Shown here: piece by piece, positions 1-64,000 of the stretch
Numbering within the stretch: position 1 is the stretch's first letter
How the letters are laid out: each line of letters opens with the position of its first letter
Notes under the pieces: model-generated
What the model was told of the DNA's origin: nothing
Database searches by the model: none
Seen by the model: the letters and a program-made list of their open reading frames with translations, nothing else
Origin: Tepidimonas alkaliphilus
GTDB lineage: Bacteria; Pseudomonadota; Gammaproteobacteria; Burkholderiales; Burkholderiaceae_C
Direction: 5' to 3'
DNA length: 64,000 bases
Assembly (NCBI RefSeq): GCF_007556595.1
Contig: NZ_VJNB01000001.1
Span: forward strand, 186,001-250,000
Made by a program: the position numbers and the translations under genes

Positions 1-1
1 C

Positions 2-1915
2 GAACGCGGCTCGCTGTGGGGCCTGCCGGTTTACAGCGGGCGGCGCGTGGCCTACGCGCGCATCGACCCGGTGGCCGCGCGCGAGGTGTTCATCCGCGAG
101 GGGCTGGTGGCGGGCCTCACCGAAGACACCTGGGATTGCCGGCTGCCGTTCTGGGCGCACAACCGGCGCGTGCTGCGCGAGGTGCAGGCGCTGGAGCACA
201 AGGCGCGCCGGCAGGACGTGCTGGTGGACGAAAGCCTGATCTTCGCCTTCTTCGACCGCCACCTGCCACCCGACGTGGCCAGCGGGCGCGACCTGGAGCG
301 CTGGTGGCGCCAGGCCAGCGCCGAGCAGCGCCAGCGGCTGTTCCTGAGCCGCGACGAGCTGATGCGCCACGAGGCCGCCGGCGTCACCACCGACGCCTAC
401 CCGCCGCTGATCCGCCTGGGGGGCGTGGATTGCCGCGCGCACTACCTGCACGAGCCGGGCCATCCGCGCGACGGGGTCACGGTGGAGGTGCCGCTGTTCG
501 CGCTCAACCAGGTCGATCCGCAGCGGCTGGCGTGGCTGGTGCCGGGGATGCTGGCCGAGAAGGTGCAGGCGCTGCTGAAGACGCTGCCTCAGAAGGTGCG
601 CGCGCGGCTGGTGCCGCTGCCGGCCACCGCGCAGGCGATGGCCGAGCGCTGGGTCGAGGAGGGCCGCTTCGGGCAGGGCGACCTGCTGCAGGCGCTGCTG
701 CAGGAGGTGCGCCAGCGCAGCGGCCTGCCGGTGCAGCCGGGTGACTTCAAGCTCGACGGCCTGCCGCCGCACCTGCTGATGAACGTGCGGGTGGTGGACG
801 AGCACGGCCGCCAGCTGGCCATGGGGCGCGACCTGGCGCTGCTGAAGACCCAGTGGGGCGACCAGGCGCGCGGGGCGTTCGCGGCGCTGGCGGCGCTCAG
901 GCGCCCGCCGGCCGCCGTACCCTCCGGGACGGCGGGTGGGGGGCGAGGGTCACACGGCGCCGCGTCGGCGCCCCCGTCCTCCGTGGGTGACGCGGCCCCA
1001 TCTCCCGCCGCGGCCTCACCAGCCGGGGCGGGCGTCGCCGCCGACCCCGGCGTCTGGGACAGCGCCGCGCGCCACACGCGCTGGGTGTTCGGCGCATGGC
1101 CGGAGCTGGTCGAGATCCGCCACGGGCGGCAGACGCTGGTCGGCTACCCGGCGCTGCGCGACGCGGGCGACGCCGTCACGGTGGCGGTGTTCGACGAGCC
1201 GGAGGTGGCGGCGCGCGAGCACCGCGGCGGCCTGCGGCGGCTGTTCGCGCTGCAGCTGCGCGATACGCTCAAGGCCCTGGAGCGTCAGCTGCCGGAGCTG
1301 GCGCGCATGGCGGTGCTCTTCATGCCGCTGGGCACGGCGGAGGCGCTGCGCCAGCAGATCGTGGACTTGGCCCTGGAGCGCGCCTTCCTGGCCGGGCCGC
1401 TGCCGGCGGACGAGGCCGCGTTCGAGGCCCGCCTGAAGGAGGGGCGCACGCGCCTGGTGCTGATCGCGCAGGAGGTGGCGCGGCTGGCGCAGCAGATCCT
1501 TGCCGAATGGAGCGCCGCGCAGCGCAAGCTGAAGGAGGCGCGCCACCTGCCGCCGGCCAGCGCCGCCGACCTGCAGCAGCAGCTGCAGCGGCTGGTGGGC
1601 CCGCGCTTCCTGCTGGAGACCCCGTGGGAGCAGCTGGCGCACCTGCCGCGCTACCTCAAGGCCGTGCAGTTGCGCATCGACAAGGCGCGCCAGGATCCGG
1701 CGCGCGAGCAACAGCGCCTGGCCGAGCTGCGCCCCGCCGAGCAGCGCGTCTGGCGCCTGCTGCAGGAGCGCCGCGGCGCCGCCGACGAGCGGCTGCAGGC
1801 GCTGCGCTGGATGGTGGAGGAGCTGCGCGTCAGCCTCTTCGCGCAGGAGCTGCGCACCCCGTATCCGGTCAGCGTCAAGCGCCTGGACAAGGCGCTGGCG
1901 CAGTGGCAGGCCTGA
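2..1915 (+). CDS. hrpA: ATP-dependent RNA helicase HrpA, C-terminal part (5' truncated by window edge)
   Basis: HrpA is a DEAH-box RNA helicase linked to mRNA processing and ribosome rescue. Only the C-terminal part is visible. The open frame runs from base 2 with no start codon of its own, so the helicase core lies upstream of the window. The visible part resembles the HrpA-specific C-terminal domain (DUF3418 type): LWGLPVYSGRRVAYARIDP, then a segment with ALEHKARRQDVLVDE, and the final SVKRLDKALAQWQ. An Ala/Pro/Gly-rich stretch near 900-1035 looks like a flexible insertion between the two halves of the domain. A GTG at 47 is an internal codon. The stop is at 1913-1915 and the next gene starts about 50 bases on. 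The family call is confident. Confidence 0.9.
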   Translation, partial: ERGSLWGLPVYSGRRVAYARIDPVAAREVFIREGLVAGLTEDTWDCRLPFWAHNRRVLREVQALEHKARRQDVLVDESLIFAFFDRHLPPDVASGRDLERWWRQASAEQRQRLFLSRDELMRHEAAGVTTDAYPPLIRLGGVDCRAHYLHEPGHPRDGVTVEVPLFALNQVDPQRLAWLVPGMLAEKVQALLKTLPQKVRARLVPLPATAQAMAERWVEEGRFGQGDLLQALLQEVRQRSGLPVQPGDFKLDGLPPHLLMNVRVVDEHGRQLAMGRDLALLKTQWGDQARGAFAALAALRRPPAAVPSGTAGGGRGSHGAASAPPSSVGDAAPSPAAASPAGAGVAADPGVWDSAARHTRWVFGAWPELVEIRHGRQTLVGYPALRDAGDAVTVAVFDEPEVAAREHRGGLRRLFALQLRDTLKALERQLPELARMAVLFMPLGTAEALRQQIVDLALERAFLAGPLPADEAAFEARLKEGRTRLVLIAQEVARLAQQILAEWSAAQRKLKEARHLPPASAADLQQQLQRLVGPRFLLETPWEQLAHLPRYLKAVQLRIDKARQDPAREQQRLAELRPAEQRVWRLLQERRGAADERLQALRWMVEELRVSLFAQELRTPYPVSVKRLDKALAQWQA

Positions 1916-1964
1916 TGGCCAAAAGGTTTTCGGACGACATCGCAGGTGATACCATCCGCCGACG

Positions 1965-2399
1965 ATGAGGCTGGTGCTCGATACCGACGTGGTGGTTGCG
2001 GCCCTGCGCAGCCCGGCGGGCGCCTCGGCGGAAGTGCTGCGGCTGGCCCGGCGGGGGCGGCTGGTGCTGGCCGCCAGCGTCAGTCTGTTCATGGAGTACG
2101 AGGCGGTCTGCCGCCGACCGTCGTATCGGGAGGCTGCGGGCCTGTCGGAGGCGGACGTCGAGGTCTTTCTCGACGCGCTGGCGCTGTTGGTCGAGCCGGT
2201 GCCGATCCATTACCTGTGGCGGCCGCAGCTGCGCGATCCGGCCGACGAGCTGGTGCTGGAAGCGGCCGTCAACGCCGGCGCCAACACCCTGCTGACCTTC
2301 AACGTTCGGCACTTTCGTGCTGCGGCGGGACGGTTCGGCCTGCCGGTTTCGCCACCCGGGCCGTGGCTGGCCCGCTTTCTGCAGAGGGATCCACGATGA
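1965..2399 (+). CDS. PIN-domain toxin (VapC-like) of a toxin-antitoxin pair
   Basis: The 144-residue protein is a PIN-fold single-strand RNA nuclease of the 'putative toxin-antitoxin system toxin component, PIN family' group. The N-terminal LVLDTDVVV supplies the first acidic residues (Asp6, Asp8). DPADELVLEAA near residue 88 supplies the central pair, and TFNVRHF near residue 108 is the typical ending of this subgroup, with Asn where VapC proteins have Asp. By family, such toxins cut tRNA, rRNA or mRNA; the target here is unknown. The stop overlaps the start of the next gene in ATGA (2396-2399), so the two are translationally coupled. The toxin comes first, the reverse of the common VapBC order. 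Confidence 0.8.
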   Translation: MRLVLDTDVVVAALRSPAGASAEVLRLARRGRLVLAASVSLFMEYEAVCRRPSYREAAGLSEADVEVFLDALALLVEPVPIHYLWRPQLRDPADELVLEAAVNAGANTLLTFNVRHFRAAAGRFGLPVSPPGPWLARFLQRDPR

Positions 2400-2662
2400 G
2401 CGACGTCCGAACCTACCCGCTGCGGCTGCCGCAATCGCTGCGCGCCGGGGTCGACCGGGTCAGCAAGCGCGAGGGCGTCAGTGTCAACCAGTTCATTGCG
2501 CTGGCCGTGGCCGAAAAGCTGGCCGCGCTGGAGGCCGAGCGGTACCTCGAAGAGCGCCGCGCACGCGCCGATCTGGCCGCCTTCGACGCCCTGATGGCGC
2601 GCCGAGGCGGGGAGCCGCCGCGCCCCGGCGACGAGCTGCCGCCTTCGGCCACGCGTTCATAA
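2396..2662 (+). CDS. Ribbon-helix-helix antitoxin paired with the PIN toxin
   Basis: The 88-residue protein has an Arc/HicB-like ribbon-helix-helix N-terminus: YPLRLPQSLRAGVDRVSKR forms the strand and first helix, and GVSVNQFIALAVAEKLAAL the second. A charged tail (EERRARADLAAFDALMARR) would wrap and neutralise the toxin. Antitoxins of this kind bind DNA as dimers and usually repress their own operon. It begins within the toxin stop codon (ATGA). Its last six bases overlap the 3' end of the convergent aminotransferase gene. Family is assigned from the fold signature only. Confidence 0.75.
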   Translation: MSDVRTYPLRLPQSLRAGVDRVSKREGVSVNQFIALAVAEKLAALEAERYLEERRARADLAAFDALMARRGGEPPRPGDELPPSATRS

Positions 2663-3841
2663 CCGCGCCAGCCGCCGCAGCGCCTCCTCCAGCGTCGCGT
2701 CGCGCTTGGCGAAGCACAGCCGCACGATGCCCTGGCTGCGGCCGTCGCCGTAGAAGGCCGACAGCGGAATGGCCGCCACGCCCACCTCGCGCGTCAGCCA
2801 TTCGCAGAACGCCGCTTCGTCCAGCTGGCGCTCGGGCACGGCCAGCTCGCCATAGCGCACGCACTGAAAGTAGGTACCCTCGCACGGCAGCAGGCGCAGG
2901 CGCGTGCGCTGCAGCCCGGCGCGGAAGCGGTCGCGCTTGGCCTGGTAGAAGGCGCTCAGGCCCAGGTACGGCGCCGGGTCGGCCATGTAGGCCGCGAGGC
3001 CATGCTGCATCGGCGCGTTGACGGTGAAGACGTTGAACTGGTGCACCTTGCGGAACTCGGCCATCAGCGGCGCCGGGGCCAGGCAGTAGCCGACCTTCCA
3101 GCCGGTGACGTGGCAGGTCTTGCCGAAGCTGCTGACGATGAAGCTGCGCGCGGCCAGCCCCGCGTGCGTGGCCAGGCTGGCGTGCGGCTGGCCGTCATAG
3201 ACCATATGCTCATAAACCTCGTCGCCGATCAGCAGCACGTCGGTGTCGCGCAGCAGCGTCCACAGGGTCTGCAGGTCGTCGGCGCGCCAGACGGTGCCGC
3301 TCGGGTTGTGCGGGGTGTTGAGGACGATGGCGCGCGTGCGCGGGGTCAGCGCCGCAGCCAGCCGCGCGAAGTCGGGGCGGAAGCCCTCCCCAAGCGGCAC
3401 GCGCACCGGCACGCCGCCGGCCAGCTCGATGCCGGGCACGTAGCTGTCATAGCACGGCTCCAGCACGATCACCTCGTCGCCCGGCTGCACCACGGCCAGC
3501 AGCGCGGTCAGGATGGCCTGCGTGGCGCCGGCGGTGACGGTGACCTCGGCGTCGGGGTCGTAGGCGCGGCCATAGAGCGCGGCGGCCTTGCGCGCGATCG
3601 CCTGGCGCAGCGCCGGCACGCCAGCCATCGGCGGGTACTGGTGGTGGCCGGCGCGCATCGCCTCGGTCACCGCCTGCGGCAGCGCCGGGTCGGGGTCGAA
3701 GTCCGGAAAGCCCTGGCCGAGGTTGACCGCGCCGACCTGCTGCGCCAGGGCCGACATGACGGTGAAGATGGTGGTGCCGACGTTCGGCAGGCGGCTGGGC
3801 GGCGCCGGGGTGCGCAACGCGGCCTCACAGTCGATCGTCAT
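2657..3841 (-). CDS. ybdL: PLP-dependent methionine-type aminotransferase (YbdL family)
   Basis: This is a fold-type I, class I/II aminotransferase of about 394 residues, the usual family length. It carries the YbdL hallmarks: NLGQGFPDFDPDP near the N-terminus, TAGATQAIL, the NTPHNPSG loop, GDEVYEHMVYDG and the PLP-lysine motif SFGKTCHVTGWKVGY. YbdL-type enzymes favour methionine and related amino acids with 2-oxo acids, and in some bacteria serve methionine salvage. The start at 3841 is preferred because GGAAGG sits 8 bases upstream; an in-frame ATG at 3847 is only about 2 bases from that site. The 5' end overlaps the upstream LysR gene, implying coupled translation with a CysB-like regulator. 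Substrate is inferred from family. Confidence 0.87.
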   Translation of the reverse strand: MTIDCEAALRTPAPPSRLPNVGTTIFTVMSALAQQVGAVNLGQGFPDFDPDPALPQAVTEAMRAGHHQYPPMAGVPALRQAIARKAAALYGRAYDPDAEVTVTAGATQAILTALLAVVQPGDEVIVLEPCYDSYVPGIELAGGVPVRVPLGEGFRPDFARLAAALTPRTRAIVLNTPHNPSGTVWRADDLQTLWTLLRDTDVLLIGDEVYEHMVYDGQPHASLATHAGLAARSFIVSSFGKTCHVTGWKVGYCLAPAPLMAEFRKVHQFNVFTVNAPMQHGLAAYMADPAPYLGLSAFYQAKRDRFRAGLQRTRLRLLPCEGTYFQCVRYGELAVPERQLDEAAFCEWLTREVGVAAIPLSAFYGDGRSQGIVRLCFAKRDATLEEALRRLARL

Positions 3842-4769
3842 CGTCATGCCCTTCCAGCGCTTTGTAGATCAGGTCGCGCGACAGCCGCTCGCTGAGCAAT
3901 TCGGCAAAGCGCAGGACAAAGTGCCGCAAATATACGCCGCGTTTGAACGCCACGCGCGCCACGTTGGTGCCGAACAGGTGCCCGGCCGGGCGCACCGCCA
4001 GCTCCGGCGGACGCTCGTCACCGGCCACCGCCATCTCGGCGACGATGCCCACGCCCAAGCCCAGCTTGACGTAGGTCTTGATGACGTCCGAGTCAATCGC
4101 CTCCAGCACGATTTGCGGGGTCAGGCCGCGCTGCGCGAACGCCTGATCGATGCGCGTGCGGCCCGTAAAGGTCGGGTGATAGGTGATCAGCGGGTGCGCG
4201 GCCAAATCATCCAACGTGATGCGCTCAAGCTCCAGCAGCGGATGCGCGCTGGGCAGCACCAGCGCGTGCTGCCACTCATAGCACGGCAGCGTCACCAGGT
4301 CGGGGTAATGGGTCAGCGCCTCGGTGGCGATGCCCAAATCCGCCACGTCGTCCAGCACCCAGCGCGCCACCTGATCCGGCGCGCCTTGATGCAGGCTGAT
4401 GTTGACTTTGGGGTAGAGCTGGCGCAGCCTTGCCACCGGCGCCGGCAGCACGTAGCGCGCTTGCGTGTGCGTGGTGGCGATCGACAGCGTGCCGCTGTCT
4501 TGCGCCGCGTATTGCTCGCCGATGCGCTTGAGGTTGGCCACCTCGCGCAGGATGATCTCGATGCTGCGCACGACCAATTGGCCGGGTTCGGTCAAGCGCT
4601 TGATGCGCTTGCCGTGGCGCGCGAAGATGTCAATCCCGAGCTCGTCTTCCAGCTCCAGAATCGCCTTGGAGACCCCTGGCTGCGAAGTGTGCAGGGCCTT
4701 GGCCGCCTCGGTCAGGTTGAGGTTGCGGCGCACGGCCTCCAGCACGAAGCGAAATTGATGCAAATTCAT
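3825..4769 (-). CDS. CysB/Cbl-type LysR-family transcriptional regulator
   Basis: The 314-residue protein has an N-terminal winged helix-turn-helix (residues about 1-60, with NLNLTEAAKALHTSQPGVSKAI as the recognition region) and a LysR substrate-binding domain. It is closest in character to CysB and Cbl, which sense O-acetylserine or sulfate starvation: HQFRFVLEAVRRNLNLTEAA, TTHTQARYVLP, HQGAPDQ and the TGRTRID loop are CysB-like. CysB proteins act as tetramers that activate sulfur assimilation genes. It is followed by the overlapping aminotransferase gene, consistent with a role in sulfur amino acid metabolism. Its natural ligand cannot be read from sequence. Whether it is the sole CysB of the organism is unknown. 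Confidence 0.85.
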   Translation of the reverse strand: MNLHQFRFVLEAVRRNLNLTEAAKALHTSQPGVSKAILELEDELGIDIFARHGKRIKRLTEPGQLVVRSIEIILREVANLKRIGEQYAAQDSGTLSIATTHTQARYVLPAPVARLRQLYPKVNISLHQGAPDQVARWVLDDVADLGIATEALTHYPDLVTLPCYEWQHALVLPSAHPLLELERITLDDLAAHPLITYHPTFTGRTRIDQAFAQRGLTPQIVLEAIDSDVIKTYVKLGLGVGIVAEMAVAGDERPPELAVRPAGHLFGTNVARVAFKRGVYLRHFVLRFAELLSERLSRDLIYKALEGHDDDDRL

Positions 4770-4790
4770 GTTCGATCATGCGCGTGCATA

Positions 4791-5897
4791 TCAGCGGCGC
4801 AGCACCAGCCAGGCAAACGCCGCCAGCGACAGCCCCAGATACAGCGCTGCCGGCGCGCCCGCGGCCAGCCACGGCGCCCAGCCCAGCAGGTTGCCGATGT
4901 GGCCAAACAGGCCGTTGAGCAGCGCGTAGCTGATGCCCATCATCACCCCCACAAAAACCTGCGCCGACAGCGCCCGTTGACGGAAGTGCAGATAGGCAAA
5001 CGGCAGGGCCAGCACCACCATCACCACGCATCCCAGGGGGTAGAAAAGCTTGCGCCAGAACTCAATCGCATAGCGCTGAGCATTTTGGTCGTTGCGCTCC
5101 AGATGGCGCACGTAGCGAAACAAGTCCAGCGTACCCATGCGCTCGGGCTTGAGCAGCGCCACTTGCAGCATCTCGGTGGTGAGTTCGGTCGGCCATGTGA
5201 GGCTGGCCAGAGCGTCCAGTTGCATAGCCCCGTCGGGCAGGTAGCGCTCGATGCGCACCTGCTGTAGCGTCCATGTCCGCGACGGCAAGGCTTGGCCGCG
5301 CTCGGCTTCCATGATTTCCCGCAGCCGGCCTTCGGCGTCAAAGCGGTAAACGCGCACGTGGCGCAGCTCGCCCTGCGGCGTCAAACCTTGCACGTTGACG
5401 ATGCGCACGCTGTCGTCCTGCCGCTCGCGCAGCCAAGCTCCCGTGGCGCCGGCGCTGATGCCGCCCCGGTATTGCGCCTTGAGCAGTTGGGCTTGGCGGG
5501 CCGCCGCCGGCGCCACATAGTCGCCGATGACAAACGTGAGCAGCGCAAACCCCAGTCCTAAACCGATCACCAGGCGCAGCGCCAGCCCAGGCCCCAAGCC
5601 GCTGGTGCGCAGAATCACAAATTCGCTGTCGCGCGCCAACCGCGTCAGCGCCCACACCGTGCCGATCAGCACCGCGATCGGCAGCAGCTCGTAGGCGCGC
5701 GAGGGCAGCAACCAACCCACCGTGAGCAGCGCCTGCGGCCAGCCATAGCGCTGCCCGGGCTGGGTCAGCGACGGCGTGCCGAGCTCGCCGAGCTCCTCCA
5801 CCAAGTCGAAGAACGCAAACAGCGCCAGGAAGCCCAACAGCACCCCGAGGGTGGCCTGAATGGCCTCGCCGTGCACCAGCCGGCGCACGATCAGCAT
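4791..5897 (-). CDS. lptG: LPS export ABC transporter permease LptG
   Basis: LptG is one of two inner-membrane permeases of the LptB2FGC complex, which extracts lipopolysaccharide from the inner membrane for transport to the outer membrane. The 368-residue frame beginning MLIVRRLVHGEAI has the YjgP/YjgQ layout: two or three N-terminal membrane helices (LGVLLGFLALFAFFDLVEEL, PIAVLIGTVWALTRLARDSEF), a periplasmic beta-jellyroll in the middle and three C-terminal helices ending FAWLVLRR. The open frame continues far upstream on the minus strand, but homology begins at the ATG at 5897, which overlaps the end of lptF by 7 bases. The overlap implies translational coupling of the two partners. Confidence 0.93.
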   Translation of the reverse strand: MLIVRRLVHGEAIQATLGVLLGFLALFAFFDLVEELGELGTPSLTQPGQRYGWPQALLTVGWLLPSRAYELLPIAVLIGTVWALTRLARDSEFVILRTSGLGPGLALRLVIGLGLGFALLTFVIGDYVAPAAARQAQLLKAQYRGGISAGATGAWLRERQDDSVRIVNVQGLTPQGELRHVRVYRFDAEGRLREIMEAERGQALPSRTWTLQQVRIERYLPDGAMQLDALASLTWPTELTTEMLQVALLKPERMGTLDLFRYVRHLERNDQNAQRYAIEFWRKLFYPLGCVVMVVLALPFAYLHFRQRALSAQVFVGVMMGISYALLNGLFGHIGNLLGWAPWLAAGAPAALYLGLSLAAFAWLVLRR

Positions 5898-6985
5898 GCC
5901 AGCGCTCCCCTCGGCAGCCTGCGCAGCCCGCCGTGGTCGCGCCAGGCGATCCAGCCCAGCGTGAGTGCCGCCACGCCGCCGTGCAAAGCCAGCGCCAGCA
6001 TCCAAGGGTCGCCTAGGCCACGGCTGGCCCAGCCCTGAGTGGCCCCGAGCAAGTTGTAGTAAACCACAAAGGCCAGCAGCATAAACATCAAGTGTCCGGC
6101 GCGTCCCATCCGCGGCTGCGCGGCGGTGGCGGTCAAACCCAGCAGCGTCAGGTTGATGGCGCTCAACGCCAGTCCAACGCGCCACGCCAATTCGGCTTGA
6201 TCGGCTGCGTCGCCCCGGCTCAACAGCCTCCAGGTGGGCGTGGCGCTGCGTCGGCGCAACTCCAGCTCCGGGGGTGCAGCGTCGGCCAGACGCAGCATAT
6301 GCCGTTCAAATTGCGCTAGCTCGCGCTGCTGGCCGTCGGCGCTGCGCTGCCAGCGTTGACCCTCGTGCAGCGTCAGCCAGGTGCCGCGCTCGTCTCGATG
6401 CAGCTCGCCAGCGCGTGCTGTGATCACGGTCAAGCTGCCGTCGGGTTGGGTGCCGCTGACGAAAATGTGACGCCCGCTGCGGTCGGCTTCGGCGTTGCGA
6501 TCGATAAACAACACGCGTCGACCATCCGCCGACTCTTGGAATTGGCCCGGAGTCACCCGCTGCAAATCGCCGCGCTGTTCATAGCGCTGGCGCAGCTCGT
6601 CGCGTTGCTGCTGTGCCCACGGAGCGGCCAGCAGCGCCAGCGCGCCCACCGCCAACCAAATCGGCCAGGCGACGCGCACCACGGGCCGCGCCAACCGGGT
6701 CAAACTGATGCCGCAGGTGCGCCAGATGATCCATTCGTGGTCGCGCTGCAGCCGCGCCAACGTGGCCACCACCGCCACCAGCAAGGCGACGGTCAGCACC
6801 ACGCCGAGCTGGCCGATCAGGGCATAGGTCAGAAACAGCAGCAGCGCCTGGGGATCGACTTCGCCGCGGCTGGCTTGGCGCAACGTGCGCACCAGCGCCA
6901 TCGTCAGCACCACGGTGAGAATCACCACCAGCGCAGCGCCAAAGGCACGCGCCAGTTCGCGGCGCAGCGACGATTCGAATAACAT
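5891..6985 (-). CDS. lptF: LPS export ABC transporter permease LptF
   Basis: LptF is the partner permease of LptG in LPS export. This 364-residue protein shows N-terminal helices (FGAALVVILTVVLTMALVRTL, LTYALIGQLGVVLTVALLVA), the coupling segment LARLQRDHEWIIWRTCGIS, a periplasmic domain containing RRVLFIDRNAEADRSG, and C-terminal helices after PRMGRAGHLMFMLLAF. The start MLFESSLRRELARAF at 6985 is chosen because the family begins this way; an upstream in-frame ATG at 7015 adds only ten unlikely residues. It is divergent from pepA with about 32 bases between the two starts, the usual arrangement in proteobacteria, so the two promoters overlap. Confidence 0.92.
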   Translation of the reverse strand: MLFESSLRRELARAFGAALVVILTVVLTMALVRTLRQASRGEVDPQALLLFLTYALIGQLGVVLTVALLVAVVATLARLQRDHEWIIWRTCGISLTRLARPVVRVAWPIWLAVGALALLAAPWAQQQRDELRQRYEQRGDLQRVTPGQFQESADGRRVLFIDRNAEADRSGRHIFVSGTQPDGSLTVITARAGELHRDERGTWLTLHEGQRWQRSADGQQRELAQFERHMLRLADAAPPELELRRRSATPTWRLLSRGDAADQAELAWRVGLALSAINLTLLGLTATAAQPRMGRAGHLMFMLLAFVVYYNLLGATQGWASRGLGDPWMLALALHGGVAALTLGWIAWRDHGGLRRLPRGALAC

Positions 6986-7017
6986 CCAAGGCTCCCATGG
7001 GATAACAAGCGCCAATT

Positions 7018-8502
7018 ATGGACTTTGAACTTCGCCCCCTCGAGTGGTCTGAAGCCGCCCAGGTCGAGGTCGATGCCCTGGTGGTGGTGAGCTTCGATGG
7101 CTCTGTCGCCGCTGAGGCGGACGGGCCTTTGCAGCGTTGGATCGCGCAGGCTCAGCAGGCCGGCGATCTGGGGCAAGAGCCCGGTCAGTGGCTCGCGGCG
7201 TATCGGTTGCCTGAGGTGGCGGCGCGTCGGGTGGTGGCGGTGCGCGCAGGCGACGGCAGTCCGCGCCACGTGCGGCAGGCGGTGGCGGCCGGCTGGGGCG
7301 CGCTGCAGGGCGCGGCCCCGCGCACGCTGGGGCTGGTGCTGCCGCGCGCCGACGAGGCGGCGGTGACGGCGGCGGTGCTGGCCATCGCCGAGGCCAGCTA
7401 CCGCTACACGACGACGCTGTCCAAGCCGAAGCCGCGCGTGCTGGAGCGCGTGCTGCTCGGCGTGCCGCAGGCCGCCGCCGTGCAGCGGGCGTTTGAGTGG
7501 GCTGCTGCCACCGTGCACGGCGTGGAGCTGGCCAAGGAGTGGGCCAACCGCCCGGCCAACCACGCGCGGCCGGCCGATCTGGCGGCGGCGGCCGAGGCGC
7601 TGGCCGGCCCCGACCTGGACGTGGAGGTGCTGGGGCCGAAGGAGGTCGAGCGGCTCGGCATGGGGGCGCTGCTGGCGGTGGCGCGCGGCAGCCGCGAGCC
7701 GCTGCGCTTCATCGTCTTGCGCTACCAGGGCGCCGGCAAGCGCCAGGCGCCGGTGGCGCTGATCGGCAAGGGCATCACCTTCGACACCGGCGGCATCTCG
7801 CTCAAGCCCGCCGCCGAGATGGACGAGATGAAGTTCGACATGAGCGGGGCGGCGGCGGTGCTCGGGGTGTTCGCGACGCTCGCCCAGCTGCGCCCGGCGG
7901 TCAACGTCGTGGGCCTCATCCCGGCGTGCGAGAACATGCCCGACGGCGGCGCCATCAAGCCCGGCGACGTGGTGCGCAGCCTGAGCGGCCAGACCATCGA
8001 GATCCTCAACACCGACGCCGAGGGGCGGCTGATCCTGTGCGATGCGCTGACCTACGCGCAGCGCTTCAAGCCGCGCGCCATCGTCGACGTGGCCACGCTG
8101 ACCGGCGCCTGTGTGATCGCGCTGGGCGGCGTGCGCAGCGGCCTGTTCGCCAGCGACGACGCGCTGGCGCAGGCGCTGCTGGCCGCCGGCGAGGCGGCGC
8201 AGGATCCATGCTGGCGGCTGCCGCTGGACGACGAGTACGCCGAGGCGCTCAAGAGCCGCTTTGCGGACGTGGCCAACGTCGGCGGCCGCCCGGCCGGGGC
8301 GGTGACGGCGGCCAAGTTCCTGCAGCGCTTCGCCGGCGACGTGCCGTGGGCGCATCTGGACATCGCCGGCACCGCCTGGAAGGGCGGCAAGGACAAGGGC
8401 GCCACCGGGCGGCCGGTGCCGCTGCTGGTGCGCTGGCTGTTGGAACAGCAGGCTGAACCGGAGGTCGTGCTGCGACGTGCGCGGCGCGGGGCGCGCGCAT
8501 GA
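7018..8502 (+). CDS. pepA: Leucyl aminopeptidase (cytosol aminopeptidase, M17)
   Basis: PepA is a hexameric two-metal aminopeptidase that removes N-terminal residues from peptides in the cytosol. In E. coli it also acts as a DNA-binding architectural protein. The 494-residue length is typical. The C-terminal catalytic half carries the metal and active-site segments: LIGKGITFDTGGISLKP, KFDMSGAAAVLG, the signature NTDAEGRLIL (near residue 340) and DVATLTGAC. The N-terminal half is the divergent macro-like domain. It overlaps holC by 4 bases (ATGA), an operon pairing common in proteobacteria. Annotation is secure. Confidence 0.95.
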   Translation: MDFELRPLEWSEAAQVEVDALVVVSFDGSVAAEADGPLQRWIAQAQQAGDLGQEPGQWLAAYRLPEVAARRVVAVRAGDGSPRHVRQAVAAGWGALQGAAPRTLGLVLPRADEAAVTAAVLAIAEASYRYTTTLSKPKPRVLERVLLGVPQAAAVQRAFEWAAATVHGVELAKEWANRPANHARPADLAAAAEALAGPDLDVEVLGPKEVERLGMGALLAVARGSREPLRFIVLRYQGAGKRQAPVALIGKGITFDTGGISLKPAAEMDEMKFDMSGAAAVLGVFATLAQLRPAVNVVGLIPACENMPDGGAIKPGDVVRSLSGQTIEILNTDAEGRLILCDALTYAQRFKPRAIVDVATLTGACVIALGGVRSGLFASDDALAQALLAAGEAAQDPCWRLPLDDEYAEALKSRFADVANVGGRPAGAVTAAKFLQRFAGDVPWAHLDIAGTAWKGGKDKGATGRPVPLLVRWLLEQQAEPEVVLRRARRGARA

Positions 8503-8978
8503 CGTCGGTGGCCTTCCACCTTCATGTTGGGGCCGATGAGCGCGCGGTGCGCGGCTATCTTTGTCGCTTGCTGGCCAAGGCGTATGCCGCCCGGGCGCGG
8601 GTTTGGGTCGTCGTGGAGCCGCCAGCCGTGGCCGCGTTGGATGAGGCGCTGTGGACGCTGCCCGCGGACGACTTTGTGCCGCACGTGCGCGCCGACCAGC
8701 CTGAGATGCTGCTGCGGCGCTCCCCGATTGTGATCGCGGCGCCGCAGCAGCCGCCGCAAGGCGTGCGCGACGTGCTGGTCAACGCGCAGCCGCAATGGTT
8801 GGCCTGGATTGAAGCCGCTGCGCCGGCGCGGGTGATCGAGGTGGTGGGCTCAGACGAGCAACTCAAGGCTCAAGCGCGGCTGCGCTGGCGGCGCTATCAA
8901 CAGCTCGGCTGGCCGCTGCAGGTGCACGATCGCGCTGCCCGCAGCGCCGCGATGTCAGAATTGGCTCAGGAGGGGTGA
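8499..8978 (+). CDS. holC: DNA polymerase III chi subunit
   Basis: HolC (chi) binds psi and the single-strand DNA-binding protein, linking the clamp loader to SSB-coated lagging strand. The 159-residue protein has the family layout: VAFHLHVGADERAVRGYLCRLLAKAYA at the N-terminus, the segment LDEALWTLPADDFVPH, and PIVIAAPQQPP. Many betaproteobacterial chi proteins have this length. The start overlaps the pepA stop (ATGA at 8499), so it is translated in the pepA transcript. The short protein downstream starts six bases after its stop. Confidence 0.85.
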   Translation: MTSVAFHLHVGADERAVRGYLCRLLAKAYAARARVWVVVEPPAVAALDEALWTLPADDFVPHVRADQPEMLLRRSPIVIAAPQQPPQGVRDVLVNAQPQWLAWIEAAAPARVIEVVGSDEQLKAQARLRWRRYQQLGWPLQVHDRAARSAAMSELAQEG

Positions 8979-8983
8979 CGGCC

Positions 8984-9388
8984 ATGGGCGCACACCGCCA
9001 GCCTCCGGCGCTGGTGCCGACGCTGACCGACATGGTGGAGCCGGCGCCCGAGCCGACCGCAGAGGCCGCGACCGCACTGTTGAACGGCTCAGCGGGTCCG
9101 CTGCAACCGTGCCAGGCCGAGGCCGCTCTCACGTCCCTCACGTTCGACGAGGCGGCCTTGGACGAGGTGGTGGAGCGGGTGCTGGCCCGTTTGCAGCCCC
9201 ATCTGCAACAACAACTGCAGGCGGCCTGGGCGCGTTGGCTGCAGCAGCGCCTGGCGGAGGAGGGGCCGGCCTTGCATCAAGCGCTGCTGCGCGAGCTGGC
9301 TGGCTCCCTGCGGGCGGAGTTGACGCGGATCGGGCGCGAAGCCTTGGCGAACCGAGGAGGCTTGCATGGCCAGCATGATCCGAAATGA
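8984..9388 (+). CDS. Hypothetical protein with amphipathic C-terminal helices
   Basis: I do not recognise a characterised family. The protein is about 134 residues from the ATG at 8984, which has AGGAGG about 9 bases upstream. A GTG at 8975 is also in frame but sits on top of that ribosome site. The first half is low-complexity and Ala/Pro/Glu-rich. From about residue 50 it becomes helical: FDEAALDEVVERVLARLQP, then QQQLQAAWARWLQQRLAEE, and a last helix. Similar short proteins follow holC in other Burkholderiales (from memory, not checked). The position in the pepA-holC transcript is the only functional hint. Confidence 0.6.
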   Translation: MGAHRQPPALVPTLTDMVEPAPEPTAEAATALLNGSAGPLQPCQAEAALTSLTFDEAALDEVVERVLARLQPHLQQQLQAAWARWLQQRLAEEGPALHQALLRELAGSLRAELTRIGREALANRGGLHGQHDPK

Positions 9389-9479
9389 CACTGGTTTTGG
9401 TGTATCTTTGTGAACCTGCGGGCATCAAAGCCGATGGTGCCCAGATCTTGTATCGTTGCTCATCCACAGAAAGGTCACC

Positions 9480-10658
9480 ATGCAAAACTACACCAAAGTG
9501 GCGTTGGCCGCGGCTGCGGCGCTGGCGCTGACGGCGTGCGGCAAAAAAGAAGAAGCTCAGCCTGCGGCGCAGGGCAGCGCGGTGGAGCCGCTGATCGTCA
9601 AAATTGGTCACGTCGGGCCCACCAGCGGCCCGATCGCGCACTTGGGTAAAGACAATGAAAACGGCGCGCGCATGGCCATCGACGAACTCAACGCGGCGGG
9701 CATTCAGCTGGAGGGCCGTCCGGTCAAATTTGAGCTGCTGGCCGAAGACGACGCCGCCGACCCCAAACAGGGCACCGCGGCTGCCCAGAAGCTGGTGGAT
9801 GCCAAGGTCAACGGCGTGATCGGCCACCTCAACTCCGGCACCACCATCCCGGCGTCGCAAATTTACAACGCCGCGGGCATTCCCCAGATTTCGCCGTCGG
9901 CCACCAACCCGAAATACACGCGGCAGGGCTTCAACAACGTATTCCGCGTGGTGGCCGACGACACGCATCTGGGCGGCACGTTGGGCAAATACGCGGTGGA
10001 AAAACTCGGCGCCAAGAAAGTGGCGGTGATCGATGATCGCACCGCTTACGGCCAAGGCGTGGCCGACGAGTTCGAAAAAGGCGTCAAGGCTGCCGGCGGC
10101 GAGGTGGTGGATCGTGAATTCACCAACGACAAGGCCACCGACTTCAACGCCATCCTCACCAAAATCAAAGCCAAGAAGCCTGATGTGATCTTCTTCGGCG
10201 GCATGGACGCCGTGGCCGGCCCGATGCTCAAGCAAATGAAGCAGCTGGGCATCAATGCCAAGTTCATGGGCGGCGACGGCATCTGCACCAGCGAGCTGCC
10301 GAAGCTGGCCGGCGACGGCATGGCCGACGAGCAGGTTTATTGCGCGGAAGCCGGCGGGGTGGAAGGCGAGCAAAAGGCTGCCATGGAAAAATTCCGTGCC
10401 GATTACAAAGCCAAGTTTGGCATGGATGTGCAGGTCTATGCGCCCTATGTGTATGACGCCGTGCACGTGATGGCCAAGGCGATGCAAAACGCCAACTCGG
10501 CCGACCCGGCCAAGTATCTGCCCGCGCTCAAGCAAATCAGCTACAAGGGCGTGACCGGTCTGATTGAGTTCGACGAGAAAGGCGACATCAAAAACGGCGC
10601 CTTGACCCTCTACACCTACAAGGGCGGCCAGCGCACCGAAATTGCGGTGGTGCGCTGA
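9480..10658 (+). CDS. Branched-chain amino acid ABC transporter substrate-binding lipoprotein (LivK-like)
   Basis: This is a type I periplasmic binding protein of the Leu/Ile/Val-binding family. The N-terminus is a signal peptide with lipobox LTAC (Cys near residue 20), so it should be a lipoprotein and not a soluble periplasmic protein. Family segments include KIGHVGPTSGPIAHLGKD, NGARMAIDELN, GVIGHLNSGTTIPAS, YGQGVADEF and the fold-closing FFGGMDAVAGPMLKQ. Mature length of about 370 residues is typical. The start at 9480 follows a purine-rich AGAAAGG site; the frame is open to 9456. No permease or ATPase genes are nearby, so it must work with a transporter encoded elsewhere. A strong terminator follows. 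Confidence 0.88.
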   Translation: MQNYTKVALAAAAALALTACGKKEEAQPAAQGSAVEPLIVKIGHVGPTSGPIAHLGKDNENGARMAIDELNAAGIQLEGRPVKFELLAEDDAADPKQGTAAAQKLVDAKVNGVIGHLNSGTTIPASQIYNAAGIPQISPSATNPKYTRQGFNNVFRVVADDTHLGGTLGKYAVEKLGAKKVAVIDDRTAYGQGVADEFEKGVKAAGGEVVDREFTNDKATDFNAILTKIKAKKPDVIFFGGMDAVAGPMLKQMKQLGINAKFMGGDGICTSELPKLAGDGMADEQVYCAEAGGVEGEQKAAMEKFRADYKAKFGMDVQVYAPYVYDAVHVMAKAMQNANSADPAKYLPALKQISYKGVTGLIEFDEKGDIKNGALTLYTYKGGQRTEIAVVR

Positions 10659-10720
10659 AGCGCGGGACAGCGGCGGCTTCCCATCTTAGCCGCCGTGTGG
10701 TCGGCTTAAGTTCGCGAGCA

Positions 10721-10746
10721 AACCCCGCTTTAAGCGGGGTTTTTTG
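10721..10746 (+). terminator. Rho-independent terminator after the livK-like gene
   Basis: A 10-bp perfect inverted repeat (AACCCCGCTT and AAGCGGGGTT) is followed directly by a run of T residues. It lies about 60 bases after the stop of the binding-protein gene. Confidence 0.9.
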
Positions 10747-10802
10747 TGGACGATGGCGGCGGCCAGTGCGCGGCTGCGGCGCTGCCATGCCAGCCTGACG
10801 AC

Positions 10803-10838
10803 CAAAGCAAAAGCGCCCCGGCCAAGCGGCGGGGCGCT
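10803..10838 (-). terminator. Rho-independent terminator for the SWIB gene (minus strand)
   Basis: Read on the minus strand, AGCGCCCCG and CGGGGCGCT form a GC-rich stem with a 9-base loop, followed by TTTTGCTTT. It lies about 60 bases beyond the SWIB gene stop and faces the terminator of the livK-like gene. Confidence 0.8.
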
Positions 10839-10896
10839 GACGGCTGTGTCCGCTTGCCGTGACAACCGGTTCAAGCGGCTACAGCGGTTCATTCCC

Positions 10897-11232
10897 TCAG
10901 GACAGGTGCGTGCTGATGATCTTGGTCATCTCAAACATGGAAACTTGCGGTTTTTTTAGCACCGCCTGCAGCTTGGCGTCGGCGTTGATCATGCGTTTGT
11001 TGGCCGCGTCCTGCAGTTTGTTTTTCTTGATGTAGTCCCACACCTTTTTCGTGACTTCCGTGCGCGGCAGCGGTTTGGAGCCGACGATGGCGGCCAGCTC
11101 GGCGCTCGGGGTCATCGGCTTCATGAAGGCCGCATTGGGCGTGCGCTTGGTCGCGGAAGAGGCCGCCGCACTTGGGGCCGACTTGGTGGTGGACGTGGAC
11201 TTGGTCGCAGCAGCTTTTTTTGCAGTGGCCAT
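10897..11232 (-). CDS. SWIB/MDM2 domain protein with lysine-rich histone-H1-like N-terminus
   Basis: The 111-residue protein has two parts. Residues 1-33 are an Ala/Lys/Ser/Thr-rich basic tail (MATAKKAAATKSTSTTKSA...) like bacterial histone-H1-like proteins. Residues about 35-111 form a SWIB/MDM2 domain, with MKPMTPSAELAAIVG, the central PRTEVTKKVWDYIKKNKLQD, and KRMINADAKLQAV near the end. In eukaryotes this fold works in chromatin remodelling. The bacterial versions in chlamydiae and betaproteobacteria are thought to bind nucleoid DNA, but no function is established. The ATG at 11232 is preceded by AAGGAT; the frame is open upstream without homology. It has its own terminator, so it is monocistronic. 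Confidence 0.88.
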   Translation of the reverse strand: MATAKKAAATKSTSTTKSAPSAAASSATKRTPNAAFMKPMTPSAELAAIVGSKPLPRTEVTKKVWDYIKKNKLQDAANKRMINADAKLQAVLKKPQVSMFEMTKIISTHLS

Positions 11233-11296
11233 GTGAGTCGATCCTTGGTTGGTTGCAAGCTCCCCAAGCGCGGCGCGAACGGCACGCCCGCCGGGA

Positions 11297-11332
11297 TTTG
11301 CGCATCGTAATGCCAACGAAGCCGGTTTTCCA
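11297..11332 (-). promoter_or_regulatory. Probable sigma-70 promoter of the SWIB gene
   Basis: On the minus strand, TGGAAA (11332-11327), a 17-base spacer and TACGAT (11309-11304) resemble -35 and -10 elements. This would give a leader of about 65 bases before the ATG at 11232. Inferred by consensus matching only. Confidence 0.35.
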
Positions 11333-11443
11333 GCTTCGCGGCGTTCTTGGGCTTCAAAGGGTGCGTTTTCCCGGGGTTGTATGGTGCGCAGCGTTGCGTG
11401 GCGCAGACGCTTGGGGGCAGCGCCGCAATCCTCGCAGGCCGTT

Positions 11444-12268
11444 TCAACCTGCCCGCAGCGCTTCCCAGGTCATGGTAGCCGCCAGCGCATACAACAGCAG
11501 GGCAAAGACCCGCTTGAGCGCGGCCACAGGCAGCGCATGAGCCAGCCGCACTCCCAGCGGCGCCATCAGCACGCTGGCGGTGGCCAGAACCGCCAGCGCC
11601 GGCAAAAAGACATAACCCAGCGACCCAGGCGGACGTCCGGCCACGCTGGCTCCCGACCACAGATAACCCGCTCCGTTGGCCAGGGCGATGGGAAAACCCA
11701 GCGCCGCGCTGGTGGCCACGGCCTGGTGCATGACCACCCCGCACCAGGTCATGAAGGGCACGCTGATGAAGCCGCCGCCTGCCCCCACCAAGCCAGAGAC
11801 GAACCCGATGGCGCCGCCGGCGGCAAACTGCCCTGCGGGGCCCGGCAAGCCGCGACTGGGCTTGTCCTGAGACTGACCTGCCGAGCGCAGCATCTGCGTG
11901 GCCGAAAACGCAATAAACGCCGCAAACAGCAGCGCCAACCAACGTCCCGGGATGACATGGAAAACGCCGGCGCCAGCCAGCAGCGAGCCGATCACGATCC
12001 CGGGCGAAAGGTTGCGCACCAAATCCCAGCGCACCGCGCCGCGGCGGTGGTGCGCGCGCACGCTGGATAGGGAGGTGAACAAAATGGTGGCCATCGAAGT
12101 GGCGATGGCCATTTTGACCGCCAGGTCCGACGCCACTCCACGCTGGGTTAGGATGAAGGTGATGAATGGCACCATCAGCATGCCGCCGCCGATGCCCAGA
12201 AGTCCGGCCAGCAGCCCCGTGACCAAGCCAAGTGCGGCCAGCTCAGCAATCAACCAGGTTTCAAGCAT
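11444..12268 (-). CDS. Sulfite exporter TauE/SafE family membrane protein
   Basis: The roughly 274-residue protein has the TauE/SafE (DUF81) plan of 7-8 membrane helices in two related halves. Each half carries a glycine-rich motif: LGLVTGLLAGLLGIGGGML near the N-terminus and GGAIGFVSGLVGAGGGFIS in the middle, followed by SVPFMT. The family exports sulfite, sulfoacetate or related organosulfur anions across the inner membrane; the substrate cannot be read here. The start MLETWLIAEL at 12268 is chosen because the family begins there, but an ATG at 12289 is possible. The gene is monocistronic and lies downstream of 6S RNA on the same strand. Confidence 0.85.
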   Translation of the reverse strand: MLETWLIAELAALGLVTGLLAGLLGIGGGMLMVPFITFILTQRGVASDLAVKMAIATSMATILFTSLSSVRAHHRRGAVRWDLVRNLSPGIVIGSLLAGAGVFHVIPGRWLALLFAAFIAFSATQMLRSAGQSQDKPSRGLPGPAGQFAAGGAIGFVSGLVGAGGGFISVPFMTWCGVVMHQAVATSAALGFPIALANGAGYLWSGASVAGRPPGSLGYVFLPALAVLATASVLMAPLGVRLAHALPVAALKRVFALLLYALAATMTWEALRAG

Positions 12269-12348
12269 GATGAAAAGGGCGGGACGCATCCGCCTGAACG
12301 TCGAGCAGCGGGGGGCGGGATGAGCGCGGCAGCCCGCAGAAGGAGGGT

Positions 12349-12517
12349 GTCTGCCAAACCGCCGGGCTGGCATCCTGAACGCAGGGGTTCAGGTGGGCGA
12401 GGGCAGCGTGGCTTCGGGTTCGTCTGACGCGAGACGATCGCGCCCGCCACGCGATGTACCAAGCCCGAGCTCAATGAGCATTGGTTCAAGGAATTTAGAG
12501 CCCGAGGGCTGGCAGAC
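12349..12517 (-). ncRNA. ssrS: 6S RNA
   Basis: 6S RNA binds sigma-70 RNA polymerase by mimicking an open promoter. The closing stem is GUCUGCCA (12517-12510) with UGGCAGAC (12356-12349). The 5' arm contains CCTTGAACCAAT. An apical hairpin CGCGATCGTCTCGCG is near the middle. The 3' arm has CCTGAACCCCTGCGTTCAGG followed by GCCAGCCCGGCGG, matching the E. coli 3' arm layout (CCTTGAACCAAGGGTTCAAGG, then ACAGCCTGCGGCGG). Length of about 170 nt and location just downstream of zapA are the standard proteobacterial context. The 3' end is approximate. A second 10-bp inverted repeat (12522-12513 with 12426-12417) could form an alternative fold. Confidence 0.85.
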
Positions 12518-12523
12518 GAACCA

Positions 12524-12552
12524 ATTGTACCCCGCAGGGGATCGGCTGTCTT
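12524..12552 (-). promoter_or_regulatory. Sigma-70 promoter of 6S RNA
   Basis: On the minus strand, AAGACA (12552-12547), a 17-base spacer and TACAAT (12529-12524) place the start at about 12517, a G, exactly the first base of the predicted 6S closing stem. Confidence 0.7.
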
Positions 12553-12564
12553 GATCGATTGCCC

Positions 12565-12939
12565 TTACTGCGACTGTTCATGGCTGCCCAGCGCCTCATC
12601 CAGCCGCTGGATCAAGCGGCGCAAGCGCTCCTCGATGCCAGCAGGCAAAGCCGCCGGGTCTTTGGCAGGGGGCTCCGGTTCTGGGGTGCCGAAGGAGGAA
12701 TGCCGAAAGGCGAGCGCTGGGTCGCGGTGCGCGGCGTCAAATGCGATGTTGAGCGCCGCCAACACCGCAATGCGGTCACGGGCTTTGACTTTGCCGGCAT
12801 CGCGGATGCGGCACATCGCCGTGTCCACTTGGGCGACGGCCTCGCGCAGGGCCGCCTCCCCGTCGGCAGGGCAGGCCAGCACGTAGGTCTGGCTCATGAT
12901 CTGCACTTCGACCTGCTTGATGGGGGCTGCGGCCGTCAT
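12565..12939 (-). CDS. zapA: Cell division protein ZapA
   Basis: ZapA is a small cytosolic protein that bundles FtsZ protofilaments and stabilises the Z ring. The 124-residue protein starts at the ATG at 12939 (MTAAAPIKQVEVQIMSQTYV). It shows the ZapA N-terminal beta domain (EVQIMSQTYVLACPADGEAALREAVAQVD), the helix with RDRIAVLAALNIAFD, and a C-terminal coiled coil (IEERLRRLIQRLDEALG). The start overlaps the stop of the coiled-coil gene upstream (ATGA, 12936-12939). 6S RNA follows on the same strand. The frame is open further upstream but only with low-complexity sequence that overlaps the preceding gene. Confidence 0.92.
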   Translation of the reverse strand: MTAAAPIKQVEVQIMSQTYVLACPADGEAALREAVAQVDTAMCRIRDAGKVKARDRIAVLAALNIAFDAAHRDPALAFRHSSFGTPEPEPPAKDPAALPAGIEERLRRLIQRLDEALGSHEQSQ

Positions 12940-13145
12940 GGCTGCGTCTCCGCCCCATCCAGGGCCGTGGCCAGCGCCTGCAGGCGCTGGCGCGCTTGCT
13001 GGCATTGCGCAAGCAGCTGATCACGCTCTTGCTGCAAGCGCTGAATTTCTTGTTCGAGCAACGCCTCGCGGCGCTGCAGCGCCTGGTAGCGCTGCACCAA
13101 TCGCTCCACGCGCGTGGTGAGTTCGTCGATCAGAGGGATTTCCAT
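12936..13145 (-). CDS. ZapB-like coiled-coil protein (TIGR02449/DUF904 type)
   Basis: The 69-residue protein is almost entirely a predicted coiled coil: IDELTTRVERLVQRYQALQR followed by heptads with Leu at regular spacing up to RLQALATALD. It matches the short ZapB-like family regularly found immediately upstream of zapA in betaproteobacteria, thought to help position the Z ring through ZapA. It is translationally coupled to zapA by an ATGA overlap. A TACAAT -10 element on the minus strand lies only about 10 bases upstream of its ATG, so the mRNA may be nearly leaderless. Confidence 0.8.
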   Translation of the reverse strand: MEIPLIDELTTRVERLVQRYQALQRREALLEQEIQRLQQERDQLLAQCQQARQRLQALATALDGAETQP

Positions 13146-13154
13146 TAGGCCAAG

Positions 13155-13188
13155 ATTGTAGGCGGTGCGCTCGCCCCGGCGCTACAAT
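13155..13188. promoter_or_regulatory. Divergent promoter region between zapB-like gene and cobalamin riboswitch
   Basis: The 34-base segment begins ATTGTAG and ends CTACAAT, a 7-bp inverted repeat giving a TACAAT -10 element on each strand. The plus element (13183-13188) is placed about 10 bases before the riboswitch. The minus element (13160-13155) precedes the zapB-like gene. No good -35 is visible for either. Confidence 0.5.
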
Positions 13189-13196
13189 CAGACTGC

Positions 13197-13420
13197 GTTG
13201 GTGCTCGCGCTGCTCGATCGTAGCGGCGCAGTTAAACGGGAAGCTGGGAGGCGGCGGCCGCTCGAGGTACGCCGCCCAACCAGCGCTGCCCCCGCAACGG
13301 TAAGTGGACGTCGCCGTGCCTGTCCGGCACGGCGGCCGCTTCCGGCCCCACGCCACTGGGTGCCCGCCGCGCCCGGGAAGGCGCCGGAGGTTGTTTCCAC
13401 CAGCCCGGAGACCGGCCAAC
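13197..13420 (+). promoter_or_regulatory. Cobalamin (adenosylcobalamin) riboswitch
   Basis: The leader of the btuB-type gene contains the cobalamin riboswitch core in order: GTTAAACGGGAAGCTGG near 13234; the highly conserved GCTGCCCCCGCAACGGTAAG near 13284; the B12-box GCCACTGG near 13351; GGGAAGG near 13375; and AGCCCGGAGACCGGCC near 13402. Length (about 225 nt) fits. In proteobacteria this class represses translation or elongation of B12 uptake and synthesis genes when adenosylcobalamin is abundant. It lies about 90 bases before the btuB start and probably controls at least btuB to cobJ. It fills the only stretch in the window above 300 bases without a protein gene. Confidence 0.95.
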
Positions 13421-13510
13421 GTGGTGGCGTGGCGTGTGCAGCGCTGCGCTGGTTCGCCTGCGCACCGTCGGGGTTGGCGGTGAGGGTTCGTCGATGCCCT
13501 TCGATCCGAC

Positions 13511-15364
13511 ATGATCCATTCCGCTCTTGCCGGCCGCCTGCGGCCGGTGGCGCTGGCGTGCGCGTGCGCCAGCTTCGCCCTGTCTGCCCGCGCGGCCGAG
13601 CCGGCCGCCAAGCTCGAGGCGGTGGTCGTCACCGCCAGCCGAACCGAGACCGCCAGCCGCGACCTGGTGGCCGACGTGGTCGTCATCGACCGCGACACGC
13701 TCGACCAGTCCGCCGGGGCGACGCTGACGGAGGTGCTGCGCCAGCACGCCGGCGTGCAGATCGCCAGCAACGGCGGCTGGGGCAAGCAGGCCAGCGTCTT
13801 CCTGCGCGGCACCGAGGCGCGGCATGCGCTGCTGCTGATCGACGGCGTGCGCTACGGCTCGGCGACGCTCGGCCAGCCGAACTGGGACAACCTGCCGCTG
13901 GAGGCGATCGAGCGCATCGAGGTGCTGCGCGGCCCGGCGGCGGCCCTCTACGGCAGCGACGCGGTCGGCGGCGTGGTGCAGATCTTCACCCGCGCCGGCG
14001 CCGAGGGACCGGCACGGCCCCATGCCGGCGCCACGGTCGGCAGCTATGGACGGCGGGAGACGCGCGCCGGCGTCTCCGGCGGCACGGCCCAGGTGCGCTA
14101 CGCGCTGGGCGTCTCGGCGGGCCGGGAGGATGGCTTTTCCGCCACCAACGAGCGCGTGCCGTTCGGCAACTTCAACCCCGACCGCGACGGCTTCGAGCAG
14201 CGCGCGCTGCACGCCCGCCTGGACGCCGACCTCGCGCCGGGTCTGCGGCTGGCAGCGCACGCGCTGGTCTCCAGCGGCGACAGCCAGTTCGACAGCAGCC
14301 TGAACGGCTCGGCCAGCTTCGACGTGCATGGCCTGACCACCACGCGGGTCTGGGGCGTGACGCTGACGCAGGCGTGGACGGGTGGCGGGCGCACGCAGCT
14401 GAAGTTCGGGCGCGCCGACGACCTGACGCGCAACCTCTATCGCACCGCCACCACCGTGTTTGACACCGAGCGCCGCCAGTGGACGCTGCAGCACGACCAG
14501 CCGACCTCGCTGGGGACTTTCACCGTCGGCGTGGACCATGTGCGGGAAGAGGTCAACAGCACCACCGCCTACACGGTGCGCGACCGCAATCTGGATGGCG
14601 TTTTCGCCGGCTGGCACGGGCGCGCTGGCGCGCACCGTTGGCAAGCCAATGTGCGGCGCGACGACAACTCGCAATTTGGCGGCGCCACCACCGGCTCGCT
14701 GGGCTACGGCTACGACGTGGCGCCGGGCTGGACGGTGCTGGCCGCGGCCGGCACGAGCTTCAAAGCGCCGACGTTCAATCAACTTTACTTTCCGCAGTTT
14801 GGCAACCCCACCACTCAGCCGGAAAAGGGCCGCAGCCGTGAGCTGGCGCTGCAGTGGGCCCAGGGGCCGCACCAGTGGCGGCTGACCTACTTCGAGCAGC
14901 GCATCCGCGGCTACATCACGACGACGCCCGTGGTGGTCAACCTGCCCAAGGTCGCCATCGACGGCTGGAGCTTCACGGGCCAGACCGTGCTGGATGGTTG
15001 GCGCATCGGCGGCAGCTTGGAGCTGCTGGAGGCGCGTAACCGCACACCAGGATCCAATTTTGACCGTCGGCTGCCGCGCCGCGCGGAAGAGCAGCTGACG
15101 CTGACGGTGGAGCGGTCGCTGGTGGGCTGGTGGGTGGGGGCGCAGGCGCTGCTGGTTGGGGATCGCTTCGACGACGTGGCCAACACGCGCCGCATGGGCG
15201 GTTTTGGCACCTTGGGTTTAACCGCCCAACGCGCGCTGGCCCCTGGCTGGACGCTGCGGCTGAGGCTGGATAACCTGGCCGACAAGCGCTACGAGACCGC
15301 CTGGGGTTACAACCAGCCCGGGCGCGCGGCTTACGTGACGCTGCAGTGGCAGCCACCGCGCTAG
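13511..15364 (+). CDS. btuB: TonB-dependent vitamin B12 outer-membrane receptor BtuB
   Basis: BtuB takes up cobalamins across the outer membrane using TonB energy. The 617-residue protein has a signal peptide (about 1-28, ending SARAA), a TonB box around residues 35-42 (LEAVVVTAS), a plug domain with LLLIDGVRYGSATLG and the classic IERIEVLRGPAAALYGSDAVGGVVQI, and a 22-strand barrel ending in aromatic-rich VTLQWQPPR. Length matches BtuB (about 600). The cobalamin riboswitch directly upstream strongly supports the substrate. It is the first gene of the B12 cluster; cobB begins 19 bases after it. Confidence 0.93.
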   Translation: MIHSALAGRLRPVALACACASFALSARAAEPAAKLEAVVVTASRTETASRDLVADVVVIDRDTLDQSAGATLTEVLRQHAGVQIASNGGWGKQASVFLRGTEARHALLLIDGVRYGSATLGQPNWDNLPLEAIERIEVLRGPAAALYGSDAVGGVVQIFTRAGAEGPARPHAGATVGSYGRRETRAGVSGGTAQVRYALGVSAGREDGFSATNERVPFGNFNPDRDGFEQRALHARLDADLAPGLRLAAHALVSSGDSQFDSSLNGSASFDVHGLTTTRVWGVTLTQAWTGGGRTQLKFGRADDLTRNLYRTATTVFDTERRQWTLQHDQPTSLGTFTVGVDHVREEVNSTTAYTVRDRNLDGVFAGWHGRAGAHRWQANVRRDDNSQFGGATTGSLGYGYDVAPGWTVLAAAGTSFKAPTFNQLYFPQFGNPTTQPEKGRSRELALQWAQGPHQWRLTYFEQRIRGYITTTPVVVNLPKVAIDGWSFTGQTVLDGWRIGGSLELLEARNRTPGSNFDRRLPRRAEEQLTLTVERSLVGWWVGAQALLVGDRFDDVANTRRMGGFGTLGLTAQRALAPGWTLRLRLDNLADKRYETAWGYNQPGRAAYVTLQWQPPR

Positions 15365-15383
15365 ACCCTGACCGCGCCTTGCC

Positions 15384-16733
15384 ATGCGCTGCCCCGCGCT
15401 GCTGATCGCCGCCCCGGCCTCCGGTCAGGGCAAGACCAGCGTCACCGCGGCGCTGGCGCGCTGGCACGCGCGCCAGGGGCGGCGCGTGCGGGTGTTCAAG
15501 TGCGGGCCGGATTTTCTCGATCCGCAGTGGCTGGCGCTGGCCAGCGGCCACCCGGTGGACAACCTCGACCTCTGGATGAACGGCGAGGCCGACGTGCGCG
15601 CGCGGCTGGCGCGCGCGGCGCAGCAGGCCGACCTGATCCTGATCGAGGGGGTGATGGGCCTCTACGACGGCGAGCCCAGCGCCGCCGAGCTGGCGCAGCG
15701 GCTGGGCATCCCGGTGCTGGCGGTGGTGGACGCGGGGGCGATGGCGGGCACCTTTGGCGCGCTGGTGCACGGGCTGCGCCACTACCGGCCCGGGCTGCCG
15801 TGGGCCGGGGTGCTGGCCAACCGCGTCGCCGGCGCGGGGCATGCGCAGATGCTGCAGGCGGCGCTGCGCGACGGCGACGGCCCCTGGTGGGGGGCGCTGC
15901 CCCGCGACCAAAGCATGGCCCTGCCTGAGCGCCATCTGGGCCTGACCCAGGCCGGCGAGCTGCCGGATGCGCGGGCGCGGCTGGACCGGCTGGCCGATGC
16001 GCTGCAGGCCACGCCGCTGGGCCGGCTCGCCTGGCCCGATTGGCAGCGCTGGGCGGTGGAAATGCAAGCGTCCGTCGAGCCGCCCTTGGTGGAGCCGTGG
16101 CTGGCCGGGCGGCGCATCGCGGTGGCGCGCGATGCGGCGTTCGGCTTTCTCTACCCCGCCAACGTGGAGACGCTGCAGGCGCTGGGGGCCGAGGTGGTGT
16201 TCTTTTCGCCGCTGGCGGACGAGCCGCTGCCCGAGGCCGACGCGCTGTGGCTGCCGGGCGGCTACCCGGAGCTGCACGCCGACCGTCTCGCCTCCGCGGG
16301 TCGCACGCGCGCCAGCGTGCAGCGCCACGTGCAGGCGGGCCGGCCGGTGTGGGCGGAGTGCGGCGGCATGCTGGCGTTGCTGGAGGCGCTGACGTTGGCC
16401 GATGGGCGGCGCGTGCCGATGTGGGGGCTGCTGCCCGGGCAGGCCGTCATGCGCCTGCGGCTCGTGGCGCTCGGGCCGCACGCCTGGGCCACGCCGTGGG
16501 GCGAGCTGCGCGGGCACACCTTTCATTACTCGGAGGCGCAGATCCCGCTGGCGCCCGTGGCGCACACCACCCCGGCGCGGGCGCATGGCCGGCCCGAGGC
16601 CATCTGGCGCCACGGGCCCATCCTGGCGAGTTATTTCCACGCCTGGTTCGCCTCGGCCCCGCGCGCGGTGGCGCAGCTCCTTTCGCCGCAGCATGAGCGG
16701 GTGCCAGCCGTGTCGCAGGAGGCCGCCGCATGA
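15384..16733 (+). CDS. cobB: Cobyrinate a,c-diamide synthase (CobB/CbiA)
   Basis: CobB uses glutamine and ATP to amidate the a and c carboxylates of (hydrogeno)cobyrinate. The 449-residue protein has the expected two domains. The N-terminal synthetase half carries the P-loop APASGQGKTSVTAAL, then KCGPDFLDPQWL and LIEGVMGLYDG. The C-terminal type I glutamine amidotransferase half has LWLPGGYPELHA and the nucleophile region VWAECGGMLALLE, with a closing His near GHTFHYSE. It overlaps the next gene by 4 bases (ATGA). In the aerobic pathway this acts on hydrogenobyrinate before cobalt insertion by CobN. Confidence 0.95.
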   Translation: MRCPALLIAAPASGQGKTSVTAALARWHARQGRRVRVFKCGPDFLDPQWLALASGHPVDNLDLWMNGEADVRARLARAAQQADLILIEGVMGLYDGEPSAAELAQRLGIPVLAVVDAGAMAGTFGALVHGLRHYRPGLPWAGVLANRVAGAGHAQMLQAALRDGDGPWWGALPRDQSMALPERHLGLTQAGELPDARARLDRLADALQATPLGRLAWPDWQRWAVEMQASVEPPLVEPWLAGRRIAVARDAAFGFLYPANVETLQALGAEVVFFSPLADEPLPEADALWLPGGYPELHADRLASAGRTRASVQRHVQAGRPVWAECGGMLALLEALTLADGRRVPMWGLLPGQAVMRLRLVALGPHAWATPWGELRGHTFHYSEAQIPLAPVAHTTPARAHGRPEAIWRHGPILASYFHAWFASAPRAVAQLLSPQHERVPAVSQEAAA

Positions 16734-17593
16734 CCCGGCCCGATCTCGGCCCGCAGCGCATCGTCTGCCTGACGGAGGAGACCACCGAGTGGCTCTACCT
16801 GCTCGGGCAGCAGCACCGCATCGTCGGCATCAGCGGCTACACGGTGCGTCCGCGGCAGGCGCGGCAGGAAAAGCCGCGCGTCAGCGCCTTTCTGAGCGCG
16901 AAGATCGACCAGATCCTGGCGCTGCGGCCCGATCATGTGTTTGGCTTTTCCGACCTGCAGGCCGACATCGCCGCCGCGCTGATCCGCGCGGGTGTGGCCG
17001 TGACGGTGTTCAACCAGCGCAGCGTCGAGGAGATCTTTGCCATGCTGTGGCAGGTGGCGGCGCTGGTCGGCTGCGCGCAGCAGGGCGAGCGGCTCTTGGA
17101 GGCGATGCGGGCGCGGCACGCCGCGATGCGCGCGGAGATCCAGCGGCGGCTGCAGCAAGGGGCGCGGCGCCCGCGCGTCTATTTCGAGGAGTGGGACGAC
17201 CCGCCGATCACCGCGATCCGCTGGGTGTCGGAGCTGATCGAGCTGGCCGGCGGGCAGGACATCTTTCCCGAGCGGGCGCGCGAGCCGCTTGGCAAGGACC
17301 GCGTGCTGCCCGATCCGCAGGAGGTGGTGCGGCGCGCCCCGGACCTCATCATCGGCTCGTGGTGCGGCAAGAAGTTCCGGCCCGAGCGCGTGGCCGCGCG
17401 CCCCGGCTGGCAGGACGTGCCGGCGGTGCGCGACGGCCAGCTGCACGAGATCAAGAGCGCCGACATCCTGCAGCCCGGCCCGGCGGCGCTGACGGACGGC
17501 GTGGCGCAGTTGCACCGCCTCATCCTGGCCTGGATGGACGGGCCGGGACGGGCCGCGGAGGGCCAGCGCCCGCGGGAGGGCGGCGATGCGTGA
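16730..17593 (+). CDS. BtuF-like cobalamin-binding family protein lacking a signal peptide
   Basis: The 287-residue protein has the class III periplasmic-binding (TroA/BtuF) fold: RIVCLTEETTEWLYLLGQ, the ISGYTVRP loop, IDQILALRPDHVFGFSDLQ, the linker helix, and VYFEEWDDPPITAIRWVSEL in the C-lobe. It begins MTRPDLGPQRIVCLT with no signal sequence and no usable upstream start, since it overlaps cobB by ATGA. It should therefore stay in the cytoplasm. Annotation as 'cobalamin-binding protein' follows homologs in betaproteobacteria. A cytosolic role in handling corrinoids is inference. A second, secreted BtuF is encoded two genes downstream. Confidence 0.75.
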   Translation: MTRPDLGPQRIVCLTEETTEWLYLLGQQHRIVGISGYTVRPRQARQEKPRVSAFLSAKIDQILALRPDHVFGFSDLQADIAAALIRAGVAVTVFNQRSVEEIFAMLWQVAALVGCAQQGERLLEAMRARHAAMRAEIQRRLQQGARRPRVYFEEWDDPPITAIRWVSELIELAGGQDIFPERAREPLGKDRVLPDPQEVVRRAPDLIIGSWCGKKFRPERVAARPGWQDVPAVRDGQLHEIKSADILQPGPAALTDGVAQLHRLILAWMDGPGRAAEGQRPREGGDA

Positions 17594-18149
17594 GCTGGTG
17601 CTCGGCGGCCAGAAGAGCGGCAAGTCGCGCTGGGCCGAGGGGCGCGCGGCGCAGTGGCTGGCGGCGGATGCGCGCCACCGCGCGGTGCTGCTGGCCACCG
17701 CCCAGCCGCGCGACGCCGAGATGCGCGCGCGCATCGAGCGCCACCGGCGCGAGCGGGCTACCCGCGTGCCGGGGCTGGAGACGCTGGAGGTGGCCGGCGC
17801 CGAGCTGCCGCAGGCGCTGCAGCGCCAGAGCTCGCCGCAGGCGCTGGTGGTGGTCGATTGCCTGACGCTGTGGCTGACGCAGCTGGCGTGGCCGCCGGGG
17901 CGGGCGGCGGCGGTGGAGCCCGAAGCGCTGGAGGCGCCGATGCAGGCGCTGGAGCAGGCGCTCATGGCCGCCAGCGGCCCGGTGGTGCTGGTCGGCAACG
18001 AGATCGGCCTGGGCGTCATCCCGCTCGGGACGGAGGTGCGCGCCTTCGTCGATGCGCTGGGCACGCTGAACCAGCGCGTGGCGGCCTGCTGCGAACGCGT
18101 CACGCTGATGGTGGCGGGCTGCGCGCTCACCGTGAAGGGGGCGGCCTGA
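17586..18149 (+). CDS. cobU: Bifunctional adenosylcobinamide kinase / adenosylcobinamide-phosphate guanylyltransferase
   Basis: CobU (CobP in Pseudomonas denitrificans) phosphorylates adenosylcobinamide and transfers GMP to give AdoCbi-GDP. The 187-residue protein matches family length, with P-loop LVLGGQKSGKSRWAE at the N-terminus, the nucleotide segment LLATAQPRDAEMRARIERHRRER containing the guanylated His, VVVDCLTLWLTQL as Walker B, and VGNEIGLGVIPLG. It overlaps the preceding gene by 8 bases and the next by one base (TGATG), consistent with one transcript. Confidence 0.95.
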   Translation: MRELVLGGQKSGKSRWAEGRAAQWLAADARHRAVLLATAQPRDAEMRARIERHRRERATRVPGLETLEVAGAELPQALQRQSSPQALVVVDCLTLWLTQLAWPPGRAAAVEPEALEAPMQALEQALMAASGPVVLVGNEIGLGVIPLGTEVRAFVDALGTLNQRVAACCERVTLMVAGCALTVKGAA

Positions 18150-19075
18150 TGGCCATCCGGCGCTTGGCGCGGCTCGGCTGGGGGCGGGCGCTGCTGCTGG
18201 CCGCCGCGCTGCTGGCCGGCGGGCCGGCGCGCGCCGAGGTGCGTCTCACCGACGACCAGGGCATGGAGGTGCGGCTGGCGCAGCCGCCAACGCGCATCGT
18301 CAGCCTGCTGCCGTCGCTGTCGGAGGCGGTGTGCGAGCTGGGCCGCTGCGACCGGCTGGTGGGGGTGGACCGCTACACCAACTGGCCGCCGGCGCTCGCG
18401 GGCGTGCCGCGCGTCGGCGGCGGGCTGGACCCCAACATCGAGGCGATCGTGGCGCTGCGGCCCGACGTGGTGCTGGCGGCCACCTCCTCGCGCGCGATCG
18501 AGCGGCTGCGTGCGCTGGGCCTCAAGGTGGTGGCGCTGGAGCCGCGCACGCACCAGGACGTGCAGCGCGTGCTGCTGACGCTGGGCGCGCTGCTGGAGGT
18601 GCCGGATGCGGCGCGCGTCTGGCGCGCCATCGACGCGGCGGTGTCGGCGGCGGCGCAGTCGCTGCCGCCGGCGGCGCGCGGGCTGCGCGTCTATGTCGAG
18701 GTCAGCCCGGGGCCCTACGCGGCGGGGGAGGCGTCGTTCATCGGCCAGACGCTGCAGCGCCTGGGGGCGCGCAACGTGGTGCCGGCCTCGCTGGGCCCCT
18801 TCCCGAAGCTGAACCCGGAGTTCGTCGTGCGCGCCGACCCGGACGTGATCCTGGTCAGCAGCCGCGCCGCCGAGGCGTTGGCGCAGCGGCCCGGCTGGGC
18901 CGCCTTGCGCGCGGTGCGGCAGGGGCGGGTGTGCGCGTTCGACGCCGCGCAGTCCGACGTGCTGGTGCGGCCGGGGCCGCGCATGGCCGAGGCGGCGCGG
19001 CTGATGGCCGACTGCCTGGCGCGCGCCGCCGGGCCGGCGCGCCCGACGGCTGCGGCGGCGGGAGGTCGCCCGTGA
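18149..19075 (+). CDS. btuF: Vitamin B12 periplasmic binding protein BtuF
   Basis: BtuF captures cobalamin in the periplasm and delivers it to BtuCD. The 308-residue protein has an N-terminal signal peptide (LLLAAALLAGGPARA, cleaved about residue 30), then a class III binding fold: RIVSLLPSLSEAVCELG, LVGVDRYTNWPPAL, VPRVGGGLDPNIEAIVALRPDVV, and VYVEVSPGPYAAGEASFIGQ. It starts in TGATG with cobU and ends in GTGA with btuC, so btuF, btuC and btuD form a coupled set. Confidence 0.92.
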   Translation: MAIRRLARLGWGRALLLAAALLAGGPARAEVRLTDDQGMEVRLAQPPTRIVSLLPSLSEAVCELGRCDRLVGVDRYTNWPPALAGVPRVGGGLDPNIEAIVALRPDVVLAATSSRAIERLRALGLKVVALEPRTHQDVQRVLLTLGALLEVPDAARVWRAIDAAVSAAAQSLPPAARGLRVYVEVSPGPYAAGEASFIGQTLQRLGARNVVPASLGPFPKLNPEFVVRADPDVILVSSRAAEALAQRPGWAALRAVRQGRVCAFDAAQSDVLVRPGPRMAEAARLMADCLARAAGPARPTAAAAGGRP

Positions 19076-20133
19076 ACGCGCGCCGCGCCGCCGGGGTGCT
19101 GCTGGCGCTGCTCGTGGCGGCGGCGGCGCTGCTGGGGCTGGCCGTCAGCGTCGGCAGCCAGGGGCTGGAGCCGGTGTGGACGGTGTTGGCGCCCCCGTCC
19201 GACGCGGGGCAGGCGGCGCTGGCGGCGCAGATCGTGTGGGAGATCCGCCTGCCGCGGGCGCTCGGCGCCTGGGCCGCCGGGGCGCTGCTCGGCGTGGCCG
19301 GCGCGGTGGCGCAGGGGCTGTTTCGCAACCCGCTGGCCGATCCGTTCCTGCTCGGCAGCGCGGCGGGGGCGTCGCTGGCGGTGGCGCTCGCCTTGGTGGC
19401 GCTGGGCGGCTCGGCTGGCATGCTGGGCGGCGCCGGCGCACCGGGCTGGAGCGTGCTGTCCTCCAGTCTCTGGGTGCGGCTGGGCCTGACCGGGGCGGCG
19501 TTTGTCGGGGCACTGGCGGCGGTGCTGCTGACGCTGGCGCTGGCGCGCGGCGTGCAGCACACGCTGCGGCTGCTGCTGGCGGGCGTGGTGGTCGGCGTGG
19601 TGCTGGGGGCCGGCACGCAGTTCGTGCTGCTGCAGGCGCCGGATGCGCTGCAGGCGATGCAGGCGTTTCTGCTCGGCTCCACGGCGTTCGTCGGCTGGTC
19701 CTCGGCCGGGCTGATGCTCGTGGCGGCCGTGCTGTGCACCGCGGCGGCGACGCTGCTGGCGCGCGCGCTGGACGCGCTGGCGCTCGGCGAGGCCACCGCC
19801 GCGAGCCTCGGCCTGCCGCTTGCGACGCTGCGTCTGGCGCTGGTGGCGGTGCTGGCGCTGGCCACCGCCAGCGCGGTGGCGCAGACCGGGCTGATCGCCT
19901 TCGTGGGGCTGGCAGCGCCGCACCTGGTGCGCGCGCTGGCGCCGACGACGCACGGCTGGCTGATGGCGCTGGCGGCGGCGATGGGCGGCGCGCTGCTGCT
20001 GGCCGCCGACACGCTGGCGCGCGGGTGGCTGGCGCCGCAGGAGCTGCCGGTGGGCGTGCTGACGGCGGTGCTGGGCGGCGGCTATCTGCTGTGGCTGATG
20101 CACCGGGGGCGGCTGCGGGGGCAAGGGGCATGA
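19072..20133 (+). CDS. btuC: Vitamin B12 ABC transporter permease BtuC
   Basis: BtuC is the inner-membrane permease of the B12 importer, from the FecCD family with about ten helices. The 353-residue protein starts at a GTG overlapping the btuF stop (GTGA). Family segments are LPRALGAWAAGALLGVAGA, AQGLFRNPLADPFLLGSAAG, LLLAGVVVGVVLGAG, the coupling segment TAASLGLPLATLRL, and GLIAFVGLAAPHLVRAL. The frame extends upstream into btuF but without family similarity. Next gene is the ATPase, again in ATGA overlap. Confidence 0.93.
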   Translation: MNARRAAGVLLALLVAAAALLGLAVSVGSQGLEPVWTVLAPPSDAGQAALAAQIVWEIRLPRALGAWAAGALLGVAGAVAQGLFRNPLADPFLLGSAAGASLAVALALVALGGSAGMLGGAGAPGWSVLSSSLWVRLGLTGAAFVGALAAVLLTLALARGVQHTLRLLLAGVVVGVVLGAGTQFVLLQAPDALQAMQAFLLGSTAFVGWSSAGLMLVAAVLCTAAATLLARALDALALGEATAASLGLPLATLRLALVAVLALATASAVAQTGLIAFVGLAAPHLVRALAPTTHGWLMALAAAMGGALLLAADTLARGWLAPQELPVGVLTAVLGGGYLLWLMHRGRLRGQGA

Positions 20134-21053
20134 CGGGCACCGTGCATTCCGCCACCGACATCGCGCTGGCCGCGCAGGGGGTTCGCGTCGCCCTCGGTGG
20201 CCGCCCGGTGCTGCACGGCGTGACAGCGGCGCTGCCGCGCGGGCGCTGGACCTGCCTCGTCGGCCCCAATGGCGCCGGCAAATCCACGCTGCTGAAGGCG
20301 CTGGCGGGCCTGCTGCCGTTGCAGGGCGGGCGCGTCGAGCTGCTGGGGCGGGCGTTGCAGGACTGGCCGCGGCGGGCGCGCGCCCGTACGGTGGCGTGGC
20401 TCGGGCAGGCCGAGCCCGGCGGCGACGACCTCACCGCCTGGGACGTGGCGATGCTGGGCCGCCTGCCGCACCAGCCGTGGCTGGCCACCCCCAGCGCCGC
20501 CGACCGTGCGGCGGTGGAGCAGGCGCTGCGCCAGACGCAGGTGTGGGACTGGCGCGCGCGGCCTTTGGCGCAGCTCTCCGGCGGGCAGCGCCAGCGCGTG
20601 CTGCTGGCGCGGCTGCTGGCGGTGCAGGCGCCAATCCTGCTGATGGACGAGCCGCTGGCGCACCTGGATCCCCCGTATCAGGCCGACTGGCTGGCGCTGG
20701 TGCGCGCCCTGATACGCCAGGGCCACACGGTGGTGACCGTGCTGCACGAGCTCAACCTCGCGCTGCACGCCGACGAGCTGCTGATCCTGGACGCCGGCCG
20801 CGTGCGCCACCACGGGCCGGCGCACGAGCCGGCCACGCACCGCGCGCTGGAGCAGGTGTTCGACCAGCGCATCGCGGTGCGGCCACTGGATGGCCAGACC
20901 GCCGTCGCGGGCGATATTGGGGCGCGTTGGGTTGTGTTGCCCAAGGTGCCTGTTGAGGCCGAAGGCGGCATGGCCGCTGAGGTTGCCCGCGCCCACCCGG
21001 GCGCATTCATCTGTAAGGAGGTCTGTCATGCACATCGAACCGGGAGTTGTTGA
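20130..21053 (+). CDS. btuD: Vitamin B12 ABC transporter ATPase BtuD
   Basis: This is the ATPase that drives BtuC. The 307-residue protein has Walker A LVGPNGAGKSTLL (near residue 50), the Q-loop in WLGQAEPGGDD, the signature LSGGQRQRVLLARL, Walker B ILLMDEPLAHLD and the switch His in LHELNLALHAD. It continues past the usual end (about 255 residues) with a weakly conserved tail of about 50 residues that overlaps the first bases of the next gene. That tail contains the TAAGGAGGT ribosome site of the CbiM-like gene. Confidence 0.92.
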   Translation: MTGTVHSATDIALAAQGVRVALGGRPVLHGVTAALPRGRWTCLVGPNGAGKSTLLKALAGLLPLQGGRVELLGRALQDWPRRARARTVAWLGQAEPGGDDLTAWDVAMLGRLPHQPWLATPSAADRAAVEQALRQTQVWDWRARPLAQLSGGQRQRVLLARLLAVQAPILLMDEPLAHLDPPYQADWLALVRALIRQGHTVVTVLHELNLALHADELLILDAGRVRHHGPAHEPATHRALEQVFDQRIAVRPLDGQTAVAGDIGARWVVLPKVPVEAEGGMAAEVARAHPGAFICKEVCHAHRTGSC

Positions 21054-21705
21054 AGGCGGCAAAGCGCTGCTGGGCTATGCCACGGGTACCGCTGCCTTGG
21101 CGTGGGCCGGCAAGCTGGCTTGGGACATGCTGCGACAGGAGGGGGCGCAGGCGTTGCTGCTGCGCTCGCTGCTGACCACCGCCCTGGTGTTTTGCTTTTT
21201 CGAGGTGCTGCCGCACCATCCGGTCGGCGTCTCGGAGGTGCACCTGATCCTGGGCACGACGTTGCTGCTGCTGTTTGGGGTGGCGCCCGCTGCCCTGGGG
21301 CTGGCCGGCGGGTTGCTGATTCAGGGGCTGTTTTTCGCGCCGGCGGATTTGCCGCAGTATGGGATGAACGTCACCACGCTGTTGGCGCCGCTGTATGCCA
21401 CCGCGGCGCTGGCGCAGCGGGTCATTCCGCAGCAGGTGGCCTACGTCGATCTGCGCTACGCGCAGGCGCTCAAGCTGTCCGTGGCCTATCAGGGCGGCAT
21501 CGTGGCCTGGGTGGCGTTCTGGGCGCTGTATGGTCATGGCCTCGAGGCGGACAACCTGGCCAACATCGCAGCATTCGGCGCGGCGTATGTGGCGGTGATC
21601 GTGGCCGAGCCGCTGATCGACCTGGCGGTGCTGGCGGCGGCCAAAGCTCTGCATGCCCTGAAGCGCAGCGTGGCGGTGCAGCGCCGGCTCTACCATGCCG
21701 CTTGA
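21028..21705 (+). CDS. cbiM: CbiM-like cobalt ECF-transporter substrate-capture permease
   Basis: CbiM is the substrate-binding membrane component of energy-coupling-factor cobalt importers. The 225-residue protein begins MHIEPGVV, keeping the His at position 2 that in CbiM/NikM coordinates the metal. It has about six hydrophobic segments with LLLFGVAPAALGLAGGLLIQGLFF and the internal DLPQYGMNVTTL. The start at 21028 has a near-perfect Shine-Dalgarno (TAAGGAGGT, 21014-21022) lying inside btuD. No CbiN, CbiQ or CbiO is in the window, so it either works alone or shares modules encoded elsewhere. It overlaps cobA by 11 bases. Confidence 0.8.
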   Translation: MHIEPGVVEGGKALLGYATGTAALAWAGKLAWDMLRQEGAQALLLRSLLTTALVFCFFEVLPHHPVGVSEVHLILGTTLLLLFGVAPAALGLAGGLLIQGLFFAPADLPQYGMNVTTLLAPLYATAALAQRVIPQQVAYVDLRYAQALKLSVAYQGGIVAWVAFWALYGHGLEADNLANIAAFGAAYVAVIVAEPLIDLAVLAAAKALHALKRSVAVQRRLYHAA

Positions 21706-22483
21706 GGCTGTGGAGCCGATGGCGCCGGGGTGGGTGTCGATCGTCGGCGCCGGCCCCGGGCCGTTGGATTTGCTGACCCTGCGCGCCCTGGATCGGCTGC
21801 GTTGCGCCGAGGTGGTCATCCACGACCGCCTGATCGGCGCCGACATCCTGGCCGAGATTCCGGCGCAGGCGCTGCGCTACGACGTCGGCAAAGCGCGTGG
21901 TCGGCACACGCTGCCGCAGGCCGACATCCACGCGCTGATGGTGGCGCATGCCCGCGCCGGGCGGCGCGTGGTGCGGCTGAAAGGCGGCGATCCCTTCATC
22001 TTTGGCCGCGGCGGCGAGGAGATGCAGGCGCTGCTGGCCGCGGCGGTGCCGTTTGAGGTCGTGCCCGGGGTCAGCGCCGCACAGGGCTGCGGGGCCGCCG
22101 CCGGCATCCCGCTGACGCAGCGCGAGCTGGCAAGCCTGTGCGTCTTCTTGCCGGGGCACGCGGACCGCGGCGACGGCGGCTACGACTGGGCGGCGCTGGC
22201 GCGCCCCGGCCAGACGTTGGTGTTTTACATGGGCGTGGCGCGGCTGGCGCGCATCGCCGAGCGCCTGATGGCGCATGGATTGCCCCCTGACACGCCGGCG
22301 GCGCTGGTGCTGGACGGCACGCGTCCGACCCAAACCGTGCTGGCCCGTCCGCTGCAGGTGTTGGCCAGCCAGGCTCCGCCGTATGGGCCGCGGCCTGGAC
22401 TGGTGATCATCGGCCCGACGGTGGCCTTGAGCCCGCACTATCGAGCGCACGCAACGGTTTCTTTGGAGGAATTGGCGCGATGA
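21695..22483 (+). CDS. cobA: Uroporphyrinogen-III C-methyltransferase
   Basis: CobA (SUMT) makes precorrin-2 from uroporphyrinogen III with two SAM-dependent methylations at C2 and C7, the entry step of corrin synthesis. The 262-residue tetrapyrrole methylase has VSIVGAGPGPLDLLTLRA near the N-terminus, VIHDRLIG, the signature RLKGGDPFIFGRGGEE, VVPGVSAAQGCGAAAGIPLT and VFYMGVARL. There is no CysG dehydrogenase/ferrochelatase domain, so it is dedicated to B12, not siroheme. It overlaps cobG by ATGA. Confidence 0.95.
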   Translation: MPLEAVEPMAPGWVSIVGAGPGPLDLLTLRALDRLRCAEVVIHDRLIGADILAEIPAQALRYDVGKARGRHTLPQADIHALMVAHARAGRRVVRLKGGDPFIFGRGGEEMQALLAAAVPFEVVPGVSAAQGCGAAAGIPLTQRELASLCVFLPGHADRGDGGYDWAALARPGQTLVFYMGVARLARIAERLMAHGLPPDTPAALVLDGTRPTQTVLARPLQVLASQAPPYGPRPGLVIIGPTVALSPHYRAHATVSLEELAR

Positions 22484-23709
22484 GCACGCTGGATGCGGGC
22501 CTAAACCGGGCGGCGCTGCGCCGCGGCTGGTGCCCGGGGGCCTGGCGGCCGATGCCATCGGGCGACGGCTGGATCCTGCGCATCCGCGTGCCGCTGGGGC
22601 GGCTGTCGCGGCGGCAGGCCGAGGGGCTGGCCGAGCTGATGCAGGCGCAGCGGCTCGACGTCATCGAGCTGACCCAGCGTGCTCACTTGCAGTGGCGTGG
22701 TGTGCGGCCGGCCCAGCACGCCGCGCTGCTGAGTGGCCTGCGGTCGCTCGGACTGCTGGACGAGGATGCGGCGCAAGAGGCACGGCGCAACGTGCTGGTG
22801 CAGCCGTGCTGGCAGCCGGGCGACGCCACGCACCGGGTGGCGCAGGAGCTGCTTCAACGGCTGCGCCAGCCTGATGTCCCGCCGCTGCCCGCCAAATTTG
22901 GCTTTGCCGTCGATCTGGGCCAGCGCCCCTGCCTGCGCGCCGCCAGCGCCGACGTGCGCATCGAGCTCCTGCAAGACGGATGGGCGCTCGTGCGGCCCGA
23001 CGGTAGCCCGCATGGCGTGGCGGTGCCGCTGGAGCGTGCGGCTGAGGAAGCGATGACGCTGGCGGCGTGGTTCGCCAAATGCGCCCAAGGGCCAGATGCC
23101 CCGCGGCGAATGGCGGTCTGGATGGCGCAACGGCTCCGACCCGCCAATGACCCCTCGTCTGCAGCCGCTGCCGACGCCAAGCCGCAAGCGTTTCAGCCTT
23201 GGTGGGCCACGCTGCCATCAGGTATGGCCTGGGTGGCTGTGCCGTTGGGGCGGCTCAGCGCCGCGGCGTGGGCGCGGCTGGCGCAGCTGGCGCCGCTGCG
23301 GCTGACGCCGTGGCGCGCCGTGTTGCTGGAGCGCCGCGCCCAGGCCCCACACGATGAGGCGTGGATCATTGAGGCGTCGGATCCGCGGCTGCGCGTGGCC
23401 GCGTGCGTCGGCGCCCCTGGCTGCGTGCAGGCCGCGGGCCCCACGCTGCCGTTGGCCGAGCGGTTGGCGGCTCACGTGCCGCCACGGAGCTGGCTGCACA
23501 TCAGCGGCTGCGCCAAGGGATGCGCGCATCCCCATCCAGCGCCCACGGTGCGCGTGCGTCCCGACGGCTGGGATTGGATCGAATGGGGGCGGGCCGATGC
23601 CGCAGCCGAGGCCCATTTCAGCGAAGTGGAGCCGCTCATCGACGCGGTGCGCCGCGGCGTTCCGCGGCGCGCAGGGCCCCGATCGGACAAGGAACGGGTG
23701 GCGCGATGA
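22480..23709 (+). CDS. cobG: Precorrin-3B synthase (oxygen-dependent CobG)
   Basis: CobG is an iron-sulfur monooxygenase that uses O2 to convert precorrin-3A to precorrin-3B, priming ring contraction in the aerobic pathway. The 409-residue protein has two ferredoxin-like half domains of the nitrite/sulfite reductase type. The N-terminal one contains DVIELTQRAHLQWRGV. The cysteine motifs CVGAPGC and SGCAKGCAHP near residues 308-348 are the [4Fe-4S] ligands. Its presence marks an aerobic pathway. It overlaps cobH by ATGA. Confidence 0.93.
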   Translation: MSTLDAGLNRAALRRGWCPGAWRPMPSGDGWILRIRVPLGRLSRRQAEGLAELMQAQRLDVIELTQRAHLQWRGVRPAQHAALLSGLRSLGLLDEDAAQEARRNVLVQPCWQPGDATHRVAQELLQRLRQPDVPPLPAKFGFAVDLGQRPCLRAASADVRIELLQDGWALVRPDGSPHGVAVPLERAAEEAMTLAAWFAKCAQGPDAPRRMAVWMAQRLRPANDPSSAAAADAKPQAFQPWWATLPSGMAWVAVPLGRLSAAAWARLAQLAPLRLTPWRAVLLERRAQAPHDEAWIIEASDPRLRVAACVGAPGCVQAAGPTLPLAERLAAHVPPRSWLHISGCAKGCAHPHPAPTVRVRPDGWDWIEWGRADAAAEAHFSEVEPLIDAVRRGVPRRAGPRSDKERVAR

Positions 23710-24350
23710 CGACTGAGACGCTTAACGATTACGAGCGCGACGGCGCGGCGATCTACCGCCGCTCGTTCGCCATCATTCGCGCCGAGGCCGATCTGGCGCG
23801 CTTCGATGCCGAGCAAGAGCCGGTGGTGGTGCGCATGATCCACGCCTGCGGCCTGGTGGAGCTGGCCAGGGACGTGGCGTTCACGCCGGACTTGGTGCCG
23901 GCGGCGCGCGCCGCGCTGCGCCGCGGTGCGCCCATTCTGTGCGACGCGCAGATGGTGGCCGTCGGCATCACGCGCAGGCGCCTGCCCGCCGACAATCCGG
24001 TGCTGTGCACGCTGCACGACCCGCAGGTTGGCGCCTTGGCGCAGCGGCTGGGCACCACGCGCAGCGCGGCGGCGCTGGAGCTGTGGCGGCCCCATCTGGC
24101 CGGCGCGGTGGTGGCGATTGGCAATGCGCCGACGGCCTTGTTCCGCCTGCTGGACATGCTGCGCGAGCCCGACTGCCCGCGCCCGGCGGCCATTGTGGGC
24201 TGTCCGGTCGGGTTCGTCGGGGCGGCCGAGTCCAAGGCGGCGTTGATGGCGCAGCCGCCTGCGCCTGCGCTGACGGTGCACGGGCGTCTGGGTGGCTCGG
24301 CCATCGTGGCGGCGGCGCTCAACGCACTGGCCAGCGAGGAGGAGCGCTGA
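23706..24350 (+). CDS. cobH: Precorrin-8X methylmutase
   Basis: CobH moves the C11 methyl group to C12, converting precorrin-8X to hydrogenobyrinate. The 214-residue protein is family length with the typical segments IYRRSFAIIRAEADLARF, VVRMIHACGLVELARDV (the catalytic His region), GAPILCDAQMVAVGITRR, VAIGNAPTALFRLLDM and VGCPVGFVGAAESKAAL. The ATG at 23706 overlaps the cobG stop, and its own stop overlaps the cobI start (TGATG). The open frame upstream in cobG is without homology. Confidence 0.95.
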   Translation: MTTETLNDYERDGAAIYRRSFAIIRAEADLARFDAEQEPVVVRMIHACGLVELARDVAFTPDLVPAARAALRRGAPILCDAQMVAVGITRRRLPADNPVLCTLHDPQVGALAQRLGTTRSAAALELWRPHLAGAVVAIGNAPTALFRLLDMLREPDCPRPAAIVGCPVGFVGAAESKAALMAQPPAPALTVHGRLGGSAIVAAALNALASEEER

Positions 24351-25090
24351 TGGGCCGCATCGTCGGCGTCGGTTTGGGGCCAGGCGACCCGCAGTTGGTG
24401 ACGGTGCGCGCCCAGCGTTGGCTCACCCAGGCGCGTCAGGTGGCGTATTTCCGCAAGCGCGGCCGCCCCGGACGTGCGCGGCGCATTGCACAAACCTGGC
24501 TGGCACCGCAGGCGGTGGAGCACGCGATGGAGTATCCCGTCACCACCGAGCTGCCATTCGACAGCCCGGCCTACATCGATCGGCTGGCCCGGTTTTATGA
24601 CCACTGGGTCGAGCGGCTGGAAGCGCTGGCCGCGCAGGACGACGTGGTGGTGCTCTGCGAGGGCGATCCGTTTTTCTACGGCTCGTTCATGCATCTCTAT
24701 GAACGGCTGCGCCGCCGGGGACGCGTGCCGGTGGAGGTGGTGCCGGGGTTGCCGGGCATGGTCGGTTGCTGGTCGGTCTGCGGCCAGCCGATGGCTTGGG
24801 GCGATGATGTGCTGACCGTCCTGATGGGCACGCTGCCCGAGGACGACCTGGTGCGGCACATGCGGCAGGCCGACGCGCTGGTGGTGATGAAAGTGGGCCG
24901 CTACCTCGGGCGGGTGCGGCGCGCGCTGGCGCGGGCGGGCCTGCTGGCGCGCGCGTGGCTGGTGCAGGAAGGCACGATGGAAGGGCAGCAGGTGCAGCCG
25001 CTGGCCGTCGTGGACGAGCAGGCGCCTTGCCCCTATTTCGCCCTGGTTCTGGTGCCGGGGCAGGGGCGCCGGCCGGAGGTCGAAGCATGA
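24350..25090 (+). CDS. cobI: Precorrin-2 C20-methyltransferase
   Basis: CobI adds a methyl group at C20 of precorrin-2 to give precorrin-3A. The 246-residue tetrapyrrole methylase has IVGVGLGPGDPQLVTVRA, the YFRKRGRPGRARRIA segment characteristic of CobI/CbiL, VVLCEGDPFFYGSFMHLYERL, VEVVPGLPGMVGCWSV and LVVMKVGRYLGRVRRAL. It is within the coupled cobA-G-H-I-J run, starting in TGATG with cobH and ending in ATGA with cobJ. Confidence 0.94.
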   Translation: MGRIVGVGLGPGDPQLVTVRAQRWLTQARQVAYFRKRGRPGRARRIAQTWLAPQAVEHAMEYPVTTELPFDSPAYIDRLARFYDHWVERLEALAAQDDVVVLCEGDPFFYGSFMHLYERLRRRGRVPVEVVPGLPGMVGCWSVCGQPMAWGDDVLTVLMGTLPEDDLVRHMRQADALVVMKVGRYLGRVRRALARAGLLARAWLVQEGTMEGQQVQPLAVVDEQAPCPYFALVLVPGQGRRPEVEA

Positions 25091-25821
25091 GCGGCTGGCT
25101 GTGCGTGGCCGGTCTGGGTCCGGGGGATGCGGCGCTGGTCACCCCGCAGGTGCAGCAGGCGTTGGAGCAGGCCACCGACGTGCTGGGCTACGGCCCATAT
25201 CTGGCGCGCGTGCCACGGCGGGCGGATCAAGCGTGTCACGCCAGCGACAACCGCGAAGAGCTCGAGCGCGCGCGCCACGGGCTGCGGCTGGCGCAGGCAG
25301 GACGGCGGGCGGTGATCGTCTCTTCCGGCGATCCGGGGGTGTTTGCCATGGCCGCTGCGGTGTTCGAGGCCATGGAGGCCGAGCCAGCCTGGCAGCGGCT
25401 GGACGTGCGCGTGCTGCCCGGGGTGACGGCCATGCTGGCGGCGGCGGCGCGGCTGGGCGCGCCGCTGGGTCACGATTTTTGCGCCATCAACCTGAGCGAC
25501 AACCTCAAGCCGTGGGCGCTGATCGAGCGGCGGCTCGTGCTGGCGGTGCAGGCCGACTTGGTGCTGGCGCTCTACAACCCGCGCTCGCGCAGCCGCCCTG
25601 AGGGTTTTGCCCGCGCGCTGGCGGTGCTGCGCCAGCACTGCGAGCCGCAGCGCTGGGTGGGGTTGGCGCGCGCGGTCTTCACGCCCCAGGAGTCGGTGCG
25701 GCATCTGCCGCTGGCCCAAGTGCAGCCGGACATGGCCGACATGCGCACGCTGGTCATCGTCGGCAGCCGCGCCACGCGCACGGTCGGGCGCTACCTCTAC
25801 ACCCCGCGGAGGGCTGATTGA
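25087..25821 (+). CDS. cobJ: Precorrin-3B C17-methyltransferase
   Basis: CobJ methylates C17 and drives ring contraction of precorrin-3B to precorrin-4. The 244-residue protein shows LCVAGLGPGDAALVTPQV, the DVLGYGPYLARV loop, ASDNREELERARHGL, VIVSSGDPGVFAMAAAVFE, VLPGVTAMLAAAARLGAPLGHDF and LALYNPRSRSRP, all typical. It is the single-domain form without a fused CbiG or CobE. It ends this plus-strand run; the next gene, cobK, is convergent with about 40 bases between the stops. Confidence 0.94.
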   Translation: MSGWLCVAGLGPGDAALVTPQVQQALEQATDVLGYGPYLARVPRRADQACHASDNREELERARHGLRLAQAGRRAVIVSSGDPGVFAMAAAVFEAMEAEPAWQRLDVRVLPGVTAMLAAAARLGAPLGHDFCAINLSDNLKPWALIERRLVLAVQADLVLALYNPRSRSRPEGFARALAVLRQHCEPQRWVGLARAVFTPQESVRHLPLAQVQPDMADMRTLVIVGSRATRTVGRYLYTPRRAD

Positions 25822-25862
25822 TGGGGCGGTCTAGGGCGTTTCGCATGCCGCATCGATGCGGC

Positions 25863-26648
25863 TCAAGCTGGTGGAGCGTCGGTGGGCGGGTCTGCGCTGG
25901 GGGCGGCGCGATCCTCGTGCGCGGGCAGCCCGAGCCACTGCAGCGCCTCGGCGACGGTTTCGGCGATGGGCCGCGGCGGCAGCGCCGGGCGCTCGATCAG
26001 CAGCACCGGCAGGCCCAGGGCGCGCGCGGCCAGCAGCTTGGCCTGGCCGCCATGGCCGCCCGAGTTTTTGGCCACCACCCACGCGATGCGGTGGGTGCGC
26101 AGCAGCGCCAGGTCGCCCTCCAGCGCGTAGGGGCCGCGCTGCACCACCACCGCGCCGCGCTGCGGCGGCACCTCAAGCCCTGGCTCGACGATGCGCAGCA
26201 GATACCAATGCGGGGTGCGCTGCAAGAACGGCTGCACGTGCTGGCGCCCGATGGCCAGAAAGACCCGGCTCGGTGTGGTCGGCAGCGCGTGCAAGGCGGC
26301 GTCGAGGTCAGGCACGCGGTGCCAGCGGTCGCCGGGGCCGGGACGCCACGGCGGGCGCTGCAAGGCCAGCAGCGGCACGCCCGTTTGCGCGCAGGCCTGG
26401 ATGGCGTGGCGGCTCATCTGCGCGGCAAAGGGGTGCGTGGCGTCGATGACGTGCGTGACGCGCTGCTGGCGCAAATAGGCGGCCAGCCCCTCAGGGCCGC
26501 CGAAGCCGCCGACGCGGGTCGGCAGCGGCTGCGCGATCGGCTGCGCGGTGCGCCCCGCGTAGGAAAACGTCGCGGGCACGCCGGCGTGGGCCAGCGCCTG
26601 CGCCAGCTGCGAGGCTTCGGTGGTGCCGCCAAGCAGGAGGACGTGCAT
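25863..26648 (-). CDS. cobK: Precorrin-6A reductase
   Basis: CobK reduces precorrin-6A to dihydro-precorrin-6 with NADPH. The 261-residue protein begins [19 protein letters not shown], the dinucleotide-binding start of this family. It continues with VTHVIDATHPFAAQMSRHA, LALQRPPWRP, VFLAIGRQHVQPF and VVAKNSGGHGGQAKLLAARAL. It is the only gene of the B12 locus on the minus strand. Its start codon (26648-26646) overlaps the start codon of the divergent cobL by two bases. No good ribosome site precedes it, and in-frame ATGs a few codons upstream inside cobL ([10 protein letters not shown]) cannot be excluded. Confidence 0.93.
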   Translation of the reverse strand: MHVLLLGGTTEASQLAQALAHAGVPATFSYAGRTAQPIAQPLPTRVGGFGGPEGLAAYLRQQRVTHVIDATHPFAAQMSRHAIQACAQTGVPLLALQRPPWRPGPGDRWHRVPDLDAALHALPTTPSRVFLAIGRQHVQPFLQRTPHWYLLRIVEPGLEVPPQRGAVVVQRGPYALEGDLALLRTHRIAWVVAKNSGGHGGQAKLLAARALGLPVLLIERPALPPRPIAETVAEALQWLGLPAHEDRAAPSADPPTDAPPA

Positions 26649-27864
26649 GGCTGAAGCGTGGCTGTCGATCATCGGCATCGGCGAAGACGGTCTGCAGGGT
26701 TGCAGCGAGTCTAGCCGCCGTTTGCTGGCGCATGCGCGGCGCGTCTTTGGCGGGCCGCGCCATCTGGCGCTGGCCGGCATCGAGCCCGAGCGCGCCGAGC
26801 CGTGGCCGGTGCCGTTTGACATCGCCCCGCTGCTGGCCTGGCGCGGCCAGCCGGTGGTGGCGCTGGTCTCGGGCGATCCGTTCTGGTTTGGCGCGGGCAG
26901 CGTGCTGGCGCGCGCCTTGCCGCGTCAGGAGTGGCAGGCCATCCCTGCGCCTTCGACGTTCACCCTGGCCGCCAGCGCCCTGGGCTGGCCGCTGGAGGAG
27001 GTGCGCTGCCTGGGGCTGCACGCGCAGCCGCTGCGCGCGCTGTGGCCGCATCTGGGGCGGGGGCGGCGCCTGCTGTGCCTGCTGCGCGACGAGGCGGCGC
27101 TGCACGCGGCGGTGGCGCTGCTGCGCGAAGAAGGCTTTGGCGCCAGCACCGCCTGGGCGCTGCAGCGGCTGGGCGGCCCGCGGCAGCGCATCGAGCGCTT
27201 TGCGATCCAGGACGGCGCGCCGGCGGGTTTGCAAGCGCCGCTGGCGCTGGCGCTGGATCTGCACGACGGCCCGGAGGGCTTGCCCGCGTGCCCCGGCTTG
27301 CCCGATGCGCTGTTCGAGCACGACGGCCAGCTCACCAAAGCGCCGATGCGGGCGTTGACGCTGCAGGCGCTGGCGCCGCGCCCCGGGCAGCGGCTGTGGG
27401 ACTTGGGCGCGGGCAGCGGCTCGGTCAGCGTCGAGTGGTGCCTGGCCGGCGGCGTGGCCGAGGCGGTGGAGCGGGACGCGGCGCGCGCCGAGCGCGTGCA
27501 GCGCAACGCCGAGCGCTTTGGGCTCACCCCGCGCCTGCGCGTCTGGCCAGGCGAAGCCTTGGCGACGCTGGCGCAACTGCCCGAGCCGCAGGCGGTGTTC
27601 ATCGGCGGCGGCATGGATGCGGCGCTGTGGCAGGCGCTGCGGCCCCGGCTGCCGGCGGGCTGCCGGGTGGTCGTCAATGCCGTGACCACCGCCACCCAAG
27701 CCTTGTTGGCGCAGCTGCACGAGCGCCACGGCGGCCAGCTGCGGCAGATGGCCTTGGCCGAAGCGCAGCCGCTTGGACCGCAGCAGGGCTTTGTGCCGTG
27801 GCGACCGCAGTGGCAATGGGTGTGGCAGGCGCCGCCTGTTGACGCTGAAGGGAATACGGCATGA
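26647..27864 (+). CDS. cobL: Precorrin-6Y C5,15-methyltransferase (decarboxylating), CbiE-CbiT fusion
   Basis: CobL methylates C5 and C15 and decarboxylates the C12 acetate to give precorrin-8X. The 405-residue protein is a fusion. The N-terminal CbiE-type methylase (about 1-205) has [13 protein letters not shown] and [19 protein letters not shown]. The C-terminal CbiT-type domain (about 215-400) has [14 protein letters not shown], the SAM motif [15 protein letters not shown] and AVFIGGGMD. The ATG at 26647 has AGGAGG at 26635-26640. The start overlaps that of divergent cobK. It overlaps cobM by ATGA. Confidence 0.95.
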
Positions 27865-28634
27865 CCGTGCATTTCATTGGTGCGGGGCCCGGCGCCCCCG
27901 ATCTGCTGACGCTGCGCGCGCGCGACCTGATCGCCCGCTGCCCGGTGTGCCTGTATGCCGGCTCGCTGGTGCCGCCACAGGTGCTGGCGCACTGCCCGCC
28001 GCAGGCGCGCGTGATCGACACCGCGCCGCTGTCGCTGGAGCAGATCCTGGACGAAATCCGTGCCGCCCATGCCCGCGGGCAGGACGTGGCCCGGCTGCAC
28101 TCGGGCGATCTGTCGGTGTGGTCGGCGCTGGCGGAGCAGCTGCGCGCGCTGCGGGCCGAGGGCATCCCTTACACGATCACGCCCGGCGTGCCGTCGTTTG
28201 CCGCCGCGGCGGCGGCCTTAGGTTGCGAGCTGACCTTGCCTGGCGGCAGCCAGACGGTGGTGCTGACCCGCGCCCACGGGCGCGCCACCCCGGTGCCCGA
28301 GCGCGAGCGCCTGGAGGTCTTGGCCGCCACCGGGGCCACGCTGGCCATCCACCTGAGCGTTCACGTGCTGGAGCAGGTGGTGCAGACGCTGCTGCCGCAC
28401 TACGGCGCCGATTGCCCTGCGGCGGTGGTCTGGCGCGCCAGTTGGCCGGATGAGCGCATCGTGCGCGCGCCGCTGGGCGAACTGGTGCAGGCCGCGCAAG
28501 GCGGGTTGGAGCGCACCGCCCTGATCCTGGTCGGGCGCAACCTGGCCCAAGACGGCTTTGGCCGCAGCCGCCTGTATGCGCCGGATTACGAGCGCCGCTA
28601 CCGCCGGGCCGCATCCGGGGAGGGCTCCACATGA
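27861..28634 (+). CDS. cobM: Precorrin-4 C11-methyltransferase
   Basis: CobM adds the C11 methyl group, forming precorrin-5. The 257-residue protein carries [22 protein letters not shown], the [12 protein letters not shown]-like segment ([14 protein letters not shown]), [40 protein letters not shown], and the [14 protein letters not shown] motif distinguishing CobM/CbiF. It overlaps both neighbours by ATGA (cobL before, cobF after). Confidence 0.95.
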
Positions 28635-29440
28635 GCGCGCGCTGGCATTTGAGCCTCATCGGCATGGGCATGGGCAGCCCCGCGCACCTGACCCGCCAGG
28701 GCGAGCAGGCGCTGCGTCGCCTGGATCTGCTGTTGCTGCCCGACAAAGGCGAAGACAAGGCCGAGCTGGCCGCGGCGCGGCTGCGCCTGCTGCAGGCGGT
28801 GCGCCCGGATTTCGACACCGACGCGGGTGGCGACCTGCGTGTGGCGCGCTACGCCGTGCCGCCGCGCGACGGCTCGGACGCCGCCGACACGCCGCGCTAC
28901 CTCGATGGCGTGCGGCGCTGGCACGACGCGCTGGCCCGCGCCTGGGCGCAGGCGCTGCGCGACCATCTGCCGCACGGCGGGCGAGCGGGCGCGCTGATCT
29001 GGGGCGACCCGGCGCTGTTCGACAGCTCGATGCGCATCGCCCAGCGCGTGGCGCGCGAGCTGCCGCTCGAATGGGAGGCGGTGCCCGGCATCAGCGCGCT
29101 GCAGGCGCTGACCGCCGCGCACGGCGTGCCGCTCAACGAGCTGGCCAGCCCAGTGCTGATTACCACCGGGCGGCGGCTGCGCCAGCACGGCTGTCCGCCG
29201 GACGTGCCGGCGCTGGCCGTCATGCTCGACGGCGGTACGGCGTTTGAGACGCTGCCCGACCCGCACGCCTGGCGCATCTGGTGGGGAGCTTACCTCGGGC
29301 TGCCGCAGCAGACCCTGGACAGCGGCCCGCTGGCGCAAACCGGTCCGCGCATCGCGCGCGCCCGCGCGGCCTTGCGGCAGGCGCACGGCTGGATCCTGGA
29401 CATCTACCTGCTCAAGCGCCACGGCGCCGACGACTGCTGA
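28631..29440 (+). CDS. cobF: Precorrin-6A synthase (deacetylating)
   Basis: CobF methylates C1 of precorrin-5 and releases acetate, a step found only in the aerobic pathway. The 269-residue protein has [18 protein letters not shown], the [18 protein letters not shown] segment typical of CobF, the [20 protein letters not shown] loop, and [19 protein letters not shown]. With CobG it fixes the pathway as oxygen-dependent. It overlaps cobM by ATGA; cobO follows after 28 bases. Confidence 0.93.
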
Positions 29441-29468
29441 CCCCCTACAACCTTGGGAGCTTGAACCG

Positions 29469-30038
29469 ATGGAATTGCTCACCCCCCCGCTGCAGCGCAC
29501 CACCCCCAAGCCGCAAGGCCCGCGCCGTGGCCTCATCATCGTGCACACCGGCCACGGCAAAGGCAAAAGCACCGCGGCCTTCGGCCTGGCGATGCGCGCG
29601 TACGGGCGCGGCAAGGCCGTCAAGATCTTCCAGTTCATGAAAGTGCCCAGCGCCCGCTTTGGCGAACACCGCGTCTTTGAGCAGCTGGGCATCCCGATCG
29701 AAGGGCTGGGGGATGGCTTCAGCTGGAAAAGCCGTGACCTGGAGCACTCCGCCGAGCTGGCGCGCCAGGGCTGGGCGCGCGCCGAGGCGGTGATCCGCGC
29801 TGGCCAACACTTCATGGTGGTGCTCGACGAAATCATGTACCCGCTGCGCTACGGCTGGATCCCGCTGCAGGTGGTGCTGGACGCGCTGCGCCAGCGCCCG
29901 CCCGAGACGACGGTGGTGCTGACCGGCCGCCATGCCCCGCAGGAGCTCATCGACCTGGCTGACACCGTCACCGAAATGGTCAAGCACAAGCACCACTTCG
30001 ACGCCGGCGTGCCGGCGCAGCGCGGCATTGAAGATTGA
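29469..30038 (+). CDS. cobO: Cob(I)yrinic acid a,c-diamide adenosyltransferase (CobO type)
   Basis: CobO transfers the 5'-deoxyadenosyl group from ATP to the cobalt of cob(I)yrinic acid a,c-diamide. The 189-residue protein matches CobO/BtuR: GLIIVHTGHGKGKSTAAFG (P-loop), AVKIFQFMKVPSARFGEH, the LGDGFSWKSRDLEHS segment, FMVVLDEIMYPLRYGW and TVVLTGRHAPQEL. The start at 29469 is preferred over longer options because family homology begins there. No co(II)rrin reductase (cobR) gene accompanies it. Confidence 0.94.
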   Translation: MELLTPPLQRTTPKPQGPRRGLIIVHTGHGKGKSTAAFGLAMRAYGRGKAVKIFQFMKVPSARFGEHRVFEQLGIPIEGLGDGFSWKSRDLEHSAELARQGWARAEAVIRAGQHFMVVLDEIMYPLRYGWIPLQVVLDALRQRPPETTVVLTGRHAPQELIDLADTVTEMVKHKHHFDAGVPAQRGIED

Positions 30039-30071
30039 CCTCCTTGAGGCTTTTTTACGACGTTTCACGCC

Positions 30072-31139
30072 ATGAACCTCAACAAAATCCCCGCTACCAT
30101 CGTCACCGGCTTTCTGGGCGCCGGCAAGACCACGCTGCTGCGCCACCTCCTGACCCAGGCGCAGGGGCGGCGCATCGCCGTGATCGTCAACGAGTTCGGC
30201 GAGCTGGGCATCGACGGCGAATTGCTCAAAGGCTGCGGCATCGGCTGCGACGAGACCGGCGCGGACAACGGCCAGCTCATCGAGCTGGCCAACGGCTGCC
30301 TGTGCTGCACGGTGCAAGAGGAATTCGCGCCGGTGATGGAGCAGCTGGCCCAGCGCCGCGACCAGATCGACCACCTGGTCATCGAGACCTCCGGCCTGGC
30401 GCTGCCCAAGCCGCTGGTGCAGGCGTTTCAGTGGCCCACCATTCGGCATGCTTTCACGGTTGATGCGGTCGTCACCGTGGTGGATGCGCCGGCAGTGGCC
30501 GAAGGCCGCTTTGCCCATGACCCTCAAGCCGTCGATGCCCAGCGCCGCGCCGACCCCGAGCTTGACCATGACACGCCGCTGGCCGAGCTCTTTGAGGATC
30601 AGCTGGCCACCGCCGACCTGGTCGTGCTCAACAAAGCCGATCAGCTCGATGCCGATGCGCTGCAGCGTGTGCGCGCGATGGCGGCGGCGCGCGCCCCGGC
30701 GGCGGTGCAGACCGTGGTGGCGCGGCACGGTCAAGTGCCGCCCGAGGTGCTGCTGGGCCTGGGCCGCGCCGTGGAAGACGTGATCGAGGGCCGCCGCACC
30801 CACCACGACGACGAGGACGACGACCACGACCACGACGCTTTTCAATCGGTGGCGCTGGCGCTGGAGGTGCGCGACCGGCAGCACCTGCTGCAGACGCTCT
30901 CAACCCTGGTGGCGCGCCACGGCCTGCTGCGCATCAAGGGTTTTGTGGCGCTGCCGCAGGCGGCGCTGCGGCTGGTGGTGCAGGGCGTGGGCCCGCGGCT
31001 GGACAGCCACTTCGACCGCCCCTGGCGCACGGACGAGCCGCGTCGCAGCCTCCTGGTGTGCATCGGGCAAGGGCTGGACGAGGCGGCGCTGCGCGCGGAT
31101 CTGCGCCAGGCCGGGTTGCTGGCGGCGTCCGCCACGTAA
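30072..31139 (+). CDS. cobW: CobW family metallochaperone GTPase
   Basis: CobW is a G3E-family GTPase thought to deliver cobalt to CobN. The 355-residue protein has P-loop GFLGAGKTTLLRH at residues 13-25, the metal motif GCLCC at residues 75-79 (Cys76, Cys78, Cys79), ETSGLALPKP, VLNKADQLD as the guanine-specificity motif, a His/Asp-rich loop (HHDDEDDDHDHD, near residue 242) likely to bind metal, and a C-terminal CobW_C domain with RIKGFVALP. It lies directly upstream of cobN. Confidence 0.95.
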   Translation: MNLNKIPATIVTGFLGAGKTTLLRHLLTQAQGRRIAVIVNEFGELGIDGELLKGCGIGCDETGADNGQLIELANGCLCCTVQEEFAPVMEQLAQRRDQIDHLVIETSGLALPKPLVQAFQWPTIRHAFTVDAVVTVVDAPAVAEGRFAHDPQAVDAQRRADPELDHDTPLAELFEDQLATADLVVLNKADQLDADALQRVRAMAAARAPAAVQTVVARHGQVPPEVLLGLGRAVEDVIEGRRTHHDDEDDDHDHDAFQSVALALEVRDRQHLLQTLSTLVARHGLLRIKGFVALPQAALRLVVQGVGPRLDSHFDRPWRTDEPRRSLLVCIGQGLDEAALRADLRQAGLLAASAT

Positions 31140-31156
31140 GCCCGGGGGGCAGACGC

Positions 31157-34100
31157 ATGCACCTGTTGGCCACCCGCGCCGGCGGATTGATCGACGACAC
31201 CAGCCGCGCGGTCGTGCGGCTGGAGCAGGCCCCCGCGCCGGTGGTGGTGCTCAGCGCCGCCGATACCACGCTGGCGCTGCTGGCCGCGGCGCTGCCGCCG
31301 GACTACCCCGAAGTTCGGCTGGCCAACCTGATGGCGCTGCGCCAGCCGGCGACGGTGGATTTCTACGTGGAAGACGTGCTGCAGCATGCGCGCGCCGTGA
31401 TCATCGACCACCTGGGGGGGTACCACGACTGGGCCTACCTGGTGGAGCGCTGCGCGGCGCTGGCGCGTCAGCGCGGGCAGTGGCTGGCGGTGTTTTCCGG
31501 CGACGGGCAGGATGACCCGCAACTGCTGGCGCAGGGCACCGCCGACTGGGACGACGCGCGCATGCTCTGGCGCGCGCTGCGCTACGGCGGGGCCGCCAAC
31601 GCGGCGCGCTTTTGGGCACTGATCGCGCAACGCGCCTTGGGGCTGGATCGCCCCTGCACGCCGCCGCAGCCGCTGCCGCCGATGGTGGAGCACCACGTCG
31701 AGGGTTTGCCGCCGGTGCCGGCCGACGCACCCCAGGCGCTTGTGCTCTTTTACCGCGCCCACGTGCAAGCCGGCAACACCGAGCCGTTCGATGCCATGCT
31801 GCGGGCGCTGCACGCGCGGGGGCTGCGCGCGCGCGCTTGGGGCGTGGACAGCCTCAAAAACCCCCAGGTGCGCCAACGCCTGCACGACCTGGCGCAGGCC
31901 GGCGGCGTGGATGTGGTGCTCAACGCCACAGCTTTTGCCCTCGGACTGGAAGACGGCCAGACGCTGGCGGGCGACGCCCCGGTGCTGCAGCTCATCACCG
32001 CGGGCGTGCCGCGCCAGCGCTGGGACGACGACCCGCACGGCCTGCCGCCGCGCGACATGGCCATGCAAGTGGTGCTGCCGGAGCTCGACGGGCGCATCGC
32101 CACGCGCGCCATCAGCTTCAAGGCGGTGCAGCGCCACGACCCCCGCACGCAAACCGACCTGATCCGCTACGCCGCCGACCCCGAGGCGATTGACTGGGTC
32201 GCCGAGCTGGCCTGGCGCTGGTGCCGGCTGCGCCGCCGGGCGCGCGCCCAGGTGCGGCTGGCCCTGGTGCTGACCGACTACCCGAGCGACGATGCCCGCA
32301 TCGGCATGGCGCTGGGGTTGGACGTGCCGGCCTCGGTGGTGCGTCTGCTGCAGGCGTTGCACGATGACGGCTACGACCTTGGCGACGCCCAGGCGCTGCC
32401 GCGCGACGGCGACGAGCTGATGCGCTGGCTGCGCAGCGGCGTCACGCATGCCTTCGACGACAACGATGCGCGTCCGGCCTGGCAAAGCCTGGCGCTGCCC
32501 GACTACGAGCGGATGCTGGCCGCATGGCCGGCGCCGCTGGTCGAAGCGCTGCGCCAGCGCTGGGGAGCGCCCGAGCGCGATCCCATGGCGCGCGCAGGCC
32601 GGCTGATGATCCCGGGTATCCGGCTTGGTCGGGTGTTCATCGGCCTGCAGCCGCCGCGCGACCCGCAGCAGCACCGCGCGGCCTACCACGACGCCGAGCA
32701 GGCGCCGCCGCACGCCTACGTGGCGTTTTACCTCTGGCTGCGCGAGGTTTGGCAGGCCGATGCCATCGTGCAGATCGGCACGCACGGCAACCTGGAGTGG
32801 CTGCCGGGCAAAAGCGTGGCGCTGGGCCCGTTGTGCTGGCCGCAGCGTTTGCTGGGGCCGCTGCCGCACCTCTACCTCTACATCGTCAACGATCCAGGTG
32901 AAGGCGTGCAGGCCAAGCGGCGCACGCAGGCGGTGATCATCGACCACCTGATGCCGCCGCTGGCCGACGCGCAAGACAGCGGCACGCTGCGTCCGTTGGA
33001 GCGCCTGGTGGAGGAGTATTACGACGCGCTGACGCTCGATCCCCCGCGCGCACGGCGGCTGCGCCAAGCGATCGTGGAAGAAACCTTGCGGCTGGGCGTG
33101 CACGAGGAGCTGGGCTTGCAGGGCGATCCGCAGGACGCGGCGGTGCTGGCGCAGTGGCTGCAGCGCCTGGACGCCTACCTCTGCGAAATCAAGGAAAGCC
33201 AACTTCGCGCTGGCTTGCACGTCTGGGGCACGTCGCCTCAGGGGTTGGCGCGCGCACAGACCCTGCTGGCCTTGCTGCGTCAGCCGCGCGGCAGCCGCGC
33301 GCAGGACGACAGCCTGCTGCGCGCCATGGCGCAGGACTTCGGCCTGGACGGCTTCGACCCCCTGCAAGCCGACCCGGCTGAACCTTGGCGCGGGCCACGC
33401 CCGGCGCTGCTGCAGGCCATCGACCCTGGAGGGCCATGGCGTCACGCCGGCCATACGCGCCAGCGGCTGCAGCAGCTGGCGTTGGCGTGGCTGCAAGATC
33501 CGGCGCGGGCCGCTCAGCAGGCCGGCCCGTGCGCCCAGCAGGTGCTGCGGTCGGCCTGGCAGGATCTGGCGCCGCGGCTGGATGCTTGCGGAACGAACGA
33601 GACGACCCAACTGCTGCGCGGACTGCGGGGCCGGTTTGTGCCGCCCGGCCCCAGCGGCGCGCCGTCGCGCGGGCGCGTCGATGCGCTGCCCACCGGGCGC
33701 AATTTTTATGCCGCCGACCCGCGCAGCCTGCCGACCCCGGCGGCTTGGGACAGCGGCCAGCGCATCGCGGCGCGCCTCATCGAGCGCTACGCCCAGGATC
33801 ACGGCGTTTTCCCCAGCGCCATCGGCCTGTCACTGTGGGGCACCACCACCTTGCGCACCGGCGGCGAGGACGTGGCCACGGCGCTGGCGTTGCTGGGGGT
33901 GCGGCCCCGCTGGGCCGACGGCAGCGGCCGCGTGGTCGAGGTGGAGGTGCTGCCGGCGTCGCTGCGGCCCTATCCGCGCGTGGACGTGACGCTGCGGGTC
34001 TCCGGCCTGTTCCGCGACGCGTTTGCGCACCTGATCGATTTGCTCGACACCGCCGTGCAAGCGGTGGCCGCCATCCCGCCGGAAGACGAGCCCGACGAGC

Positions 34101-34909
34101 TCAACCCCGTGCGCGCGCGCGTGCAACGGGAGGCGCAAGCGCTGCGCGCACAAGGGCTGGAGGCCGCGCAAGCGCAGCGCCAGGCCAGCTGGCGCTTGTT
34201 TGGCCCGCGCCCCGGCTCGTATGGCGCCGGCATCGGCGAGCTGGCGCAAACCGACGCCGCGCTCGATCGGGACGCGCTGGTGCGCGCCTACCTCGGCAGC
34301 GGCGCCTACGCGTATGGGCGGGGCGCGCATGGGGTGGCGGCGCAGGCAGCGTGGACGCAGCGGCTCGCGCAGCTGGATCTGGCCGCGCAGATCCAGGATC
34401 ACCGCGAGCACGATGCACTGGACATCGATGGCTTTGTCGAATACCTTGGCGGCATGGCCGCTGCCGTGCAGGCCCTGCGCGGGCAGGCGCCCGCGGTCTA
34501 TCACGCCGACAGCAGTGCAACCGCGGTACGCGTGCGTCCGTTGCGCGAAGAGCTGGCGCGCATCGTGCGCGCGCGCGTGACGCACCCGCGCTGGCTGCAG
34601 GCGATGCAGGCGCACGGCTACGCCGGCGCGGCCGAGATGGCCGCCACGTTGGAGCACCTGCTGGGCTGGGCGGCGCTGGACCTGGGGGTGGCGGCGCATC
34701 AGCTCGATCTGGTTGCCGAAACGCTGGTGTTCAACGAAGCCAACCAGCGCTTTTTGCGTCAGCACAACCTGCCGGCGTTGCGCCGTATGGCGCAGCGCTT
34801 GGGGCAGGCCATCGAACAAGGGCTTTGGACGCCCTCGGCGGCGCAGCGGCAGCGCTTGCAGGAACTGCGGCTGGCCTTGGAGGAACAGCTGGAACACCCA
34901 GGAGCATGA
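31157..34909 (+). CDS. cobN: Cobaltochelatase large subunit CobN
   Basis: CobN is the catalytic subunit that inserts Co2+ into hydrogenobyrinate a,c-diamide with ATP hydrolysis by partner subunits. The 1250-residue protein is close to the usual length (about 1270). It shows CobN/BchH landmarks: LGGYHDWAYLVERC, ALVLFYRAHVQAGNTEPFDAML, LVLTDYPSDDARIGMALGLD, IGTHGNLEWLPGKSVALG, IVNDPGEGVQAKRR, LPTGRNFYAADPRSLPTPAAW and LWGTTTLRTGGEDVATALALLG. It overlaps the ChlI-like gene by ATGA, pairing it with that ATPase. Confidence 0.95.
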   Translation: MHLLATRAGGLIDDTSRAVVRLEQAPAPVVVLSAADTTLALLAAALPPDYPEVRLANLMALRQPATVDFYVEDVLQHARAVIIDHLGGYHDWAYLVERCAALARQRGQWLAVFSGDGQDDPQLLAQGTADWDDARMLWRALRYGGAANAARFWALIAQRALGLDRPCTPPQPLPPMVEHHVEGLPPVPADAPQALVLFYRAHVQAGNTEPFDAMLRALHARGLRARAWGVDSLKNPQVRQRLHDLAQAGGVDVVLNATAFALGLEDGQTLAGDAPVLQLITAGVPRQRWDDDPHGLPPRDMAMQVVLPELDGRIATRAISFKAVQRHDPRTQTDLIRYAADPEAIDWVAELAWRWCRLRRRARAQVRLALVLTDYPSDDARIGMALGLDVPASVVRLLQALHDDGYDLGDAQALPRDGDELMRWLRSGVTHAFDDNDARPAWQSLALPDYERMLAAWPAPLVEALRQRWGAPERDPMARAGRLMIPGIRLGRVFIGLQPPRDPQQHRAAYHDAEQAPPHAYVAFYLWLREVWQADAIVQIGTHGNLEWLPGKSVALGPLCWPQRLLGPLPHLYLYIVNDPGEGVQAKRRTQAVIIDHLMPPLADAQDSGTLRPLERLVEEYYDALTLDPPRARRLRQAIVEETLRLGVHEELGLQGDPQDAAVLAQWLQRLDAYLCEIKESQLRAGLHVWGTSPQGLARAQTLLALLRQPRGSRAQDDSLLRAMAQDFGLDGFDPLQADPAEPWRGPRPALLQAIDPGGPWRHAGHTRQRLQQLALAWLQDPARAAQQAGPCAQQVLRSAWQDLAPRLDACGTNETTQLLRGLRGRFVPPGPSGAPSRGRVDALPTGRNFYAADPRSLPTPAAWDSGQRIAARLIERYAQDHGVFPSAIGLSLWGTTTLRTGGEDVATALALLGVRPRWADGSGRVVEVEVLPASLRPYPRVDVTLRVSGLFRDAFAHLIDLLDTAVQAVAAIPPEDEPDELNPVRARVQREAQALRAQGLEAAQAQRQASWRLFGPRPGSYGAGIGELAQTDAALDRDALVRAYLGSGAYAYGRGAHGVAAQAAWTQRLAQLDLAAQIQDHREHDALDIDGFVEYLGGMAAAVQALRGQAPAVYHADSSATAVRVRPLREELARIVRARVTHPRWLQAMQAHGYAGAAEMAATLEHLLGWAALDLGVAAHQLDLVAETLVFNEANQRFLRQHNLPALRRMAQRLGQAIEQGLWTPSAAQRQRLQELRLALEEQLEHPGA

Positions 34910-36051
34910 ATGTGATCCAACCCGATTCGGCAACCGTTTCATCCCCCGGCCTGACCTCGGAGACTCCACGCTATCCCTTTGCGGCGCTGGTGGGTGTTCC
35001 GGATGTGCAGTTGGCGCTGCTGCTGGTGGCCATCGACCCCACAATCGGCGGCGTGCTGATCCGCGGCCCGCGCGGCACGGCCAAATCGACGGCGGCGCGC
35101 GCGTTGGCCGACTTGCTGCCCGGCGCCCCGTTCGTGCAGTTGCCGCTGGGGGCCACGCTGGAGCAGCTTGTCGGCACCTTGGAGCTGCAAGACGCGCTGC
35201 GCGACGGGCGCATCGCGTGGCGGCCCGGGCTGCTGGCGCGCGCGCACGGCGGCGTGCTCTATGTGGATGAGGTCAACCTGCTGCCCGATGCGCTGGCCGA
35301 TGTGCTGCTGGACGCTGCGGCCAGCGGGGTGCACACGGTGGAGCGCGACGGCATCTCGCAGCGCCATGCCGCGCGCTTTGCGTTGATCGGCACGATGAAC
35401 CCGGAGGAAGGCGAACTGCGCCCGCAGCTGCTGGATCGCTTTGGCCTGTGCGTGGAGCTGAGCAACCCGAGCACGGCGGCGGCGCGCGCCGCCATCGTGC
35501 GCGCGCGGCTGGCCTTCGAGGCCGACCCGGCGGCCTTCGTCGCGGTCCACCACCTCCAGCAACAGGCGCTGCGGCAACGTTTGCAGCGCGCGCGGCAGGC
35601 GCTGGGGGCGCTCATCTGGTCGGACGAAATCGTCGCGCAAGCCTGCGCGCTGGCGCTGCAAGGCGGCGCGGATGGTCTGCGCGGCGATTTGACGCTGCTG
35701 AAGGCGGCGCGCGCGCATGCAGCCTGGCAAGGCAAGACTGCCATCGAATTCGCCGATCTGCAGGCCGTGGCCCCGTGGGCGCTGGCGCATCGGCGTGGCG
35801 GCGTGGCGCAAGCCGGCGCTCAGGATGCGGCCAGCGCGATCACGCCTCCCTGGCAGTCGGCGCCACCGCAGCGCACGTCTGCCGCGCTGCCGGATGGCGC
35901 TGCGCCGCAGGCCAGCAAGCCGCAGGGTCCGTTATCCTCGCACGCCGAGGCAGCAGGCGAGGCCGACTGGGGCGCGTTACCACCGCAGCCGGTGGGCGTC
36001 GCGCCGCCGCTGGCCCAAGTGCCCGGGGGCTGGCCTACCCCAAAGCCCTGA
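34906..36051 (+). CDS. ChlI/BchI-like AAA+ ATPase, probable cobaltochelatase subunit
   Basis: This 381-residue protein is a Mg-chelatase subunit I-type AAA+ ATPase. Walker A is GPRGTAKST (residues 54-62), Walker B is GGVLYVDEVNLL (Asp121, Glu122), with the sensor region FALIGTMNPEEGELRPQLLDRFGL. It overlaps cobN by ATGA. No chlorophyll genes are present, so the likely role is powering cobalt insertion by CobN, the job CobS does in Pseudomonas denitrificans. CobS is a different AAA+ branch. A Pro/Ala-rich tail of about 90 residues follows residue 290. The role is inferred from position and family. Confidence 0.85.
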   Translation: MNVIQPDSATVSSPGLTSETPRYPFAALVGVPDVQLALLLVAIDPTIGGVLIRGPRGTAKSTAARALADLLPGAPFVQLPLGATLEQLVGTLELQDALRDGRIAWRPGLLARAHGGVLYVDEVNLLPDALADVLLDAAASGVHTVERDGISQRHAARFALIGTMNPEEGELRPQLLDRFGLCVELSNPSTAAARAAIVRARLAFEADPAAFVAVHHLQQQALRQRLQRARQALGALIWSDEIVAQACALALQGGADGLRGDLTLLKAARAHAAWQGKTAIEFADLQAVAPWALAHRRGGVAQAGAQDAASAITPPWQSAPPQRTSAALPDGAAPQASKPQGPLSSHAEAAGEADWGALPPQPVGVAPPLAQVPGGWPTPKP

Positions 36052-36062
36052 GCCCCACCGGC

Positions 36063-36713
36063 GTGCGCAGACCGCACGCTGAGCTGGGGCTGTTGTTGAC
36101 TGACGATGCCGCTGCGTCCGCCTGGCGCGACGGTGCGACGCGGGTGAGGTTGGATTGGCCCGCCACCCTGGCGCGCAAAGGGCCCCGTTCGCTGCGGCCT
36201 GCCGACTTGGTATGGCGCGCCGTGGCGCCCGAGCCAGCGTGCCTGCACGTCGTCGTGCTGGATGCCTCCGGGTCGATGCTGCGCCGCGGGCGTCTGGCGC
36301 GCGCCAAGGCGGTGGCGCTGGCGCTGCTGCAGCGCGCCGCGCGCTGCGGCCATCATGTGGCGCTGCTGCTGGCCAGCGGGCAGGGCGCGCAGGTGCTGCA
36401 GCCGCCTGCGCCGGCGCGGCGCGCCTTGGGGGTGACCGTGCGCGCGGTAGGAGGAGGCGGCGGCACGCCGCTGGCGGCGGCTCTGCAGCGCGCCGAGACG
36501 CTGGCGAAAGGGTGGGCGCGGCGTGTCGGCGGGCGCGCGCAGCGGGTGCTGTGGCTGCTCACCGACGGGCGGGTGCGGCAGGCGCCGCCGCGCCCGGCTT
36601 TGGAGGTCTGCGTGGTGGTGGACGCCGACGACGATCGGCCCCCGCTCGGCCAGGCTCGCCAGTGGGCGCAGCGTTGGCAAGCCCATCACGTGGCGTTGAA
36701 CGATTGGAACTGA
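36063..36713 (+). CDS. VWA-domain protein, probable ChlD-like partner of the cobaltochelatase
   Basis: The 216-residue protein is a von Willebrand A domain of the BchD/ChlD C-terminal type. The MIDAS metal site is VVVLDASGSM (Asp67, Ser69, Ser71), followed by LARAKAVALALLQRAARCG, the Thr region GGGGGTPLAAALQRAE and LLTDGRV. It lacks the N-terminal AAA+ and acidic-linker regions of full ChlD. The GTG at 36063 lies 11 bases after the ChlI-like stop; there is no clear ribosome site and the frame is open upstream, so the start is uncertain. By analogy with Mg-chelatase it should bridge the ATPase and CobN. Confidence 0.78.
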   Translation: MRRPHAELGLLLTDDAAASAWRDGATRVRLDWPATLARKGPRSLRPADLVWRAVAPEPACLHVVVLDASGSMLRRGRLARAKAVALALLQRAARCGHHVALLLASGQGAQVLQPPAPARRALGVTVRAVGGGGGTPLAAALQRAETLAKGWARRVGGRAQRVLWLLTDGRVRQAPPRPALEVCVVVDADDDRPPLGQARQWAQRWQAHHVALNDWN

Positions 36714-36721
36714 AGCTTGCC

Positions 36722-37438
36722 ATGTCTGCGCTCTCATCCCATGCGCAACCCGAGGTTGCCGAACACGCCTTTGACCCCGCTTCGCGCGCGGCGGTCTATC
36801 GCGCCATGGAATTGCGGCGCGACATGCGCCACTTTGCGGGCGGTCGCGTGGAGCCCGACGTGCTGGTGCGGCTGCTGCGCGCGGCGCACTGGGCGCCCAG
36901 CGTCGGCTTCATGCAGCCGTGGCGCTGGATCCGCATCACGCAACCGGAGCTACGTCAACGCTTGCACGCGCTCGTGCAGCAGGAGCGGATGCGCACGGCC
37001 GAGGCGCTTGGTGAGCGCGGCGCGGCGTTTGCGCGCCTGAAGGTGGAAGGCATTCTGGAAGCCGCCGAGCTTTGGGCCGTGGTGCTGATGCCTGAACGTG
37101 AGCGGCATGTCTTTGGCCGGCGCACCTTGCCGGAGATGGACGTGGCCTCCGTGGCTTGCGCCATCCAAAATCTATGGCTTGCTGCGCGTGCCGAGGGGCT
37201 GGGCATGGGCTGGGTGTCGATCTTCGACCCGCAGCAGGTGGCCGATTGGCTGGGCTGTCCGCCAGGGTCGCGTCCGCTGGCGCTGCTGTGCTTAGGCCCG
37301 GTGCACTCGTTCTATGATGAGCCGATGTTGCAGCGCGAGCGCTGGGCTAAGCGCCTGCCGCTGCGCGAGGTAGTGTTTGAAAACCGCTGGGGGCAGCCCA
37401 GCGCGTTGCCGCTGCGCGACGATGCGCCTGCTGCGTAA
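36722..37438 (+). CDS. bluB: 5,6-dimethylbenzimidazole synthase
   Basis: BluB cannibalises reduced FMN with O2 to make 5,6-dimethylbenzimidazole, the lower ligand of B12. The 238-residue nitroreductase-fold protein has the BluB segments AVYRAMELRRDMRHF, LLRAAHWAPSVGFMQPWRW, KVEGILEAAELWAVVLMP, LPEMDVASVACAIQNLWLAAR and LGMGWVSIFDP. It follows the VWA gene by 8 bases. Its presence means the organism should make true cobalamin, not a pseudo-form. Confidence 0.95.
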   Translation: MSALSSHAQPEVAEHAFDPASRAAVYRAMELRRDMRHFAGGRVEPDVLVRLLRAAHWAPSVGFMQPWRWIRITQPELRQRLHALVQQERMRTAEALGERGAAFARLKVEGILEAAELWAVVLMPERERHVFGRRTLPEMDVASVACAIQNLWLAARAEGLGMGWVSIFDPQQVADWLGCPPGSRPLALLCLGPVHSFYDEPMLQRERWAKRLPLREVVFENRWGQPSALPLRDDAPAA

Positions 37439-37528
37439 GGGCGACACGGCCTAGCGGTTCAGGATCGCCGCTGCTTGGAACGCATGGGATCGGCGGCGTT
37501 GGGGGTTGGCATGAAGGAGTTCAACAGC

Positions 37529-38560
37529 ATGAGCGAAGCTTGCCGGGCTGCGGCCAAGGTGGCTGGCGAATCGACTTGCAGCGCTGCACCGGCGGTTCTG
37601 CCGCCAGCTGCTCAGCGCTGGACACCGCAGGCTGTGCTGGCGTTGCTGGAGCAGCCACTGCCGGAACTTTTGTTTCAGGCGCAGCAGGTGCATCGCCAGC
37701 ACCACGATCCCACCGAGATGGAGCTGGCCACGCTGCTGTCGGTCAAGACCGGCGGCTGCCCGGAAGACTGCGCCTACTGCCCGCAGTCGGTGCACCACGA
37801 CACCGGGGTCAAGGCCACCAAGCTGATGACGCCGCAGGAGGTGCGCGCCGCAGCGCGCGCCGCGCGTCAAGCCGGGGCGCAGCGCTTTTGCATGGGCGCC
37901 GCGTGGCGCGCGCCGACCGACCGCGACCTCGACAAGGTCGCCGAGCTGGTGCGCGTCGTGAAAGAGGAGGGCCTGGAGGCCTGCTGTACGCTGGGCATGC
38001 TGAGCGCCGGGCAGGCGCAGCGGCTGCGGCACGCCGGCCTGGATTACTACAACCACAATCTCGACACGGCGCCGGATTTTTACGGCGCCATCATCCACAC
38101 GCGCGACTACGAGGATCGGCTGCGCACGCTGGAGCACGTGCGCGCGGCCGGTATCCGCGTCTGCTGCGGCGGCATCGTCGGCATGGGCGAATCGCGCCTG
38201 CAGCGCGCGGGGCTCATCGCGCAGCTGGCCAACCTCGACCCTTATCCGGAATCGGTGCCGATCAACCACTTGGTCAAGGTGGCGGGCACGCCGTTGGCCG
38301 ACCAGCCAGATCTCGATCCCCTGGAAATCGTGCGCACGATCGCCGCGGCCCGCATCGCCATGCCGCGGGCCAAGGTGCGGCTGTCGGCAGGCCGGCGCGA
38401 CATGGACGAATCGACCCAGGTGCTGTGCTTCCTGGCCGGCGCCAATTCGATCTTCTACGGCGACAGGCTGCTGGTCACCGGCAACCCCGACGTGGAGGCC
38501 GACCGTGCCTTGCTGGCGCGATTGGGCTTGCGCACGCGTTCGGTGCCGGTTGAGGGGTGA
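37529..38560 (+). CDS. bioB: Biotin synthase
   Basis: BioB is a radical-SAM enzyme that inserts sulfur into dethiobiotin. The 343-residue protein has the cluster motif [58 protein letters not shown] and [11 protein letters not shown] (the Arg near the [2Fe-2S] cluster). The ATG at 37529 has AAGGAG at 37514-37519, better placed than for the upstream ATG at 37511. It sits between bluB and cbiB in the B12 locus although it has no part in B12 synthesis; no other bio genes are nearby. Confidence 0.95.
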
Positions 38561-38575
38561 GGGACGGCTCAGGCG

Positions 38576-39559
38576 ATGGAGCAGGCAGCGCTCGCATGGC
38601 CGCCGGCGGGCGCGCTGGCGTTGGCGGTTGCGGTCGCCCTGGCGTGGGACGCTCGCTTCGGCGAGCCGCCGGCGCGGCTGCACCCGGTGGTTGCCATGGG
38701 CTGGGTGCTGGCGGCGCTGGGGCGAGGCGTGGCCCCGCTGGCCGCAGCGGCGGCGCGCCCCGAGCGCAGCTTCGCCACCGGGGCGCTGGCATGGACGCTC
38801 GGGGCCGCTGGGGTGGCGGCGCTGGCGTGGGCGGTGCAGGCGCTGCTGAGCGGCCTGCCGTGGTGGGCGCAGGGGCTGGCGCTGGGCGTGCTGCTCAAGC
38901 CGCTGCTGGCCTGGCGGATGCTGCGCGACGAGGTGGCCGCGGTCGAGGCGGCGCTCAAGCAAGGGCTTGAGGCCGGGCGTGCCCAAGTGGCGCGGCTGGT
39001 CAGCCGCGACGTGCAGGCGCTGGACGAGGCCGGCGTGCGGCAGGCGGCGCTGTCCACCCTGGCGGAAAACCTCAACGACTCGGTGGTGGCGCCGCTGTTC
39101 TGGTTTGCGCTGGCGGGCCTGCCGGGGGCGGCGCTGTACCGCTGGGCCAACACCGCCGATGCGATGTGGGGCTACCGCGGCGTGCGCGGCGGGCGCGACT
39201 GGACCTGGGCCGGGCGCTGGGCCGCGCGCGCCGACGATGCACTCTCATGGCTGCCGGCGCGGCTGAGCGCTCTCCTGCTGCTGGCCGCCTCGGGCCGCGG
39301 CGTGGCGTGGCGCGCGCTGCGCGCGCAGGCGCGGCGCACGCCGTCGCCCAACGGCGGTTGGCCGATGGGGGCGCTGGCGCTGCGGCTCGGGGTGCGGCTC
39401 GTCAAGCCCGGCGTGTATGCGCTCCACGAAGACGGGCGGTTGCCGCAGCCTGCGGACACCGCGCGGGCTCTTGCGTGGTGCGGGCGTGCGGTCGTGGGGT
39501 GGGGTGCGCTGCTGGTGGCCGGGATGGCGGCGCTGGAGGTTGTCGGGAGGCCGTCATGA
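38576..39559 (+). CDS. cbiB: Adenosylcobinamide-phosphate synthase (CbiB; CobD in P. denitrificans)
   Basis: CbiB is an inner-membrane enzyme that attaches (R)-1-amino-2-propanol O-2-phosphate to adenosylcobyric acid. The 327-residue protein has several membrane helices and the family motifs LAWDARFGEPPARLHPVVAMG, LVSRDVQALDEAGVRQAALSTLAENLNDSVVAPLFWF, ALYRWANTADAMWGYR and the C-terminal SPNGGWPMGALALRLGV. It overlaps the aminotransferase-type gene by ATGA; the two supply and use the same aminopropanol-phosphate arm. Confidence 0.95.
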   Translation: MEQAALAWPPAGALALAVAVALAWDARFGEPPARLHPVVAMGWVLAALGRGVAPLAAAAARPERSFATGALAWTLGAAGVAALAWAVQALLSGLPWWAQGLALGVLLKPLLAWRMLRDEVAAVEAALKQGLEAGRAQVARLVSRDVQALDEAGVRQAALSTLAENLNDSVVAPLFWFALAGLPGAALYRWANTADAMWGYRGVRGGRDWTWAGRWAARADDALSWLPARLSALLLLAASGRGVAWRALRAQARRTPSPNGGWPMGALALRLGVRLVKPGVYALHEDGRLPQPADTARALAWCGRAVVGWGALLVAGMAALEVVGRPS

Positions 39560-40674
39560 AGGAGGAGCGGCTGGATCACCCCGCTGTCGAGGCCGGCGGG
39601 CCAGGGCCCCAGGCCGGGCACGGGTCGCGCGCGGCGTCGAAGCGGACGTCTGCCGCGCTGCCGCCGCGCACCCACGGCGGCCCCGACGCCGACGGTGTGC
39701 CGCCGTGGGACTTCTCCACCAACGCCAACGCCTGCGGGCCGTGCCCGCACGCCTGGGCGCGCGTGCAGGCGGCGGTGCGGCGTCACTATCCCGACCCGAC
39801 CTATGCGGACCTGCGCCGGCGGCTGGCGGACTGGCATGGCGTGGCGCCGCAGCGGGTGCTGCTGGCCGCCAGCGGCAGCGAGTGGATCCTGCGCTTTGCC
39901 GCCTGGTGCGCGCGGCGGGGTCTGACGCGCCTCTGGTGGCCGATGCCGGGCTACGGCGACTACGCGCACGCGGCCCACCTCTGGGGTCTGGCGCGCGCAT
40001 CCGGCCCGGCGCAGGCGCGCGCCGGCTGGCTGTGCGACCCGGGCAGCCCGCTCGGCCAGCCGGAGGAGGCCGCCGCGGCCGAGGCGCTGCTGGCCGCCGG
40101 GGCGCAGGTGACGCTGGATCTGGCCTACGCGCCGCTGCGGCTGCAGGGCGAGGCGGCGCTGACCGAGCGGCAGCGCGCGCGCTGCTGGCAGCTGCACAGC
40201 CCCAACAAGGCCCTGGGCCTGACCGGCGTGCGCGCGGCCTACGTGCTCGCGCCGGAAGATGCCGAACCCGGCCAGCTTGCCGAGCTGCAGGCGCTGGCGC
40301 CGTCGTGGCCGGTCGGGGCCGACGGCGTGGCGTTGCTGGCCGCGTGGATCGAGCCCGCGACGCAGCGCTGGCTGCAGGCCACGCACGCCACGCTCGCGCA
40401 GTGGAAGGCGGCGCTCGTGCAGACGCTCGAGGCGCGCGGCTGGGACGTCACCGCCAGCGTCACGCCGTTCGTCTGTGCCCGCCCGCCGCAGCCGCTGGAG
40501 GCGGCGGCGCTGCGCGCGCGCGGCGTCAAGCTGCGCGATGCGGCGTCGTTCGGCCTGCCGGGTTGGTGGCGCCTGTCGGCGCAGCCGCCGCAGGCGCTGC
40601 AGGCGCTGGCCGACGCGCTGGACGCGCCCGCGGCGACCGCCCCCGCGACCAGCCGGCGGAGGCCGCCGCGATGA
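39556..40674 (+). CDS. cobD: L-threonine-O-3-phosphate decarboxylase-like PLP enzyme (CobD/CobC type)
   Basis: The Salmonella CobD enzyme (CobC in Pseudomonas denitrificans) makes (R)-1-amino-2-propanol phosphate from threonine phosphate. The 372-residue fold-type I protein shows WDFSTNANACGPCPHAW, YPDPTYADLRRRLADWHG, LAASGSEWILRFAAW, the MPGYGDYAHAA loop and the PLP-lysine region LHSPNKALGLTGVRAAYVL. A low-complexity N-terminal extension of about 45 residues precedes the domain and contains a stretch also seen in the ChlI-like tail. It is coupled to cbiB and cobQ by ATGA overlaps. No threonine kinase gene is seen. Confidence 0.88.
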   Translation: MKEERLDHPAVEAGGPGPQAGHGSRAASKRTSAALPPRTHGGPDADGVPPWDFSTNANACGPCPHAWARVQAAVRRHYPDPTYADLRRRLADWHGVAPQRVLLAASGSEWILRFAAWCARRGLTRLWWPMPGYGDYAHAAHLWGLARASGPAQARAGWLCDPGSPLGQPEEAAAAEALLAAGAQVTLDLAYAPLRLQGEAALTERQRARCWQLHSPNKALGLTGVRAAYVLAPEDAEPGQLAELQALAPSWPVGADGVALLAAWIEPATQRWLQATHATLAQWKAALVQTLEARGWDVTASVTPFVCARPPQPLEAAALRARGVKLRDAASFGLPGWWRLSAQPPQALQALADALDAPAATAPATSRRRPPR

Positions 40675-42140
40675 CCGCGCGCGGCCTGATGGTCTGGGGC
40701 GCCAGCAGCGGCGCCGGCAAGAGCTGGCTCGCCACCGCGCTGTGCCGCTGGTACGCGCGCCAGGGCCTGCGCGTGGCGCCGTTCAAGGCGCAGAACATGA
40801 GCAACAACGCCCGTGTGGTCGCCACCCCCGACGGCGCGGAAGGCGAAATCGGCGCGGCGCAGTATTTCCAGGCGCTGGCCGCCGGCGTGGAGCCCGACGT
40901 GCGCATGAACCCGCTGCTGCTCAAGCCCGAGGCCGACACGCGCAGCCAGGTGGTGCTGCTGGGCCGCGTCGATGCCGGGCTGACCGCGCTGCCGTGGCGG
41001 CAGCGCTCGGCCCGCGTCTGGCCGGTGGTGCGGCAGGCGCTGGACGAGCTGCGCGCGCAGCACGACCTGATCGTGATGGAAGGCGCCGGCTCCCCGGCGG
41101 AGATCAACCTGCAGGACACCGACATCGTCAATCTGGCGCCGGTGCGCCACGCGCAGGCGCGCGCGCTGCTGGTGGCCGACATCGACCGCGGCGGGGCGTT
41201 CGCGCACCTCTACGGCACCTGGGCGCTGCTGCCCCCTGACGTGCGTGGCGCGCTGCGCGGCTTCGTGCTGAACAAGTTCCGCGGCGACGCGGCGCTGCTG
41301 GAGCCCGCCCCGCAGCGGCTGCAGCAGCTCACCGGCGTGCCGACGCTGGCCACGCTGCCGCTGCGCTGGGGCCACGGCCTGCCGGAAGAGGACGGCGTGT
41401 TCGACGACCGCGCGACGCGGGGGGGCGGGCCGGTGCGCACCACGGTGGCCGTGGTGGCTTACCCGCGCATCAGCAATCTGGACGAATTCCAGCCGCTGAA
41501 AAACGCCGCCGGCGTGCGGCTGGTGTGGGCGCGCACGCCGGCGGATTGCGTCGGGGCGGACTGGATCATCCTGCCCGGCTCCAAGGCCACGGCGGCGGAT
41601 CTGGCGTGGCTGCGCGCGCAGGGGCTGGACGCGGCGATTGCCGCGCACGCCGCGCGCGGCGGGGCGGTGCTGGGCATCTGCGGCGGCCTGCAGATGCTGG
41701 GCGAGGCGCTGGTCGATCCACACGGGGTGGACGGCAACGCCCCGGGGCTCGGCCTGCTGCCGCTGGTGACCGTGTTCGAGCGCGACAAGACCGTGCGCCG
41801 CAGCGCCGCGACGTTCGCCGCGCTGCCGCCCGGGCCCTGGGCGGCCCTGGGCGGCGTGCGCGTGCGCGGCTACGAGATCCACCACGGCCGCACCGTGCCG
41901 CACCCGGCGCTCGTGGCGCGCGGCGAGGTGGCGCACGAGGTGCTGCCGGGGCTGGCGTGGTGCCACCCCGCCGGCCACGTGCTGGGCCTGTATCTGCACG
42001 GCCTGTTCGAGGACGAGGCGGCGCTGCGCGCGCTGCTGGGTGCGCGCGCCCGGCCGCTGGCGGACGTGTTCGACGGCCTGGCGGATCTGATGGAGGCGCA
42101 CTTCGCCCCCGGGGCGCTGGAGGCGCTGGCCGGGCCCTGA
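40671..42140 (+). CDS. cobQ: Cobyric acid synthase
   Basis: CobQ amidates the b, d, e and g carboxylates of adenosylcobyrinic acid a,c-diamide. The 489-residue protein has the synthetase half with LMVWGASSGAGKSWLATALCR, VAPFKAQNMSNNARV, MNPLLLKPEADTRSQVVLLG, IVMEGAGSPAEINL and DIDRGGAFAHLYGT. The amidotransferase half has WIILPGSKATAADLAWLR, the nucleophile region LGICGGLQMLGEAL and GYEIHHGRT. It is coupled to the preceding gene by ATGA; cobT starts 31 bases downstream. Confidence 0.96.
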   Translation: MTARGLMVWGASSGAGKSWLATALCRWYARQGLRVAPFKAQNMSNNARVVATPDGAEGEIGAAQYFQALAAGVEPDVRMNPLLLKPEADTRSQVVLLGRVDAGLTALPWRQRSARVWPVVRQALDELRAQHDLIVMEGAGSPAEINLQDTDIVNLAPVRHAQARALLVADIDRGGAFAHLYGTWALLPPDVRGALRGFVLNKFRGDAALLEPAPQRLQQLTGVPTLATLPLRWGHGLPEEDGVFDDRATRGGGPVRTTVAVVAYPRISNLDEFQPLKNAAGVRLVWARTPADCVGADWIILPGSKATAADLAWLRAQGLDAAIAAHAARGGAVLGICGGLQMLGEALVDPHGVDGNAPGLGLLPLVTVFERDKTVRRSAATFAALPPGPWAALGGVRVRGYEIHHGRTVPHPALVARGEVAHEVLPGLAWCHPAGHVLGLYLHGLFEDEAALRALLGARARPLADVFDGLADLMEAHFAPGALEALAGP

Positions 42141-42171
42141 CCCTTTCGACGCAGCGATGAGGAGCCTCCCG

Positions 42172-43242
42172 ATGACGAAGCTGAATCCCGACGACCTGCC
42201 CGCCGTGCCCGACCTGCACGACGCCGCGCTGGCCGCGCGCCTGCAGGCGCTGCTGGACGACAAGACCAAGCCGCTCGGATCGCTGGGCCGGCTGGAGGCG
42301 CTGGCGCAGCGGCTCGGCCTGATCCTCGGCACCGAGGCGCCGGCGCTGCGCGAGCCGCAGCTGGTGGTCTTCGCCGCCGACCATGGACTCGCCGCGCACG
42401 GCGTGTCGGCCTACCCGAGCGACGTCACCTGGCAGATGGTGGAAAACTTCCTGGCCGGCGGCGCGGCGGTCAGCGTGCTGGCGCGCCAGCACGCGCTGGC
42501 GCTGACGGTGGTGGACTGCGGCGTGCGCCATGCCTTTGCCCCGCGGCCCGGCCTGGTGGACGCCAAGGTGGCCTGGGGCACGGCGGACGCGCTGCAGCAG
42601 CCGGCGATGACCGACGCGCAATGCGCGCAGGCGCTGCGGCACGGCATCGACCTCGTGCGGCGGCTGCCCGGCAACGCGCTGCTGCTGGGCGAGATGGGGA
42701 TCGGCAACACCTCCGCCGCGGCGCTGCTGATGAGCCGGCTGACGGGCCTGGACATCGCCGACTGCACCGGCGCCGGCACGGGGCTGGACGCCGCCGGGGT
42801 GCAGCGCAAGATCGACGTGCTGCGCCGGGTGCTCGCGCGCCACGCGCAGGCCACCGCGCCGCTGCAGGCGCTGGCGGCGCTGGGGGGCCTGGAGATCGCC
42901 GCCATGACCGGCGCCGTGCTGCAGGCCGCCGCGGAGCGGCGCGTCATCGTGGTGGACGGCTTCATCACCACCGCCGCGGTGCTGGTGGCGGCGCGGCTGC
43001 GCCCGCACGTGCTGCAGCGCTGCGTGTTCGCGCACCGCTCCGGCGAGCGCGGCCACGCGCTGCTGCTGGCGCATCTGAAGGCCGAGCCGCTGCTGGACCT
43101 AGGCCTGCGGCTCGGCGAGGGGTCGGGTGCGGCGCTGGCCTGGCCGCTGCTGGTGTCGGCCTGCGCCATCCTGCGCGAGATGGCCAGTTTCGGCGCCGCC
43201 GGCGTGGCGCGCGCCAGCGCCCCGGCCGGCGCCGGGGCCTGA
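42172..43242 (+). CDS. cobT: Nicotinate-nucleotide-dimethylbenzimidazole phosphoribosyltransferase
   Basis: CobT (CobU in Pseudomonas denitrificans) activates 5,6-dimethylbenzimidazole to alpha-ribazole phosphate using nicotinate mononucleotide. The 356-residue protein shows DDKTKPLGSLGRLEALAQRL, VVFAADHGLAAHGVSAYPSDVT, LGEMGIGNTSAAALL with the following TGAGTGLD, and VVDGFITTAAVLVA. The ATG at 42172 has GAGGAG at 42159-42164; an ATG at 42157 is also in frame. Together with BluB it builds the lower-ligand nucleotide. Confidence 0.95.
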   Translation: MTKLNPDDLPAVPDLHDAALAARLQALLDDKTKPLGSLGRLEALAQRLGLILGTEAPALREPQLVVFAADHGLAAHGVSAYPSDVTWQMVENFLAGGAAVSVLARQHALALTVVDCGVRHAFAPRPGLVDAKVAWGTADALQQPAMTDAQCAQALRHGIDLVRRLPGNALLLGEMGIGNTSAAALLMSRLTGLDIADCTGAGTGLDAAGVQRKIDVLRRVLARHAQATAPLQALAALGGLEIAAMTGAVLQAAAERRVIVVDGFITTAAVLVAARLRPHVLQRCVFAHRSGERGHALLLAHLKAEPLLDLGLRLGEGSGAALAWPLLVSACAILREMASFGAAGVARASAPAGAGA

Positions 43243-43263
43243 GCCAGGCAAGGGATCGCCGCG

Positions 43264-44115
43264 ATGGACGCCCCCGACGCCGGCCCGCATCAGCCGCCGC
43301 GCTGGGCGGCGCTGCGGCACTTTCTGCTCGCGCTGCAGTTCTTCACCCGCATCCCCGTCACCGGGCGACTGGCGGCGTGGGTCGGTTACTCGCCGGCCAT
43401 GCTGCGCGCCAGCGCCGTCTGGTTTCCACTCGTCGGCGCGGTGGTCGGCGCCTGGGCTGGCGGGGTGCTGGCGCTGGCGCTGGCGCTGCTGCCGGCGCAG
43501 CCGGCGGCGGCCTGGGTGGCGGCGGCGCTGACGCTGATGGCCAGCGCGTGGCTGACCGGCGCGTTCCACGAGGACGGCTGGGCCGACACCTGGGACGCGC
43601 TCGGCGGTCACGTGCCGCGCGAGCGGGCACTCGCGATCATGAAGGACTCGCGCATCGGCAGCTACGGGGCGCTGGCGCTGGCGCTGATGGCGCTCCTGCA
43701 GGCGGCGCTGCTGGCGCTGCTGGCGCAGGCGCTGGGGGCAGCCGCAGCGGCGGCGCTGTTGGCTGCGGGGCACGTGGCCTCGCGCTTGGCGCCGCTGGTG
43801 GTGATGCGCACGCTGCCCTACGTCGGCGAAGCCGACGGCCGCAAGGCCAAGCCGCTGGCCGACGCCATCGACGGGCGGGCGCTGGCCTGGGCCGGCGGGC
43901 AGGCCGCGCTGTTGCTGGCTGGGGTTGGCTGGCTGGCGCCGCTGGCCGCGCCGGTGTGGGGTGCGGCGCTGACGCTGGCGGCGCTGGCGACGTGGCGCGT
44001 GCGCGCGTGGCTGGCGCGGCGGCTGCAGGGCTTCACCGGGGATGCGCTTGGCGCCACGCAGCAGGCGGCGCTGGCGGCGTTTCTGCTCGGCGCGGCGCTG
44101 GGGGCACGGGGCTAG
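43264..44115 (+). CDS. cobS: Adenosylcobinamide-GDP ribazoletransferase (cobalamin synthase)
   Basis: CobS (CobV in Pseudomonas denitrificans) joins adenosylcobinamide-GDP and alpha-ribazole (phosphate) in the inner membrane to make (phospho)adenosylcobalamin. The 283-residue protein has LLALQFFTRIPV at the N-terminus, the catalytic acidic segment AFHEDGWADTWDALGG, RALAIMKDSRIGSYGALAL and about six hydrophobic helices, ending near LGATQQAAL. This is the Salmonella-type CobS, unrelated to the cobaltochelatase CobS ATPase. It is followed within 3 bases by the phosphatase gene. Confidence 0.95.
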   Translation: MDAPDAGPHQPPRWAALRHFLLALQFFTRIPVTGRLAAWVGYSPAMLRASAVWFPLVGAVVGAWAGGVLALALALLPAQPAAAWVAAALTLMASAWLTGAFHEDGWADTWDALGGHVPRERALAIMKDSRIGSYGALALALMALLQAALLALLAQALGAAAAAALLAAGHVASRLAPLVVMRTLPYVGEADGRKAKPLADAIDGRALAWAGGQAALLLAGVGWLAPLAAPVWGAALTLAALATWRVRAWLARRLQGFTGDALGATQQAALAAFLLGAALGARG

Positions 44116-44118
44116 CCG

Positions 44119-44679
44119 ATGCGGCTGTGGCTGGTGCGCCATGCGGCCCCCCGCCTCGAGCCGGGGCGCTGCTACGGCCGGCTGGACGTGGAGGCCGACG
44201 AGGCCGCCACGCAGGCCGCCGCCGCGGCGCTGCGTGCGGCGTTGCCGCCGCGCTGGGCGGGCTGGCACTCCACACGGTCGCGCTGCCGCCAGCTGGCTAC
44301 GGCGCTGGGCGAACCCCCGGCCGGGGCGTGGCGCGAGGATGCGCGGCTCGACGAGCTGGACTTCGGCGCCTGGGAGGGGCGTGCGTGGGAGGCGATCGGC
44401 GCGGCGGCGCTGGACGCCTGGGTGGCCGACTTCGCCCACCACCGTCCCGGCGGCGGCGAGTCGGTGGCCGGGATGCTGGCGCGCGTGCGGGCGGCGCTGG
44501 GCGAGGCCGCCGCGGCCGGCGCCGACGACCTGGTCTGGATCACGCACGCCGGCGTCATCCGCGCCGTGCAATGGCTGCGCGCGCACGGCGAGCGCTTGCC
44601 CAGGGCCGACGTATGGCCGCAGCGGGCTCCAGCGTGGGGCCAGTGGGTGGCGCTGGAGCTCACGTCGCCTTCCATGTGA
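44119..44679 (+). CDS. cobC: Alpha-ribazole phosphatase (CobC, histidine phosphatase family)
   Basis: CobC removes the phosphate of alpha-ribazole 5'-phosphate or adenosylcobalamin phosphate. The 186-residue protein is a branch-1 histidine phosphatase: LWLVRHAAPRLEPGRCYGR with the catalytic RHA (His8), the ELDFGAWEGRAWEAI loop with the acid/base Glu, and VWITHAGVIRAVQW with the second catalytic His. It ends the B12 cluster. About 200 bases of non-coding DNA follow before the symporter genes. Confidence 0.9.
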   Translation: MRLWLVRHAAPRLEPGRCYGRLDVEADEAATQAAAAALRAALPPRWAGWHSTRSRCRQLATALGEPPAGAWREDARLDELDFGAWEGRAWEAIGAAALDAWVADFAHHRPGGGESVAGMLARVRAALGEAAAAGADDLVWITHAGVIRAVQWLRAHGERLPRADVWPQRAPAWGQWVALELTSPSM

Positions 44680-44752
44680 AGGGCTGGGTTACGCTGCCCG
44701 CGCTCACCCCCGTGTTTTCCCTAGGTTTGGCGTTGAAACGCGGTTTCGTTAG

Positions 44753-44774
44753 CCGGCTGTAAGGCTGTAACCGG
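44753..44774 (+). repeat. Tandem GGCTGTAA repeat flanked by CCGG in the symporter leader
   Basis: GGCTGTAA occurs twice head to tail (44755-44762 and 44763-44770), with CCGG at both ends. It lies in the roughly 200-base non-coding gap upstream of the DUF4212 gene, where a regulator site would be expected. Binding protein unknown. Confidence 0.5.
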
Positions 44775-44878
44775 ATAGTGGGCCTGACACGCTGTCGGCG
44801 CTGTGCCAAAGAACCGCGGCGTGCGCGTGGGCAGCGTGCTGCCTGCTTGGACTCTCATCCATCATCCGAGGAGCGACC

Positions 44879-45139
44879 ATGTCCCTGAACGACAACGCAC
44901 GAGCCTACTGGGCCGCCACACTGGGGCTGCTGGCCAAAGTGCTGGTCATCTGGTTCTTGGTGTCGTATGGCGCCGGCATTTTGTTTGCCGATGCGCTCAA
45001 TGCCATTAAATTAGGCGGCTACCCGCTCGGCTTTTGGTTTGCCCAGCAGGGTTCGATTTACGTCTTTATCGCGCTGATCTTTTGGTATGCGGCGCAGATG
45101 CGAAAAATCGATCGCCAATTCGGCATGGCTGAAGACTGA
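44879..45139 (+). CDS. DUF4212 sodium/solute symporter small subunit
   Basis: The 86-residue membrane protein has two helices (LLAKVLVIWFLVSYGAGILF and GSIYVFIALIFWYAAQMRKID) and the segment GGYPLGFWFAQQGS typical of the DUF4212 family. Members are encoded immediately upstream of VC_2705-type Na+/solute symporters and are believed to be their small subunit, much as YjcH (DUF485) precedes ActP. A GAGGAG ribosome site is 6 bases before the ATG. The large subunit follows with 18 bases between. Function as a symporter subunit is family inference. Confidence 0.88.
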   Translation: MSLNDNARAYWAATLGLLAKVLVIWFLVSYGAGILFADALNAIKLGGYPLGFWFAQQGSIYVFIALIFWYAAQMRKIDRQFGMAED

Positions 45140-45157
45140 TCAGGAGGGTTGCGCATC

Positions 45158-47011
45158 ATGAGCCTACAACTTTGGACTTATTTGGTCGTCGGCGCGACGT
45201 TTGCCCTTTACATCGGCATTGCCATCTGGTCGCGCGCCGGCAGCACGTCGGATTTCTATGTCGCCGGCAGCGGGGTGCATCCCGTGACCAACGGCATGGC
45301 CACCGCGGCCGACTGGATGAGCGCGGCCTCGTTCATCTCGATGGCCGGGCTGATTTCCAACATGGGCTACGGCGGCGCGGTGTTCCTGATGGGCTGGACG
45401 GGCGGCTACGTGCTGCTGGCCTGCCTGCTGGCGCCTTACTTGCGCAAGTTTGGCAAGTTCACCGTGCCGGAGTTCATCGGTGATCGCTACTACTCGCAGA
45501 CCGCGCGCAACGTCGGCGTGATTTGCCTATTGATTGCGTCGATTACCTACATCATCGGCCAAATGACCGGCGTCGGCGTGACGTTCTCGCGCTTTTTGGG
45601 CGTTTCCAGCGACATGGGCATCTACATCGGCATGGCCATTGTGTTCGCCTACGCGGTGTTTGGCGGCATGAAGGGCATCACCTACACCCAGGTGGCGCAA
45701 TACATCGTGCTGATCCTGGCCTATCTGGTGCCGGCGTTTTACATTTCGCTGGCGCTGACCGGCCACGTGCTGCCGCAAATCGGATTGGGCGCCAACCTGA
45801 GCGGCACCGATGTGTCGCTGCTGGACAAGCTCAACCAAGTGCTGGTGGACCTCGGGTTTGGCGAATACACCTCGCAGGTGGCGGGCAGCAAGCTCAACAT
45901 GTTCTTCTTCACCGTGTCGTTGATGATTGGCACGGCGGGCCTGCCGCACGTGATCGTGCGCTTCTTCACCGTGCCGAAGGTGGCCGACGCGCGCGCCTCG
46001 GCCGGTTGGGCGCTGGTGTTCATCGCGCTGCTCTACACCACCGCGCCGGCGGTCGGCGCGATGGCGCGCCTCAACCTTATCGGCACCGTCAACACCGCCG
46101 TTGGCGTCGAGCCCGATCCAGCTGGCGGCGTGCGCATCAACGCCGACAAGGTCAAGGCCGGCGGCGACTTGATGAGCCCCGAGGCTTCGCTGCCGTATGA
46201 GCAGCGCCCGGAATGGTTCAAGCGCTGGGAAAAGACCGGCCTGCTGAAATTCGAGGACAAGAACGGCGACGGCCGCATCCAGTTCTACAACGACAAAACC
46301 AGCAATGAAGCCGTCAAGGCCAAGGCTGAGGCCGCTGGCTTCAAGGGCAACGAGCTGACTGTGAACGCCGACATCATCGTGCTGGCCAACCCGGAGATCG
46401 CGCTGCTGCCGAACTGGGTGATCGCGCTGGTGGCCGCCGGCGGTCTGGCCGCGGCGCTGTCCACGGCGGCGGGCCTGCTGCTGGCGATCTCGTCGGCGAT
46501 CTCGCACGACCTGATCAAGGGCGCCATCAACCCCCACATCAGCGAGAAGGGCGAGCTGCTGGCCGGCAAGATCGCCATGGCCGGCGCCATCGTCGTGGCC
46601 GGCTACCTGGGCCTGAACCCGCCGGGCTTTGCCGCCGGCACCGTGGCGCTGGCCTTCGGCATCGCCGCCTCGACGATCTTCCCGGCGCTGATGATGGGCA
46701 TCTTCAGCAAGAAGGTGACCAGCGCCGGCGCGATCGCCGGCATGCTGTCGGGCCTGTTCGTGACGCTGTTCTACGTGTTCGCGCACAAGGGCATCTTCTT
46801 CGTCAAGGGCACCGAGTACCTGGACCTGATCGGCGGCGCCAACAGCTTCTTCGGCATCACGCCGGAGGCGTTCGGCACCGTGGGCGCGATCGTCAACTTC
46901 ATCGTGGCGTTCGCCGTGAGCAGCATGTCCAAGCCGGTACCGGCGCACATCCAGGAGCTGGTGGAATCGGTGCGCGTGCCCAAAGGGGCTGGCGCGGCGA
47001 TCGGCCATTGA
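45158..47011 (+). CDS. Na+/solute (probably acetate/carboxylate) symporter, VC_2705 subfamily
   Basis: The 617-residue protein is a 13-helix SSS-family symporter. Landmarks are DFYVAGSGVHPVTNGMATAADWMSAASFI, FVAYAVFGG-like AYAVFGGMKGITYTQVAQYIVL, the Na+-site helix GTAGLPHVIVRFFTVPK and GLAAALSTAAGLLLAISSAISHD. Homologs transport acetate or short carboxylates. Between two helices is a soluble insert of about 110 residues with an EF-hand-like loop DKNGDGRIQFYN (residues 367-378). CAGGAGGG 9 bases upstream supports the ATG at 45158 over the TTG at 45149. It pairs with the DUF4212 gene upstream. The exact substrate is not determined. Confidence 0.88.
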   Translation: MSLQLWTYLVVGATFALYIGIAIWSRAGSTSDFYVAGSGVHPVTNGMATAADWMSAASFISMAGLISNMGYGGAVFLMGWTGGYVLLACLLAPYLRKFGKFTVPEFIGDRYYSQTARNVGVICLLIASITYIIGQMTGVGVTFSRFLGVSSDMGIYIGMAIVFAYAVFGGMKGITYTQVAQYIVLILAYLVPAFYISLALTGHVLPQIGLGANLSGTDVSLLDKLNQVLVDLGFGEYTSQVAGSKLNMFFFTVSLMIGTAGLPHVIVRFFTVPKVADARASAGWALVFIALLYTTAPAVGAMARLNLIGTVNTAVGVEPDPAGGVRINADKVKAGGDLMSPEASLPYEQRPEWFKRWEKTGLLKFEDKNGDGRIQFYNDKTSNEAVKAKAEAAGFKGNELTVNADIIVLANPEIALLPNWVIALVAAGGLAAALSTAAGLLLAISSAISHDLIKGAINPHISEKGELLAGKIAMAGAIVVAGYLGLNPPGFAAGTVALAFGIAASTIFPALMMGIFSKKVTSAGAIAGMLSGLFVTLFYVFAHKGIFFVKGTEYLDLIGGANSFFGITPEAFGTVGAIVNFIVAFAVSSMSKPVPAHIQELVESVRVPKGAGAAIGH

Positions 47012-47120
47012 GTCTTGGCTTCAAGGCCGCGGCGCTCTGGCGAGGGCCGCGGCGAAGCCGGCCCGGCGGGCTGGGCTTGGCCTGCCAGGCCGGTCGTTGC
47101 CGACCCGCGAGGGCAAACCG

Positions 47121-47489
47121 ATGGTCACGCTCTACCCGATCAAGATCTTTTTCTTCCTCGTGCTGTTTCCGGTGGCGTTTTTTTGGCTGCGCCGGGCTTG
47201 GCGCATCGCGGTCAAGCGCGATTTTTCCGAAGTGGCGCTGCGCCGCGGCGAGCCGCCGCCGGATGCGGCCCGCTGGGCGCCGTATGAGCTGGCGCTCAAC
47301 CTGGTGGCCGGCGGCGTGTTGGTGGGCGTCATCGTGACGGTGCTGCTAGGCTGGCTGGCGTATGAAGAGTGGGTGGCGCTGGCCGGCTCCACGCTGTGGA
47401 TGAAAATTTTTTTGTCTTTCGCGCTGGCGCGCCACGCGCATGCAATGGCGGCGCGAAAGACCGCGTCGGGCAGCGCTCGACGGGCTTGA
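47121..47489 (+). CDS. Small membrane protein of unknown function
   Basis: I do not recognise the family. The 122-residue protein has an N-terminal helix (IKIFFFLVLFPVAFFWLRRAW), a short cytosolic link with RGEPPPDAARWAPYELALN, a second helix (LVAGGVLVGVIVTVLLGWLAY) and a third hydrophobic segment near TLWMKIFLSFALARHAHAM. The ATG at 47121 has GAGGG about 7 bases before. It follows the symporter on the same strand after about 110 bases and is convergent with ppsR. It may be an accessory of the symporter, but only position suggests this. Confidence 0.7.
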   Translation: MVTLYPIKIFFFLVLFPVAFFWLRRAWRIAVKRDFSEVALRRGEPPPDAARWAPYELALNLVAGGVLVGVIVTVLLGWLAYEEWVALAGSTLWMKIFLSFALARHAHAMAARKTASGSARRA

Positions 47490-47523
47490 GAGCTGCGGCT
47501 TCTTGGCCTGCCCAACCAGCCGC

Positions 47524-48351
47524 CTAGGTGGCGGCTGCGCTGTGGCGCGCCTCCAAATCCTGCCGGATCAGGGTGGCGATTTCCTCGATCGATTTGTGCG
47601 TGGTGGACAGCACTCGAATCCCCGCGCGGCGCATCAGCGCCTCGGCCTCGCGCACTTCGTAGCGGCACTGCTCTAAGCTGGCGTAGCGCGAATGGGGGCG
47701 GCGCTCGTGGCGAACTTCGCTCAAACGCACCGGATCGATGGTCAAGCCAAAGAGCTTGGTGCGATGCGGCAGCAGCGCCGAGGGCAGTTGCCCGCGCTCG
47801 AAATCGTCGGGAATCAACGGGTAGTTCGAAGCTTTAAGCCCGAACTGCAACGCCAGGTAGAGCGAGGTGGGCGTCTTGCCGCAGCGGCTGACGCCGACCA
47901 GAATCACATCCGATTGCTCTAGGTTGGCGTCGGTTTGGCCATCGTCGTGCTCCAACGTGAAATGGATGGCTTCGATGCGGTCGTGGTATTCGCGGCTGCG
48001 CGTCACGTCCGAAAAGCGCCCCACCCGATGGTTGGATTTCATGCCGAGCTCTTGTTCCAGCGGGGCGATGAAGGTGCCAAACATGTCGATCAGCATGCCT
48101 TGGCAGTGTTGCTGCAGCACCTGCATCACTTCGGGATTGACCACGGTGGTGAACACCAGCGGGCGGGCGCCATCGACGGCAGCCGCATGATTGATTTGGC
48201 GCACCGCCTGATGGGCTTTGTCCGCATCATCCACAAACGGCAGCCGCACCCGCCGCGGGCGGATTTCAAATTGCTTCAACAGCGCATCGGCAAAGGTTTC
48301 GGCGGTGATGCCCGTGCCGTCCGAGACAAAAAACGCAGTGCGGTGGGACAT
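47524..48351 (-). CDS. ppsR: PEP synthase regulatory protein (kinase/pyrophosphorylase, DUF299)
   Basis: PpsR inactivates PEP synthase by ADP-dependent phosphorylation of a threonine and reactivates it by phosphate-dependent removal. The 275-residue protein has AFFVSDGTGITAETFADALL at the N-terminus, GMKSNHRVGRFSDVTRSREYHDRIEAIHFTLEHDDG (split here for the family core HRVG...YHDRIEAI), the P-loop-like VILVGVSRCGKTPTSLYLA, and LTIDPVRLSEVRHER. It is divergent from ppsA across about 210 bases, the usual beta- and gammaproteobacterial arrangement. Confidence 0.95.
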   Translation of the reverse strand: MSHRTAFFVSDGTGITAETFADALLKQFEIRPRRVRLPFVDDADKAHQAVRQINHAAAVDGARPLVFTTVVNPEVMQVLQQHCQGMLIDMFGTFIAPLEQELGMKSNHRVGRFSDVTRSREYHDRIEAIHFTLEHDDGQTDANLEQSDVILVGVSRCGKTPTSLYLALQFGLKASNYPLIPDDFERGQLPSALLPHRTKLFGLTIDPVRLSEVRHERRPHSRYASLEQCRYEVREAEALMRRAGIRVLSTTHKSIEEIATLIRQDLEARHSAAAT

Positions 48352-48395
48352 GGCGGTGGATGGTAACCGGTTCGTGCCGCCGTTGGGGCGGGACT

Positions 48396-48401
48396 TACAA
48401 T
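48396..48401 (+). promoter_or_regulatory. Possible -10 element of ppsA
   Basis: TACAAT in the ppsR-ppsA gap, about 160 bases before the ppsA start. No convincing -35 partner is seen. The remaining gap sequence shows no recognisable operator. Confidence 0.3.
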
Positions 48402-48564
48402 CGGCCCCAGTTCAGGGCAGATGGCGCGCCAGCGCAGCGCGCCGCATCGGCGCCTTCCGCTCCAGGCTGCGGGCGCGCGTCATTCAGATGGCGGCGCAGG
48501 CGGCAGGGCGCCCGAGTGTTCTGCTCCAAAGTTTTTCTTTTCAACCATCCGGAGTGTAGTTCCC

Positions 48565-50958
<2,394 letters not shown>

Positions 50959-51009
50959 GACGCCCCGGGCGGCGCGCTGCCGGCCTGGAGCGAGCTCTGG
51001 GGAGCGGAC

Positions 51010-53175
51010 GTGCCACGTCGCTTCGACCCACGTTGGGCTTGGCTGCTGCTCGGCGCAGCCGTCGTCTCGCTGGTGTGGCTGGCGGCCACCGTCGGGTTGA
51101 TCGCCCTTACGCTGGAGCCGCCCGCCCGCCAGCGCATGCTGGCGTTGCTGGGCGATCGCTGGACGCTGGCGCTGCTGATGTGGCTGCTGGGCATGGCAGC
51201 TATCGCCTGGGGGTTGCAAAAGGCCTTTGAAGTTGCGGTGCACCCCTGGCGGCGGTTGGCCGAGGAGGCGGCGGTGCGGTTGACCTCGCCGGCGGCGCCG
51301 GCGCTGCCGGAGCGCGGCCCCGCCGACGTGCGTCGGGTCGCGCGGCTGTTCAACGAGCTGCTGCGGCAACGCGATGAATGGCGCAGCGAGGTGCAAACGC
51401 GCGTGCGCGAGGCCGCGCGCGCCATCGAGCAGGAAAAGCAGCGGCTGGCGGCGTTGATGGCCGAGCTGACGCAAAGCGTCATCGTCTGCAACCTCGACGG
51501 ACGCGTGCTGCTCTACAACCAGCGCGCGCGCTGGCAAGTGCGCGCCCTGTCGCAGGCGCCGGCGGCGCTGGCCGGCGCTGAGTTGCTTGGGCTGGGGCGC
51601 TCGATTTACGCGGTGCTGGATCGCAGGCTGATTGCCCATGCGCTGGAGGAGCTGCGCCAGCGCTTGCGCAAAGGCGCCGTTCAGCCCAGCGCCCAGTTCG
51701 TCACCGCCACGCGCAGCGGCCAGCTGTTGCGCGTGCAGGTGGCGCCCGTGCGCGACCTCGGCGATGCCGGGCAAGGGGAGGGGATCAGGGACCCGGCGGC
51801 GCTGGCGGGGTTTGTGTTGCTGCTGGACAACATCACCCGCGAGTACGAGCAATGGCAGCAAGCCCTGCAGCGGTGGAACGAAGCGCTCCACAAGGTCGAG
51901 GCGGAATGGGCTGACGTGGCCGCCGCGTGGCAACTCGCCGCCGACGGGGCGCGGTCGGCAGAGGTTCAAGGCGCGCTGCCGCAACGCCTGCACGCGCTGC
52001 GCCAGCAATTGCAGCAGGCGCTGCGGGCTGCGCAGGCGCAGGCGCAGGCGTGGGTGCATTGGCCCGCCGAGGAGTTGCGCGGCGCCGACTTGCTGGCGGT
52101 GTTGCAGCGCCGCTTGTCCCAGCTCGAGGGGTTGCAAGTCGAAGTGGAACCCTGCGCGTTGGATGAGGTCGTGCGCGTGGAACCCTTGGGCCTAGCCCAT
52201 GCGTTGGCCGGCGTGCTGCAACGGCTGTGCAACCACCGCCCCAACCACGGCGCTTGTTTGCGACTGCGGGCCCTGCAGGGCGATTCAGGATGCATCCGGC
52301 TGGAGGCGGTATGGCCCCAGCCCGCTGGCGCGGATTGGCCGCTGCACGCTTGGCTCGAAGAGGCGGACGCAGCGCCGCTGAGCCTGCGCGAGCGGCTGCA
52401 GCCATTCGGTGGCGGCTGTCGCTGGCAACTTGACGAAGAGGGGCTCCGTCTTTGCCTGGATCTGCCGCTGGCGCCGCATCCGGCGCCGCCGCCGCCCGAG
52501 ATGCCGATCACCAGCCGGCCTGAGTTTTATGATTTTGATTTGTTTTCCTCGACGCCGGCAGCGCTGGCCTGGGATGAACGACCGCTGGCCAGCCTTTCTT
52601 ACACGGTGTTCGACACCGAGACCACCGGTTTGCAGCCGTCCAAGGGCGATCAGATCCTTCAGATCGGCGCCACCCGCATCGTCAACGGTCGCCTGCTGCG
52701 CCATGAAAGCTTCGAGCAGCTGATCGATCCCCAACGCCCGATTCCGCCTGAGAGCACCGCTATTCACGGCATCACGCCTGCCATGGTGCGCGGCCAGCCC
52801 ACCATCGAGCAGGTGCTGCCCGCCTTTCATGCCTTTGCGCGCGACACGGTGCTGGTGGCCCACAACGCGGCCTTTGACCTGCGTTTCTTGCAGCTCAAAG
52901 CCCGCAGCGCGGGTGTCACGTTCGACCAGCCGGTGCTGGATACCTTGCTGCTGTCGGCGGTGGTGCACCCGCAGCAGCCGTCGCACAGCCTGGAGGCGAT
53001 CGCGGCGCGTTTGGGCATCCCGGTGCTGGGACGCCACACGGCGTTGGGCGACGCCCTTGTCACGGCAGAGGTGTTCCTGCGCCTGATCCCGCTGTTGGAA
53101 AAGCAAGGCATCGTCACGCTGGGGCAGGCGCGTCGCGCCGCGGAGCGCACCTACTACGCGCGCCTGACATATTGA
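51010..53175 (+). CDS. Membrane sensor-like protein fused to a DnaQ-type 3'-5' exonuclease
   Basis: The 721-residue protein has an N-terminal two-helix membrane unit (about 10-33 and 48-66), a HAMP/coiled-coil region, a PAS-like domain (AELTQSVIVCNLDGRVLLYN onward, about 150-280), a helical and degenerate ATPase-like region (about 280-490) and a complete DEDDh exonuclease (about 520-715). Exonuclease residues are Asp535 and Glu537 (FDTETTG), Asp623 (HNAAFD), His676 and Asp681 (HTALGD). I see no phosphoacceptor His motif and no N or G boxes, so kinase activity is doubtful. Start is a GTG with GGGGAG upstream. Its role in symporter signalling is inferred from neighbours only. Confidence 0.82.
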   Translation: MPRRFDPRWAWLLLGAAVVSLVWLAATVGLIALTLEPPARQRMLALLGDRWTLALLMWLLGMAAIAWGLQKAFEVAVHPWRRLAEEAAVRLTSPAAPALPERGPADVRRVARLFNELLRQRDEWRSEVQTRVREAARAIEQEKQRLAALMAELTQSVIVCNLDGRVLLYNQRARWQVRALSQAPAALAGAELLGLGRSIYAVLDRRLIAHALEELRQRLRKGAVQPSAQFVTATRSGQLLRVQVAPVRDLGDAGQGEGIRDPAALAGFVLLLDNITREYEQWQQALQRWNEALHKVEAEWADVAAAWQLAADGARSAEVQGALPQRLHALRQQLQQALRAAQAQAQAWVHWPAEELRGADLLAVLQRRLSQLEGLQVEVEPCALDEVVRVEPLGLAHALAGVLQRLCNHRPNHGACLRLRALQGDSGCIRLEAVWPQPAGADWPLHAWLEEADAAPLSLRERLQPFGGGCRWQLDEEGLRLCLDLPLAPHPAPPPPEMPITSRPEFYDFDLFSSTPAALAWDERPLASLSYTVFDTETTGLQPSKGDQILQIGATRIVNGRLLRHESFEQLIDPQRPIPPESTAIHGITPAMVRGQPTIEQVLPAFHAFARDTVLVAHNAAFDLRFLQLKARSAGVTFDQPVLDTLLLSAVVHPQQPSHSLEAIAARLGIPVLGRHTALGDALVTAEVFLRLIPLLEKQGIVTLGQARRAAERTYYARLTY

Positions 53176-53218
53176 TTGATCGGCCAGCCAACCCGTGCAG
53201 CAGGTCTTGCGCGTGAAC

Positions 53219-54667
53219 TCAGAAGCGTCCGGCAAGGTAGCGCTTTTCCAACACGCTTTGCAAATCTTTGACCACCGCGAAGGCGTCTTTGAGGTGGCGC
53301 CGCTCCAGCGCCGACAGCTCCGCCGGTCGCAGATGGTTGTTGGCCGCATGCCCGGCCTCCAGCTGCCGTGCTTGATGCCGCACGCGCAGCGTGCTCAAAA
53401 ATTCCAGCGCATCGACCAGGTCGCGCGCCCGATCGGGGCTGATTTCGCCGCTGTCGGCGCCGCGCAGCAGCCGCTCGCGCGTGTTGACCGCGGCGATGCC
53501 ACCGGCCAGCGCATACACCCGCGCCAAATCCACAATCGGCACGATGCCGCTGTGTTTGAGGTCGATGGCGCCGGCGTGCTCGCCGTCGCGCAGGGTCTGA
53601 ATGCGGCCAAGCCAGTTCAGCGGCGGCGTGTGCGTCAGCGCGTTGGCGACCATGTGCGCAAGGAAAATGCGCTGCCCCGGCGTGCGCGCCAGCACTTCGG
53701 CGCGCAGCGTCTCCAGCAGCCCGCGCTCGCCAGCGACGAAGCGCTGGTCGAAGAACACGCAGGTCAGCATCAGCGCCTTCGGGTCCGGCGTCTCGATCCA
53801 GCTGCGAAACAGTTCTTGCCAGCGCGCCCGCGGCAGGCGCCACTGGGGCGTCGTCGCCATCATCTCGCCAGGGCAATAAACGTAGCCGCAGGCATGCAGT
53901 CCATCGCATACCCAGCGGGCCAGCGCCGCAAAGTAAGCGCCATGGCGCGCCTCGTCATAGGCATCGTCCAGCACCAGGCAGTTGTCTTGGTCGCTTTGGG
54001 CGGTTTGCTCGTTGCGGCCCTGCGAGCCGGCTGCGACCCACGCGTAAGGCACCGGCGGTGGCCCGAGCTCGCGCTCGGCCAGCTGCAGCAGCCGCATCGT
54101 CAGCGCATCCGTCAGCGCCGAGACCACCCGCCCGATGGCGTGCGCCGAGGCGCCGGCGGCCACCAGCTGGCGCTGCAATGCACCGACGCGTTGGGTCACT
54201 CTGCGCAGGTCTTCCACCGTGTCTTGCTGGTGGAGGGCGTGCGCCAGCACCACCGCCGAGTCGCTCTGGCGCTGCTGCAGGTCGGTGCTGGAGATCAGCC
54301 CGACCACGCGTCCGCCTTCGGTCACTGGCACGTGATGGATGTTGTGCCGCGCCATCAGCAGCAGCGCATCGAACGCAGCGTCGCCAATGTCCACTGTCTG
54401 CAGCGCCGTGGTGGCAATCTCGATCACCGGCCGCGCCGGGTCGAGCCCGGCGGCCAGCACGCGGTTGCGCAGGTCGCGGTCGGTGACGATGCCGCGCAGC
54501 GCCCCCTCTTCGGCGATCAGCACCGAGGAGACGCCGTGCTCGCGCATGCGCTGGGCGGCGGCGCGGATCGGCAGCTGGGGCGGCACGCACAATGGCGCGC
54601 GGCGCAGCAACGCGCGCACCGGAGTGGCCGACAAGATCGGGGTGTCGTCGTGCGACGGGGCTGACAT
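53219..54667 (-). CDS. CBS-domain protein with DUF294 GlnD-like nucleotidyltransferase
   Basis: The 482-residue protein has a CBS pair (about 20-140: CVPPQLPIRAAAQRMREHGV, GIVTDRDLRNRVL, IHHVPVTEGGRVVGLISSTDL), then a DUF294 nucleotidyltransferase domain with the GlnD-like site AGSQGRNEQTAQSDQDN (Gly-Ser then Asp-x-Asp), and a C-terminal DUF294 domain containing GIVPIVDLARVYAL. CBS pairs usually bind adenine nucleotides. Proteins of this plan recur beside VC_2705 symporters and are suspected to regulate uptake or metabolism by nucleotidylation. It is convergent with the sensor-exonuclease gene and divergent from the second symporter. Confidence 0.85.
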   Translation of the reverse strand: MSAPSHDDTPILSATPVRALLRRAPLCVPPQLPIRAAAQRMREHGVSSVLIAEEGALRGIVTDRDLRNRVLAAGLDPARPVIEIATTALQTVDIGDAAFDALLLMARHNIHHVPVTEGGRVVGLISSTDLQQRQSDSAVVLAHALHQQDTVEDLRRVTQRVGALQRQLVAAGASAHAIGRVVSALTDALTMRLLQLAERELGPPPVPYAWVAAGSQGRNEQTAQSDQDNCLVLDDAYDEARHGAYFAALARWVCDGLHACGYVYCPGEMMATTPQWRLPRARWQELFRSWIETPDPKALMLTCVFFDQRFVAGERGLLETLRAEVLARTPGQRIFLAHMVANALTHTPPLNWLGRIQTLRDGEHAGAIDLKHSGIVPIVDLARVYALAGGIAAVNTRERLLRGADSGEISPDRARDLVDALEFLSTLRVRHQARQLEAGHAANNHLRPAELSALERRHLKDAFAVVKDLQSVLEKRYLAGRF

Positions 54668-54740
54668 AAGGCGACAACCTGACAGGTGGCGCTAACATCG
54701 CCATCCTACCGCGCCTGCCAGCCGATTCACTCATTTGGGC

Positions 54741-56831
54741 ATGTCCGCCTCCCCACCCCACACCGATTTGACGCGTCCCTTGCTGGCGCTGTATGCGCGC
54801 TTTGCGCTGGCGTTCGTGCTGTTCATCGTGCTGCTGGGGGCACTGGAGCAGCTGGGCTGGCCGCGCACCTGGATCGGCATGCTGCTGTTGCTGGCCACGC
54901 TGGCCGTCTATGCCACCATCGGCGTGTGGGCGCGCACCGTCGATCCGGTGGAGTATTACGTCGCAGGTCGGCGGGTGCCGGCGCTGTTCAACGGCATGGC
55001 GCTGGCGGCGGATTGGCTGTCGGCGGCGTCGTTCATCGGCCTGGCCGGCACCTTGTTCATGCAGGGCTATGGCGGGCTGGCGTTTGTGCTGGGCTGGTCG
55101 GGTGGTTTCGTGCTGGTGGCCTTGCTGTTGGCCCCCTATTTGCGCCGCTTCGGTCAATTCACGATCCCGGACTTTCTCGCCGAGCGCTACGGCGGCGTTT
55201 GGCCGCGTCTGATCGGGGTGGTGGCGGTGTTGCTGTGTTCGTTTGTCTATGTGGTGGCGCAGATCGTCGGGGTCGGGCTGATCACCTCGCGGCTGACCGG
55301 GCTGGCGTTTGAGGTGGGCGTCTTCCTCGGACTGGGCGGCATTCTGGTGTGCTCGTTCTTGGGCGGGATGCGCGCCATCACCTGGACGCAGGTGGCGCAA
55401 TATATCGTGTTGATCGTGGCGTTTGTCACGCCGGTGCTGTGGCTGTCGTTGAAGCAGACCGGCTCGTGGCTGGCTCCGTTGGCTTACGGCACGCAACTGC
55501 AGCTGGTGACCGCACGCGAACAAGCGCTGCGCGACGCGCCCGAGGAGCGGCACGTGCAGCGCATCTGGGCCCAGCAGGCGCAGGTATTGGAGCAGCGACT
55601 GCGCGACCCTGCCGCGGCCTTGCAGCGCGAGCGCGCCCAGCTCGAAGGTCATTGGCAAGCGCTGCAGCAGATGGGGGCGGATCCGGCAGAGATCGCGGCG
55701 GTGGAGCGGGCGCTGGCGCGCCTGCCGCGCGATGAGGCCAGCGCCCGCCAGCTCTGGAGCCAGCAGTGGGCGCAAGCGCAAGCGCGCGCCCAGCCGCTGG
55801 GCGGCCTGCCGCCCCATGCGCAGCCGTTTGCGGGTGATCCCGACGGCTCGCCACAGGAGCGCGCCGCGTTTGAGCACAGCCGGCGCAATTTTTTGGCGTT
55901 GGTGCTGTGCTTGGTGCTGGGCACCGCTTCGTTGCCCCATTTGCTGATGCGCTTTTACACCGTGCCCAGCGTGGCCCAAGCCCGCACGTCGGTGGCGTGG
56001 GGCATTGTGTTCATCGCCATCCTGTATTGGACGGCGCCGGCGTTGGCGGTGCTGGTGAAATACGAAGTTTTTACGCAGCTGGTTGGCACCCGCTTTGAGG
56101 CGCTGCCGTCGTGGGTGGCGGCGTGGAGCCAGGTTGATCCATCCCTGCTGTCGGTGCACGACGTCAACCGCGACGGTGTGCTGCAGTTGGGCGAAATCAC
56201 GCTGGGTGGCGACATCATTGTGCTGGCTGCGGCCGAAATTGCGGGCCTGCCCTATGTGGTCGCCGCGCTGGTGGCCGCCGGGGGCTTGGCTGCGGCGCTG
56301 TCCACGGCGGATGGTCTGTTGCTGACCATCACCAGCGCCCTCAGCCACGATGTGTATTACAAGACCCTGGCGCCGGCAGCGGTGACGGCGCGCCGGGTGG
56401 CGTTGTCCAAAGTGGTGCTGCTGTTGGTGGCCTTGCTGGCGGCGTATGTGGCTGCGCAAAAGCCGGCGGACATCCTGTTGCTGGTGGCCGCGGCGTTTTC
56501 GATCGCGGCCGCAGCCTTGTTTGCGGCGCTGGTGCTGGGTATTTTTTGGTCCCGCGCCAATGGCGCTGGGGCGGTGGCGGGCATGCTGGTCGGCATGGGC
56601 GTCACGCTGGGCTACTTGGCATGGAACCAGCCGTGGCTGCGCGGGGTGCTGGGCATCACCGGCGAGCCGCGCCTGTGGTGGGGAATCGACCCGATTGCCG
56701 CCGGCGTGTTTGGCGTTCCCGCCGGGGCGCTGACGCTGGTGGTGGTCAGCTTGCTGACGCGCCCGCCTTCGCCTCAGCGACGCGCGTGGGTGCGGAAGTT
56801 GCACGTTCCTGGCCCGGACGAGCTACAATAG
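54741..56831 (+). CDS. Second VC_2705-type Na+/solute symporter with long insert
   Basis: The 696-residue SSS-family symporter matches the first one: EYYVAGRRVPALFNGMALAAD, SFLGGMRAITWTQVAQYIVL, GTASLPHLLMRFYTVPS and GGLAAALSTADGLLLTITSALSHD. Two features differ. A charged, coiled-coil-like insert of about 110 residues (about 255-365, LEQRLRDPAAALQRERAQLE) occupies one loop, and a canonical EF-hand loop DVNRDGVLQLGE lies at residues 474-485. There is no DUF4212 partner; the extra N-terminal helix (LALAFVLFIVLLGALEQLG-like, residues about 15-40) may replace it. The ATG at 54741 is preferred to the TTG at 54735. Confidence 0.85.
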   Translation: MSASPPHTDLTRPLLALYARFALAFVLFIVLLGALEQLGWPRTWIGMLLLLATLAVYATIGVWARTVDPVEYYVAGRRVPALFNGMALAADWLSAASFIGLAGTLFMQGYGGLAFVLGWSGGFVLVALLLAPYLRRFGQFTIPDFLAERYGGVWPRLIGVVAVLLCSFVYVVAQIVGVGLITSRLTGLAFEVGVFLGLGGILVCSFLGGMRAITWTQVAQYIVLIVAFVTPVLWLSLKQTGSWLAPLAYGTQLQLVTAREQALRDAPEERHVQRIWAQQAQVLEQRLRDPAAALQRERAQLEGHWQALQQMGADPAEIAAVERALARLPRDEASARQLWSQQWAQAQARAQPLGGLPPHAQPFAGDPDGSPQERAAFEHSRRNFLALVLCLVLGTASLPHLLMRFYTVPSVAQARTSVAWGIVFIAILYWTAPALAVLVKYEVFTQLVGTRFEALPSWVAAWSQVDPSLLSVHDVNRDGVLQLGEITLGGDIIVLAAAEIAGLPYVVAALVAAGGLAAALSTADGLLLTITSALSHDVYYKTLAPAAVTARRVALSKVVLLLVALLAAYVAAQKPADILLLVAAAFSIAAAALFAALVLGIFWSRANGAGAVAGMLVGMGVTLGYLAWNQPWLRGVLGITGEPRLWWGIDPIAAGVFGVPAGALTLVVVSLLTRPPSPQRRAWVRKLHVPGPDELQ
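56799..56829 (+). promoter_or_regulatory. Probable promoter of the rpsF operon
   Basis: TACAAT at 56824-56829 with a possible TTGCAC at 56799-56804 (19-base spacer, longer than ideal). It lies across the stop codon of the upstream symporter gene and about 60 bases before rpsF. Confidence 0.45.
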
Positions 56832-56891
56832 AGGGCTTCCTTGCCGCACCCGACCGACGCCGGGGCGGCAGTTTTTCCATAAGGAGTGTGC

Positions 56892-57260
56892 ATGCGTCAT
56901 TACGAAATCGTGATGTTGATCCATCCGGATCAGAGCGAGCAAGTGCCCGCGATGCTGGAGCGCTACAAGGGCATGATCACCGCCGGTGGCGGCATCATCC
57001 ACCGTGTGGAAGACTGGGGGCGGCGCCAGCTGGCCTATCAAATCAACAAGCTGTCCAAGGCGCACTACCTGTGCCTCAACATTGAGGCCAGCAAAGAGGT
57101 GATGGCCGAATTGGAAACGGCGTTTCGCTTCAACGACGCCGTGCTGCGCCACCTGGTGGTGCAGAAGAAGAAGGCGGAGACTGCCCCGTCGGCCATGATG
57201 AAAGCCGTGGAGCGCGAAGAGGCGCGCAAGGCCCAGGCGCAACAGGAGGCGGCCGCCTGA
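56892..57260 (+). CDS. rpsF: 30S ribosomal protein S6
   Basis: S6 binds 16S rRNA with S18 in the platform of the small subunit. The 122-residue protein has [19 protein letters not shown], the central [20 protein letters not shown] motif and the [11 protein letters not shown] strand, plus the helical acidic/Ala-rich tail common in proteobacteria. AAGGAG at 56881-56886 precedes the ATG. It heads the standard rpsF-priB-rpsR-rplI operon. Confidence 0.97.
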
Positions 57261-57286
57261 GCGAAGTTGAGCGCGACCCGCCGCGG

Positions 57287-57592
57287 TTGCCTGCGGTCAA
57301 TTGTTTTTGTCTGCAGGCCAAGATGGTCGAGCGGGCTGCCTTGCGCTACACCCCTGCCGGGTTGGCGGTGCAAGAGCTTGTCCTCGAGCACCAGTCGTGG
57401 CAGGAGGAGGCCGAGGGTCAGCGCTTGGTGAATTTGCGGATTCAGGCTGTGGCGATGGGGGTGCTGGCTGAGCGTCTTGCTCATGGTAACTTGGGTGCAG
57501 CCTTGCAATGCCAGGGTTTCTTGCTCTCGCCGCGGCGTGGCCGAAGCGTTGTTTTTCATATCCAGTCTTTTGAATTGCTACAGGAAAGTTGA
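57287..57592 (+). CDS. priB: Primosomal replication protein N (PriB)
   Basis: PriB is an OB-fold dimer that binds ssDNA and PriA during replication restart. The roughly 101-residue protein has the diagnostic [22 protein letters not shown], followed by [19 protein letters not shown] and [20 protein letters not shown]. Position between rpsF and rpsR is canonical. No ATG or GTG is available before the first strand, so a TTG at 57287 is taken as start. An ATG at 57323 would remove the first beta strand. A weak start may set low expression relative to the ribosomal proteins. Confidence 0.85.
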
Positions 57593-57594
57593 TC

Positions 57595-57873
57595 ATGGCG
57601 ACAGCTCCACGCAACACGAGCGCACGTCCAAAGCGCGCCAGCAATAACCTGCTGTTTAAGCGCAAAAAATATTGCCGTTTCACAGTCGCCGGCGTTGAAG
57701 AAGTTGATTACAAGGATATTGAGACCTTGAAAGACTTTATCGCCGAAAACGGCAAGATCATTCCGGCGCGCTTGACTGGCACGCGCTCTATTTACCAGCG
57801 ACAAGTGGCCAAGGCCATCAAGCGGGCGCGCTTCCTGGCTTTGCTGCCGTACACCGATCAGCATCGCGTTTGA
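57595..57873 (+). CDS. rpsR: 30S ribosomal protein S18
   Basis: S18 pairs with S6 on 16S rRNA. The 92-residue protein has the core [40 protein letters not shown] and [20 protein letters not shown]. It begins two bases after priB ends; GGAAAG precedes the ATG at 57595. The N-terminal extension of about 18 residues is ordinary for betaproteobacteria. Confidence 0.97.
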
Positions 57874-57886
57874 AGGAGCCCGCAAC

Positions 57887-58339
57887 ATGCAAGTGATTTT
57901 GCTTGACAAGGTCGTGAATTTGGGCAACCTGGGCGACATCGTCAAAGTTAAAGACGGTTACGCCCGCAATTATTTGATTCCAACCGGACGCGCGCGTCGC
58001 GCAACCCAGGCAGCCATTGAGGAATTCAACGCCCGCCGCGCCGAGCTGGAAAAAGCCGCTGCAGCCAAGCTGGCCGAAGCCAAGGCGTTGGCAGAGAAGA
58101 TGTCAGGTCACACGGTGCGCATCGTGCAAAAGGCAGGGGTGGATGGGCGCCTTTTCGGCTCGGTGACCAACCATGACATCGCGGCGGAACTTGCCAAAGC
58201 GGGGTTCCCGGTGCATAAATCGCAAGTGCGCATGCCCAACGGCGTCTTTAAAAACGTGGGCGATTACACCGTGCAGATTGGCCTGCACACCGACGTGACG
58301 GTGGAGGTCAATGTGCAAGTGCTCGGTGAAACCGTCTAA
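57887..58339 (+). CDS. rplI: 50S ribosomal protein L9
   Basis: L9 spans from the L1 stalk base to the neighbouring small subunit and helps keep frame. The 150-residue protein has the N-terminal [19 protein letters not shown] followed by [20 protein letters not shown], a long central helix and the C-terminal domain with [24 protein letters not shown] site precedes the ATG. A terminator follows the gene. Confidence 0.97.
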
Positions 58340-58361
58340 AACGTCGATCGCGCAAAAGTTT

Positions 58362-58395
58362 AAACGGGCCGCCATTCAAAGGTGGCCCGTTTGAT
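58362..58395. terminator. Bidirectional Rho-independent terminator between rplI and bamD
   Basis: AAACGGGCCGCC (58362-58373) and GGTGGCCCGTTT (58381-58392) form a 12-bp stem with one G-T pair and a 7-base loop. The A and T ends serve both convergent genes, rplI (+) and bamD (-). Confidence 0.85.
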
Positions 58396-58440
58396 TTGAA
58401 GACGGCTGCTTTGGGGAGTCGTCAGCTTGGATGGCTAAGC

Positions 58441-59262
58441 TCACCAAAGCCGCCACCACGGCCCGCGGTCGATTGTCAAGCCCCGGGTCAGCAAAGTGCT
58501 TTGCGGAAAATTCAATTCCAGCACGCGGCGCGCATCATGCGCCTGTTGCTCCATGCCAAGCGCCTCATACGATTTGTAGAGCAGATACAGCGCTTCCTCG
58601 TTGGCGGGGGCGTTGGGGTAGTCGCGAATCGCCAGTTGCGCTCGGTTGATCGCCGCCACATAAGCGCCGCGCCGAAAATAATAGCGAGCAATGTGCACCT
58701 CCGATTGCGCCAGCGCATTGACAATATAGACCATGCGCTGGCGGGCATCGGCGGCGTAGCGCGAATCAGGAAAGCGCTCGACCAGTTGCTTGAACGCTTC
58801 AAACGAGTCTTTCGCTGCTTTTTGGTCGCGTTCCGAGAGATCTTGCTGGGAGATAAACCCGAACAGGCCCAAGTTGTCGTTAAAATTGACCAGGCCTTTC
58901 AGATACAGGGCGTAATCGAGCGCTGGGCTGGTGGGATGCAGCCGCATGAAGCGATCCAGCGTCGCCAGCGCTTGCGCGGGCTCGCCATTTTTGTAGTGCG
59001 TGTAAGCCTTCTCAAGCTGGGCTTGTTGCGCCAAAGGCGTCCCGGCGGCGCGGCCCTCGAGCTTTTCAAAGTATTGGATGGCCTTGTCGTAATTGCCGGC
59101 GGCGCGCTCATCCATCGCCTCGGCATAGAGTTTGTTGGGGCTCCAGTTGGCCGTGGCATCTTTGGGGGGGCTGCTGGCGCAGCCGGCCAGTGCGGCGGTC
59201 AGCACTGCCAGTGCGCAGGCCCGGCCAGGCCATGACAGTAGGGTAGGGAAGCGAGGTCTCAT
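58441..59262 (-). CDS. bamD: Outer membrane assembly lipoprotein BamD
   Basis: BamD is an essential TPR lipoprotein of the BAM complex that folds outer-membrane proteins. The 273-residue protein has a signal peptide with lipobox LAGC (Cys near residue 26), then five TPR-like repeats: KLYAEAMDERAAGNYDKAIQYFE, AQLEKAYTHYKNGEPAQALAT, DYALYLKGLVNF with the conserved DLSERDQKAAKDSFEAF, and IARYYFRRGAYVAAINRA. The start MRPRFPTLLSW at 59262 is chosen at the signal peptide; the frame runs far upstream into the divergent gene without homology. It is divergent from the rluD-type gene with 43 bases between. Confidence 0.95.
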   Translation of the reverse strand: MRPRFPTLLSWPGRACALAVLTAALAGCASSPPKDATANWSPNKLYAEAMDERAAGNYDKAIQYFEKLEGRAAGTPLAQQAQLEKAYTHYKNGEPAQALATLDRFMRLHPTSPALDYALYLKGLVNFNDNLGLFGFISQQDLSERDQKAAKDSFEAFKQLVERFPDSRYAADARQRMVYIVNALAQSEVHIARYYFRRGAYVAAINRAQLAIRDYPNAPANEEALYLLYKSYEALGMEQQAHDARRVLELNFPQSTLLTRGLTIDRGPWWRLW

Positions 59263-59305
59263 CGATGGGCCGCAAGGGGGCGGGGCGTCCCGCCATAAAG
59301 AGGAA

Positions 59306-60346
59306 ATGAGGCAATCCATTATAGAGATCGACCACGCCGACGACATGCTGGACGAGGCCAGCGTGGAGACCCGCGTGTTGAGGGTGGACGCCGACGGCCA
59401 TGGCCAGCGGCTGGATCGCTGGCTGGCGCAGGTGATGCCCGGCTTGTCGCGCTCGTATTGGCAAACCGGCATCGAGCAGGGGCATGTGTCGGTGGATGGG
59501 CTGCCGGTCACCAAATGCGCGCGTCGCTTGGCGGCAGGGCAGACGGTGACGGTGCAGCTGCATCCGGTGCCGCAGGCCCAGGCGTATGCGCCGCAGCCAA
59601 TGCCGCTGTCGGTGGTGCATGAAGATGACCACCTGCTGGTGCTCGACAAACCTGCGGGCTTGGTCGTGCATCCTGGCGCAGGGCATTGGAGCGGCACGTT
59701 GCTCAATGGCTTGTTGGCTTACCATCCGGGGGCTGCCGGTTTGCCGCGCGCCGGCATCGTGCATCGACTGGACAAAGACACCAGCGGGCTCATGGTGGTG
59801 GCCAAAAGTCCGCACGCTTATGAGACCTTGGTGGCGGCCATCGCCGCGCGTCAGGTGCAGCGTCTTTATGTCGCACTGGCTTGGGGGGCGTGGCGCCGCC
59901 CTGCGCAGTGCACGGTGGAGGCGCCGATCGGGCGCGATCCTCGCCAACGCTTGCGCATGGCCGTGCTGGCCTGCGGCGGCGCGGGGGCGCGGGCGGCGCG
60001 CACCGACCTGCGCGTCCTGGATGGCCACGCGTCCATGACTTTGCTGGCCTGTCGGCTGCATACCGGACGCACGCACCAAATCCGGGTGCATCTGGCCTGG
60101 CTTGGGCATCCGTTGGTGGGAGATGCGCTCTACGGCGGACGCGCGTTCGATGGGCTGAGCCGCCAAGCGCTGCACGCGGCGCAGCTTGGCTTGCGTCACC
60201 CGGTCACTGGGGCGTGGCAGGTGTGGCGCAGCGCGCTGCCGCACGATTTGGCGCAAGCGCTTCAGCGCAGCGGTCTGCACTACAATGCCGCGCTTCTTGA
60301 CGAGCATGAGCCGGGCGGCGCAAGCGGAGACAGGGCATGGATCTAG
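59306..60346 (+). CDS. rluD: RluD-type 23S rRNA pseudouridine synthase
   Basis: RluD modifies uridines 1911, 1915 and 1917 in helix 69 of 23S rRNA. The 346-residue protein has an S4-like domain (about 25-90, RLDRWLAQVMPGLSRSYWQTGIEQGHV), the RluA-family catalytic motif AGIVHRLDKDTSGLMVVAK (catalytic Asp in RLD), and LLACRLHTGRTHQIRVHLAWLGHPLVGDALYG. Divergence from bamD is the standard proteobacterial context and favours RluD over RluA or RluC. AAGAGGA precedes the ATG at 59306. It overlaps scpB by 10 bases. Confidence 0.9.
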   Translation: MRQSIIEIDHADDMLDEASVETRVLRVDADGHGQRLDRWLAQVMPGLSRSYWQTGIEQGHVSVDGLPVTKCARRLAAGQTVTVQLHPVPQAQAYAPQPMPLSVVHEDDHLLVLDKPAGLVVHPGAGHWSGTLLNGLLAYHPGAAGLPRAGIVHRLDKDTSGLMVVAKSPHAYETLVAAIAARQVQRLYVALAWGAWRRPAQCTVEAPIGRDPRQRLRMAVLACGGAGARAARTDLRVLDGHASMTLLACRLHTGRTHQIRVHLAWLGHPLVGDALYGGRAFDGLSRQALHAAQLGLRHPVTGAWQVWRSALPHDLAQALQRSGLHYNAALLDEHEPGGASGDRAWI

Positions 60347-60915
60347 ACGAGGCGCAGCCGGTGCTGGAGGCCGCGTTGCTGTGCGCGGGCCGTCCGCTGA
60401 GCGTGTCGGAGTTGGCGGCGCTGTTCGACGGCGCACTGTCCGCCAGCGATGTGCAGGCTGCCCTGCAGCGGCTGCAGCAGAGCTGGCAGGGCCGTGGCCT
60501 GACGCTGGTTTGCGTGGCAGGCGGGTGGCGCTTTCAATCGCGTCCCCATATGCACGCCTTTCTACAGCGGCTGCATCCCGAAAAGCCGCCTCGTTACAGC
60601 CGCGCGGTGCTGGAGACGCTGGCCGTCATTGCCTACCGTCAGCCCGTCACCCGGGGCGACATCGAAGCCATCCGCGGCGTGACGGTGGGCACGCCGATCT
60701 TGCGTCAGCTTGAGGAACGCGGCTGGATCGAGGTGGTGGGCCATCGCGACACGGTAGGGCGGCCCGCGCTTTACGCCACCACGCAGCAGTTTTTGCAAGA
60801 TTTGGGCTTAGAGTCGCTGCAAGCGCTGCCGGCGCTGGATGGCGCCGTCCCCGAGCCTCAACCCGATTTACCTGGCTTGGCTGCGTCCGAGCCGATGACG
60901 GAACAACCGGCATGA
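60337..60915 (+). CDS. scpB: Segregation and condensation protein B
   Basis: ScpB is a winged-helix dimer that binds ScpA and SMC in the bacterial condensin complex. The 192-residue protein has two winged-helix domains, with QPVLEAALLCAGRPLSVSEL at the start and the signature LSRAVLETLAVIAYRQPVTRGDIEAIRGV (here YSRAVLETLAVIAY and RQPVTRGDIEAIRGV) in the middle, then GRPALYATTQQFLQDLGL. No scpA is nearby; in many betaproteobacteria scpA lies elsewhere. It overlaps rluD and rluB (ATGA). Confidence 0.93.
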   Translation: MDLDEAQPVLEAALLCAGRPLSVSELAALFDGALSASDVQAALQRLQQSWQGRGLTLVCVAGGWRFQSRPHMHAFLQRLHPEKPPRYSRAVLETLAVIAYRQPVTRGDIEAIRGVTVGTPILRQLEERGWIEVVGHRDTVGRPALYATTQQFLQDLGLESLQALPALDGAVPEPQPDLPGLAASEPMTEQPA

Positions 60916-61901
60916 AACGATCCCGATCTGCCGCGGCATCAGCGCCGCGCGAGCCACGCTCGGCGGCCGGCTTGCCGTCGGCCAAGCTGCATAAGGTGCT
61001 GGCGCAGCTAGGGCTGGGCTCGCGGGCGGACATGGAGGCCGCGATTGCCGCCGGGCGCGTGAAGGTCAACGGTCAACCCGCGCACGTGGGGCAGCGCGTC
61101 ACTGTGCGCGACACCATCCATTTGGATGGCCAGCAGGTGCGCTGGCGCGCGCAGCGTTCGCGCTTGCCGCGCGTGCTGGCCTACCACAAACCGGTGGGCG
61201 AGGTGGTGACGCTGGACGATCCGCAAAACCGTCCGACGCCGTTTGCTCGTCTGCCGGCGTTGCGGCAAGGCAAATGGATGGCGGTCGGGCGGCTGGACAT
61301 CAACACCGAAGGCTTGCTGTTGCTGACCGACAGCGGCGAGCTGGCCAACCGGCTCATGCACCCTCGATTCGGCCTGGAGCGCGAGTATGCCGTGCGGGTG
61401 CTGGGCGCGTTGTCCAGCGACGAGCGCGAGCGCTTGCTCAGCGGGGTGGAGCTGGATGACGGCCCGGCCCGGGTGCAGGCGCTGGAGGAGCTTGGCGGCA
61501 CCGGAGCCAACCGCTGGTATCGGGTGGTGCTGACCGAGGGGCGCAACCGCGAGGTGCGGCGGTTGTTTGAGGCGGTCGGGCATGCGGTCAGCCGCTTGAT
61601 CCGGGTGCGGTATGGCACGGTCACGCTGCCGCGCGGCGTGCGGCGTGGCACGTGGTGGGAGCTGGAGCCGCAGGCGGTGGCCGATCTGATGGCGCAGGCC
61701 GGCTTGCCGCTGCCCGCAGACCAGCAGCCTCGGCCACGGGCCGCCGCCACCTCGCCGGCGACAGGATCGCCCCGTTCACGAGCCAGCGCCAGCGGCGTGG
61801 CGGCGGCTGTCAACAAGGCGTCCAGGCCCGCGGCACCCCAAGCGCCGACCTCGGCGCGCAAGTCAGGTTCGCGTTTGTCCGCGCGACGTCAAAACGGCTA
61901 A
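60912..61901 (+). CDS. rluB: 23S rRNA pseudouridine(2605) synthase RluB
   Basis: RluB modifies U2605 in 23S rRNA. The 329-residue protein has an S4 domain (KLHKVLAQLGLGSRADMEAAIAAGRVKVN), the RsuA-family core LAYHKPVGEVVTLDDPQNRPT, the catalytic segment GRLDINTEGLLLLTDSGELANRLMHP (Asp in RLD) and TEGRNREVRRLFEAVGHAVSRLIR. A basic, low-complexity tail of about 60 residues (SPRSRASASG..., ending RLSARRQNG) is typical of the betaproteobacterial form. It overlaps scpB by ATGA. Confidence 0.93.
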   Translation: MKRSRSAAASAPREPRSAAGLPSAKLHKVLAQLGLGSRADMEAAIAAGRVKVNGQPAHVGQRVTVRDTIHLDGQQVRWRAQRSRLPRVLAYHKPVGEVVTLDDPQNRPTPFARLPALRQGKWMAVGRLDINTEGLLLLTDSGELANRLMHPRFGLEREYAVRVLGALSSDERERLLSGVELDDGPARVQALEELGGTGANRWYRVVLTEGRNREVRRLFEAVGHAVSRLIRVRYGTVTLPRGVRRGTWWELEPQAVADLMAQAGLPLPADQQPRPRAAATSPATGSPRSRASASGVAAAVNKASRPAAPQAPTSARKSGSRLSARRQNG

Positions 61902-61904
61902 AAT
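61875..61904 (+). promoter_or_regulatory. Sigma-70 promoter of ndk
   Basis: TTGTCC (61875-61880), an 18-base spacer and TAAAAT (61899-61904) straddle the rluB stop codon and would start transcription about 27 bases before the ndk ATG. Confidence 0.6.
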
Positions 61905-61937
61905 CGCAGTTTTTGCAAAAGCAATCATCATTTCACC

Positions 61938-62363
61938 ATGGCTCTTGAACGCACGCTTTCGATCATCAAGCCCGACGCCGTCGCCAAGAACGTGATCGGC
62001 CAGATCTACAGCCGCTTCGAGGCGGCCGGCCTCAAGATCGTCGCCGCCAAGATGGTGCACCTTTCTCGCCGGGAGGCCGAGACCTTCTACGCCGTGCACC
62101 GCGAGCGGCCCTTTTTCAAGGATCTGGTCGATTTCATGGTGTCGGGCCCGGTGATGGTGCAAGTGCTGGAAGGGGAAAACGCCATCGCCAAAAACCGCGA
62201 GCTGATGGGGGCCACCGACCCGAAGAAGGCCGCCCCTGGCACCATTCGCGCCGACTTTGCCGACAGCATCGACGCCAACGCCGTGCACGGCTCGGACGGC
62301 CCTGATACGGCAGCCGCGGAAATCGCCTTCTTCTTTCCCGGCATGGCGATTTACTCCCGCTGA
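61938..62363 (+). CDS. ndk: Nucleoside diphosphate kinase
   Basis: Ndk exchanges phosphate between nucleoside di- and triphosphates through a phosphohistidine. The 141-residue protein has [58 protein letters not shown] and the active site [16 protein letters not shown], in which the His is phosphorylated. It begins 36 bases after rluB with its own promoter; rlmN follows within 10 bases, a pairing conserved in beta- and gammaproteobacteria. Confidence 0.97.
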
Positions 62364-62372
62364 TCTTATGGT

Positions 62373-63524
62373 ATGACGGCCAATTTGCTCGACTTCGACC
62401 TCGAGGGGTTGGCCGCCTTCTGCGAGCGGCTGGGCCACAAGCGCTTCCGCGCGGTGCAGCTGTTTCGCTGGATCCACCAGAAGGGGGTGGCGCGCTTCTG
62501 GGACATGACCGACCTGGCGCGCGACCTGCGCGCGCGCCTGGCCGAGGTCGCCGAGGTGCGCGCGCTGCCGGTGTTGGCCGAGCAGGTCTCGGCCGACGGC
62601 ACGATCAAGTGGCTGTTCGACGTCGGCGACGGCAACGCCGTTGAGTCGGTCTTCATCCCGGAGGACGACCGCGGCACGCTGTGCGTGTCCAGCCAGGCCG
62701 GCTGCGCGGTCGGCTGCCGCTTCTGCTCCACCGGGCACCAGGGCTTCAGCCGCAACCTCACCACCGGCGAGATCGTTGCCCAGCTCTGGCACGCCGAGCA
62801 CGCGCTGCGGCGCCGCTTGGCCACGTCCGAGCGCGTCATCTCCAACGTGGTGATGATGGGCATGGGCGAGCCGCTGCAGAACTACGCCGCGCTGGCGCCG
62901 GCGCTGCGCGTGATGCTGGACGACCACGGCTACGGCCTGTCGCGGCGGCGCGTCACGGTTTCGACTTCGGGCGTCGTGCCGATGATGGAGCGCCTGGCGC
63001 AGGACTGCCCGGTGGCGCTGGCGGTGTCGCTGCACGCGCCGGACGACGCGCTGCGTGACGAGCTGGTGCCGCTGAACCGCAAGTATCCGCTGGCCGAGCT
63101 GCTGGACGCCTGCCTGCGCTACCTGCCGGCGGCGCCGCGCGACTTCATCACCTTCGAATACTGCATGCTCGACGGCGTCAACGACACGCCGGCGCACGCC
63201 GAGCGGCTGATCGCGCTGCTGCGCGGGCACCGCGGCCGCGGCGTGCCGTGCAAGGTCAACCTGATCCCGTTCAACCCGTTCCCGCAGTCGGGCCTGCGGC
63301 GCTCGCCGCGCGAGGCGGTCAAAGCCTTTGCCGACCGGCTCAACGCTGCCGGGATCGTGACCACCATCCGCAAGACGCGCGGCGACGACATCGACGCTGC
63401 CTGTGGCCAGCTGGCTGGCGAGGTGCGCGACCGCACGCGCGCGGCACAGCGGCTGGCGCGCCGGCGCGTGGTGCCGCTGCGCGTCGAGCGTGGTCGCTCG
63501 CCCGCCCCGGAGGTGGCGTCATGA
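62373..63524 (+). CDS. rlmN: Dual-specificity 23S rRNA/tRNA adenine-C2 methyltransferase
   Basis: RlmN is a radical-SAM enzyme that methylates A2503 of 23S rRNA and A37 of some tRNAs. The 383-residue protein has [20 protein letters not shown], the cluster motif CAVGCRFC in [52 protein letters not shown], and the C-terminal segment with the second methyl-carrying Cys in AACGQLAGE-like DAACGQLA. It overlaps the pilF/pilW-type gene by ATGA. Confidence 0.96.
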
Positions 63525-64000
63525 CCCGGGCGCGCGCCCGCGCAGCCGCTTGGGGGCTGCTTGTGCTGGCGTTGGCCTCCACGCTGGCCGGCTGCGCCGG
63601 CGCGCCGCGGCCCGGCACCGCCGGGCAGGACTGGATCACCGAGTCGGACGAGCCGCCGCAGCGCAAGCGCGCGCGCACGCGGGTGGAACTCGCCTCCGGC
63701 TATTTCGAGCAGGGCCAGCTGACGGTGGCGCTGGACGAGGTCAAGCAGGCGATCCAGATCGACCCGACCTACGCCGCCGCCTTCAACTTGCGCGGCCTGA
63801 TCTACACCGCGCTGCGCGACCCGCGGCTGGCGGAAGACAGCTTTCAGCAGGCGTTGCGGTTGAATGCGCGCGATGGCAACACCTGGCACAACTATGGCTG
63901 GATGCTGTGTCAGGATGGGCGCTATGCGGCTGCATTCGACGCGTTTGCTCGCGCCCTGGATGCGCCTGCTTATCAAGGCGCCGCCCGCACTTGGTTGGCT
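63521..64000 (+). CDS. pilW: Type IV pilus biogenesis/stability lipoprotein PilF/PilW (3' truncated by window edge)
   Basis: PilF/PilW is a TPR lipoprotein needed to place and multimerise the PilQ secretin. The visible 160 residues show a signal peptide with lipobox LAGC (Cys near residue 26) and TPR repeats: [65 protein letters not shown]. The gene runs off the window. Position after ndk-rlmN is the conserved context for this gene in beta- and gammaproteobacteria. It starts in ATGA with rlmN. Confidence 0.9.

Follow-up and report, generated by a model that had tools for sequence, protein, structure and literature searches.

Two-component systems mostly have transcription factors as their output, and to our knowledge only a few histidine pseudokinases that read a receiver have been described. 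A gene of Tepidimonas alkaliphilus raises the question of whether a nuclease can be the output of such a system. This gene, which we call EXO, lies at 51010..53175 (+ strand) of the 64,000-nt stretch of DNA that we analyzed (the window), starts with GTG, and encodes 721 amino acids. The original prediction, made from the sequence alone, described its product as a membrane-anchored sensor fused through a degenerate ATPase-like region to an intact DnaQ-like exonuclease. In the open literature that we searched, we found no description of such a pseudokinase-exonuclease or of the stand-alone receiver (REC) that is its usual partner in relatives; we refer to loci in these relatives by numbers prefixed with L.

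The AlphaFold model of full-length EXO (mean pLDDT 83.6, falling below 50 at residues 492-508) gives the domain order hairpin, coil, PAS, DHp, CA, linker, exonuclease, all encoded on the + strand. The membrane hairpin (51028..51237) consists of helices 7-34 and 37-76, joined almost without a loop and with no periplasmic domain; two hydrophobic segments are found in 84 of the 90 family members of at least 690 aa, in agreement with the two membrane helices that had been predicted. Further helices at 78-92 and 105-151 form a HAMP-like signaling coiled coil (residues 78-151; 51241..51462). Here the coiled coil stands, and we dropped HAMP as a firm assignment, its basis being only position and helices, with a Pfam HAMP match in 1 of 65 members. 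The PAS-like domain proposed earlier is recovered as a unit at residues 153-274 (51466..51831), with a weak PAS_4 match over residues 153-249 (E 0.012, below the Pfam cutoff), PAS_4 matches in 37 of the 65 members, and a cysteine, Cys160, that is invariant in 77 aligned rows. It is followed by two long helices (276-349; pseudo-DHp, 51835..52056), an alpha/beta sandwich (354-487; pseudo-CA with a HATPase fold, 52069..52470), and a linker (488-525; 52471..52584) with an RPExYDFDLF-type motif conserved in the family (an RPE..DF pattern in 110 of 124 rows). The exonuclease domain occupies residues 526-712 (52585..53145).

Pfam reports no HisKA or HATPase match in the window's EXO, and HisKA in 6 of the 65 members (best E 0.001). 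A profile of residues 277-490 built from 77 members, however, matches histidine kinases in the PDB over both DHp and CA (best 9m08, E 8.7e-11) and also matches the pseudokinase DivL (4q20, E 2.2e-5). The structural check suggested with the original prediction gave the same answer: for this region of the family member L034 (Tepidicella), AlphaFold (pLDDT 90.5) gives a DHp hairpin and a CA sandwich, with 8vc9 as the best Foldseek match (E 1e-10) and a VIA Z of 15.8 against the CA domain 1ys3 (134 residues, rmsd 2.5). The fold was matched structurally on the L034 model, and in the window protein through the secondary structure of the full-length model. Judged by profile and model, residues 277-490 of EXO, the degenerate ATPase-like region of the original prediction, are the remnant of a histidine kinase.

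The motifs of this remnant are missing throughout the family. Among the 124 rows that include the sensor part, the H, N, and G2 box patterns match none and the G1 pattern matches one; in a control set of 44 neighboring kinases, selected for containing HELRTPL, the H, N, G1, and G2 patterns match 44, 43, 44, and 43. Given that the H, N, and G2 boxes are found in 0 of 124 homologs, we rejected the idea that EXO is an active kinase. The column of the phospho-His holds Glu in 85 of the 124 rows and His in one, His294 of the window; the Arg three residues further along is retained in 116 rows, and at the family's Arg297 the window has Glu. The earlier statement that neither a phosphoacceptor His nor N and G boxes are visible thus holds for the boxes but needs amending for His294, which does occupy the phospho-His column, within a decayed motif. 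We also rejected His294 as a working phosphoacceptor: it is the sole His in its column, its neighbors have decayed, and the kinase and REC genes have gone from this genome.

DivL, too, is a PAS-containing pseudo-histidine kinase, and its input comes from a receiver, which we propose for EXO as well. The two differ at the His site, where DivL has Tyr and the EXO family has Glu in 85 of 124 rows, and at the C-terminus, where EXO has its DEDDh exonuclease; we know of no nuclease in DivL. As described for Caulobacter, the dead kinase core of DivL reads a phosphorylated receiver, DivK~P, through a docking surface (PMC4211667), and it is by analogy with that description that we propose receiver binding for the EXO family.

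The C-terminal domain matches RNase_T (residues 533-689, E 1e-39, 137 bits against a cutoff of 24), as do all 65 members compared with Pfam. All 94 homologs compared share the residues Asp535, Glu537, Asp623, His676, and Asp681; in a few of them, a contig end cuts off the N-terminal part. The claim of an intact DEDDh set is thus upheld; by sequence, EXO is a DEDDh (DnaQ-like) exonuclease. Its closest solved relative is the PolC exonuclease (2p1j, E 2.5e-34). It has all the catalytic residues of the PolC, DnaQ, and DinG domains but differs from these in being fused to a signaling module, not to a polymerase or helicase. A survey of homologs came out as the original prediction had anticipated, with the nuclease residues retained in 125 of 128 aligned rows and the H, N, and G2 boxes in none of 124. 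With the kinase boxes dead and the nuclease residues intact, the nuclease is most likely the output, as predicted.

The EXO family is widespread. Besides the genome of the window itself, full-length homologs occur in 13 of 39 relatives searched, including 10 of 10 congeners. The best 80 of 555 relatives come from Burkholderiales, Rhodocyclales, other Gammaproteobacteria, and Desulfobacteraceae, and include a few MAGs labeled Spirochaetia, Caldilineaceae, and others. A model of the full-length protein matches 25 of 369 sampled genomes of the class (E<=1e-40; own genome counted, some matches partial), and a model of the exonuclease domain has matches in 58 of the 398 genomes sampled across the phylum (E<=1e-45, counting the window's own).

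The gene neighborhood of EXO is conserved in these genomes. Among the best 80 of 555 relatives, a REC gene identified by clustering precedes EXO on the same strand in 57 loci, and 31 of these 57 pairs overlap by 4 nt when the start codon is chosen by us; counting with a REC profile gives 60 loci with REC, 16 without, and 4 without upstream sequence. In 45 of these 80 loci, EXO is also preceded, at a distance of 334-583 nt, by the gene for an SLC5-type histidine kinase. Matches to a CBS-DUF294 protein lie near EXO in 53 of the 80, symporter-like matches in 41, and PpsA and PpsR in 3 each, many of the loci being short. A hold-out set of 20 loci, taken from the 58 phylum genomes with an exonuclease match, gives 18 with REC before EXO (in L199 weakly, at 87 bits). 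The acidic pair, the phospho-Asp, and the Lys of REC are invariant in 65 of 65 sequences; the L037 REC (124 aa) has Response_reg as the only family above cutoff and no DNA-binding domain.

The kinase of L052 has HisKA and HATPase above cutoff and no Pfam SSF match at E 0.01. We call these kinases transporter-like on the basis of two comparisons: the membrane part matches PDB entry 10ed (E 6e-73), which is described as a histidine kinase and which we take to be CbrA, and a profile of seven SLC5-type kinases matches a profile of six symporters, the window's two included, with a probability of 94% (E 1e-7). With an SSS-like membrane part joined to HisKA and HATPase, the relatives' kinase resembles the SLC5-STAC kinases of CrbS/CrbR (MxtR/ErdR) and CbrA/B. 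The partners differ. Whereas CrbR is characterized as a transcription activator (PMC5715377), in the EXO family the gene immediately preceding EXO encodes the partner, a REC of one domain that is too short to include a DNA-binding domain as well. A CrbS/CrbR system is not what we see at these loci: the SLC5-type kinase is missing from the window genome, and a DNA-binding response regulator is missing from the relatives' operon, as judged from the L037 REC.

Because its usual partners are a stand-alone REC and an SLC5-type kinase, the family looks like a two-component effector. Of the membrane sensor-nuclease originally proposed, the dead kinase and the apparently intact nuclease remain, and the autonomous sensor gives way to this probable effector. 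A stand-alone REC is encoded with the pseudokinase in the family and not with the window copy, which is atypical because its kinase and REC genes are gone.

Three genomes complicate the assignment of the output. Relatives lacking the exonuclease residues had been named in advance as a counter-case, and they exist, confined to L112-L114, all of one genus, which account for the three exceptions among the 128 rows: the sensor part is retained and all five nuclease residues are lost. Since a diverged REC still lies upstream of their EXO, the nuclease need not be the sole output. A protein kept in this state together with its REC could mean that the exonuclease fold is a scaffold that binds a partner (the DUF294 protein, the transporter, or RNA), with catalysis beside the point. 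We regard this as improbable for the family, given the retention of DEDDh in the other 125 rows; in the dead-nuclease genus itself, moreover, the REC has diverged too, and there is no DUF294 or symporter match within the 9-14 kb fetched.

In the window, the order of genes is PpsR, PpsA, a 51-bp gap, EXO, DUF294, SSF. PpsR, the PEP synthase regulatory kinase/phosphorylase, lies at 47524..48351 (- strand) and PpsA, the PEP synthase, at 48565..50958 (+ strand; start judged by eye, the listed ORF opening at 48421). Beyond the gap (50959..51009) and EXO come a CBS-CBS-DUF294-DUF294_C putative nucleotidyltransferase, the frequent EXO neighbor (53219..54667, on the opposite, - strand), and a VC_2705-family sodium/solute symporter (54735..56831, + strand), of which a second copy lies at 45149..47011 (+ strand). 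The metabolic signal that the original prediction read from the neighbors finds support in this carboxylate context of symporters and PpsA/PpsR.

Kinase and REC matches lie beside EXO in 10 of 10 congeners, and we read wider stretches for four of them. In L178-L180, the order is PpsA-kinase-REC-EXO-DUF294-SSF, from which the window differs only in being without the kinase and REC; these occupy the site of the 51-bp gap, about 3.4 kb in L178. The L178 stretch starts inside PpsA and continues through kinase, REC, EXO, DUF294 (opposite strand), and SSF; L179 runs from PpsA through SSF, and a fragment of PpsR is left at its edge; in L180, everything from PpsR through SSF is present, the kinase being split over two frames; and L177 is a short contig with the end of the kinase, REC, EXO, DUF294, and SSF. 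A stand-alone REC has no match in the 64-kb window. The best REC match in the window genome (88 bits, 43%, 6.6e-25) is at paralog level, compared with 146-193 bits for the RECs found in 13 other genomes, and matches to the SLC5-type kinase in the window genome cover the kinase half only (query 613 onward). The window genome has evidently lost both genes.

The window protein has changed unevenly. Its mean identity to the congeners is 83% in the exonuclease, 75% in PAS, 73% in the membrane part, 30% in CA, and 18% in DHp; among themselves, the congeners average 91, 80, 53, and 65% in exonuclease, PAS, CA, and DHp. In a quick tree made without the DHp columns, the window is nested in its genus, grouping with L005/L006 and L003/L004. 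The loss of kinase and REC and the decay of DHp and CA might mark a gene on its way out. With an open frame of 721 codons, the exonuclease and PAS identities just given, and all five nuclease residues retained, we consider this the least probable of the readings discussed here.

Is DHp decay associated with REC loss elsewhere in the family? We scored each domain with segment models built from REC-adjacent rows, excluding the tested row and rows more than 75% identical. The DHp test used 97 of 108 rows; we dropped L112-L114 (dead nuclease, their diverged REC having been missed by the first adjacency rule), L115-L118 (no DHp), and L085, L087, L088, and L110 (contig starting at the gene or within it). 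Of the 97 DHp scores, the five lowest, from -0.2 to 6 bits, belong to L061, L120, the window, L073, and L065, all without an adjacent REC; none of the 77 rows with an adjacent REC scores that low. With REC assigned by adjacency (77 with, 20 without), rows without REC score lower in DHp (p 0.003), the exonuclease (p 0.008), and PAS (p 0.03), and CA shows no difference (p 0.32).

We then searched 22 whole genomes for REC, 19 without an adjacent REC and 3 controls, with a cut of 1e-25 placed just beyond the window's best paralog match, and found it in 13; counting the window, 10 genomes are without REC and 10 have it elsewhere in the genome. When REC is assigned by genome (87 with, 10 without), median DHp scores are 89 and 26 (p 7e-7), and scores for PAS, CA, and the exonuclease do not differ (p 0.27, 0.35, and 0.16). 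Among the 10 rows whose REC lies elsewhere, DHp is normal in nine and lowered in one, L101. For these ten EXO genes, action of REC in trans must be assumed; in at least three cases (L181, L182, L125), REC is the neighbor of another EXO paralog. When DHp is regressed on PAS and the exonuclease, REC-lacking genomes supply each of the seven lowest residuals, and the 10 of them are all found within the lowest 13 (p 2e-7, with kinship not corrected); L111 and L105 have lowered residuals despite an adjacent REC. Several of the REC-lacking genomes are MAGs, so the absence of REC may reflect incompleteness.

On the quick tree, the REC state changes six times, with L065, L073, L078, L081, and L082 forming one clade. 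Six independent pairs can be drawn, of which 6.0 on average agree at a residual cut of -25 (median p 0.031, range to 0.0625) and 4.6 of 6 at a stricter cut of -45 (p 0.0625), both cuts having been chosen after the residuals were seen. In the hold-out loci, L184 has no REC, a DHp score of 22 bits, and an exonuclease score of 331, and L201 has no REC and no detectable DHp; the best REC matches in these two genomes, 87 and 84 bits, are at paralog level. L197 and L198 have REC and DHp scores of only 6 and 16. Like L201, these two have diverged too far for the DHp model, and L201 therefore carries little weight. The window's CA has also decayed, to 30%; elsewhere REC loss does not predict CA decay. 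With REC assigned by genome, DHp is seen to decay over six independent REC losses, with no difference in PAS, CA, or nuclease scores.

This selectivity bears on the possibility that EXO is an autonomous membrane sensor-nuclease, in which the PAS and membrane parts sense, the kinase remnant is a mere linker, and REC and kinase are just co-transcribed. A linker of this kind sits poorly with a DHp that decays in REC-lacking genomes when PAS, CA, and exonuclease scores do not differ, and with a REC that precedes EXO in 57 of the best 80 of 555 relatives and in 18 of 20 hold-out loci, although adjacency could reflect co-regulation only. Autonomy would account for PAS and the membrane part still being conserved in the window (75% and 73%) after REC was lost, and for L115, in which an exonuclease that, by eye, has a membrane part at its N-terminus lacks any aligned DHp-CA and adjoins DUF294 and a symporter. 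On balance, we think it unlikely.

DivL-type logic, with the DEDDh domain as output, best explains the gene neighborhood together with the joint loss of REC and DHp. We put at roughly 60% the probability that the EXO family is a two-component effector with a nuclease output, that REC~P docks on its dead DHp, and that the window copy has been orphaned. The SLC5-type kinase would sense a carboxylate or its transport and phosphorylate the stand-alone REC. REC~P would then dock on the catalytically dead DHp of membrane-anchored EXO; we infer both this docking and the direction of control. The PAS-DHp-CA rod would relay docking to the C-terminal exonuclease, which may cooperate with the nearby-encoded CBS-DUF294 nucleotidyltransferase in acetate or pyruvate use. 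A carboxylate is the probable signal: the kinase is transporter-like, symporters and PpsA/PpsR are encoded nearby, and a connection to MxtR/ErdR has been published. For the window copy, the kinase and REC genes are lost, and the presumed docking domain has decayed. Since this input is lost and the membrane, PAS, and nuclease domains are conserved, the copy may be constitutive or steered by its PAS and membrane part alone.

The DUF294 protein may extend this scheme. It could nucleotidylate a protein or an RNA 3' end, with the DEDDh exonuclease removing the nucleotide, an idea that adds to the two-component effector and does not oppose it. The genes are repeatedly found together: DUF294 is near EXO in 53 loci (best 80 of 555), a stand-alone exonuclease adjoins DUF294 in L116, and in two genomes, L117 and L118, exonuclease-CBS-DUF294-DUF294_C is a single ORF. 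In five Pseudomonas-genus loci (L172-L176), chosen because their match covered the exonuclease model to its end (5 of 59 genomes), the CBS-DUF294 ORF overlaps a stand-alone exonuclease ORF of 252-391 aa (stop to stop) that aligns only with the exonuclease part of the window protein. In the classification given in PMC3710099, DUF294_C is grouped with the C-terminal domains of GlnD and GlnE.

The Pseudomonas pair resembles the published PP_0354-PP_0353 operon of P. putida, in which PP_0353 (RNase_T) is joined by the CBS gene PP_0354 (PMC9927547); PP_0353 is probably the stand-alone form of the exonuclease. As that study presents it, this RNase_T and CBS protein pair belongs to an acetate/pyruvate regulon under MxtR/ErdR (CrbS/CrbR), and deletion of PP_0353 delays growth on pyruvate, with the same final density reached; its authors speculated on mRNA degradation (PMC9927547). 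The homologs adjoining actP in P. aeruginosa are probably PA3232-PA3233, going by what PMC9927547 and PMC9765439 report. The growth data given for the PP_0354 mutant, which is unimpaired on pyruvate (PMC9927547), argue against a writer and eraser working as a couple, and we find this addition rather doubtful. The fullest form of the effector scheme, which we offer tentatively, as a possibility, is one in which a transporter-like kinase signals through a free REC to a membrane pseudokinase-exonuclease that, as a writer/eraser couple with DUF294 acting on RNA 3' ends or protein, tunes carboxylate use, the window being a natural deletion of the input half.

If the two-component effector is real, this neighborhood of a transporter-like kinase, a free REC, a dead kinase, and a nuclease would tie nutrient transport to the turnover of nucleic acids or nucleotides. 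Because kinase and REC have been lost in nature and the putative docking domain has decayed selectively, the docking idea can be tested by comparing just two sister species. For P. putida, where the putative nuclease PP_0353 has an unexplained pyruvate phenotype, such a neighborhood points to a mechanism worth looking for.

In two loci, L117 (6025-8187) and L118 (4418-6679), a DEDDh exonuclease and CBS-DUF294-DUF294_C are encoded in one open reading frame (ORF). These fusions are a Rosetta-stone link between the nuclease and the putative nucleotidyltransferase. The ppsR-ppsA-EXO-DUF294 block of the window, where EXO is the sensor-exonuclease gene, is bordered on either side by a VC_2705-family symporter (45149-47011 and 54735-56831). 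In the congener L178, the ppsA-kinase interval, read by eye, holds a short ORF (about 2260-2470) whose product has two hydrophobic segments; the 51-bp ppsA-EXO gap of the window is too small for a counterpart.

Four genomes (L181, L182, L124, and L125) carry two EXO paralogs, one adjoining the stand-alone receiver gene and the SLC5-type, transporter-like histidine kinase, the other without them.

Within the PAS domain of the window EXO, Cys160 (51487-51489) is invariant across 77 aligned rows and is a possible cofactor or redox site.

Homologs from a single genus (L112, 6067-8190; L113, 509-2734; L114, 6075-8243) retain the sensor part and have lost all five exonuclease residues; a diverged receiver gene is still present immediately upstream. 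This genus thus seems to have undergone either joint decay of kinase, nuclease, and receiver or a shift of all three to a non-catalytic role.
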